This document shows positions 1-36,528 of a stretch of 36,528 bases of DNA, piece by piece (the stretch's first letter is position 1; the number at the start of each line of letters is the position of its first letter). Source of the DNA: Polyangium sp. 15x6 (GTDB taxonomy: Bacteria > Myxococcota_A > Polyangia > Polyangiales > Polyangiaceae). Location: the NCBI RefSeq assembly GCF_029960785.1, contig NZ_JASBQE010000112.1:1-36528 (forward strand), written 5' to 3'. A model generated the notes under the pieces. The model made no database searches. It was given only the letters and a program-made list of their open reading frames with translations, and had not been told where the DNA came from. A program made the position numbers and the translations under genes.

Positions 1-1
1 C

Positions 2-844
2 GGGACGGCCGGCACGGGCGGCACGGGCGGCGACGGCGGCGCGGGCGGCGGCACGGGCGGCGGCGGCGGCGTGGCCCCCGAGTGCACGACGCCGGCGGAC
101 TGCACGAACCAGGGCGACGCGAACTTCTGCGGCGAGCCTGCGTGCGAGTCGGGCAAGTGCGTGCGCAAGGCCTTGCAGCCGGCGGGCACGCCGCTGCCCT
201 CGCAGGTCTACGGCGATTGCCTCGAGACGCAATGCGACGCGAATGCCCAGCCTGCGCCCGTCAACAAGGACGACGACGTCTACAACGACGGCAACGAGTG
301 CACGAACGACGTCTGCATGAACGGCGTCGCCATGCACGAGGTCCAGGCGCAGGGCTTCCTCTGCTCCGCGGCGGGCATCTGCAACGACATGGGGCAGTGC
401 GTGCAATGCATCGAGGGCGTGCAGGGCTGCTTCAGCGGCAACCAGATGTGCATGCAGGGCGTCTGCGTCGGCATCAACTGCGCGAACGGGATCAAGAACC
501 CGGGCGAGGGCGACATCGATTGCGGCGGCAATTGTCTCCCCTGCGACGACGGCAAGACCTGCACGAACGGCTCGCAATGCAAGAGCGGCGTCTGCACGGG
601 CGGCACGTGCGCCGCGCCGAGCTGCATGGACGGCGTGAAGAACGGCAAGGAGACCGGCTTCGACTGCGGCGGCGGCGACTGCCCGCTCTGCGCCAAGGAC
701 GAGGGCTGCCAGCTCCCGACGGACTGCGAGAGCGGCGTCTGCGTCGACGTCTTCTGCGCCGATGCGAGCTGCACGGACGCGCTGCAAAATGGCGATGAGA
801 CTGGCATCGATTGCGGCGGCCCCATGTGCAATCCCTGCCCCTGA
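2..844 (+). CDS. Cys-rich secreted/lipoprotein, 5'-truncated by window edge
   Basis: The frame is open to the left edge, so the true start and any signal peptide lie outside the window. The visible part starts with a Gly/Thr-rich linker (GTGG-type repeats), then about 255 residues with more than 35 cysteines. Three copies of a pattern close to NG-x-E-T-x-x-D-C-G-G followed by a CxxC or CxxxC pair are spaced about 40 residues apart in the C-terminal half (around IDCGGNC, FDCGGGDC and IDCGGPMC). The protein is paralogous to the next gene: both share a QVYGDC block and the same Cys spacing. Such disulfide-rich modules behind low-complexity Gly linkers are common in myxobacterial cell-surface proteins. 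I infer an exported, probably surface-anchored protein of unknown function. A strong terminator follows the stop codon. Confidence 0.8.
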   Translation, partial: GTAGTGGTGGDGGAGGGTGGGGGVAPECTTPADCTNQGDANFCGEPACESGKCVRKALQPAGTPLPSQVYGDCLETQCDANAQPAPVNKDDDVYNDGNECTNDVCMNGVAMHEVQAQGFLCSAAGICNDMGQCVQCIEGVQGCFSGNQMCMQGVCVGINCANGIKNPGEGDIDCGGNCLPCDDGKTCTNGSQCKSGVCTGGTCAAPSCMDGVKNGKETGFDCGGGDCPLCAKDEGCQLPTDCESGVCVDVFCADASCTDALQNGDETGIDCGGPMCNPCP

Positions 845-856
845 GCGGCCTCTCCG

Positions 857-898
857 CGCCGGCGCGTGATTTTTCTTCACGCGCCGGCGTTTTTCTTC
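857..898 (+). terminator. Rho-independent terminator after the first Cys-rich gene
   Basis: A perfect 13-bp stem (857-869 with 877-889, arm CGCCGGCGCGTGA) encloses a 7-nt T-rich loop and is followed directly by a T tract (TTTTTCTTC, 890-898). It starts 13 bp after the stop codon at 844 and separates the two Cys-rich paralogues into distinct transcripts. Confidence 0.9.
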
Positions 899-943
899 CG
901 ACCCCGAAAGACATCGCCTAGGATTCCCGCCCGGAGGCGGTTC

Positions 944-1819
944 ATGCATCGGCATGTCTTTGTTCTTTTTGGGCTTTCGATTTCGATTCTCGCGGCGGCG
1001 TGCGCGCCGGAGCTGGTGGCGCCGGGCGGCAACGGCGGGTCCGGCGGCGCGGGGGGCATAGGTGGGACGGGAGGCATCGGCAGCATGCCGGCGTGTACGA
1101 GCCAGACCGACTGCCCGGACAGCGAATGCCGGACCGGCGGCTCGTGCAACGCCGGGACGTGCGATTATATGACGGAGATCATGCCTGGCACGCCGGTCGG
1201 CGAGCAGGTGTATGGCGATTGCAAGCAGCGGGAGTGCGACGCGTCGGGCGCCATCACGCAGGTCGAGAGCATTGCCGACGTGTACAAGTGGGCAGCTGAT
1301 TCCTGCCGCAAGGACGACTGCGAAGCGTGGGTGAGCCCGCAGCCCGCTTCGGGCCCGTGCACGACGAAGTGGGACAGGCCCGGCATCTGCGACGGCAACT
1401 TCACCTGCATCGAGTGCCTGACAAACAATGATTGCGGCGGTTCGCAGTGCGCGGCGTCGATCGGGAAGTGCGTCCCCACGTATTGTACGAACGGCGTCCT
1501 GGATGCCGATCCCGATCCCACCAAGAGCGAGACGGACGTCGACTGCGGCGGTCCCTGCGTCCCCTGCGCCGGGGGCATGAGATGCACCGTGCGCGCCGAT
1601 TGCGAAGGCGAGGGGGTGTGCCTCGGGAATCCAAAGACCTGCCAGGCGCCCACGTGCGGTGATACCTACAAAAACGGCGACGAGACCGGCCCCGACTGCG
1701 GTGGCAGTTGCGCACAGGACATGGCAAACCCCAAGAAGTGCGGGCAGGGCCAAGGCTGCCTCGTCCCCGACGACTGCGTCGCCGGCCTCTCCTGCAAATC
1801 CGGCATCTGCGAGTCCTGA
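944..1819 (+). CDS. Cys-rich lipoprotein, paralogue of the upstream gene
   Basis: I chose the ATG at 944 because GGAGG sits a few bases upstream (933-937) and it gives a proper lipoprotein signal: short basic start, hydrophobic FVLFGLSISILAAAC, Cys at residue 20. The frame is open to 866, but that extension has no signal peptide and overlaps the terminator. A short Gly/Ser linker (GGNGGSGGAGG) follows, then a Cys-rich region containing the QVYGDC block shared with the preceding paralogue and repeated E-T-x-x-D-C-G-G modules. About 291 residues. Likely an outer-surface lipoprotein; no enzymatic motif was seen. The Cys spacing suggests small disulfide-stabilised domains. Function unknown. Confidence 0.85.
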   Translation: MHRHVFVLFGLSISILAAACAPELVAPGGNGGSGGAGGIGGTGGIGSMPACTSQTDCPDSECRTGGSCNAGTCDYMTEIMPGTPVGEQVYGDCKQRECDASGAITQVESIADVYKWAADSCRKDDCEAWVSPQPASGPCTTKWDRPGICDGNFTCIECLTNNDCGGSQCAASIGKCVPTYCTNGVLDADPDPTKSETDVDCGGPCVPCAGGMRCTVRADCEGEGVCLGNPKTCQAPTCGDTYKNGDETGPDCGGSCAQDMANPKKCGQGQGCLVPDDCVAGLSCKSGICES

Positions 1820-1830
1820 CCCCTTTCCCC

Positions 1831-2196
1831 ATGCAATCCGCCCCCCTCCCCGCCGTCCCCTCCGATTGCCTGCTCTGCGGCACCTGCTGTTTCTCCGACC
1901 TCCCCGAGTACATCCGCGTCTTCGGCGTCGATCACGACCGCATGGACGACGACGCCCGCGCGCTCACCGAGTTCATCGGCAATCGTTGCTACATGCGCAT
2001 CGAGGACGGCCATTGCGCCGCGCTCGTCCCCGACCCGGAGACGCGCCGCTTCGTCTGCTCCATCTATCCGATGCGCCCGGACGCCTGCCGCTCCCTCGAT
2101 CGCGGCACCTCCGCCTGCCTCGGCGAGCTCACCTTGAAGCAGGACCGCCCTCTGCTCGCGCTCGAAGCGATCGTCCGCAAAAACCGCTCAGGGTGA
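1831..2196 (+). CDS. YkgJ-family CxxCxxCC cysteine-cluster protein
   Basis: A 121-residue protein with the signature DCLLCGTCC near the N-terminus (residues 12-20) and a later C-SIYPMRPDAC element. This matches the CxxCxxCC family (YkgJ/PF03692), proposed to bind zinc or an iron-sulfur centre; biochemical roles are poorly known. The ATG at 1831 lies 11 bp after the previous stop, so co-transcription with the Cys-rich lipoprotein is possible. The 3' end overlaps the convergent kinase-like gene by 9 bp, with both stop codons inside the overlap. No signal peptide, so probably cytoplasmic. Confidence 0.85.
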   Translation: MQSAPLPAVPSDCLLCGTCCFSDLPEYIRVFGVDHDRMDDDARALTEFIGNRCYMRIEDGHCAALVPDPETRRFVCSIYPMRPDACRSLDRGTSACLGELTLKQDRPLLALEAIVRKNRSG

Positions 2197-3528
2197 ATCG
2201 GCCGCGTCCGTCCCCGCGTCCGCCGCCGCGGGCGCGGCGCGCCGCTCGATCCGCATCGTCACGTCGAGCAAGACGGTTTGTCCCGCATTGACCCGGATCT
2301 CCCGCTTCTCGTCCGGCGCGTTCGGGTGCTTGAACGTCACGTAATGCCGGCCCGGCACGACCGGGATCGGACGCCCGATCGGCGTCACGTCCACGTATCG
2401 CCCGTCGACGAGCACCTCGGCCCACGGCCGCGCCAGGACCTTCACGTAACCCCGCTCCGACGCGTCCGCCTCGCTCGCCGGCTCGGCCGTCACGTCCTCC
2501 TCGCGGACGAACCCCTCCACGACCACCGCGCCCAAGACCACGAGCCCGAACAGCACGGCGAGCTTCTGCACGAGCGGCCCGAGCGGGAGCGGCGGCGGCC
2601 CCTTCTTCGGCTGCCTCCGCCCCTTCTCCTCGCCGATCTCCTCGCCCAGGAACGACAGCGCGAGCGCCCGCGTCACGAGCTTCCGCGACGGCTCCCGTGT
2701 CGCCTCGTCGAGCGCCTCGGCCAGCGCCTCCGAAAGCGCGTCGCCGTCCTCGTACCGATCCTCCGGCCGCTTCGCGAGGCACCGCATCACGATGCGCGCG
2801 AGCCCCCGCGGCAGCACCACGCCGTGCCGCTCGAGCGGCGAAGGCTCCTGGCTCCGCACCCTCCGCGCGAGCTCTTCCCGACCCTCCGCGCCCTCGTCCC
2901 ACGGTCGCGCCCCGGCGAGCATCTCGTAGAGCACGACCCCGAGCGAAAACACGTCCGATCGCGGGCTCGCCAGCTCCCCCACGATCTGCTCCGGCGCGGC
3001 GTACTCCGGCCCGGACAAACGTTCGCTCCCGTCGAACGGTGACGGTGCGGCGGGCACCGACAGATCCATCGCCGCCCCGAAATCCACGAGCACGCTCCGC
3101 CCGTCGGGCGCGAGCACGATCCCCTCCGGCCGCACGTCCCGGTGCACGATCCCGCGCGCGTGCGCGTGCCCGAGCCCCGACGCGACCCCGAGCGCGATCG
3201 CCGTCGCCACCTCGTGCGGAAGCTTCTTCGTCCGCGCGAGCACCGCCGAGAGCCGCGGCCCCGGCACATCTTCGAGCGCCACCCACGTCGCGCCCGATCC
3301 CGGCGACACGTCGAGGCAACGCACCACCGACGCGTGCCCCATCTTCGCCAGGATGCGCGCCTCGCGCCCGAGCGCCGACCCGAGCGGCGACCCTTCCGCG
3401 AGCGTCCCCTTCAGCGCCTTGACGATCGCCACGCGCCCGAGCCGCTCGTGCTCGGCGCGGTAGAGCGTGGCGATCGCCCCTTCGGACAGCTTCTCCCGGA
3501 CCCGGTACGGCCCTATCTGCGCCTGCAA
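2188..3528 (-). CDS. Ser/Thr kinase-like protein with TM segment and PEGA domain; degenerate Gly loop
   Basis: 446 residues. The N-terminal part (about 7-270) has a bacterial Hanks-type kinase fold: Lys37 in VAIVK, HRD at 129-131 and DFG at 149-151. A transmembrane helix (LAVLFGLVVLGAVVV, about 335-350) and a C-terminal PEGA-like domain (about 366-430, with VLVDG, DVTPIG and VVPGRHYV) follow. This layout fits a membrane kinase sensing the envelope. Two features differ from active kinases: the Gly-rich loop reads LSEGAIATLY, with one Gly of the usual three, and the catalytic loop reads HRDVRPEG, so the usual Lys and Mg-binding Asn are Arg133 and Gly136. It may be a pseudokinase or an atypical kinase. 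It is the last gene of a minus-strand run, 9 bp after the GpmI-like gene. Confidence 0.88.
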   Translation of the reverse strand: MQAQIGPYRVREKLSEGAIATLYRAEHERLGRVAIVKALKGTLAEGSPLGSALGREARILAKMGHASVVRCLDVSPGSGATWVALEDVPGPRLSAVLARTKKLPHEVATAIALGVASGLGHAHARGIVHRDVRPEGIVLAPDGRSVLVDFGAAMDLSVPAAPSPFDGSERLSGPEYAAPEQIVGELASPRSDVFSLGVVLYEMLAGARPWDEGAEGREELARRVRSQEPSPLERHGVVLPRGLARIVMRCLAKRPEDRYEDGDALSEALAEALDEATREPSRKLVTRALALSFLGEEIGEEKGRRQPKKGPPPLPLGPLVQKLAVLFGLVVLGAVVVEGFVREEDVTAEPASEADASERGYVKVLARPWAEVLVDGRYVDVTPIGRPIPVVPGRHYVTFKHPNAPDEKREIRVNAGQTVLLDVTMRIERRAAPAAADAGTDAADSP

Positions 3529-3537
3529 CGCGAGCCC

Positions 3538-5082
3538 CTAACGCGTCATCCCGCTCGGCGCCTCGATCCCGAGCACATCGAGCACCACCTTCGCCACGTC
3601 CGCGAGGCTCCTGCCCTCCGCGAGTTTTCCGCGCGGGTGCGTCGAGACGAACGGCACCGGGTTCGTCGTGGGACCGCCGCGCGGCTTGCCCTCCGCGTCG
3701 AGCATCTCCTCGCAGCCGCCGTGCGTCCCCACGACGAACAGCGCGCCGCCCTTCGCCTCCGTCGCCGCCGCGATCTGCGCGACGGCCGCGTCCACCGCGT
3801 CCACCGCCTCGATCGCCGCCGCGAGGTCGCCGCGGTGCGACGCGTGATCCGCAGCCGCGAGGCTCACGATCACCACGTCGTGGCTCCCTTCGCGGATCGC
3901 GCGCGCTGCCGTCTCCGCGATCTCCGCTTGCTCGACCACGCGGATCTCCGCGCCGTCCTTGCGTGTCCGGAGGCCGCCGTCGAACACGTGCGCCACGTGC
4001 CTCGCGCGATCCGGCTCCGCGATCCGGAGCTGCGTCAAACCCGCCGCCGCGATCGCCTCGCCGAGCGTTCCCTCCGCGGGTTCGTCCGGGAACGCGGCGA
4101 GCACCTCGAGCGCCGGATCGAGCCCCACGAGCGAGAGCAACCCGAACTCGTCGAACGCGTACACGGGCTTCTTCCGATCGGTCAGGTACTCCTCCTCGAC
4201 CTCGCGCGGCACGCCGCGACGAACCATCATCGCCGCGAGCTCTTCCACGCGGTCCGCGCGGTGCGTCAGGAAGAGCCCGGCCTCCTCGCCGAACCACGAC
4301 CAGCCCGCGCTCTGCCCCGAGGCGAAGTCGGCCATGAACGACCCGACCATCCCCTCGTACTCGCCGATCCGCGTGGGCTCGACGTTCCCGTCCGTGAGCT
4401 TCGCCTGATACGCCGCTTGCAGCGCCTCGTACGGCGTGTCCTTCGTCTTCGCCTCGCCGCGCACGATCGCCGCGTACGCCTTCTGCACGCGGTCCCAGCG
4501 CCCGCTCCGATCCATCGCGTACGACTGCCCCGAGATGGTCCCGATCACGCCCTTGTCCTCGAGCTCGAAGGCGAGCGGCTCGAGCAGCTTCCACGCGCTC
4601 CGCGGCGCCGCCGCCTTCTCCTCCAGGAACGCGTGCACCACGACCTTCACGTCGTGCGCCTCGCACACCCGCACCATCGTGCGCAGGTGATCGAGCGTCC
4701 CGTGCGCGCCGTCGGCGGAGATCGGCGCGAAGAGGTGCAGCCGGCAGCTCCGATCGTTCGCGATCCACATCGCCCGCTCGATGATCTTGTTATGCCAGAG
4801 CTTCTTCGCGGCGATCGCTTCATCGATCCGCGCGCGGTGGGGCCGCGGCGTCCGGCCCGTCCCGATCGCCTCGTAGCCGAGCGCGCCCGAGCCGACCTTG
4901 CCCGCGCCGAGCCCCACGGCCTCGCCGCTCGCCAGAAGGCGCGTCTTTCCGAACTGCTCCGCGAGCCGCGCGAGCGCCTCGGCCTTCGCCAGCTGGACCG
5001 CGTTTCCTTCGCGCGCGTCGCGCTCCCCGAGCCCGTCGAGCAAGCACAACACCACGGGCTTCTGCCTCGGCTCCACCACCAT
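3538..5082 (-). CDS. gpmI: GpmI-like (cofactor-independent) phosphoglycerate mutase homologue with altered active site
   Basis: 514 residues, the normal length for 2,3-bisphosphoglycerate-independent phosphoglycerate mutase, which interconverts 3- and 2-phosphoglycerate in glycolysis. Family landmarks are visible: LLDG (Asp16), the nucleophile region 62-70, HLFAP..ADGAH (116-127), ISGQSYAMDR (183-192), D412xxxH416 and TTNPVP (472-477). Several key positions differ from the family as I remember it: the QMGNSEVGH nucleophile motif reads KVGSGALGY, placing Gly66 at the catalytic Ser (Ser65 is adjacent); the ADHGN metal motif reads GTHGG (Asp to Thr453); and the His before TTNPVP is Pro471. Asp16, Asp412, His416 and His454 remain. 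It could have altered chemistry or be a non-catalytic paralogue. It lies 9 bp from rnhA upstream and 9 bp from the kinase-like gene downstream. Confidence 0.85.
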   Translation of the reverse strand: MVVEPRQKPVVLCLLDGLGERDAREGNAVQLAKAEALARLAEQFGKTRLLASGEAVGLGAGKVGSGALGYEAIGTGRTPRPHRARIDEAIAAKKLWHNKIIERAMWIANDRSCRLHLFAPISADGAHGTLDHLRTMVRVCEAHDVKVVVHAFLEEKAAAPRSAWKLLEPLAFELEDKGVIGTISGQSYAMDRSGRWDRVQKAYAAIVRGEAKTKDTPYEALQAAYQAKLTDGNVEPTRIGEYEGMVGSFMADFASGQSAGWSWFGEEAGLFLTHRADRVEELAAMMVRRGVPREVEEEYLTDRKKPVYAFDEFGLLSLVGLDPALEVLAAFPDEPAEGTLGEAIAAAGLTQLRIAEPDRARHVAHVFDGGLRTRKDGAEIRVVEQAEIAETAARAIREGSHDVVIVSLAAADHASHRGDLAAAIEAVDAVDAAVAQIAAATEAKGGALFVVGTHGGCEEMLDAEGKPRGGPTTNPVPFVSTHPRGKLAEGRSLADVAKVVLDVLGIEAPSGMTR

Positions 5083-5091
5083 GCGTGTACT

Positions 5092-5850
5092 CTACTCGCT
5101 CTTCGTGATGGCTCGCCGGGTCGTGCGCCGTGATCGCACGGCTTCCCGGGCCAGCTCATCCGCACGTTCGTTCAGCGCCACGCCCGAATGTCCGGGGACG
5201 TACTCGAGCCGCGTCTTGTTGCGCTTGAGCACATCTTTCACCTCGGCGACGAGCTCCGTGTTGGCCTTCGCCTTCCAGCCCTTCTGCAGCACGCCGATCG
5301 CGTACTGGCTGTCGGTGCGGACGAGCAGCGGCTTGCCCGTGTCCTCGACGGCGCCCACGGCCCGCAGGATCGCCGTCAGCTCCGCGATGTTGTTCGTGCC
5401 GTTCCCGAGGTACTCGCTGATCTCGATCCGCCGATCTCCGTCGACGACCACGACCCCGAGCCCCGCCGGCCCCGGATTGCCCGTGCAAGCGCCGTCCGCG
5501 TACGCGACGAGCTGCCCCTCTGCGAGCGGCGGCGCCGCGTCATGCGCGGCCTTCGCGGCGGCCTTGCGCTCCTCGGACGTCGTCGCCTTGGCGCGGCTCG
5601 TCGCTGCGGACTTCGTCGCGCCCTTGGCCTCGCCCTCTTTCTTCTCGACGGCCTCGGCCGGGCCACACGCGTCGTCCGGCAGAATCTCGCCCGGGACCAC
5701 CTTCAGGTTGTCCTCGCGCGCGCCGTACTTCCGCCCATCGTTCGGCTTGTACCGAACTTCCACACGACCACCGTCCGAGACCAGGCGGCCCGCCTCGTCG
5801 GCCTTCGCGTACACCTTTTGCCCACGCAGGAGCGCTCGTACCCACGGCAC
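5092..5850 (-). CDS. rnhA: Ribonuclease HI with an N-terminal extension
   Basis: The C-terminal 140 residues form a classical RNase HI domain that cleaves the RNA strand of RNA-DNA hybrids. All catalytic residues are present: Asp119 in YADGACTGNPGPAG, Glu157 in NIAELTAI, Asp180 in RTDSQYAI, His221 in PGHSG and Asp231 in NERADEL. I place the start at a GTG (5850) with AAGGTG just upstream, giving 252 residues. The frame stays open far upstream, but that stretch is antisense to the SDR gene and has no family similarity. Residues 1-55 look like a small basic beta-rich module (GQKVYAKADEAGRLV to REDNLKV), linked by a Lys/Ala-rich segment (about 68-105). The extension might aid nucleic-acid binding (inference). 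First gene of a three-gene minus-strand run. Confidence 0.9.
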   Translation of the reverse strand: MPWVRALLRGQKVYAKADEAGRLVSDGGRVEVRYKPNDGRKYGAREDNLKVVPGEILPDDACGPAEAVEKKEGEAKGATKSAATSRAKATTSEERKAAAKAAHDAAPPLAEGQLVAYADGACTGNPGPAGLGVVVVDGDRRIEISEYLGNGTNNIAELTAILRAVGAVEDTGKPLLVRTDSQYAIGVLQKGWKAKANTELVAEVKDVLKRNKTRLEYVPGHSGVALNERADELAREAVRSRRTTRRAITKSE

Positions 5851-5964
5851 GCGCGCACCTTGGCACAGACCCCCGCCCCGGCGAAAGCAATCGTCATGTG
5901 TTCCGTGACCGTGACAGCGTCGCCCCCGTGACAGCCGGCCCTGCCCGTTGTACACGCCCCCTTC

Positions 5965-6783
5965 GTGAACGAGAACGAAGACGCGCGACCCTTCTTTGCG
6001 CCTGGCCTCTTCGAGGGACAGGTGGCCATCGTCACCGGCGGCGGCAGCGGCATCGGACTTTCCGTGGCGCGGGAGCTCGGTCGGCTCGGCGCCAGCGTCG
6101 CCATCTGCGGCCGCAAGCCCGAGAAGATCGAAGCGGCGATCAACACCTTGCGCGAGGCCGGCCTCGCCGAGAGCCGGATCCTCGGCTCGCCTTGCGACAT
6201 CCGCGAGCCCGCGCAGATCGAGGCGTTCGTCCGCGGCGTGAACGAGCGCTTCGGCCGCGTCGACATCCTCGTCAACAACGCGGGCGGCCAGTTCCCGAGC
6301 CCGGCCGAGCAGATCTCGCCGAAGGGCTTCGAGGCCGTCGTCCGCAACAACCTGAACGGCACGTTCTACATGACCCGCGAGGTCGCGAACGTGGCCATGA
6401 TCCCGCAGAAGCGCGGCCGCATCGTCAACGTCACGGCCATGGTCGTCCGCGGCTTTCCGGGCATGGCGCACACGGGCGCGGCGCGCGCGGGCGTCGAGAA
6501 CCTCACGCGCACGCTCGCGGTCGAGTGGTCGCAGCATGGGATCCGCGTCAATGCGGTCGCGCCGGGCACGATTCGTTCGAGCGGCACGGCGCAATATGGC
6601 GACGGCATGCTCGAGGTCGCGCGCAAGGCGACGCCGCTCAAGCGCCTCGGCGGCGTGGACGAGGTCGCGCGTGTGGTCGTCTTCCTCGCGAGCGAGCGCA
6701 ACGATTTCATCACGGGCGCGGTGATCCCGATCGACGGGGGCGCCTCGCTCTGGGGCGACATCTGGCAGATCTCCGAACCGTAG
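5965..6783 (+). CDS. SDR-family oxidoreductase, enoyl-/dienoyl-CoA reductase-like
   Basis: 272 residues from a GTG start. It has an NAD(P)-binding Rossmann motif TGGGSGIG, a CDIREPAQIEAF segment, the NNAG motif and a conserved RVNAVAPGTI block. The usual catalytic YxxxK is not in the normal place: the corresponding segment reads MAHTGAARAGVENLT. An AGVENLT-like stretch with HSGAAR is typical of peroxisomal trans-2-enoyl-CoA and 2,4-dienoyl-CoA reductase-like SDRs, so I favour reduction of an unsaturated acyl-CoA over a generic alcohol dehydrogenase. The next gene starts 1 bp after the stop codon, so the two are almost certainly co-transcribed. The region of about 115 bp upstream is shared divergently with rnhA. 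Confidence 0.85.
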   Translation: MNENEDARPFFAPGLFEGQVAIVTGGGSGIGLSVARELGRLGASVAICGRKPEKIEAAINTLREAGLAESRILGSPCDIREPAQIEAFVRGVNERFGRVDILVNNAGGQFPSPAEQISPKGFEAVVRNNLNGTFYMTREVANVAMIPQKRGRIVNVTAMVVRGFPGMAHTGAARAGVENLTRTLAVEWSQHGIRVNAVAPGTIRSSGTAQYGDGMLEVARKATPLKRLGGVDEVARVVVFLASERNDFITGAVIPIDGGASLWGDIWQISEP

Positions 6784-6784
6784 C

Positions 6785-9010
6785 GTGAGCGCCGACGATC
6801 CGCATACCTCCCCGGGCGGGGAAGTCTCCACACAGGCGCCCGCGCCCGCGCCCGCTCCTGCACCCGCGCCCCGGACAAACGCCTTCCGCGCCGCCTATGC
6901 CTGGTGCCGCGAATACGTCCTGGGTTACGATCCCGGGTTTTTCTGGGTCCTCGCGCCGTTCATCCTGCTCTGCATGGTGCTCTATACCCGGGCACCCACG
7001 ACGAACTACATCTTCGACGAGCAGGAAGCGCTCCTCGCAAACCCGTACGTCAATGCGACCGGCGGCCTTCGCTACATCGACGCCATCTTCCGCGATTTCT
7101 GGGGCCTGCCGCCCGATCGCAGCGTGGGCTCCTACCGCCCCGTCCCCAATTTCCTCTGGCGCGCGCTCTGGGCCATCTCCAAGCAGCCCTTCTTCCACCA
7201 CTTTTACAACGTCCTCTTCCACGCCGTGAATGGCGCGCTCCTCTCGCTCGTGACCTTCCGGATCACGCGCAGGCGGGGCACCGCGTATCTCGCCGGCGCG
7301 ATCTTCGTCTCGGCCGCCATTCTCACCGAGGCCGTGAGCGGCATCGTCGGCATCGCCGACGTCTTCGGCGGCATGGGCGCCCTGCTCGCCGTGCTCGCGC
7401 TCGCCTTGCCGGGCTGGCTCATGCCCGCGGGCGTCTTTTTCGCGCTCCTCTTCGGCCTCTTCAGCAAGGAGAGCGCCGTCGTCTGCGTCCCGCTCGTCCC
7501 GTTCGCCGCGCTCGTCTTCTCGCCGCACCTGCATCCCGAGCGCCCCGCGCGTATCCTCCGCACCTTTGCCGCCCTCGTCGCCTCCGTCTTCGCGTTCGTC
7601 CTGTACGTCGAGCTGCGCAAACGCTGGTTCCCCTCGCCGACGCCGGCCGAGCTCCTCGAACCCTTGCCCGAAGGCGCCTCGGCCCTTTCACGGGCCGCGC
7701 GCTCCTTCCTCCTCTGGTTCCACCAGGCGCCGCTCCCCAAGGATCCGCTGAACAACCCCCTCGCCGAGGTCGATTTCCCGCGCCGCATCGCCGGCGCGCT
7801 CCGCGTCTACTGGCGTGGCCTCGTGCAGGTCGTTTTTCCGCGCACCCTGAGCGGCGATTATTCGTTCCCGCAGGAGCCCGCGCCCGATCGTCTCGTCTTC
7901 GCCGAGAGCGTGCTCGGCGCGATCGCCCTGATCGGCCCACCCCTCGCGGGCATTGTGATGTGGATCGTCGGCGTCGTCCGGGAACGCGCGGCGCGCAAGG
8001 AAATCGTTCGGCTCGGGCTCGCGGGCAAACCCGCGCCGGGCCGCCCTCGGCTCGCGGTTGTCGCGGCCCTCCTCTTCGCGCTCGCGCCCGCGCTCGTCGC
8101 CGTCGAGGTGTTTTTCCTTCGTCCGCGTGGGATCACGCTCACCTTGCGTGGGTTTTCCTGGGCCATCCTCGCCGTGCCCGTCCTCGCGATCTCACTCGGC
8201 CTCTTCGCCGACGCCTCGCGCGGCGTGGTCCCGCCCGACGCGCCCGAGGCCCCGCGTCCGTTCGGGCGCGCGGGGCTCGCGCTCGTGGCGGTGGGCCTGG
8301 TTTGGCTCGTCGTGAGTTATTTCCCGCACTCGAACATCCCGGTTGTCCTGCCGACCGTGCGTGCCGAGCGATTCTGGTATTTCCCGGTCATCGGCACCTC
8401 GTTCGTGCTCGCCGTCGCGTTCGCGGCCGCGCACGAGGGCCTTTCGAAGCGCCCGCGCTTCCGCTTCGTGGTCCCGGCCGTCTTCCTCGCCTTCTTCCTG
8501 TTCCAGTGCGTCAAGGCGTATGCGCACGCCATGGATTACCGCTCCGACCTCACGTTCTGGGAGGCGACGAAGGACGCGGTGCCGATGTCGGCGAAGGCGC
8601 ACCTCAATTTTTCGGTGATGAAGGGCGCGCGCGGCGACATGGAGACGCGCCTCGCGGAGAGCCGAAAGGCGCTCGAGCTCGCGCCGGACTGGGCGATGGC
8701 GCACGTGTATACCGCCGATACGCTCTGCAGGATGCACCGCCCGGACGAGGCCTGGCCCCATTACGAGATCGGCTTCGCCAAGGGCCCGAACGAGATCGGC
8801 CTCCTCGCGCTCGGTCTCCAGTGCCTCCATGACGAGAAGAAGCTGAAGGAGCACGAGGACACTCTGCGCACGCTCGCGGAGGAGCACCCCGGGACGTGGC
8901 TCGCGTACCTCGCGATCGATACGCTCGACAACGGCGAGAAGCACGGCGGCGTCGATCCGAAGCATCGCCCGCGCTCGTACAACGAGGGCCCGAAGAACAA
9001 CGCGGAATAG
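6785..9010 (+). CDS. TMTC-like multi-spanning membrane protein with C-terminal TPRs (putative GT-C glycosyltransferase)
   Basis: 741 residues from a GTG start. A Pro/Ala-rich cytoplasmic leader (APAPAPAPAPAP) precedes about ten hydrophobic segments, then a soluble TPR-like tail (about 590-740; SAKAHLNFSV, AMAHVYTADTL). The first luminal loop carries an acidic YIFDEQEALLANPYVN motif, followed by DFWGLPPD and SYRPVPNFLWR. This order (acidic motif, DFWG, SYRP, FHAVNG, then TPRs) resembles eukaryotic TMTC O-mannosyltransferases and bacterial GT-C relatives using lipid-linked sugars. I infer a membrane glycosyltransferase acting on the periplasmic side; acceptor unknown. Translationally close to the SDR gene, and ended by a strong terminator. 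A non-catalytic TPR membrane protein is the alternative. Confidence 0.75.
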   Translation: MSADDPHTSPGGEVSTQAPAPAPAPAPAPRTNAFRAAYAWCREYVLGYDPGFFWVLAPFILLCMVLYTRAPTTNYIFDEQEALLANPYVNATGGLRYIDAIFRDFWGLPPDRSVGSYRPVPNFLWRALWAISKQPFFHHFYNVLFHAVNGALLSLVTFRITRRRGTAYLAGAIFVSAAILTEAVSGIVGIADVFGGMGALLAVLALALPGWLMPAGVFFALLFGLFSKESAVVCVPLVPFAALVFSPHLHPERPARILRTFAALVASVFAFVLYVELRKRWFPSPTPAELLEPLPEGASALSRAARSFLLWFHQAPLPKDPLNNPLAEVDFPRRIAGALRVYWRGLVQVVFPRTLSGDYSFPQEPAPDRLVFAESVLGAIALIGPPLAGIVMWIVGVVRERAARKEIVRLGLAGKPAPGRPRLAVVAALLFALAPALVAVEVFFLRPRGITLTLRGFSWAILAVPVLAISLGLFADASRGVVPPDAPEAPRPFGRAGLALVAVGLVWLVVSYFPHSNIPVVLPTVRAERFWYFPVIGTSFVLAVAFAAAHEGLSKRPRFRFVVPAVFLAFFLFQCVKAYAHAMDYRSDLTFWEATKDAVPMSAKAHLNFSVMKGARGDMETRLAESRKALELAPDWAMAHVYTADTLCRMHRPDEAWPHYEIGFAKGPNEIGLLALGLQCLHDEKKLKEHEDTLRTLAEEHPGTWLAYLAIDTLDNGEKHGGVDPKHRPRSYNEGPKNNAE

Positions 9011-9034
9011 GCTGCGGGCTCGGTTCGAAACGAG

Positions 9035-9072
9035 AAACCCCGCCTCGGTAGGACCGAGGCGGGGTTTTTCCT
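9035..9072 (+). terminator. Strong, probably bidirectional terminator
   Basis: A 15-bp perfect stem (9035-9049 with 9053-9067) has a 3-nt loop and a TTTTT run at its 3' base. The AAA at the 5' base gives a short T tract on the other strand as well. It sits between the convergent TMTC-like and M43 protease genes and probably ends transcription from both sides. Confidence 0.92.
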
Positions 9073-9097
9073 TTTTTACCCGACGATCAGACGGAGG

Positions 9098-10018
9098 TCA
9101 CTTGCCCTTGCGGTACGTGTCCCACTGGGCCTTCATGCGCACGCTCTGGCCCTCGGTGAACGTATTCATGCAGGAGTCGTCGGTGTAGTCCATGAAGTTC
9201 TTGATGGGATCGGCACCCGTAATGGCCGTGCAGCTGTCGCGGCCCGTCGGGCAGCCGAACGCGGCCGATTTCTCGGCCGGCGTGTCGGCGACGGCATCGC
9301 CGCCGGTGTTGGCGTTCTTCGCGCAGCCACCCTGGAACGTGTGGTAGAGGCCCATCCAGTGGCCGACCTCGTGCGTGCCCGTGTCGCCGAGGTTGTACGG
9401 CGCCGCGGAGCCGCCCGGGACCGACGAGAAGAGGATGACGACGCCGTCATCCTTCGGGTTCGAGTTGTAGCTCGAGGGGAACGTCGCCCAGCCGAGCAGG
9501 CCGCCGCCCGGGTTCGAGCTGTAGATGTTGAGGTCGTCCGCCGAGCCCTGGCGGAGCGCGTTCTTCATGGCGGCCTCCCCCGACGTGCCCGGGCCGGCCG
9601 TGTACCACGTGCTGTTCGTCGTGCGGTCGACGCTGACGAGGTTGAAGCTCACGCCCCAGGACGAGTATGCGGCATTGAGGACCGCGATCTGGTCGTTGAT
9701 CTGGCTGTCCGGGATGTCGCCGTTCGAGATGCCCGTGCCCTTGTTGATGACGTGCCAGTAGACGGGGATGACCGCGCCCACGCTGACGTTGAAGTTGTCC
9801 TTCCAGGGAGCGAGCTGCTCGAACTCCGCCTCGACCTTGGCAAACTCCTCCGGCGTCAGCTCCTTCGTGCCGCAGGTGCGCACGACGGGCACGCCGGCGG
9901 CTTCCGTTTCGCCACCGACGTCGCCGATCTCGGTCGAGTCGGCGCTGCAGCCTGCGCCGAGCAGCGCGAAGGCGGAGAAGAGACCCCCGAGAACGACCGT
10001 GTACTGAAGACTGCGCAT
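9098..10018 (-). CDS. M43-family (pappalysin/cytophagalysin-like) zinc metalloprotease lipoprotein
   Basis: 306 residues from the ATG at 10018, chosen because AAGGAG lies 7 bp upstream and it gives a lipoprotein signal peptide ([11 protein letters not shown], Cys24). The longer open frame to 10111 adds a leader without signal character. The zinc motif [11 protein letters not shown] (His216, Glu217, His220, His226) and a Met-turn region NFMDY (Met276) define the M43 metzincin family. The catalytic region is Cys-rich, as usual for this family. It should be exported and membrane-anchored or shed, degrading extracellular proteins, in keeping with a predatory or scavenging lifestyle (inference). 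It is monocistronic, with its own promoter-like sequence upstream and a terminator downstream. Confidence 0.93.
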
Positions 10019-10057
10019 GCGGCTCTCCTTGTGTTGTCGGAAAAAAAGGACCCACGC

Positions 10058-10087
10058 AATGTACAGGGCGCGCACCGTTTTATTCAA
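10058..10087 (-). promoter_or_regulatory. Candidate sigma70-type promoter of the M43 protease gene
   Basis: On the minus strand TTGAAT (10087-10082) and TACATT (10063-10058) are separated by 18 bp, about 40 bp before the protease ATG. Each box matches 4 of 6 consensus positions. The surrounding DNA is markedly more AT-rich than the genes. Not verified experimentally; matches of this quality can occur by chance. Confidence 0.35.
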
Positions 10088-10306
10088 GTGAAATCGATAC
10101 GAAATCGACACCGTGCCGGAACGCGTAATGCCGCGATCGGTATCAATAGCAATCGAGTTGTAAAATAAATGGCCGCTGTGCGCGCGCGACGGAGCCTACG
10201 TCCGCCTAGGGCGTGACGTGTAAATATCCGAAGCCGTGGATAATTTGGTCTGGCTTCGCCAATCGCAGGGCTGCCGTCGTGTGTCACGCCACATATGGCT
10301 CGATGC

Positions 10307-10336
10307 AATTGCAAATAAATTGCAATGGAATTGACG
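10307..10336. promoter_or_regulatory. Three AATTG motifs at 11-bp spacing in an AT-rich intergenic region
   Basis: AATTGCAA occurs at 10307 and 10318, and AATTGACG at 10329. The common AATTG core thus repeats every 11 bp, one helical turn. The region 10019-10389 (371 bp) holds no convincing gene, is AT-rich for this genome and lies upstream of the M43 protease gene. Phased short motifs on one DNA face suggest a cooperative regulator or a curved segment (inference). Apart from this and the promoter-like boxes I see nothing else there. Confidence 0.35.
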
Positions 10337-10389
10337 CCACTGGCGTGACTCCGTTCGCCTGTGGTCAATCGTATGACCACGGCGCGCAA

Positions 10390-11523
10390 TCAACGGTGGC
10401 GGAATATTCCAGCGTTGGCGCTGTATACGACCGCGTCGAGCCGATGTTCACGACGCACGAGCAAGAGCTCGGGCGCCTCGAGGTCGACCTCGATCTCGCC
10501 CCCCGCATCCGAAAAACCACACGCCCGCGCCCCGAGCTCGGAGCCGATTCGCCAGAGCTCCTCCGCCGGCGTCCGCGCCTCCGCACCCTCGCCGCGCAGC
10601 GTGATGCGTTTCCCCGTGCGCAGCCGCTCGCCGAGATCGACACAGCGCAGGTCCTCGAGCGGCGCCGTCATGACGTGGCTGTCGATCCCCGTGCAAAGCA
10701 AGGCGCCCGCGCCCACGAGCGCCGTGACGTCCGGCAGCCCGTCGCCGAGATCCCGCTCCGTCGTCGGGCACAAACAAACGAACGCGCCCGCCTCGCCGAG
10801 ATGCCGCGCCTCGTGCGGCAAAAGGTGCGTCGCATGCACCGCCACGAAGCGCGGCGAGAGCACACCACGCTCGGCGAGGAGCTCGACGGGCCGTTTCCCC
10901 GTCTCCGCGAGGCACGCCGCGATCTCCGCAGGCTGCTCGGCCACGTGCGCGTGCAGCATCATCCCGCGCGCCTCGGCGAACGCCGCGATCGGGCCGAGCC
11001 AATCGGGCGGGACCGCGCGCACGCTGTGCGGCGCGACGCCGATGCGCACGTCCGGATCCTGCGCCCATCGCGCGGCGAGCGTTTCCACGTCGGCGAGCGA
11101 GCGATCGAGGTCCGCATCGGAGAACCTGCGTTGCGCGCCCTCGGGCGGGCGGCCCGCGCCCGCGCGCGTGTAGATCACGCGGAGGAGCGCGATGCGGAGC
11201 CCCTCGGCCTTCGCCGCGCGGATCACCTGATCGGCGAGGACCGTGCGATCCTCGTACGGCGCGCCGCCCGGCTGGTGATGCACGTAGTGGAACTCGCCCA
11301 CGGTGCGCACGCCGGCGCGGTATAGCTCGCGGTACGCGACGCGCGCGATCGCGTGGATGCTCTCCGGCGTGAGCGTGTCCGCGAGCGCGTACATCGAGGT
11401 CCGCCAGGACCAGAAATCGTCCGTGCCCGTGGGACCGGGCCGCTGCGCGTCGCCCCGCATCGCGCGCTGAAAGGCGTGGGAATGCGCGGTCGCAAGGGCG
11501 GGCAGGAAAAACCTCTCGTTCAT
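10390..11523 (-). CDS. hutF: HutF-type amidohydrolase (formimidoylglutamate deiminase-like), short N-terminus
   Basis: 377 residues with metal-dependent amidohydrolase landmarks: HSH (residues 14-16, in TAHSHAFQRAMRG), GVAPHSVRAV, MLHAHVAEQ, FVAVHATHL and TGIDSH. The AHSHAFQRAMRG block, GEFHYVHH and HVAEQ strongly resemble formimidoylglutamate deiminase, which converts N-formimino-L-glutamate to N-formylglutamate and ammonia in histidine catabolism. The protein begins almost directly at the HxH motif and so lacks about 45 N-terminal residues that form part of the beta domain in typical HutF; the C-terminus is also abbreviated. Its frame is open upstream without a better start. It begins 34 bp after the sulfatase-like gene. 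No other hut gene is in the window, so substrate is uncertain. Confidence 0.75.
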   Translation of the reverse strand: MNERFFLPALATAHSHAFQRAMRGDAQRPGPTGTDDFWSWRTSMYALADTLTPESIHAIARVAYRELYRAGVRTVGEFHYVHHQPGGAPYEDRTVLADQVIRAAKAEGLRIALLRVIYTRAGAGRPPEGAQRRFSDADLDRSLADVETLAARWAQDPDVRIGVAPHSVRAVPPDWLGPIAAFAEARGMMLHAHVAEQPAEIAACLAETGKRPVELLAERGVLSPRFVAVHATHLLPHEARHLGEAGAFVCLCPTTERDLGDGLPDVTALVGAGALLCTGIDSHVMTAPLEDLRCVDLGERLRTGKRITLRGEGAEARTPAEELWRIGSELGARACGFSDAGGEIEVDLEAPELLLVRREHRLDAVVYSANAGIFRHR

Positions 11524-11557
11524 GAGCGCCTCGTCGTGATCGTCACGCGCGGCCGGT

Positions 11558-13558
11558 TCACTTGCCCCAGTTGACCTTGGGGCGTCCCGGCGGGGTGACG
11601 TTCGGCATCACATGGTAGAGCGCGCGGGCGTAGAGCGGCAGCGATCCACACGCGGCCTCGCCGAGGTTCTTCTCTTCGTCGGGATCGGTGCGCAGATCGA
11701 AGCAGTGGTACTCGCCGTCCCACTCGCGCGCCTGGACCTTGAGCGGCCCCTGCATCGCGCCCCAGTTGCGGAACGCGCACTCCCACACGCCCGTGCAATT
11801 CGTGAGCGGCACGGGCTCGATCGTGCGCTCGGGCCGCGTGAGGGGGTGGCCGATCATGCGGCGCCGGAAGGGCACGAGCGCGGGCTCGTCCCACACGCCG
11901 AGCAGATCGAGGAACGTGGGCGCGAGATCGAGGTGATAGACGTACGCGTGCTCGGCGGCGCGGATGCTCGCCTCTTCTTCCGGCGCGAGCGTGCCCTCGG
12001 GCGCGTCGATCCACGTCGGCACGCGGATCTCCTCCTCGTAGAGCGAGCTCGTGTGCCCCATTTGCCAGTGCTCGCGGAACGACTCGCCGTGATCCGACGT
12101 GTACACGACGACCGTGCGCGCGCCCTTGTCGCTCTCGCGCACGTGCCGGAGCAGCTTGCCCACGGCCTTGTCCGACAGGTACACGACGTTCTTGTAGTAG
12201 TTCAGGAACTGGTCGTTGAGCTCGGGCGCGTTCTTGAAGGCCGCCGGCTGGAACGGCGCGTGTTTCTCGTCGTAGACGTAGGGGTAGTGCACGTTCGAGT
12301 AGTGCACGACGGCGAAGAAGGGCTCTTCGAGCTCGCCGAACTCCTGGATCACGCGCTCGGTGAGCAGCGAGTCGTACGCGCCCGCGTCGAGGTCGGCCAT
12401 CGTGTCGAGGTGCGTCGCGACGGCGAAATGGCTCGCGGGGATGTCTTGCACGTAGAGCCGCGCGTTGCCGAAGATGAGGTTCTGGCTCGTCCAGTACGCG
12501 GTGTCCCAGCCCGCCGCGGCCGCGTACTCCCAGAGCAGCGGCACCGAGTGCAAGACGGCGCGCGGCTCGGTCGGGCGCACGCCGGACCAGATGTTCGAGA
12601 TGGAGATCGCCGTGGTCGAGTCGTGCGCGTGCATCTCGTGCAAAGGCATGCGGTTCGGCATGGCCTCGTTCGAGAAGGGCGTGGCGCAATCGCTCGCGGG
12701 ATCGTAGGCGACGCACGTCACGTCGGCGCGCTGGCTCTCCTGGAGCACGAGCAGCACGTTGCGCGGCCGCTTCGGGCGCGAGGAGAGCTTGGGCACGGGC
12801 TCGGGGCGCCTGCGCTCGACGCGTAGATCGGGCGAGTCGTTCGTGATGTCGAGGTTCTCCTTCACCACCGCGGTGACGCCGTGGAAGTAGAGGAGATCCG
12901 GCGGCGACGACATGACCACCCGGTAGCTGACGGGCGTCTTCACCGCGAGGACGAGCACGGCCGGGACGAGGATCGGCGCGACGAGGCGCGGGATCCTACG
13001 AGGTCGTACGAATCGACGCGCGAAGGCGAGCATCCCGATCGAGGCCGCGATCGCGAGCAGGACCTCGAAGAGCAGGGCCGGGCGCGTGAGCGGGAGGTAG
13101 CCGTAGAGCGAGTCCCCGACGGACTTCGAATGGATCTGCCCGTCGAGCGTGAGGTACGTGTTCCACTGCCTGTGGAAGGCGCCCTCGACGCCGAGCGCGA
13201 CCGAGAAGAGCAGGACGAAGAGCCCGCCCACGGCGCCGCGGAAGATCCCGCGCGAGCGCGCGGCCACGTAGAGCAGGACGGCCCAGAAAACGAAGCTCTC
13301 GCAGAGCCCCGCGAGGTAGCCGAGCCGATGCCATCGATCGAGCCGCAGGAGGTGATCGTGCCGGCGCAAGAGATCCGTGACGAGCACCCAGAGCATCGGC
13401 GTGACGAGCGCCAGAAACCCGATCCACCTGCGCCGCCGGCGGAGCCGCTTGCGCCGCTGCCCCGCGGGGCCGAGCACTCGTTTCGCCTTGCGCTTGCCAG
13501 GGTTCGTCGTCGCCGCGGTCGCGGCGGGCCCAGGGCTTCCTTCGGTCACTTCACTCAC
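11558..13558 (-). CDS. Membrane sulfatase/phosphoethanolamine-transferase-like protein (copy 2)
   Basis: 666 residues from a GTG start. A basic N-terminal region (RRKRLRRRRR) is followed by about five transmembrane segments (roughly 46-205) and a large alkaline-phosphatase-superfamily domain. Metal and nucleophile signatures include NVLLVLQESQRAD, the HDSTTAISISN segment (probable Thr nucleophile) and YTSDHGESFREH. The N-terminal membrane plus C-terminal periplasmic layout matches LtaS/EptA-like enzymes that move phospho-alcohol head groups onto lipids or surface glycans; a sulfatase role is less likely because the Cys/Ser-x-Pro-x-Arg signature is absent. It lies 13 bp downstream of its paralogue and 34 bp before the HutF-like gene. 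The target molecule is unknown. Confidence 0.85.
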   Translation of the reverse strand: MSEVTEGSPGPAATAATTNPGKRKAKRVLGPAGQRRKRLRRRRRWIGFLALVTPMLWVLVTDLLRRHDHLLRLDRWHRLGYLAGLCESFVFWAVLLYVAARSRGIFRGAVGGLFVLLFSVALGVEGAFHRQWNTYLTLDGQIHSKSVGDSLYGYLPLTRPALLFEVLLAIAASIGMLAFARRFVRPRRIPRLVAPILVPAVLVLAVKTPVSYRVVMSSPPDLLYFHGVTAVVKENLDITNDSPDLRVERRRPEPVPKLSSRPKRPRNVLLVLQESQRADVTCVAYDPASDCATPFSNEAMPNRMPLHEMHAHDSTTAISISNIWSGVRPTEPRAVLHSVPLLWEYAAAAGWDTAYWTSQNLIFGNARLYVQDIPASHFAVATHLDTMADLDAGAYDSLLTERVIQEFGELEEPFFAVVHYSNVHYPYVYDEKHAPFQPAAFKNAPELNDQFLNYYKNVVYLSDKAVGKLLRHVRESDKGARTVVVYTSDHGESFREHWQMGHTSSLYEEEIRVPTWIDAPEGTLAPEEEASIRAAEHAYVYHLDLAPTFLDLLGVWDEPALVPFRRRMIGHPLTRPERTIEPVPLTNCTGVWECAFRNWGAMQGPLKVQAREWDGEYHCFDLRTDPDEEKNLGEAACGSLPLYARALYHVMPNVTPPGRPKVNWGK

Positions 13559-13571
13559 GTCTTTGATTCGT

Positions 13572-15548
13572 TCACTTCACGAGGCCCGGCAGCCCTCCGT
13601 GCAGGGCCTCCGCGCGCGCGGCCATGTCTCCGCACGCCGCCGCGCCGAGATCACGAAGCTCCTTCGGATCGGCGAGCACGTCGTAGCAATGCCACGCCGT
13701 GTCCCACTCGCGCGCTTCGAGCTTCAAATTCCCACGCATCATGCCCCAGTTGCGGAACGCGCAGCCCCACACGCCCGAGCAGTTCGTGAGCGGCACCGGC
13801 TCCGTCCGCTCGATCGGCCCGAGCAGGCTCTTGCCGATCATCGCGCCGTACCAGCGCGAGAAGCCCGCCTCGCGCTCGAGGCCGAGCATGTCGAGGATCG
13901 TCGGCGTGAGGTCCGTGTGGAACAGGATCGATTCGCGGTGCGACGCGAGCGCGGCCACCTCGGCCGCGGTGAGCGTGCCCTCGGGCGCGTCGATCCAGGC
14001 CGGCACGTGGATCTCCTCGTCGAGCACCGCGCCCGTGTGCCCGAGCTGCCCGTGCTCGCGGAACGACTCGCCGTGGTCCGAGGTGAACACCACGATCGTG
14101 CGCTCGCCGAACGGCTGTTCCCGGACGAACCGCAGCATCTCGCCGATCGTGCGATCCTGCAGGTGCACCGCGTCGAGGTAGTAGTTGCGGTAGGCCTCGT
14201 TGTCCTCGGGCGCCTTGCTGTCCTGCGCGGGCTGGAACGGGGCGTGCTCGGGATCGATGCGGTAGGGGATGTGCGTGTTGCCGTAGTGGGCGACGGCGAA
14301 AAACGGCTCGCGCATCTCGCGGATGTCCTTGCGGATGCGCTCGGTGAGCAGCTCGTCGCGCGCGCCGAGATCCATGTCGGCGAGCGGATCGAGATCGGTC
14401 GCGCCGGTCTGGTGCGAGGTCGGCAGGTCCTGCACGTAGAGGCGCGAGTTCGCGAACATCATGTGGTGGCTGGTCCAGTACGCCGTGTCGTACCCGGCCG
14501 CGTTCGCGTAATCGAAGAGCAACGGATAGCCGTGCAGATCCTCGCGCGAGGCCGTCGGCGGCAAGCCCGACCAGAGCACCGCGAGCGAGATCGCGGTGGT
14601 CGAGGCGTTCGAGCGCATCTGGAGCAGCGGGAAGCGCTTTCGCGCCGCGGCGTTCGTCGCCGGCGAGAAGGGGCAATCGTCGGTCGGCGTGGTGCAGTGC
14701 GCGTCGGCGCGCACGCTCTCGGTGATGACGAAAAGAACGTTCGGCCGCGTCACGTGCGCGCCGCTCGGGATGGTCGTGGCGCGGGGGAGCACGGGAGGCG
14801 TGCGCAGCCCGGGGCGCACGTGCTCGGGCGGCCGGAGGCCGGTGATCTGCTTGATCACGCCGCCCATCGCGTGGAGGTAGATCACGTCCGGCGTCGAGGC
14901 CTGCACGGTGCGGTAGGAGCAGGGGATCACGAAGCCGAGCACGATCGCGAGCGGCGCGAGGATCCGCGCGATACGGCCGCTCCGGGTCTGGCGCGGCCGC
15001 ACGAACCTGCGCGCCGCGACGACGAGCGCGGCGGCGCAGACGAGCGGCGGCGCGATCGCGGACAGGAGGTTCCCGCCGTCGGAGCGCAGGTGCCCGACGA
15101 CGCTCTCCGAGAACGACGTCGCGAAGAGCAACGCGTCGAGGTTCACGTACGTCGAGTAGCAGCGCTGGAAGTAGATCTGGACGCCGAGCGTGACCGTCGC
15201 GAGCAGCACGAAGAGCGAGGCCGAGATCCAGCGAACGGCGCCTCGGCGCGAGGACGCGGAGTAGAGCAGAAGGCCCCAGAGCACCGCGCTCTCGATGATC
15301 GCGCCCGCGTAGCTCGCGACGTGCTTGCCGCGCAGATCGAGGAGCCTTCCGCCGCGGATCCAGATGTCGACGGCGAGCACGAGCACGACCGGGGCGAGGA
15401 GCACGAGCCAGGCGATGCGGCGCCGCGCGCGGGCCAGGCGCCGAAGCTTCCGGCTCTTCGGCGCGAGGGACGCGGGCTCGCTCGTCCGGGCGCCTTCCGC
15501 GCGGGGATCGAGGGGGTAGTTCGTCGCGGACACGCTCTCGGCCCTCAT
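13572..15548 (-). CDS. Membrane sulfatase/phosphoethanolamine-transferase-like protein (copy 1)
   Basis: 658 residues from the ATG at 15548. The open frame reaches 15680, but the extra N-terminal part overlaps the divergent control region and lacks similarity to the paralogue. As in copy 2 there is a basic start, about five transmembrane helices and a periplasmic phosphatase-superfamily domain with NVLFVITESVRAD, ASTTAISLAVLWSG (probable nucleophile Thr) and FTSDHGESFREH. The two copies share long near-identical blocks, such as PLTNC-[ST]-GVW-x-CAFRNWG and ARLYVQD/SRLYVQD, so they arose by tandem duplication. Two related transferases in one transcript suggest two acceptor sites or two substrates (inference). 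Confidence 0.85.
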   Translation of the reverse strand: MRAESVSATNYPLDPRAEGARTSEPASLAPKSRKLRRLARARRRIAWLVLLAPVVLVLAVDIWIRGGRLLDLRGKHVASYAGAIIESAVLWGLLLYSASSRRGAVRWISASLFVLLATVTLGVQIYFQRCYSTYVNLDALLFATSFSESVVGHLRSDGGNLLSAIAPPLVCAAALVVAARRFVRPRQTRSGRIARILAPLAIVLGFVIPCSYRTVQASTPDVIYLHAMGGVIKQITGLRPPEHVRPGLRTPPVLPRATTIPSGAHVTRPNVLFVITESVRADAHCTTPTDDCPFSPATNAAARKRFPLLQMRSNASTTAISLAVLWSGLPPTASREDLHGYPLLFDYANAAGYDTAYWTSHHMMFANSRLYVQDLPTSHQTGATDLDPLADMDLGARDELLTERIRKDIREMREPFFAVAHYGNTHIPYRIDPEHAPFQPAQDSKAPEDNEAYRNYYLDAVHLQDRTIGEMLRFVREQPFGERTIVVFTSDHGESFREHGQLGHTGAVLDEEIHVPAWIDAPEGTLTAAEVAALASHRESILFHTDLTPTILDMLGLEREAGFSRWYGAMIGKSLLGPIERTEPVPLTNCSGVWGCAFRNWGMMRGNLKLEAREWDTAWHCYDVLADPKELRDLGAAACGDMAARAEALHGGLPGLVK

Positions 15549-15741
15549 CCTAGCCCAATTCACGTCCAGGCAACGAACGGGTGACGCGATTGTAACGACG
15601 GCGCTGGAGGACCGGGGTCCGGCGTTGCCCGAGCCACGCAAACCAGGCGGCCACGTGGGGCCGTGGGCCGTGGGGGCCATGCTCCTCCGGACGGTTCGAT
15701 TTATGCTCCGCCCCGACCGAAAGGCCGTCCGGAGTCAGCCC

Positions 15742-16839
15742 ATGTCGACGAACACCGAGCCGACGGAACACGCGCGCCTCACGCTGGAGCTCGAGACCGC
15801 GCTCCTGCGTGAGCTGCGCTCGACCTACCAGGACCTGAACGCCACGTATTTCCGGCGCGCGCTGAAGATCCCGACGATCGAGCTCGGCGACGCCGAGCGT
15901 TACCTCGGCCGCTGGCATCGAGAGACGCGCTGCATCGAGATCGGCCGTCGCCTCGTGATCGAGCGGCCGTGGGGGATCGTGGTCGAGGTGCTGAAGCACG
16001 AGATGGCGCATCAGTACGTGCACGAGGTGCTCGGTCAGACGAGCGAGCACGCGCATGGCCCGGCCTTCCGCGGGGTCTGCCAGCGGCTCGGGATCGACGC
16101 GCACGCCTCGGGGCTGCCGGAGGCGCAAGACGCGGAGCCGGGCGAAGCGCGCGTGCTCGAGCGGATCGCGAAGCTGCTCGCGCTCGCGGAGAGCGCGAAC
16201 GTGAACGAGGCGCAGGCCGCGATGAACGCCGCCCAGCGCTTGATGCTGAAATACAACATCGACAGCGTCGCGGAGCGGTCGGCGCAGGGCTACGGCTTCC
16301 GCCACCTAGGCAAGCCCACGGGCCGCGTGACCGAGGCCGAGCGGCGGCTCGCGTCGATCCTCGGCAAGCACTTCTTCGTGGAGGTCATCTGGGTGCCGGT
16401 ATACCGGCCGCTCGAAGGCAAGCGCGGGAGCGTGCTGGAGATCTGCGGCTCTCACGCGAACCTGGAGATGGCGAGCTACGTGTACGCGTTCCTGACGCGC
16501 ACGGCCGAGCAGCTCTGGACTGCGCACAAGAAGACGAAGGGGCTCGGCGGCAACCGCGATCGGCGCACGTTCGTGGCGGGCGTGATGGCGGGCTTCGACG
16601 AGAAGCTCGGGGCGCAACGCGAGGTCAACACGAGCGAGGGGCTCGTGTGGGTGAAGGACGCGGATCTCGGGCGGTACTACCGGCAGCGGCATCCGCGCAT
16701 CCAGCACGTGAAGTACGCGGGCGGGCCGCGCAGCGAGGCGCACGCCGAGGGACGCGCGGCGGGTCGGCGCATCGTGCTGCACAAGCCGGTGGGGCAGGGG
16801 TCGAGCGGGGGGATCCGGCTCCTGCCCGGCAAGTCGTGA
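15742..16839 (+). CDS. SprT-like zinc metalloprotein with DUF2786 domain
   Basis: 365 residues. The ATG at 15742 has GGAG 8 bp upstream; an in-frame start at 15625 would add 39 residues without visible domain character. The N-terminal third has a SprT-like region with HEMAH (His86, Glu87, His90) and a likely third ligand in HAHGPAF (His105). Residues about 135-175 match the DUF2786 pattern (RIAKLLALAESANVNEAQAAMNAAQRLM). SprT-like proteases can degrade DNA-protein crosslinks; DUF2786 proteins are often linked to phages or DNA metabolism but lack a defined role. Divergent from the sulfatase-like pair, with about 190 bp between the starts and no gene in it. A palindrome follows the stop. Confidence 0.85.
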   Translation: MSTNTEPTEHARLTLELETALLRELRSTYQDLNATYFRRALKIPTIELGDAERYLGRWHRETRCIEIGRRLVIERPWGIVVEVLKHEMAHQYVHEVLGQTSEHAHGPAFRGVCQRLGIDAHASGLPEAQDAEPGEARVLERIAKLLALAESANVNEAQAAMNAAQRLMLKYNIDSVAERSAQGYGFRHLGKPTGRVTEAERRLASILGKHFFVEVIWVPVYRPLEGKRGSVLEICGSHANLEMASYVYAFLTRTAEQLWTAHKKTKGLGGNRDRRTFVAGVMAGFDEKLGAQREVNTSEGLVWVKDADLGRYYRQRHPRIQHVKYAGGPRSEAHAEGRAAGRRIVLHKPVGQGSSGGIRLLPGKS

Positions 16840-16855
16840 GACTTCCTCACCCCAG

Positions 16856-16879
16856 CCCCTCTCCCTCGCGGGAGAGGGG
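16856..16879. terminator. Palindrome between convergent genes, terminator-like
   Basis: CCCCTCTCCC (16856-16865) pairs perfectly with GGGAGAGGGG (16870-16879) across a TCGC loop. It fills the 45-bp gap between the SprT-like and GT2 stop codons. No T tract follows on either strand, so it may act as a transcript-end stabiliser or a bidirectional pause rather than a classic terminator. This short palindrome type is widespread in GC-rich genomes. Confidence 0.6.
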
Positions 16880-16884
16880 AGATG

Positions 16885-17889
16885 TCACGAGCAGCAGAAG
16901 AAGTCGCGCCGCTCGACGAACCCGAGCGCCGCGAGATCCGTTCGGATCAAGTCCCGCGCGCCGCGCACGCCCACGGCCACGAGCACGAAGTGCTTCGCTG
17001 GATCGAGGGACGCCGCAGGCACGATCGGCGCCCCGCGCGCCGTGCGTCCGATCTTCTTCGGATCGATGTCCACGAAGGCGGCGGCCTTCGCGCCCTCGGC
17101 CGCGAGCGCGCGCGCGAGCTTGCGCCCCGTCGGGCCCGCGCCCCATACCACGAGGCCACGCGGGTCCCGCGCCAGGCGCGGCGCGAGGTAGTGCGCCTTC
17201 GCTTCGATGAAGCGTACGATCGCGTAACGACCGTCGCGGAACGTCGCGCGGCCCGGGTGGTGACGCCAGCGGAGGAGCGTTCGATCCACCTTCGCGAGCC
17301 CGTAGCCCGCGGCGTGGAGCCGGAGCCAGAGGTCGTAGTCCTCGGGCCAGTGCACGTCGCGGAACGCGCCCACCGCCTCGAACGCCTCGCGCCGCAGCAT
17401 CACGGAGGGATGGCAGAGCGGAGCCTCGACGAAGATCTCGCGGTCGTGATCCTCGGTCGTGACGATCGCGTTCTGCCAGGCCACGTACCGCGCGAGCCCC
17501 TCGCCGACGGCCTCGTCCGGGAACGGCTCGACGCGTGTCCCGACGACGCCGAGTCGATCCTCCTTGCGGAGCGCGTCGACCTGCAGCCGCAGCCGCTCCG
17601 GGAGCGAGACGTCGTCCGCGTCCATGCGCGCGAGGAACGGCGCGCGCGCGGCCGCGTGCGCGCAGGCGAGGGCACGCGCGATGCCTACGCCGCCGGTCCG
17701 GAGTGGCACGATGCGCGGATCCTTCGCGGCCAAGCGCGAAACGATCGCTGGGCCTCCATCGGTCGATCCATCGTCGACGACGAGGACCTCGATCGGCACT
17801 TCGCGCTCGCCGAGGATGCCTGCGAGCGCCTCCTCCAGTGTGCTCTCCGCGTTGCGGTAGGGGATCAGGACGGAGACGAGCGGCGACAC
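16885..17889 (-). CDS. Family 2 glycosyltransferase fused to a C-terminal Rossmann-like domain
   Basis: 334 residues from a GTG start. The N-terminal about 230 residues are a GT2 (GT-A fold) domain: VSVLIPYRNAESTLEEAL, EVLVVDDGSTDGG, the metal/nucleotide motif RMDADD and an HWPEDYDLWLRLH acceptor/catalytic block. The last about 100 residues start VVWGAGPTGRKLARAL and continue to AFVDIDPKKIGRTARG, a dinucleotide-binding-like fold resembling N-terminal domains of sugar-modifying acyltransferases or redox-linked sugar proteins. The fusion suggests coupling of sugar transfer to nucleotide or cofactor binding (inference). It starts 12 bp after the SpoIIAA-like gene and ends the minus-strand run from the OmpA-family gene. 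Sugar donor and acceptor are unknown. Confidence 0.85.
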   Translation of the reverse strand: MSPLVSVLIPYRNAESTLEEALAGILGEREVPIEVLVVDDGSTDGGPAIVSRLAAKDPRIVPLRTGGVGIARALACAHAAARAPFLARMDADDVSLPERLRLQVDALRKEDRLGVVGTRVEPFPDEAVGEGLARYVAWQNAIVTTEDHDREIFVEAPLCHPSVMLRREAFEAVGAFRDVHWPEDYDLWLRLHAAGYGLAKVDRTLLRWRHHPGRATFRDGRYAIVRFIEAKAHYLAPRLARDPRGLVVWGAGPTGRKLARALAAEGAKAAAFVDIDPKKIGRTARGAPIVPAASLDPAKHFVLVAVGVRGARDLIRTDLAALGFVERRDFFCCS

Positions 17890-17901
17890 GGAAGGGCAGA
17901 G

Positions 17902-18300
17902 CTATGGCAGCCTGCGGCTCTTCCGCAACGACTCGCCGTGCATGAGCCACTCGCGCGCCTCTTGCTCGTCCGTGAAGCGGCGGATGAACTTGTCCGCGCC
18001 CGTCTCGCGGGCGAGGCGGCTCATGTGGAGCGCGAGCACCTCGCTCTCGAGCACGGTCGCCAGGCGCCGCACGCCCATGGTCTTCGCGAGCTCGTGCACC
18101 TCGCGCACCTCCTCGACCACGAGCGGCGACGCGGGCCGGAACCTCCGCATGTCGGCGAAGAGCTTGAGGTCGGGGCCCGTGAGCGTCACGGCCGCGCGGC
18201 GCAGCTCCGCGACGTACTGCTTCATCTCGTCGAGCTGCACGAGCCCTTCGATGGAGAACTCGATCAGCGTGCTCAGCTTGTCGAGCTTGATCTGGAACAT
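17902..18300 (-). CDS. SpoIIAA/STAS-like small protein
   Basis: 132 residues, beginning MFQIKLDKLSTLIEFSIEG, with GGAG 8-11 bp upstream. The pattern of an N-terminal beta strand pair, LDEMKQYVAELRRA helix, DLKLFADMRRFRP and a C-terminal helix ending REWLM resembles SpoIIAA-like proteins (distant STAS fold), which often bind lipids or partner proteins. There is no membrane segment or catalytic motif. Co-directional with the GT2 gene 12 bp downstream. Function unknown. Confidence 0.7.
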   Translation of the reverse strand: MFQIKLDKLSTLIEFSIEGLVQLDEMKQYVAELRRAAVTLTGPDLKLFADMRRFRPASPLVVEEVREVHELAKTMGVRRLATVLESEVLALHMSRLARETGADKFIRRFTDEQEAREWLMHGESLRKSRRLP

Positions 18301-18382
18301 GCGCGGAGCTCCGGGAGCGAACGCGACGATACCACGCTCCCGCGTCCGTCGAGAACGTGCCGCGGGCGCCTCGCCGCGCGGC

Positions 18383-19093
18383 TCACTTCTTGAACTTGCT
18401 CAGGTGCGTGATGTACCAGCGGCCCTGCCACGAGATGAGCACGCGCACCTCGATCGACTCCGTCTTCTCGCCGATCCGGTAGCGGAGCTTTCCGCGGAAG
18501 GTGCGGTAGTAGCCGATCTTGTTGCCCTCGTCGCCGGGCGGCACCCACTTCGGCGTGGAGCCGAGCTCGAAGCCCTCGAACGTCGCGCCCTCCCACGACT
18601 TGCGCTTCTTGTGCAGGGCGTGGATGTCGCGCGCGTAGGTTCGGTGCAGTTGGTCCCAGTACTTGTCGGGGCCCTTCACGTCCTTCAGCGGGATGAAGGG
18701 CTCCTTCGGGAACCAGAACGACTCGCCGCGCGCCGGATCGTCGGCCACGATCGCGTCGAAGAGCGCGGCGGCGCGCTTTTGCAGCTCCTCGCTGTCGAGC
18801 GGCGGCAGGACCTTGTTGTTCGCCACGTAAGGCGCCGCGACCTCGGCCGCGTCGCTGCCCGCGTCCGAGAGCTCGGCCGTCGCCGCGTCGCCCGCCGAAG
18901 CATCCGCGGGCGGCGCCTCCGCGTCCGCCGCGCCGCCGTCCGCGAGCGGAGCCGCGAGGGGTGGGGGCGCGAGGGCGCTCGCCGTGGATGCCGCGAGTTC
19001 TTTCTTGGGAGGCTCCGAGGGAGCCTGCGCGCTCGTGCATGCGGAGAGCACGACGAGCGCGAAGGCTCGCGGGAGCCGGAGGCCGTTGCGCAG
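18383..19093 (-). CDS. Lipoprotein of unknown function, unusual start
   Basis: About 236 residues. A lipoprotein signal is clear (RLPRAFALVVLSAC), followed by an Ala/Pro/Asp-rich linker with several DAG or ADA motifs and a globular domain from about residue 95 (LPPLDSEELQKRAAALFDAI to WYITHLSKFKK) that resembles a small secreted alpha/beta domain. No ATG, GTG or TTG lies where the signal peptide should begin; the nearest candidate is a CTG (19093), 5 bp after the OmpA-family stop codon, with AGAAGGA about 12 bp further up. The only in-frame ATG (19243) lies deep in the upstream gene and would destroy the signal. Translational coupling to the OmpA gene is likely. Start position is uncertain. 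Confidence 0.75.
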   Translation of the reverse strand: MRNGLRLPRAFALVVLSACTSAQAPSEPPKKELAASTASALAPPPLAAPLADGGAADAEAPPADASAGDAATAELSDAGSDAAEVAAPYVANNKVLPPLDSEELQKRAAALFDAIVADDPARGESFWFPKEPFIPLKDVKGPDKYWDQLHRTYARDIHALHKKRKSWEGATFEGFELGSTPKWVPPGDEGNKIGYYRTFRGKLRYRIGEKTESIEVRVLISWQGRWYITHLSKFKK

Positions 19094-19098
19094 GATGG

Positions 19099-21777
19099 CT
19101 ACTTGTCCTTCTCGAGGATCATGAGCTGGACGCGGCGGTTCTTCGCGCGCTGCGCGGCCGTCACGTTCGGGCCGAGGGGCTTGTCCTGACCGTAGCCCTT
19201 CGCCACGAGGCGCGAGGCGTCGACGCCCGCCGCGATGAGCCACGTCCGCACCGCCTGGGCGCGCTGCTCGCTGAGCGACTGGTTGCGCTCGCGCGTGCCC
19301 GTGTTGTCCGTGTGGCCCTGGATCTCGACCTTGCGGATCTTCGGGCTCTGCTGCAGCACGTCCGCGATCTCCTCGAGCAGCGTGTTCGAGTCGCCGAGGA
19401 TCTTCGCCGAGTCGCTCTCGAAGTGCACCTGCCGCGAGATCTTGATCTCGTTGCCCTGCACCTTGACGCTCGCGGCGCGCGCCGCCGGGCGCTTGTTCAT
19501 CGCGAGCGAGACCTTCGCCTCGTCGTTCAGGCGCACGTCCGCGTCGCTCACGTGGTTCATGAAGCCCGCGGCTTCGGCGCGGATCTTCGTCGCGCCGAGG
19601 GGCAGATCGCGGAACGTCACCGCGCCCTTGCCGTCGGCCGTCGCCGTGCGCTCCTTGCCCGTCGCGTCGACGACGCGCACGACCGCCGCGGGGATCGGCT
19701 CGCCCGTCTCGGCGTCACGCACGACCGCCGCGATCGCGCCGATCTTCGGCAGCGCTTCGAGCGCGCAGTCGACGTCCACGATCGCCGGGCCTTGCTGCGG
19801 CGGAGGCGTCGCGGGGGCCGGCGCCGGGGGCTGCGGCAGACCCGTGCTGGGCTGACCGAACGGCGCCGGCGGCGGGAATTGACCCTGCGCGCCGAATTGA
19901 CCCTGCGCGCCGAATGGAGCCTGCGGGCCGAACTGGCCCTGCGCGCCGAACTGGCCCGCCGGAGGTTGCGCCGGTTGCGCCGGTTGCGCCGGCTGCTCGG
20001 CCTTCGGGAGCGTGGGCGGCGGCGGCGCCACCACGGTCGCCTGGCACGTGGCCGGCTTGTAGCCCGGCGCGCGCACCGAGAACGTGTACGTCCCCGGCTC
20101 GAGGTGACGCGTGAGGAACGTACCGCCGGCGCTCGTCGCGAACGGCGGATCCTGGCTCCCCTCGATGGAGACGATCGCGTCGGGGATCACGGCCTCGGGC
20201 TTGTTCGTCTCGTGCACCGTGCCGCGGACGAACGACTGCGGCGCCGGCAGGATCACGGGCTCCGGCGGCGGAGGCGGAGGCGGAGGCGGAGGCGGCGGCG
20301 GCGGCGGCGGCACCTCCTTCGTGTCGTACGCGTACGCGAGTCCGAGGTACATCGTCCACGGCGCTTGCGGCGCGATCTCCTCGATGAACACCGAGGTCGC
20401 CGAGAGGCCGATGTCCACGGCCGCGTGCGCCGACAGGCCGCGGAACGCCTTGCTGAACGGCGTCACGCGCGCGCCGATCGTGAGGCGCGAGGGCAGCCCC
20501 GCGTAGCCGGGGCCGCCTGCGGCCTGCGGATCATCCGCGCTGAAATCGGCGAGCCCGAGGCAGACGTCGCCGCGCGAGACCCAGCCCGTGTGACACTCGT
20601 AGCCTTGCCGGTTCACGGGGATGTCGACCGTGTACTCGACGTACGGCTGCGCGAAGCGGAAGGGCAGCTCCACGCCGATCCACGGCGTGAAGAAGTCGAC
20701 GCGGTTGATCCCGAGGCCGAAGCGCTCGATGCGCGAGATCGGCTGCCGGCTGCGGCCGTCGCGGTACTCGAGCGCGCGCCCTTCTTCCACCTCGCGCACG
20801 AGCTGACCGGAGTTGTCGACCTTGTAGCCGAGGTTCACGTTGATGCGCAGCGGGAAGCCTTGGCCGCCGGGCTTGCGGAAGTCGGCGCTCGCGAGGGCGC
20901 GGAAGAACGCGCTCGTGCCCGCGCCCGAGACGCCCACGCTGCCCGTGCCGTTCAGCAAGAAGAGCTGCGCCTCGGCGCCGAACGAGAAGTACGTCCCGAC
21001 GCGCGACGGCGTGAACGCCTTCAAGCCGAAGTTCGTATCGCCGAGGACCTGCAGGAGCTGCGGCTTGCCTTGATCGTTCGAGTTCGCGTACGTGCGGATC
21101 GCCGCGAACGCCTCGAGGAACGAGAACGGCGTCGCGCTGAGCGCGAAGAACGCGCCGACGTGGCTCGCCGAGTCCGCGAGGTTGTCACGCGTGCAGGTGA
21201 TCCGTTGCCCGGCTGCCGTCGAGAGATCCGGATCGCAGAGGAAGTTCGAGGTCGAGAAGAAGTCGCTGAGGAACGAGACGCGGAACGTCCCGGCCGCGCC
21301 CGAGCCGGCGTACGAGGTGCGCAAGAGGCCGGTCGAGCCGAACGTGTTCGGCTGCTCGATCAGCGTGCGCGCGCGTTCTTCCAGCTCGTCGACCTTCGGC
21401 GGCTCGGCGGGCTTTTCGCCGGCGGGCGGCAGCTCTTGCGTCGCGCCCTGACCGGCGGGCGGCGGCTGCTGCCCCGGCGGGGGCTGGAACTGCCCGGGCG
21501 GCGGCTGGAACTGCCCCGGCGGGGGCTGGAACTGCCCGGGAGGCGGCTGGAACTGTCCCGGCGGCGGCTGGAACTGCCCCGGTTGCGGCTGGAACTGACC
21601 GGGCGGGGGCTGGAATTGCCCCGGTTGCGGCTGGAACTGCCCCGGCGGCGGCTGCGGGCCGAACGGTTGCTGCGCCTTGGCGTCCGCCGTGACCAGGAGG
21701 CAGAAGGCCATGGGAAGCGCGGTGAGCGCGACGAGCCGCAGCGGCTCGGCAAAGGAGGCGTTCTCAAGCGTACGCAT
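19099..21777 (-). CDS. Large OmpA-family outer-membrane protein with Pro/Gln repeats and carboxypeptidase-regulatory-like domains
   Basis: 892 residues. A signal peptide (ALTALPMAFCLLVTADAKAQ) precedes eight PPPGQFQ/PQPGQFQ heptads (residues 46-101), a predicted beta-rich barrel-like section (about 150-495), a run of about 15 prolines, two carboxypeptidase-regulatory-like repeats (FVRGTVHETNKPEAVIPDAIV and AAVVRDAETGEPIPAAVV) separated by Gln/Phe/Pro repeats, and a C-terminal OmpA domain from about 772 (VHFESDSAKIL, IQGHTDNTG, NQSLSEQRAQAV). The OmpA domain binds peptidoglycan, so the protein probably spans the outer membrane and anchors it to the wall. ATG start with GAGG upstream; divergent from the response regulator. 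The Pro-rich runs are likely extended linkers. Confidence 0.88.
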   Translation of the reverse strand: MRTLENASFAEPLRLVALTALPMAFCLLVTADAKAQQPFGPQPPPGQFQPQPGQFQPPPGQFQPQPGQFQPPPGQFQPPPGQFQPPPGQFQPPPGQFQPPPGQQPPPAGQGATQELPPAGEKPAEPPKVDELEERARTLIEQPNTFGSTGLLRTSYAGSGAAGTFRVSFLSDFFSTSNFLCDPDLSTAAGQRITCTRDNLADSASHVGAFFALSATPFSFLEAFAAIRTYANSNDQGKPQLLQVLGDTNFGLKAFTPSRVGTYFSFGAEAQLFLLNGTGSVGVSGAGTSAFFRALASADFRKPGGQGFPLRINVNLGYKVDNSGQLVREVEEGRALEYRDGRSRQPISRIERFGLGINRVDFFTPWIGVELPFRFAQPYVEYTVDIPVNRQGYECHTGWVSRGDVCLGLADFSADDPQAAGGPGYAGLPSRLTIGARVTPFSKAFRGLSAHAAVDIGLSATSVFIEEIAPQAPWTMYLGLAYAYDTKEVPPPPPPPPPPPPPPPPEPVILPAPQSFVRGTVHETNKPEAVIPDAIVSIEGSQDPPFATSAGGTFLTRHLEPGTYTFSVRAPGYKPATCQATVVAPPPPTLPKAEQPAQPAQPAQPPAGQFGAQGQFGPQAPFGAQGQFGAQGQFPPPAPFGQPSTGLPQPPAPAPATPPPQQGPAIVDVDCALEALPKIGAIAAVVRDAETGEPIPAAVVRVVDATGKERTATADGKGAVTFRDLPLGATKIRAEAAGFMNHVSDADVRLNDEAKVSLAMNKRPAARAASVKVQGNEIKISRQVHFESDSAKILGDSNTLLEEIADVLQQSPKIRKVEIQGHTDNTGTRERNQSLSEQRAQAVRTWLIAAGVDASRLVAKGYGQDKPLGPNVTAAQRAKNRRVQLMILEKDK
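21475..21642 (-). repeat. 21-bp tandem coding repeat (eight GQFQPPP/GQFQPQP heptads)
   Basis: Eight consecutive 7-residue units, each 21 bp, encode GQFQPPP (six) or GQFQPQP (two); a ninth, broken unit reads GQQPPP. The units differ mainly at third positions and at one P/Q choice. They form the extended linker behind the signal peptide of the OmpA-family protein and could vary in number between strains. Confidence 0.9.
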
Positions 21778-21955
21778 CGACCCTCGAAAGGCAGGGGAGG
21801 GGTCTCTCCCCCCACGGGAGTGGACCGTCCTCGCTGCGCGGCCGTTGTATCATTCCCCCGAGAAAGCAGAAACTATCCGGTTGTGTCCCGGTACGGATCG
21901 GGCCCACTTCGCGGAATCACCCGCCGAAGACCCCCCATGCTACGAAGGGGCCACC

Positions 21956-23343
<1,388 letters not shown>

Positions 23344-23347
<4 letters not shown>

Positions 23348-24360
23348 GCGAGGCCGGGGCGATCGACGTGGGCGGCGGCGCGGACAGCGGCGCGGCGAGC
23401 GAGAGCGCGGCCGCGGGCGAGACGTTGATCGAGGTGCGCGGCCTCAGGAAGACCTTCCGCATCGGGTTTTGGGGCCGGCGCGTCGAGGCGGTGAAGGGCG
23501 TCGACTTCGATGTCCGGCGCGGCGAGATCTTCGGCTTCCTCGGGCCGAACGGCGCGGGCAAGACCACGACGATCAAGATGCTCACGGGCCTCATCAAGCC
23601 CACGGGCGGCGAGGCCTTCCTCTTCGGCGCGCGCGTGCCGAGCGCGGAGGCGCGGCGCCGGATCGGGTTCCTCCCGGAGAACCCCTACGTCTACCCGTAC
23701 CTGACCCCGCGCGAGTTCGTCTCGCTCTGCGGCCGCCTCTCGGGCCTCGCGGGCGCCGCGCTCGCGTCGCGGACGCAGGCGATGCTCGCGAAGGTGGGCA
23801 TCGCGTACGCGGCCGACAGGCCGGTGCGCCGCCTCTCGAAGGGCATGCTCCAGCGGACGGGCCTCGCGGCGGCGCTCGTCTCGGATCCGGAGCTCCTCGT
23901 CCTGGACGAGCCGATGAGCGGCCTCGATCCGGTCGGGCGCAAAGAGGTGCGTGATCTCATCCTCGAAGAGCGCGCCGCGGGCCGCACCATCTTCTTCTCC
24001 ACCCACATCCTGAGCGACGTCGAGGCGATGTGTGATCGTGTGGCCATCCTGCGCGAGGGCCGCGTCGTCGTGCGGGGCGCGCTCCGCAAGCTCCTGCGCG
24101 GCGACGTGCTCCGGACGGATGTGACGCTCGCGGGCGCGAGCGAGGCGCTCCGCCGATCCTTGGAGCAGCAAGGACATGGCGTGCGGACGCGTGCGGACGT
24201 GGTCGTCGTGGAGATCGAGGGCGAGAAGCAGGTCGGCGACGTGCTCCGGGCGGCGCTCGACGATGGCGCGCAGGTCCTCGAAGTCGTCCCGCGGCGCGAG
24301 ACGCTCGAGGACCTTTTCATGCGACGGGCGCTTTCGCAGGGGTTGGCGCGCGAGGACTGA
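23344..24360 (+). CDS. ABC transporter ATP-binding protein without adjacent permease
   Basis: 338 residues. A Gly/Ala-rich start (1-25) precedes a full ATPase domain: Walker [10 protein letters not shown] (67-75), Q-loop region, signature LSKGM (164-168, normally LSGGQ), Walker B LLVLDEP (184-190) and the H-loop in FSTHILS. A C-terminal extension (about 255-338) resembles the regulatory tail of NatA/GldA-type exporters. The sequence is most like ATPases of multidrug or Na+-type two-component exporters. The partner permease is not within the window downstream (a GFA gene follows on the other strand), so it is encoded elsewhere or the ATPase serves a different system. The 3' end overlaps the convergent GFA gene by 44 bp. 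Confidence 0.92.
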
Positions 24361-24820
24361 ATCCCTCCCGGAACCGCTCCGCGAATTCCTTCATCAACGG
24401 TTCATAGTCCGCGGGATCGGGAAAACCCTCGAAGCCGTGCACGGCGGGCGTGCTCGCCCAGGGCAGTTTTTCCCGGGTGCTCGTTTCGATGAACGGCCAG
24501 AACCAGCTCGGATCGTCGAGCATCGTCGCGCGGACGATGACGATCGCGTCCATGCCGGGGGGCCGGTTGAACATCCAGCTCATGCAATGCGGGCAGTAGA
24601 AATGGCGGACCGGGCCGTGCAGCGCGCCGATCACGGGCTCGCCCTGCGTCACCTGAAAGCCGTCGCTCGGAAGCAAAATGCTGAGCGAAAAGGCGCTGCC
24701 GCTCATCCGCTGGCAGCCGTTGCAGTGGCAGGCCAGCGTGACCATCGGCGGGGCCGTGATCTTCAGCCGGACCTGACCACAGCGACATCCACCTTCCCAG
24801 GGCAAATTCCAATCGTTCAT
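24317..24820 (-). CDS. GFA-family (glutathione-dependent formaldehyde-activating-like) zinc protein
   Basis: 167 residues with GGGAGG upstream of the ATG. The zinc-binding pattern is clear: [10 protein letters not shown] near the N-terminus, CHCNGCQR (31-38) and FYCPHCMSW. It belongs to the GFA/CENP-V family (PF04828). Despite the name, few members have proven formaldehyde-glutathione activity, so the reaction remains open. About 30 C-terminal residues ([18 protein letters not shown]) extend past the fold and overlap the ABC ATPase gene on the opposite strand. Confidence 0.9.
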
Positions 24821-24992
24821 CTCGCCTCCCGTTCGGAGGATGTGTGGAAGGTTTGCCTGAGAGTCAAGGCATTGGCGACGCGTGGTCGTGATCGACGGCT
24901 CGGTTCGTCGGCGTGGGGTTCGGACGCCGTCCGATTCACGGTGCGGCGCACGCCGGAGGCCGCGCTAGGCTCGCCGCCTTCCTGGAGGAATC

Positions 24993-25514
24993 ATGCGCTT
25001 TTGGCTTCGATCACTCGTCCTTCTCTCGCTCGCCTCGGGCCTGCTCGCCTGTGGGGATGATTCGAACGCGAACGGCCCGGGCGGCTCCGGCGACTGCACC
25101 TGCTCCGTGACGATCCAAGACGACTCGCGGGACCTTGCGTGCGGCGAGGCGGCGTGTATCGGGCCGATCGACGACGACCGGTGGGTGACCTGTGGCGAGG
25201 GTGGCCCGGTCATCGGAAACAGGCTTTGCATTCTCGATCGCTGGGAGGCGACCACGGCCAAGGAGTTCGACTGCGACGGCCGGCAGACCTGCGCCCCCGG
25301 CACGTATTGCGTCGTTCGCGCCGGCGAGCCGCCGCGGCAGACCGAGTGCCGGCCCCTTCCCGCCGGGTGTACGCCGACGACGAACGGCAGCGACTTCTGC
25401 GATTGTTTCGAGCCGGACATGATGATGGCTGGCGTCTGTAGCGGTGCGAGCCCCGGGATCTGGAGCTGCGACTACACCGATCCGCACGCGATGACGGTCT
25501 TCTGCAACGATTGA
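24993..25514 (+). CDS. Cys-rich lipoprotein of unknown function
   Basis: 173 residues. GGAGG lies 5 bp before the ATG. The signal peptide LVLLSLASGLLAC gives a lipidated Cys20, then GDDSNANGPGGSGDCTCSV. About 18 cysteines follow, spaced as in small disulfide-bonded secreted domains (CTCSV, CGEAAC, CAPGTYC, DFCDCF). Similar short Cys-rich lipoproteins are common in myxobacterial genomes. The preceding 172 bp hold no gene. No enzymatic motif was seen. Confidence 0.85.
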   Translation: MRFWLRSLVLLSLASGLLACGDDSNANGPGGSGDCTCSVTIQDDSRDLACGEAACIGPIDDDRWVTCGEGGPVIGNRLCILDRWEATTAKEFDCDGRQTCAPGTYCVVRAGEPPRQTECRPLPAGCTPTTNGSDFCDCFEPDMMMAGVCSGASPGIWSCDYTDPHAMTVFCND

Positions 25515-25530
25515 GCCCCACGAAGGAGGC

Positions 25531-26151
25531 TCAGTTCGGGAACACCAGCCGCAATGCGACCCGGGCGACGTGATCTTCCACGATCCGTCGCCCGGCTTCG
25601 CCTCCCGCGCCCGCGATTTGCTCGAGGTCCGCGTCCGCGAGGAGCGCGAGGTGCATGATCAAGCCGGTCATCGTCTGCATCGTCAGCCGCGCCTCGGCGA
25701 CGTCGAGGCCGCCCATGTTCCCGAGCAGCGACGCGAACGCGTCGAGCATCGGCCCGCGCACATGCCTGGCCCGCTGCGGCTCGAGGTGCCCGAGCTCTGC
25801 ATTGAGCCTCGCGCGTAGCTTGAGGTTTTGCCGCTCCATGACCGCAAAGCGATAGATCCGCCGCGCCGCCTGCTCGATCCCGGCGCGTGTGTCGTTTTGC
25901 GTCGCGAGCGGGGCGAGCTCGACGACCAGCGCGCCGAGCCGCGCGTAATACGCGTCGAGGCACGCCTCCAGCAGGCTCTCCTTGGTCGGGAAATAGTAGT
26001 GGATCGTTCCGAGGCTCACGCCCGCGCGCACCGCCACCTGCCGGACCGCCACGTCGACCCCGCCGTCGTCCGTCTCGACGAGCTCGTGTCGCGCCGCGGC
26101 GACGATCCGGTTCCAGGTCTCCTCGGAGCAGGCGTCCTTGGGGCGCACCAT
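25531..26151 (-). CDS. TetR-family transcriptional regulator
   Basis: 206 residues from the ATG at 26151. An N-terminal TetR HTH is clear (VRQVAVRAGVSLGTIHYYFPTKESLLEACLDAYY), with the typical helical ligand-binding domain behind it. A TTG at 26202 would add 17 residues and overlap the preceding gene; I prefer the ATG, although neither has a good ribosome-binding site. It is the last gene of a minus-strand run, 38 bp after the propeller-like lipoprotein, so it may control that operon or a distant efflux target (inference). Confidence 0.88.
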   Translation of the reverse strand: MVRPKDACSEETWNRIVAAARHELVETDDGGVDVAVRQVAVRAGVSLGTIHYYFPTKESLLEACLDAYYARLGALVVELAPLATQNDTRAGIEQAARRIYRFAVMERQNLKLRARLNAELGHLEPQRARHVRGPMLDAFASLLGNMGGLDVAEARLTMQTMTGLIMHLALLADADLEQIAGAGGEAGRRIVEDHVARVALRLVFPN

Positions 26152-26189
26152 CAGATGGCGCGGTAGCACACCCGCGCCCGATGTTCCGC

Positions 26190-27347
26190 TCAGAGCAGGC
26201 AAATGTGCATCAGCGCGACCCCCTCGACGCCGAGGTGCACGATCGTCCCCTGATCACCCACGAGAAACCCATCCACGAGCTCGTAGGCGACGTCGTGGAA
26301 ATCCGCCTGGAAGGGCAATTTCACCCGTTCGATCCGGTCTCTCTCGTCGGCCAGGCGTCCCTGGAACCACACCGTGCCCCGCCGCCCCACGGCCAGCATC
26401 TCGCTGATTCCGCCATAGTGGTTGTGCTCCCTCGCGCGCATCTCTTCCCCCGCGATGAACTCCTTCGCCACGGGCCAGGGCGTGAACGTGGGCGGCGGCC
26501 TGGGCTCGGGCTTGTCCGTCGGCACGGACGAGAGCCAAACCCCGTCGCCCATGAGCTGCGAACCATCGATGACACGCAACGTCGCCTGTGTCGGGGGGGG
26601 ACGCGGAATGCACACGAGCTCCTCGTCCCGGGATTTGCAAAGTACCATCGTCCCTGCCGCGCCCACGGCGCACAGATGGCCTCCGCAGCTCTCGAGGGCG
26701 TACAGATCCGCCGTCGTCCGCGTCTTGACGGTCCGCCAGACGCCCTCGCGCGACCGCTCCACCATCACGCCGCCCGCGCCCACGGCCACGGTCGTCTGGC
26801 CGAGGTGGTGCAATGCGAAGAGATTCGCCGTGGTCCCCGTCGATTCGACCCGCCAAACTCCGGTCGGGTCGCGGAAGACGGCCACCCCGTTCGACCCCAC
26901 CGCGAGGTAGGGCGGGTTTTTCCTTCGCTCTTCCGTGATGCTTTCCCCATTCTCGTCATGGGGCGCCACGACCAGGGCGTGGAGGTCCTCCGTCGTCCCC
27001 GGGTCCTCCTTCTGCCAGCCTGCCTTCGCATCACGCACGAGCGCCGTCCCGTGGTCGCCCACGACGAGCACCCGCCCTTCTCGGATCATGTGGACCGCGC
27101 GCAGCGATTCCGTCGTGCCGCTGTCCTCCCGCTCGAATCGATACAGGTAGCCCGAGGTTTTTCCCCCGTAGGTCTTCTCCGGCGAGTGCCGCGTCTCGAA
27201 GGGCTTCGGATCGTGGCCCAGCGACGCGAGCGGTTTGGGCGTGGGGGGCGGTGGGCCACATCGATCCTCGGAGGCCGGCGTGAGGGCGGGGCTGCACGCC
27301 GCGAGGCCGAGCAGGCTCGCGAGCAAGAAAACGCGTGCCGCCCTCAT
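26190..27347 (-). CDS. Propeller-like repeat lipoprotein
   Basis: 385 residues. Lipoprotein signal FLLASLLGLAAC, Cys18. The mature part contains about six repeats of 45-60 residues, each with a strand carrying [AV]VG-x-x-G or VGDHG (VLVVGDHGTALVRD, YLAVGSNGVAVFRD, VAVGAGGVMVERS, CAVGAAGTMVLCK, LAVGRRGTVWFQG, LVGDQGTIVHLG). The first four are preceded by GTT/RTT-x-x-L-x-A. This periodicity fits a six-bladed beta-propeller of the Ycf48/BNR type. Likely a periplasmic or surface binding scaffold. Its ATG overlaps the preceding lipoprotein stop by 4 bp. Confidence 0.8.
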   Translation of the reverse strand: MRAARVFLLASLLGLAACSPALTPASEDRCGPPPPTPKPLASLGHDPKPFETRHSPEKTYGGKTSGYLYRFEREDSGTTESLRAVHMIREGRVLVVGDHGTALVRDAKAGWQKEDPGTTEDLHALVVAPHDENGESITEERRKNPPYLAVGSNGVAVFRDPTGVWRVESTGTTANLFALHHLGQTTVAVGAGGVMVERSREGVWRTVKTRTTADLYALESCGGHLCAVGAAGTMVLCKSRDEELVCIPRPPPTQATLRVIDGSQLMGDGVWLSSVPTDKPEPRPPPTFTPWPVAKEFIAGEEMRAREHNHYGGISEMLAVGRRGTVWFQGRLADERDRIERVKLPFQADFHDVAYELVDGFLVGDQGTIVHLGVEGVALMHICLL

Positions 27348-28267
27348 TGCGCGACCTCCTCGGCGTCGATCACGTAGACCCCGGCGATCCGGGCCTCGTC
27401 GAGGTGGCTCCCGTTCGGGTTCCGATCGCCGATCCGCGTCGAATCCAGCACCACGAAATGGTCCCCCGCCGGCAGATCGGCCGTGACCTCCACCTCGTAT
27501 TGCCCCGCATCCGCGTGGGCGCACACGACGGGCTTGTCGTGGCAACCGCTCCGGATCTCCAGCGCGGGCTGGAAATGCGCGGCCGCGCGCAGGCGAATGC
27601 GCGCCTTCGCGGCCAAGGAGAGTCGGTGCACGGATCCTCCGCCGAGGAGGCCACACGAGGCGCGCGCGCCCCCCGATTTCGATTCGAACGTCCCGTACGT
27701 GCGCTCTCCCGGACGAACGAGCGGCGCGCTCGCGCAGAGCGGCGCGACGATCGCGGGATCCTCGGGGCGGATCACCGCGGTCTTCGAAGTGTCGCGATCG
27801 ACGCGGAGCGTGTACGTCCCCGCTTCGTCCCAGAGGTTTCCGTCGACCACGACCCAGTAGAGGCCCGGCTCGAACGGGAGCGACAAGGCGACCTTCCCGC
27901 CGGGCCGCGCGGCCTTGCAGCCGATCGCGAGGCGACCTGGGCGCGCCTTTTCTTTTTTGTTCAAGACCTGGATCACGCCATTGAACGTCTCGGGGACGAA
28001 CTCGAAGCGGTAGCTCGCCGCCTCGCGCACCTCGAAGCCATAGAAGTGATCGAGAGCCTGGCCCGCGCGCCCGCCGTTCTTGCAGCTCGAGCCGATGCCA
28101 TAATCCGGCGAGCGCGTGTCCCCGCGCGAAACCTCGCCGAGCTCGAGCGCCCTCTTCGGTTCGGTGAGCATCGGCGTATCCGGAGACGTGTTGATCCGCG
28201 GAACCTTCGCGCACGCCGAGAGCGCGCAGAGGAGCGCAGCGAGCAGAGGGGCGGGGGAGATCTTCAT
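27344..28267 (-). CDS. Lipoprotein with beta-sandwich-like domains, first gene of a lipoprotein pair
   Basis: 307 residues from the ATG at 28267, which gives LLAALLCALSAC and lipidated Cys19. The frame is open to 28531, but that extension is the translated repeat region (copy A), so it is not coding. The body has strand-rich segments such as HFYGFEVREAASYRFEFVP, LYWVVVDGN and AGTYTLRVDRD, then GQYEVEVTADLPAGDHFVVLD, resembling pre-peptidase C-terminal (PPC)-like or similar secreted beta domains. Translationally coupled to the propeller-like lipoprotein (ATGA overlap). Function unknown; probably outer-membrane associated. Confidence 0.8.
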   Translation of the reverse strand: MKISPAPLLAALLCALSACAKVPRINTSPDTPMLTEPKRALELGEVSRGDTRSPDYGIGSSCKNGGRAGQALDHFYGFEVREAASYRFEFVPETFNGVIQVLNKKEKARPGRLAIGCKAARPGGKVALSLPFEPGLYWVVVDGNLWDEAGTYTLRVDRDTSKTAVIRPEDPAIVAPLCASAPLVRPGERTYGTFESKSGGARASCGLLGGGSVHRLSLAAKARIRLRAAAHFQPALEIRSGCHDKPVVCAHADAGQYEVEVTADLPAGDHFVVLDSTRIGDRNPNGSHLDEARIAGVYVIDAEEVAQ

Positions 28268-28340
28268 GAAGCCGGCGCCATCTTGCCCGGGACGACGGAG
28301 CGCGTCCACGAGGAAGGCCTGAGCATTGGTCTCATCTGGG

Positions 28341-28455
28341 AGGCGCTTCGCCGGGGCGCTGCCCCGGTCCCCGCGGGGGCTATCCGCCCCTCGACCCGGA
28401 CCAGGGCAAGCCCTGGACTCGGGGTGGAAGAACTGCGCTCCGCGCAGTTCTTCCA
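28341..28455 (+). repeat. Multi-hairpin repeat, copy A (diverged)
   Basis: About 115 bp matching copies B and C in order and fold. Hairpins: CCGGGGC/GCCCCGG (28351-28367); a weaker GGGGC/GCCCC; CCAGGGC/GCCCTGG (28401-28416); and a 14-bp stem TGGAAGAACTGCGC/GCGCAGTTCTTCCA (28425-28455) with loop TCC. Compared with B and C, base changes in three stems occur as matched pairs, so folding is kept. Directly after, 28450-28459 can instead pair with 28462-28471 (CTTCCAACGG/CCGTTGGAAG), competing with the last stem. It lies 74 bp upstream of, and antisense to, the lipoprotein gene at 28267. Confidence 0.85.
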
Positions 28456-28532
28456 ACGGGGCCGTTGGAAGACCAGGGACAGCGTTGCCGATCAAAAGGT
28501 CAGCGCGGCTGTCTTGGTTGGCAGGGGTCATT

Positions 28533-28660
28533 CCTCGGCCTGTTCGATGAACTGCGCATCGCGCAGTTCATCGACCCCGGGTCCAGCGCTTGCGCTGGTC
28601 CGGGTCCAGGGGCGGACAGCCCCTGGTGGGGGCTGGGGCGAAGCCCCAGCGAAGCGGCTT
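28533..28660 (-). repeat. Multi-hairpin repeat, copy B (inverted)
   Basis: 128 bp, reverse complement of copy C with five differences by my count. Stems: 28544-28557/28561-28574 (14 bp, TCGATGAACTGCGC), CCAGCGC/GCGCTGG, CCAGGGGC/GCCCCTGG and CTGGGGC/GCCCCAG. On the minus strand it begins at the very stop codon of the gene at 28660-29544 (one base shared), so it would be the 3' end of that transcript. With copy A it forms a large imperfect inverted repeat around a 77-bp centre. Confidence 0.88.
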
Positions 28661-29544
28661 CAGCTCTCGCCCACCGCCTCCTCCAGCTCGGCCACACGCG
28701 CGGCGAGCTCCGCGTCGGCCTTCCTGGCCGCCTGGAGCTCGGCCTTCTTTTGCGACTTCTCCGCGTCGGCCCTGGCGCGCGCGAGGGCTTCCTCTTGTGC
28801 GACCATCTCGTCGCGCTGCTTCTTCATGACATTGAGCTCCACCTCGGCTGCCGCGATGCGCCGGTCGAGCTCTTTCACGGAGAGCCGCTCCGCGCTCGAT
28901 CCCTGACGGAAGAAGGAATTGGCCCAGCCGGTGCCGAGCTCGGGCGTCTTGTGCTGGATCTCGCCGAGCTTGCCGTGGAGCGATTTCCGCAGCGCATTGA
29001 ACGCGTCGACGCACTGCTTGCGCGGGCCGAGGGTCCGGAAATCGGCGATCTTCTGGCCGACGGTCGCCTGCGCCGTGGTCCTCTGATCGGCGTGCTCCAC
29101 GAGCTGCGCGAGCTCGGCCCCGATCGCCTGGAGTTGCTTGCTCGATGCCGCCTGAAGAGAAGGGGGCCAGTGGCGCATGGTATCGAGCTGCCCGCCGAGG
29201 ATGGGGCGTTTGAGCTCGCTCGGCCTCAGGCTCGCGAAGTAATGGACGTACGGCAGGGCGCCGCGGTCGTTCTTCGACTCGATGAGGGTCAGGGCGGAGA
29301 TGGCGTCGGTCAGCCGATCGAGGTCGTCGTCCACGAACTCGACGGCGGCGTTCGCCGCGAAGCGCTCGCCGATCAGCGTGAGCTCCTCCATCAAGGTCGC
29401 GTCGAGCTGCGGGCGGAAGGCATCGAGCTCGATCACGAGCGACGCCGCGAGCGGGTGCGATACGAGGTGCCCGCGTGTGAAAAAGAACTCTTCATACAGC
29501 GTGAGAATGCCCGTCCGTGCGACGAGCGTGACAATTCCAGCCAT
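28660..29544 (-). CDS. Unknown protein with C-terminal coiled coil
   Basis: 294 residues, not recognised. The first about 215 residues look globular and mostly helical (AASLVIELDAFRPQL, DRLTDAISALTLIES). The last about 75 form a charged heptad-like helix (LDRRIAAAEVELNVMKKQRD to AELAARVAELEEAV), a strong coiled-coil candidate. The start MAGIVTLVARTGILTLYEEFFF has no signal peptide. GGGTG sits about 6 bp before the ATG. The stop codon abuts repeat copy B. It could be a structural or scaffold protein; no catalytic motif was seen. Confidence 0.7.
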   Translation of the reverse strand: MAGIVTLVARTGILTLYEEFFFTRGHLVSHPLAASLVIELDAFRPQLDATLMEELTLIGERFAANAAVEFVDDDLDRLTDAISALTLIESKNDRGALPYVHYFASLRPSELKRPILGGQLDTMRHWPPSLQAASSKQLQAIGAELAQLVEHADQRTTAQATVGQKIADFRTLGPRKQCVDAFNALRKSLHGKLGEIQHKTPELGTGWANSFFRQGSSAERLSVKELDRRIAAAEVELNVMKKQRDEMVAQEEALARARADAEKSQKKAELQAARKADAELAARVAELEEAVGES

Positions 29545-30099
29545 GACGGCACCCTAACGCGGCACACAAGCGGGGAGCAACACAAAACTGGACGGACAAC
29601 GTGCGTCGAGCCTCGCCGGGGGATTTGCGGCGGCCGGAGGGCCGAGGTGCGCGACGCGGGGTGGATTCGGGCGGCCGACTGGCTCCCGTCGAGGGGCGAC
29701 GCGGGGCGGGGGGCGTCGGACTGGCTTCCGTCGAGGGTCGGCGGGGCGCGGTGAGGGCCGAACTGGCTCCCGTCGAGGGGCGACGGGGGGCGTGGAGGAT
29801 GGGACTTCGTTCGGTCGAGGGCACGCGGCGGGGGTTCGGGCGGGGATCGGGGACCGGCGGCGCTTTGCGGGCGGGGGAGGGGCGGCGGGCCGTGGGCCGT
29901 GAGGCGCGGCGCGGCGGGGCAGGTGGGCCAAGGAGGAGCGCGGACGTCGCCGACGCGATTCGGGGGGACGCAGGGGCGGGTGGAAGGTGCGCGGGAGGCG
30001 GCGGGCCGAGCGAGAGGGACGAGGGACGGTGCTGTGAGTCGACATCCTGCTATGCATTCCCGTCGTAGCTCGAGCCGTGCGTAACATGCTGTCACCAAA
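29545..30099. other. GC-rich intergenic stretch without a convincing gene
   Basis: A 555-bp gap between divergently transcribed genes. Several frames are open only because the sequence is extremely G/C-biased; none has a start, ribosome-binding site and protein-like composition together. It contains a degenerate 42-bp tandem repeat (listed separately). The right part, near 30040-30090, is less biased and probably holds the promoter of the gene at 30100, but I cannot point to clear boxes. Confidence 0.6.
29652..29819. repeat. Four degenerate 42-bp tandem repeats
   Basis: Four units share a core close to CTGGCTCCCGTCGAGGG on the plus strand (for example ACTGGCTCCCGTCGAGG, ACTGGCTTCCGTCGAGG). 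Read on the minus strand, one frame gives 14-residue units beginning LDGSQ or LDRTK. That frame lacks a signal, start or plausible fold, so I treat the repeat as non-coding. It is not a CRISPR: the units are adjacent with no unique spacers. Confidence 0.6.
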
Positions 30100-31668
30100 A
30101 TGCCTGCCGTACGCGACTTCATCGGTTCACGGGGCCTCCTTTCCGCATGGGTGGGGCCCGCCGGGCTTCTTCTCCGTGCAGCCCTCCTGTCCCTTGCAGC
30201 GTGCGGCGGGGAACCCGTCTTCACGAAGCTCTTCACGAGCGAGCACTTCGATTACTACGTGGAAGAGGGAGCCACCCCGCCGTGCGACGGCGCAGCCCAG
30301 TGGCTCGAGCGCTACTACAGCGCGAACGCCAAGTTCCTGGGCGCGACCCTCCCACCCGGCGAGAGAATCCAATACTACCTCGTTCGAAACAAGGAGTCGC
30401 TTCTTCCATGCCCTCCTGACGCGCCTGCCTGTGCGGATGGTACGACGATTTACGCCTTCAGACCTCTGCATCTTCACGAGATTGTGCATGCCAATGCCTC
30501 TCTCATGGGAAACCCGCCGGCCCTTTTTACCGAGGGTCTCGCCGAGGTCCTCAGTTGCCCCACGACGACCGACAGCGAAGGACCCCTCGATACGTCCGAA
30601 CCCATCGAGACGCTGGTGGAAACACGAGCTTTCAATGACTGGCGCGTAGCGAACGGCTTCGGGGTGTACAACACGAGCGCGAGTTTCGTGCGATTTCTCA
30701 TCGACGAGTTCGGCTCGTCGCGCTTCTTGTCGTTCTATGCGCGTGTGCCGTGGGATGCGTCTCGTCAGGAGATCGAAGCCGTGTTTCAGGCCGAATTTGG
30801 GGTTCGCCTCGATGAGGCGTTCTCAGCTTGGCGGATGGAACCACTTCGATACTTCGGTGACAAGTGTCTCAGAGTCATGGATTGCGATCCGAGCATGCCG
30901 TCGCTGACCGACACCGACGTAACGTTAAGCTGTGGACCTTGGGGCGGCTTCATGCAGACGCAGGAGGCGCTCCTTCGGTTCGAGGTCCCGAACGATCGCA
31001 TCCTCCATGTCACGGTGGCTCCTGTCCCGACGGATCCGTACTTCTCGTCGAGCGTCCGCTTCTATCGATGTGCCGGCGGCGATGCCGTCGGCGACTTCAG
31101 CAGTACCGCCGGGACTCGTGTGAGCGCAGATCGGAACTGGCACATCGATCCTGCGCAGCCGGGGAGCGCCTTTGCGCTGGACGTGCCGCCGGGCGAATAC
31201 GTGGCATGGTTCGCGGGCATTGCACCTGAAGAAATTCGGATTCATCTCGACGCCGAGGAGCGGCTGAGCCCGATGAGGAATCCCGCCTGCCAACCGGCGG
31301 AGGAGCCGCTCGCTCTGGACGACAAGCATCCGACGACGCTGACGACCCGATGGATCGAACGGCCTTGCCAGGGGCCGTGGTGCCCAGGACAAAGCTGGGA
31401 CGTGTCGATCGGGACGACGGGAGGAGCGCTGGAGGCACGAGTCATCACCCCCATCAAGGGACCGAATTTCTCCCCAGGCGAGCTCTACATCTGCTCGGAG
31501 CCGTGCCCGGAGGACACGAGCCATTGCGAGATCCTCGCATTGGACCCGGAAGGCCGTCCCGTCCGGTCGACGCAGACGTTCGAGCCCGGCACCGTGTTGC
31601 ACCTGGGCGCACCGGCGGCGCCGTTCGCAGATCGCTTTGCCGTGCAGCTGCGCGTCGCTCCGGAATAG
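30100..31668 (+). CDS. Lipoprotein with gluzincin-like HExxH site (putative secreted metallopeptidase)
   Basis: 522 residues. A lipoprotein signal ends LLSLAAC (Cys35). Residues 126-130 read HEIVH and are followed by ALFTEGLAEVLS with Glu145; the HExxH plus downstream E in an FTEGLAE-type helix is the gluzincin zinc pattern. The N-terminal about 280 residues thus look like a metallopeptidase domain; the rest is Cys-containing and beta-rich (GGALEARVITPIKGP). Family not identified; a non-peptidase zinc protein is possible. The codon bias is weaker and GC lower than in most neighbours, so the gene may be of foreign or relaxed origin (inference by eye). Confidence 0.75.
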   Translation: MPAVRDFIGSRGLLSAWVGPAGLLLRAALLSLAACGGEPVFTKLFTSEHFDYYVEEGATPPCDGAAQWLERYYSANAKFLGATLPPGERIQYYLVRNKESLLPCPPDAPACADGTTIYAFRPLHLHEIVHANASLMGNPPALFTEGLAEVLSCPTTTDSEGPLDTSEPIETLVETRAFNDWRVANGFGVYNTSASFVRFLIDEFGSSRFLSFYARVPWDASRQEIEAVFQAEFGVRLDEAFSAWRMEPLRYFGDKCLRVMDCDPSMPSLTDTDVTLSCGPWGGFMQTQEALLRFEVPNDRILHVTVAPVPTDPYFSSSVRFYRCAGGDAVGDFSSTAGTRVSADRNWHIDPAQPGSAFALDVPPGEYVAWFAGIAPEEIRIHLDAEERLSPMRNPACQPAEEPLALDDKHPTTLTTRWIERPCQGPWCPGQSWDVSIGTTGGALEARVITPIKGPNFSPGELYICSEPCPEDTSHCEILALDPEGRPVRSTQTFEPGTVLHLGAPAAPFADRFAVQLRVAPE

Positions 31669-31931
31669 AAGCCATCCGGCGGGTCAGCCTGTAAGAACCC
31701 AACCGACGAGGTCATCCTCCCAGCAGCATATTAGGCAGATCAGGCTCATGCCGCGCTCGGGCAGACTTCATTGTTCGAGCGAAATGTCCCGGCCGGGGGA
31801 CCTCATGTGCTCGAGAGAGACCTCACGAAGAGAATACCGGAGCAGCGGCAGGGGAGTTAGGCGACAGCTCTCGCTGCGTGAAAACTGGCCATGGTAGATG
31901 ACGGATGACGACTTCGAGCCCAGGCCGGATC
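31669..31931. other. Intergenic region between the gluzincin-like gene and the cassette-like genes
   Basis: 263 bp, no gene seen. Core-like heptamers occur (ACCCAAC at 31697-31703 and GTTAGGC at about 31856-31862), but the DNA between them does not fold with matching inner arms, so I do not call an attC here. It may contain the left boundary of the cassette-like segment. Confidence 0.4.
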
Positions 31932-32588
31932 TCAATCAGCCGGTCGGTGGCTTGCCTTGTAAACCGCCAATTGAGCGTCGAAAGCCCGCTTGTAGGCGGG
32001 CCGCGCTTCGCCGCGGGCGACATAGGCGGCCAGGTTCGGAAATTCGTTCAGAATGCCCGATGATTTCAGCCTGAGCAGCACCGACACCATCATCAGGTCG
32101 CCCGCGCTGAACGCACCGTCGAGCCATTCGGCATCGCCCAGGCGAGCGGAAAGTCGTTTCAGCTGGTTGCGGACGCGATCCTCGACCAGAGGCAGACGTT
32201 CCTCGAACCAGCTCTTGTCGCCCTCCAGGAGTCTGGCGTTTCCGAGTTCGAGGATCGGCGGCTCCACCGTGTTGAGCGCGGCGAACATCCAAGTGATCGC
32301 GCGCGCCCGCGCGTTGGCATCGTCCGGCAGCAGGCCCGCATGGCGATTGGCGATATGGAAGACGATCGCGCCCGTCTCGAACAGGGCGAGATCGCCTTCC
32401 TCGTAAGTCGGAATCTGGCCGAAAGGATGAAGCGCCAGATGCGCGGGTTCCTTCATCGCGCGAAACGAAACAAGGCGAACCTCGTAAGGCTGGCCCACTT
32501 CTTCAAGCGCCCAGCGAACGCGCGTATCACGCGCCAGTCCCCTGCCGCCGTCGGGTGACCGCTCAAAGGCGGTGATGGTGATGGTCAT
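31932..32588 (-). CDS. Glutathione S-transferase family protein
   Basis: 218 residues preceded by a strong AAGGAGGAGC ribosome-binding site. The N-terminal thioredoxin-like domain has the cis-Pro region FGQIPTYEEGDLALFETGAIVFHI, and the all-helical C-terminal domain has the GST motif FSAGDLMMVSVLLRL. GSTs conjugate glutathione to electrophiles. Base composition is less GC-rich than the chromosomal genes and the codon use differs, which suggests acquisition. It is the last of four minus-strand, cassette-like genes. Confidence 0.88.
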   Translation of the reverse strand: MTITITAFERSPDGGRGLARDTRVRWALEEVGQPYEVRLVSFRAMKEPAHLALHPFGQIPTYEEGDLALFETGAIVFHIANRHAGLLPDDANARARAITWMFAALNTVEPPILELGNARLLEGDKSWFEERLPLVEDRVRNQLKRLSARLGDAEWLDGAFSAGDLMMVSVLLRLKSSGILNEFPNLAAYVARGEARPAYKRAFDAQLAVYKASHRPAD

Positions 32589-32649
32589 CGTGAGGCTCCT
32601 CCTTGGCGAAAATCATCGGTCGCGGGGCAGCGTGCTCCGTCGGTCTGCA

Positions 32650-32730
32650 ATACAACACGTAGTTGGGCGGTACCGCTGTACGGTGCCGCGTCGGTCCGCA
32701 TTTCGGTCGGCCTCAGGGCATGCGTTGGGC
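32650..32730 (-). other. Candidate attC-like site or remnant
   Basis: On the minus strand GCCCAAC (32730-32724) starts 28 bp after the stop codon of the frameshifted membrane gene, and GTTGTAT (32656-32650) ends the segment; the spacers GCATG/TACGT are 5 bp each. An internal hairpin GCGG-x-ACCG/CGGT-x-CCGC is present. The second stem is poor and the terminal box is off consensus, so this is a degenerate site or a remnant. Confidence 0.4.
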
Positions 32731-32758
32731 GGTTCTGTCTTCCAATGCGGGTGGAGCC

Positions 32759-33875
32759 TCACCGCTCTCGCAGCGATTCGAGCGCGCGCGCCACCGCTGG
32801 GAAGCGCGCGGCGAGGGTGCGCTCGATCCATCGGTTCCCCAGGGTGATCGCGAGGAACAGAGGACCCAAGAGGCAAACGGCTTCGATCGTCGTGCGTGCG
32901 GCCGGGTAGAGAGCGTAGGCGAGGGCGAGGGCGAGCACGCCGGCGAGCAGCACCACGCCGGCGTGCCACAGCGACCAGCGCGGCCTCGTCGGCAGATGCG
33001 GCAGATAGGGCGTGACCTCGAGGAGTCCGCGCTCCACCGCGGACTTGCAGGCCAGAGGCGGCAGCGCCACGAATAGGTGATTGTCTCCGTGGGTCTCGAC
33101 GGAGAACAGGCGCAGCTCGCATCCCAGCGCGTGGGGCGCGGGCATTGCAGAGGTCGACGAAATCGAAGACATCCATGGTCTCTTCGCTCTCCCTCCAGGC
33201 GCGGAGCGCGGCGTCGAAGCACGCGTCCTCTGGCACGCCGATCATCTTCGGCAGCTCTTCCCAGGCGTCCACGTCCCGGTGGTCGAAGCTGTGAACCCAT
33301 CGCTTCCCCTTGTGAGTGGCGAGGTCGTCGGAGCCACTGGCGGCGTCGAGCAGCAACCACACCTCCTCGGAGCCGCTCTCGTCGAACTGCCATCGGCCCT
33401 CGCTCGTGTCGTACTCGGCCCAGGATTTCAGGCCCTCGCCGACCTCGTCCACGAAATCGTCACGGGAGACCCCGCGGAGCCGTCCCGTCACCGCCGCGAA
33501 GTTGGTGATCCAGGTGGAAAGCCGGTACTGCCGCGCCGCCGGGCGCGCCCCGAAGACCTCGAGCATGGGGCCGAGGTGGGGGGCCCGGGCCACGAGCGCC
33601 TGCTCCACGCCGGCCCGTAGCGAGGCGAGCCTTGCGACCTCGACGACGTCGAGCGCCACGCTCGGGTTGCGCCGGGTGAGCGAGGGGATGGCTTTGCCTG
33701 CAAGCGACGTCAGCCCGCGGAGGAGCGCGCTCACCTCGCCGTCCGGCAGGACGCGCCCGTCCACCATCCCGGCAATCCGGAGCTGCCGGAAGCGCTCCGA
33801 TAGCTCGAAGGCGAAGGCCTCGGGCGCACGCGTGTAAAGGGTGACGCGCAGTTGAAGCAGGATCGGGGGAGCCAC
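32759..33875 (-). pseudogene. Membrane protein gene of unknown function broken by a single-base frameshift
   Basis: From a GTG at 33875, a protein-like frame runs to ETMDVFDFVDLCNARAP, then continues meaningfully only in another frame (HALGCELRLFSVETHGDNHLFV to RALESLRER, stop at 32759). One surplus G in the GGGG run at 33133-33136 (C on the coding strand) would explain it. Restored length is about 371 residues: soluble N-terminal part, then two hydrophobic segments (WHAGVVLLAGVLALALAYAL and AVCLLGPLFLAITLG). Not recognised. Could be a true pseudogene, a sequencing error or programmed slippage. The start lies 10 bp after a GTTAGGT core box, as in integron cassettes. Confidence 0.75.
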
Positions 33876-33885
33876 GGCGCGCGAA

Positions 33886-33892
33886 ACCTAAC
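33886..33892 (-). other. Integron-like core box GTTAGGT
   Basis: GTTAGGT on the minus strand fits the GTTRRRY recombination core and is 10 bp before the GTG of the frameshifted membrane gene. The partner box expected near the SMI1/KNR4 stop (34061) is not clear: around 34033 only a weak AAC-containing match is seen. The region 33893-34060 holds no gene. Confidence 0.45.
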
Positions 33893-34060
33893 AGGTCTCT
33901 GCACCCTTTGCGACCGGCAGGACGCCGTGCCGACGGGAGCGCGAGGCTTCTGCCGATGGCCCTCTCGCGGCCTCTCGGCTCAGCCCCAGCCGGAACGAAG
34001 CTGCCGCGGGCCGGGCTGCCGAGCGCAGCGAGGTTGTCCGAACCGTCGGCGAGCGCGACT

Positions 34061-34798
34061 TCATCCGATAAACTCCCCCCAGAAAGGAATGCGCTTCGCT
34101 GCCTGCCATTCCGCTTCGGTCACGCTTTCAGCACCGCGCGGATGGGGCACTTCGAGCAAATCGGCCAACTCGGCCAGGAGCAGGGTCCGCACATCCGGGG
34201 CGTGGATGATGATGTCTGACTGGTAAACGGAGAGCACAACATATCCACGCGGGGTGTCTGCCTCTACCAAGTAACGGTGCCCCACCACGGGAACGAGGCG
34301 AGGCGCCCGGCCGAGCACATCAGCAAGTCGGTGCCGAGCCTCCGCTTCGTCCGAAGGATGCGGGCCCCATTCATCGCGCCACAGACTGCTGTACAGGACA
34401 TCAAACACCAAGCCTTCGAGCGGCCACTCGATCGCGTCCGCGATCCATTCGTCATCCGCGAGCCAGTTGAGGAACGATGGTGCCTCGTCTTCGACGAGGG
34501 TTGTTTCGTCCGCGAAACCCGCATGGAACATGTGGCGGTCCGGCGCGTGCAGGCTTCGCAGGAAGGTCCGGTAGTCCCCGGGAAAGTGCAGACCATACTT
34601 CCGCTCGGCAGCGGCGATCTGAGCGTCCGTGAGCCCGTCCAGCCAGCGGGTCCCTGGCCACCACGCACAGCCGCCAACGCCGGCGCGCTCGAAGGTCTCG
34701 AGCGATGGCTGAGGCCACGTCGCCCACGCGCGCTCGCTGCGGACGCGAACCCATTCCAAGAACGGATCGAGATCAACTGGCGGAGTAGATGTCTTCAT
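34061..34798 (-). CDS. SMI1/KNR4 (SUKH)-family protein
   Basis: 245 residues from the ATG at 34798; a TTG 21 bp upstream lies in the attC edge and is less likely. The typical SMI1/KNR4 core is present: GLTDAQIAAAERKYGLHFPGDYRTFLRSL, then a C-terminal part with a WxxEW-like section and IPFWGEFIG. SUKH proteins are often immunity proteins against contact-dependent or polymorphic nuclease toxins, but no toxin gene is nearby. The ATG begins 15 bp after the core box at 34814-34820, as expected for a mobile gene cassette. A solitary immunity gene in a cassette would protect against a toxin met elsewhere (inference). Confidence 0.85.
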   Translation of the reverse strand: MKTSTPPVDLDPFLEWVRVRSERAWATWPQPSLETFERAGVGGCAWWPGTRWLDGLTDAQIAAAERKYGLHFPGDYRTFLRSLHAPDRHMFHAGFADETTLVEDEAPSFLNWLADDEWIADAIEWPLEGLVFDVLYSSLWRDEWGPHPSDEAEARHRLADVLGRAPRLVPVVGHRYLVEADTPRGYVVLSVYQSDIIIHAPDVRTLLLAELADLLEVPHPRGAESVTEAEWQAAKRIPFWGEFIG

Positions 34799-34813
34799 CC
34801 AGCGTGTCCGTCC

Positions 34814-34891
34814 GCCCAACGTTTGAGTTCACCCGCGGGCGGAAGCAGGCGAAGCCTGCTGTAGCACGTCGGGTGCAACGAAGGGTTAGGC
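34814..34891 (-). other. Integron attC recombination site
   Basis: 78 bp. On the plus strand GCCCAAC (34814-34820) and GTTAGGC (34885-34891) are the inverted core boxes. Inside, GTTCACCCG on one arm pairs with CGGGTGCAAC on the other, leaving exactly one unpaired base, the extrahelical G typical of attC. Unpaired 5-6 bp spacers separate core and inner boxes. A central hairpin AGCAGGC/GCCTGCT completes the fold. The VOC stop codon (TAA) lies within the GCCTAAC box on the minus strand, and the next gene begins 15 bp past the other box. All this is canonical attC organisation. Confidence 0.88.
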
Positions 34892-35260
34892 CTCGGGTTC
34901 GTGGCAAACCACTTCGATGTTGTGCCCGTCCGGATCAATGACGAAAGCTGCATAGTAGTTCGCGTGGTAGTGCGGGCGCAGGCCAGGCGCACCATTGTCT
35001 TTGCCACCCGCCTCCAGAGCCGCGCGATGGAAAGCTTCGACTTGCTGGCGATTCTCGGCCGTGAACGCCAAGTGAAGATGCGCCGGCTTCTCCTCGGTTT
35101 GGTACAGGCACAATGAAGCCTTACCCTTTGGGCTGAGTTCGACACCGTACGTCGGCGGCCCCTCCGAGACAACAGCTACGCCGAGCGGTTCGAGTGCCTT
35201 GAGGAAGAACGCTTTGCTCGCTGCATAGTCGCTGACTCCGAATTTGACGTGGTCAAACAT
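34886..35260 (-). CDS. VOC-superfamily (glyoxalase/bleomycin-resistance-like) protein
   Basis: 124 residues, AGGAGAACTC directly before the ATG. It starts MFDHVKFGVSDYAASKAFF and ends DPDGHNIEVVCHEPEA, giving the VOC metal ligands near His4 and Glu116 with an internal HLHLAF segment. VOC proteins include glyoxalase I and antibiotic-binding or -modifying enzymes; the substrate cannot be told. It is clearly less GC-rich than the chromosomal genes. The stop codon is part of the attC core box, so this is the best-supported gene cassette of the window. Confidence 0.9.
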   Translation of the reverse strand: MFDHVKFGVSDYAASKAFFLKALEPLGVAVVSEGPPTYGVELSPKGKASLCLYQTEEKPAHLHLAFTAENRQQVEAFHRAALEAGGKDNGAPGLRPHYHANYYAAFVIDPDGHNIEVVCHEPEA

Positions 35261-35292
35261 GAGTTCTCCTGAAGTGTGTGGGCCTGCGCGAG

Positions 35293-35348
35293 GCCTAACT
35301 GTGTAATCAGCCCGCCGTCGCATGACCACCCCTCCGCGCTGGTTAGGT
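35293..35348 (-). other. Core-box pair upstream of the VOC cassette (possible degenerate attC or insertion site)
   Basis: ACCTAAC and GTTAGGC on the minus strand (35348-35342 and 35299-35293) form inverted 7-bp boxes 42 bp apart; the second is 32 bp before the VOC start codon. The DNA between does not show the normal inner stem with 5-bp spacers (only CAGC/GCTG pair, with an 8-base bulge). It marks the probable right end of the cassette-like segment. Region 35261-35400 otherwise holds no gene. Confidence 0.5.
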
Positions 35349-35400
35349 CTCTTTCGGGGATTCGGCAGCGCCAGCGTATTCGCGACTGTTGCCGCAAAAT

Positions 35401-36288
35401 TCATGAACGCCCCGGCACCGGCACGCACCTCGGCCCGCTGCACGGCACGTGCTCCGGGACGCAGCACGCCGCGCGCGAGGGGCCCAGCTCGACGTCCGTC
35501 ACCCGTACCGTCAAGTCGGGCAGCGCGATCCTGCCCACCGCGGTCCACGCGCGCGTCTCGGCGCAGGCCGTGTGGCCCTCGGCCGGTGGGGGATCGATCG
35601 CGAGCTCGCGCGACAACACGCCATCGATCGGGAACGATACGGCGCCGTCGTGCGCCTCGGCCTCGATGCCCGTCTCGGTCTCGATCAGCGCCGCGAGCTC
35701 CGGCGCTCGCAGATCGCCCAGTGCGATCCGCGCGAGCTCTCCGCGCGCCCACGCGTGCACCGCGGTGCCGTCGCCCGACGCGCCCGTCGCCGCGGCGTCC
35801 ACTCGGATCGACGGCGGCGCCGCGGCGAACGGCGTCACGCAGCCCGTGCAGCGCGTTCCGTCGAGGCCCACTCCGTCCGTGCGTTCGAACGGGCCGACGA
35901 TCCCGGTGATCGTCGCGTCGCTCGCCGGCTGCCACAGGAGCAGCGCGCCGCGATCGTCGCCGTCGCGCACCAGACGGATCGCCACCGCCGGACCCAGCAC
36001 CGACGCGATCGGCTCGCGATCGAGGCGGCCCACCATCGAGCCCGAGACCACCTCGTCCTCCCGGTCGGGGATCGCGCCGAGGTCGTTCCGCGCGTCGATC
36101 GTCCCGCGGTAGAGCACGGTGTCGTCCGCGTAGAGCCACCACATCCGGCGCCGCACCCCCTCGACGCCTGCCGTTTGCACCGACGCGAGCGCAGGATCAC
36201 TCGCGGGCTCGACCGTCTCCCGTGGCACCGCGCGCGCTCCGCCGCACGCACCGAGGATCACGCCGAGCGCTGCTGCCATCGTCCGCAC
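35401..36288 (-). CDS. Lipoprotein of unknown function
   Basis: 295 residues from a GTG (an ATG three codons later is possible). The signal RTMAAALGVILGAC gives lipidated Cys15. The mature protein is Asp/Glu- and Ala-rich with high-GC chromosomal codon use, unlike the cassette-like genes to its left. C-terminal cysteines are clustered (AACCVPEHVPC, GPRC). No domain recognised. It marks the return to ordinary chromosomal sequence; repeat copy C lies upstream of its start in the opposite orientation. Confidence 0.75.
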   Translation of the reverse strand: MRTMAAALGVILGACGGARAVPRETVEPASDPALASVQTAGVEGVRRRMWWLYADDTVLYRGTIDARNDLGAIPDREDEVVSGSMVGRLDREPIASVLGPAVAIRLVRDGDDRGALLLWQPASDATITGIVGPFERTDGVGLDGTRCTGCVTPFAAAPPSIRVDAAATGASGDGTAVHAWARGELARIALGDLRAPELAALIETETGIEAEAHDGAVSFPIDGVLSRELAIDPPPAEGHTACAETRAWTAVGRIALPDLTVRVTDVELGPSRAACCVPEHVPCSGPRCVPVPGRS

Positions 36289-36380
36289 GCCCGCAGCGTG
36301 CCATAGGGCCGACCCGATCGCCCGCGCAGCGGAGGCAGCGCGGTGTCGGACGTGTGCTTCGGGGTCGCGCGAGCATGTCG

Positions 36381-36508
36381 AAGCCGTTGCGCTGGGGCGT
36401 CGCCCCAGGCCCCACCAGGGGCTATCCGCCCCTGGACCCGGACCAGCGCAAGCGCTGGACCCGGGGTCGATGAACTGCGCGATGCGCAGTTCATCGAACA
36501 GGCCGAGG
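36381..36508 (+). repeat. Multi-hairpin repeat, copy C
   Basis: 128 bp, five differences from copy B by my count. Hairpins in order: CTGGGGC/GCCCCAG (36392-36408); CCAGGGGC/GCCCCTGG with loop TATCC (36415-36435); CCAGCGC/GCGCTGG (36443-36458), extended by CCCGG/CCGGG flanks; and a perfect 14-bp stem TCGATGAACTGCGC/GCGCAGTTCATCGA with loop GAT (36467-36497). It starts 92 bp upstream of the lipoprotein start at 36288, antisense to it, the same relation copy A has to the lipoprotein gene at 28267. No gene lies between 36289 and the window end. Confidence 0.88.
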
Positions 36509-36528
36509 CAAGACCGGCGACGACCCTG

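Follow-up and report, generated by a model that had tools for sequence, protein, structure and literature searches.

Inverted doublets of four-hairpin arms form a probably REPIN-like mobile repeat family in Polyangium

The window, a 36,528-nt stretch of DNA from Polyangium sp. 15x6, contains three copies (A, B and C) of a repeat in which each arm is a string of four near-perfect, short-loop hairpins (H1 to H4), and all three lie where the initial annotation had placed them. Arm A (A-type) occupies positions 28341-28474 on the plus strand, with H1 at 28351-28367, H2 at 28374-28393, H3 at 28401-28416 and H4 at 28425-28455. A central spacer with no strand (28475-28525) separates it from arm B (B-type), which lies inverted on the minus strand at 28526-28661, with H4 at 28544-28574, H3 at 28583-28598, H2 at 28606-28626 and H1 at 28633-28649. 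A and B had been listed as two copies; they are not independent but pair in opposite orientation as the arms of a single element of ~320 bp (81% complementary in pairwise comparison; B and C are 95% alike). Likewise, the hairpin order ascribed to all copies is common to them when B is taken from the minus strand; on the plus strand its hairpins run 4-3-2-1. An outer extension of arm A (TGAGCATTGGTCTCATCTGGG; 28320-28340, plus strand) represents a fuller end that is kept in a minority of copies; of 217 arms, 42 have a relaxed GCATTGGTCTCAT match in the 60 upstream bases, compared with 2 of 217 shuffled. At its other side the element abuts the stop codon (28660-28662, minus strand; TCA on the plus strand) of the neighbouring predicted gene 28660-29544. 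Arm C (36380-36515, plus strand) is B-type and has no partner in the window, perhaps owing to the contig end at 36528. Long open reading frames cross the A/B region, but gene prediction based on coding potential leaves 28310-28659 uncoded; moreover, the orthologous site is element-free in two other Polyangium genomes (G003 and G005) that keep both flanking genes, which counters a protein-coding explanation.

Across the family, an A-type and a B-type arm, each ~130 bp long and facing in opposite directions, make up the doublet unit, with a median overall length of 313 bp and gaps of 27-117 bp between the paired arms. Among 157 arms in 60 regions, some regions having been chosen for holding elements, 132 had a partner closer than 200 bp, giving 66 pairs, and all 66 were inverted with H4 inward, with no other orientation. 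When 43 arm pairs were typed by whichever of two seed arms matched better, 35 had one A and one B, eight had B and a B-like arm, and none had A and A. Solo arms also occur, and doublet arms score slightly above internal solo arms (132 vs 18 arms, P = 0.034). The outer ends of elements vary, and the exact terminus is therefore undefined.

The repeat family is almost confined to the soil-bacterial genus Polyangium, where it is present as several hundred dispersed DNA copies. Core-pattern matches numbered 557 in the strain's own genome, 494 in G002, 270 in G003, 268 in G004, 217 in G005 and 51 in G001, with 0 in the control. Outside the genus, matches were detected in 2 of 102 genomes of the taxonomic family (best E-values 3.3e-7 and 0.006), and viral contigs gave 0 matches to the exact core pattern. 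Rfam returned no match in the window at gathering score, and in loci L171, L166 and L112 its sole match was a group II intron, away from the arms. Among the matches listed for open-licence PMC papers, no title named a Polyangium repeat, although the repeat may have been published elsewhere, and a search of such papers for REP and myxobacteria gave nothing related by title.

All copies fold stably, with z-scores of -4.5 to -6.9 against 200 shuffles, as does the reverse strand of C. The paired changes previously noted between copies are real, with CTGG/CCAG becoming CCGG/CCGG in stem 1, CCAGCGC/GCGCTGG becoming CCAGGGC/GCCCTGG in stem 3, and the 14-bp stem 4 differing at two pairs. However, the contrast of A with B and C is one between two arm types; the four covarying pairs reflect this single old difference and therefore do not count as four separate events within the window. 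Arms genome-wide provide further events. In 194 arms the hairpin stems remain Watson-Crick paired except for a few outer pairs, while an outer helix enclosing stem 3 is not kept (61-93% Watson-Crick) and 81 of 171 arms, taken to be mainly A-type, have G-T at one outer stem 2 pair. On 31 chosen pairs we inferred 68 two-sided changes compared with 11 one-sided changes, the count of two-sided events relying on a tree built from short repeats between which hairpins may be exchanged, and one of the 11 one-sided changes gave G-U, with the outer stem 2 G-T pair left out. Paired cells made up 95.5% compared with 88.9 ± 0.4 in shuffles, and the covariation score was 0.174 versus 0.064; further pair types showed no excess (18 vs 17.0 in shuffles, with 166 of 500 shuffles reaching 18). 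Inverted loops were also counted, with GAT present 114 times and ATC 4 times, and TCC 51 times and GGA once; loop GGT (16) had no inverted partner among the loops counted. Together, the paired changes and inverted loops are explained no worse by DNA hairpins with template-switch correction than by selection on RNA. Given its scarce G-U intermediates and inverted loops, the family is well suited to testing whether template switching gives rise to 'compensatory' changes, and it cautions readers that covariation in repeats alone may mislead as proof of RNA.

Elements were intergenic in 90 of 91 cases, with a median distance of 15 bp to stop codons (117 measured) compared with 132 bp to start codons (47 measured). 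In a contiguous 400-kb stretch of G005, which comes from an element-rich part of the chromosome and was not built around single elements, the occupied gaps of at least 30 bp were 9 of 34 convergent, 5 of 130 tandem and 1 of 48 divergent. Within gaps of the tandem type, elements sat near the upstream stop in 25 of the 26 used (P = 3e-7). There was no preference for TGA at the insertion point, with TGA, TAG and TAA observed 72, 26 and 5 times versus 72%, 20% and 8% of predicted genes. Adjacency to stop codons could come from selection on function and not from insertion, and in one alternative the family is a transcript 3'-end element, whose hairpins end or protect the flanking mRNAs, serving either strand where genes converge, and which is kept by selection on that RNA role. 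Such an element would suit the proximity to stops, the high occupancy of convergent gaps, the upstream-stop bias in tandem gaps and the stable folding of the arms, including the reverse strand of C. We nonetheless consider it unlikely, as no T-run terminator was found at 28200-28750, and orthologous gene ends in sister species lack elements, which are thus not required there. RNA selection should also tolerate G-U, which is scarce among the one-sided changes, but the outer stem 2 pair, which that count excludes, is often G-T. The earlier suggestion of a transcript-end element is supported for position but not for function; the repeat may additionally act at the 3' ends of transcripts. A small structured RNA, which had also been suggested, is not supported, given the lack of an Rfam match at gathering score, the lack of a sigma-70-like promoter in a simple scan and the two-sided changes in the counted pairs, which have almost no G-U intermediates, although the arms may still have an RNA role.

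Six copies, comprising five doublets and one partial solo arm, were absent from the orthologous site in sister species, and the element has therefore moved. In the cleanest filled and empty case (L122 compared with L121), a zero-gap insertion separates the stop codons of two convergent genes. Flanking target duplications, which the initial annotation had proposed looking for, were seen in none of nine filled/empty comparisons at six sites. This counts against the very unlikely reading of the family as a MITE of a DDE transposase, in which long inverted ends are cut and pasted by an ordinary transposase encoded elsewhere. The two inverted arms, non-coding centre and copies in the hundreds would agree with a MITE, but the outer ends are not fixed, as those of terminal inverted repeats would be, and solo arms are found.

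The best reading is that the family is probably a REPIN-like non-autonomous mobile repeat, and not a proven REPIN; the maintained hairpins proposed at the outset are supported, and so is the REP/REPIN-like mobile family, by the inverted doublets, the hundreds of mostly intergenic copies and the empty orthologous sites. On this reading the window would carry a complete copy, and a second one cut by the contig end, of a palindromic mobile element that is REPIN-like, non-autonomous and specific to the genus. Its arms may act as folded single-stranded DNA that is recognised by a mobilising enzyme in trans, insertions would survive mainly at gene 3' ends, and pairing would be kept by selection together with replication template switching within hairpins. 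If this REPIN-like reading is right, Polyangium harbours a REPIN-like population with unusually long four-hairpin arms and a mover other than the usual RAYT.

Bertels & Rainey 2011 (PMC3116915) describe REPs as ~20-60 bp with an imperfect palindromic core, and REPIN doublets as better conserved than solo units. The Polyangium repeat likewise forms inverted doublets with a spacer, has hundreds of extragenic copies, and has doublet arms that outscore solo arms; however, its ~130-bp, four-hairpin arm is at least twice the length of a REP (PMC3116915). It also differs in pairing two arm types, and a RAYT flanked by arms was not found. BOX repeats are modular. BOX and RUP of Streptococcus pneumoniae (PMC3049150) are, like the Polyangium repeat, small interspersed repeats, but they belong to another phylum. 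For REPs tagged with GTAG/CGTC, GTAG ends are described as often supplying the stop codon of flanking open reading frames (PMC3733652), and the Polyangium arms resemble these REPs in adjoining genes and in the GTAG at the foot of H1 in half of D-type arms (13 of 26). They are, however, much longer, and GTAG is rare in A-type arms (2 of the 90 shown, of 97) and absent from B-type arms (0 of the 95 shown, of 99). The broader GT(A/G)G head was seen in 13 of the 26 D-type arms, but in just 4 of the 90 A-type arms shown and in none of the 95 B-type arms shown. The words Myxococcus, Sorangium and Polyangium are absent from the main text of PMC3733652.

The search for a REP-associated transposase, which the initial annotation had proposed, came out negative. 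Across 25 genomes profiled, the RAYT-type family (Y1_Tnp, PF01797) was present as four genes in three of the six genus genomes and absent from G002, G004 and G005, which hold hundreds of arms despite this. The G000 match looks like a remnant, covering 63-121 of 121 profile positions. With 1.5 kb or more inspected per side, none of these genes was flanked by arms, and one weak partial arm lay 2.7 kb from one of them (L182). No mobilising enzyme was found in the gene families checked. A larger autonomous element was rejected, as inverted arm pairs 482 and 541 bp apart (L078, L109) share no interior besides the arms, in a search of ~2.2 Mb from several genomes that a single-copy element could escape. 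With six species carrying 51 to 557 arms and filled and empty sites that are comparable, the family is a natural system for finding the mobiliser.

Reverse transcriptases (RTs) were searched with PF00078 in 25 genomes. Arms lie directly 3' of the gene for a type XIII retron RT in all six genus genomes, compared with none at the loci of a second retron-like RT in all six, which is no more than suggestive of a retro-element copied by the former enzyme. Dispersed repeats reported as msDNA-like in the retron-bearing myxobacterium Nannocystis exedens (Lampson & Rice 1997, cited through PMC6868368, refs 60 and 89) offer a precedent, but no such resemblance was found for the Polyangium arms. In the 600 bases upstream of the RT frame, where msr-msd is expected (its location being approximate), no arm-profile match was seen in any of the six genomes, and short-word BLAST gave just two 13-base matches. 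Furthermore, the RT gap is convergent and a favoured place anyway, and one old insertion could give all six occurrences. Of 22 gaps comparable in at least four species, three were occupied in at least one species and the RT's own was the only one filled in six, and therefore no null rate is available for the association, which also emerged after several gene kinds had been tried (two retron-like RTs, group II-like RTs and Y1). Beyond Polyangium, an RT match occurred in 50 genomes, of which 24 were taken and 23 were usable (L251 has 42 downstream bases), and stems of at least 12 bp were found in the 620 bases downstream in 0 of 23. Partial arms also lie 0.4 kb (L179) and 2.8 kb (L181) from other RTs, with the three remaining such loci (among L178-L181 and L185) without arms. 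Copying by the retron RT is thus highly improbable, and it is just as doubtful that the element is its SINE-like passenger, with hairpin-rich 3'-end transcripts copied and inserted at gene ends, which if true would make a bacterial LINE/SINE-like pair. In L112 a broken group II RT has a partial arm directly beside it, a lone case that we take as incidental.

In the window, the arm at 28341-28474 (arm A, plus strand) and that at 28526-28661 (arm B, minus strand) are separated by a short spacer and form one unit, and the arm at 36380-36515 (arm C) is of B type, any partner of which would fall beyond the contig end. All three copies described in the initial annotation are present, but the first two belong to a single element rather than standing separately. 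The window is the entire contig C14 (36528 bases) from an assembly of 13.4 Mb and 275 contigs, and arms also lie at the start or end of other contigs, for example C37, C173, C233, C260 and C271, as expected where assembly breaks at a repeat. Repeats of short period (21 and 42 bp) at 21406-21675 and 29636-29828 are, as far as seen, unrelated to the arms.

Using an arm profile over 60 regions (1.168 Mb), we detected 157 arms, of which 25 stood alone and the rest formed 66 inverted pairs; seven of the solo arms adjoined a contig or region edge. Neighbouring arms <200 bp apart were orientated plus then minus in 66 of 66 cases and never otherwise, with five more neighbours 200-1000 bp apart showing mixed orientation. 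When 43 pairs were classified by two seed arms, 35 combined A with B in either order, eight combined B with a B-like arm, and none combined A with A. Doublet length was 267-346 bp (median 313), and a further outer end, TGAGCATTGGTCTCATC, was kept in 42 of 217 arms under relaxed matching, compared with 2 of 217 when shuffled.

Searching with a 29-base core pattern (≤3 mismatches) gave 557 hits in the own genome and no hit with the reversed control, while the five other genomes of the genus gave 270, 217, 268, 494 and 51, again with no control matches. The lowest count came from the smallest genome, G001, with just 51 against 217-557 in the other five. DNA comparison across 39 genomes, with at most 22 candidates scored per genome, matched seven, these being the six of the genus and one weak match (E 6e-4). 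A covariance-model search of 108 family genomes, using stricter filters and 31 candidates scored per genome, matched eight, six being genus members, with one match (3.3e-7) and four matches (best 0.006) in the other two. In named genomes the exact pattern occurred in at least 46 stretches, all those listed coming from Polyangium sp. 6x1 and y55x31, and the exact core had no matches in viral contigs.

Codon-usage gene prediction placed 90 of 91 elements in intergenic sequence, in regions of which part were picked because they contain elements. In a contiguous 400-kb stretch from an element-rich part of the chromosome of G005, another genome of the genus, elements occupied 9 of the 34 gaps (≥30 bp) between convergent genes, 5 of the 130 between tandem genes and 1 of the 48 between divergent genes. 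The median distance from element to gene was 15 bp for 3' ends (n=117) and 132 bp for 5' ends (n=47), and elements in tandem gaps lay close to the upstream stop (P 3e-7; 25 of 26 tested, those with >60 bp of free gap). On the same chromosome (13.24 Mb), all 46 exact B-type cores fell within 1.85-9.28 Mb, 44 of them in the middle half (KS P 4e-4), and forty evenly spaced 20-kb samples contained 27 arms, all at 2.6-9.3 Mb. A coarse curve of GC skew points to an origin close to coordinate 0, which would place the family in the terminus half.

We examined pairing in 194 full arms out of 237 non-redundant (289 hits). Watson-Crick pairs occupied 100% of cells in stem 1, 98-100% in stem 4, 100% in the five outermost pairs of stem 3 with 82% at the next pair inward, and 99-100% in the five innermost pairs of stem 2 with 97, 96 and 51% in its outer three, while the helix around stem 3 reached just 61-93%. 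When 49 of these arms, picked for diversity, were aligned separately with MAFFT, 95.5% of cells were paired, compared with 88.9 ± 0.4% in shuffles, and two-sided change affected 15 of the 36 pairs, compared with 9.2 ± 1.2. The structure used here came from one of the arms, a choice that works in its favour. Sliding the partner by 1-3 columns reduced pairing to 33-50%; further pair types, at 18, were not above the 17.0 in shuffles. Along a tree inferred from the unpaired columns, we counted 68 Watson-Crick changes affecting both sides of a pair and 11 changes affecting one side (five to A-C, one to G-T and five other) at 31 chosen pairs. The count omits the three outermost pairs of stem 2 and the innermost pair of stem 3 owing to gaps or alignment shifts, and one of the omitted pairs is G-T in 81 of 171 arms. 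Certain two-sided changes, chiefly those running to and fro, may reflect hairpin exchange between arms rather than mutation. Stem 4 loops also occurred both ways round among 200 arms (GAT 114, ATC 4; TCC 51, GGA 1; TTC 6, GAA 1), although GGT (16) had no inverted ACC partner. Published work reports that template switching between inverted repeats makes their arms more alike and turns their spacers round (PMC8604942), and that template switching yields compensatory changes in RNA stems (PMC8794818). We therefore read the pattern as at least partly the outcome of a DNA process.

Six copies, five doublets and one partial solo arm, had an orthologous site lacking the element in a sister species. 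Flanking target duplications, which the initial annotation had suggested looking for, were found in none of nine filled-versus-empty comparisons, and flanks never overlapped. The cleanest comparison, filled L122 (G003) with empty L121 (G005), has a join free of both overlap and gap, situated between two convergent stop codons. The window element is missing at the G003 and G005 sites, where 47 bases of the empty site are unaligned, and its left end is accordingly placed only approximately. Some sites are common to species: five of the six genomes carry an element next to the right flank of L081:5230. In the mechanism we propose, single strands exposed during replication would fold into strings of hairpins, a trans-acting enzyme, postulated from the likeness to REPINs, would recognise these and insert a copy, and the insertions that survive would be those at the ends of genes. 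According to PMC2817692, RAYTs always have two inverted REPs flanking them. The REP-associated transposase that the initial annotation had suggested looking for did not emerge: Y1_Tnp was not found in G002, G004 or G005, and arms flank none of the four matches in G000, G001 and G003. The element thus differs from a REPIN with its RAYT, though an ancient RAYT, since lost, might lie behind it.

Only on the boldest reading would a retron reverse transcriptase, RT-b (best PADLOC profile RT_XIII, 6.6e-156; also RVT_1), be linked to the spread of the arms. Its gene and very conserved upstream region are present in all six genus genomes (L166-L171, from G000-G005), each with arms 3' of the stop codon; however, the downstream gap is convergent, the association among relatives is not independent, RT-b relatives elsewhere lack downstream arms, the upstream region is unlike the arms, and two further RT genes (L179, L181) likewise have a partial arm nearby. 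The downstream arms vary: G003 and G005 have two doublets, G001 and G004 have single arms, and the own genome (G000) has a tandem array with a hairpin unit of ~86 bp (L166:1471-1834), of which no counterpart was seen in the remaining five. All six genomes also encode RT-a, another retron-like RT with open frames of 494-547 aa, and no arms were found in its loci as read (L172-L177). At L112:6094-7117 a partial arm truncates a group II-like intron RT downstream of the YADD motif, and the group II intron family RF00029 matches the minus strand at 6670-6754.
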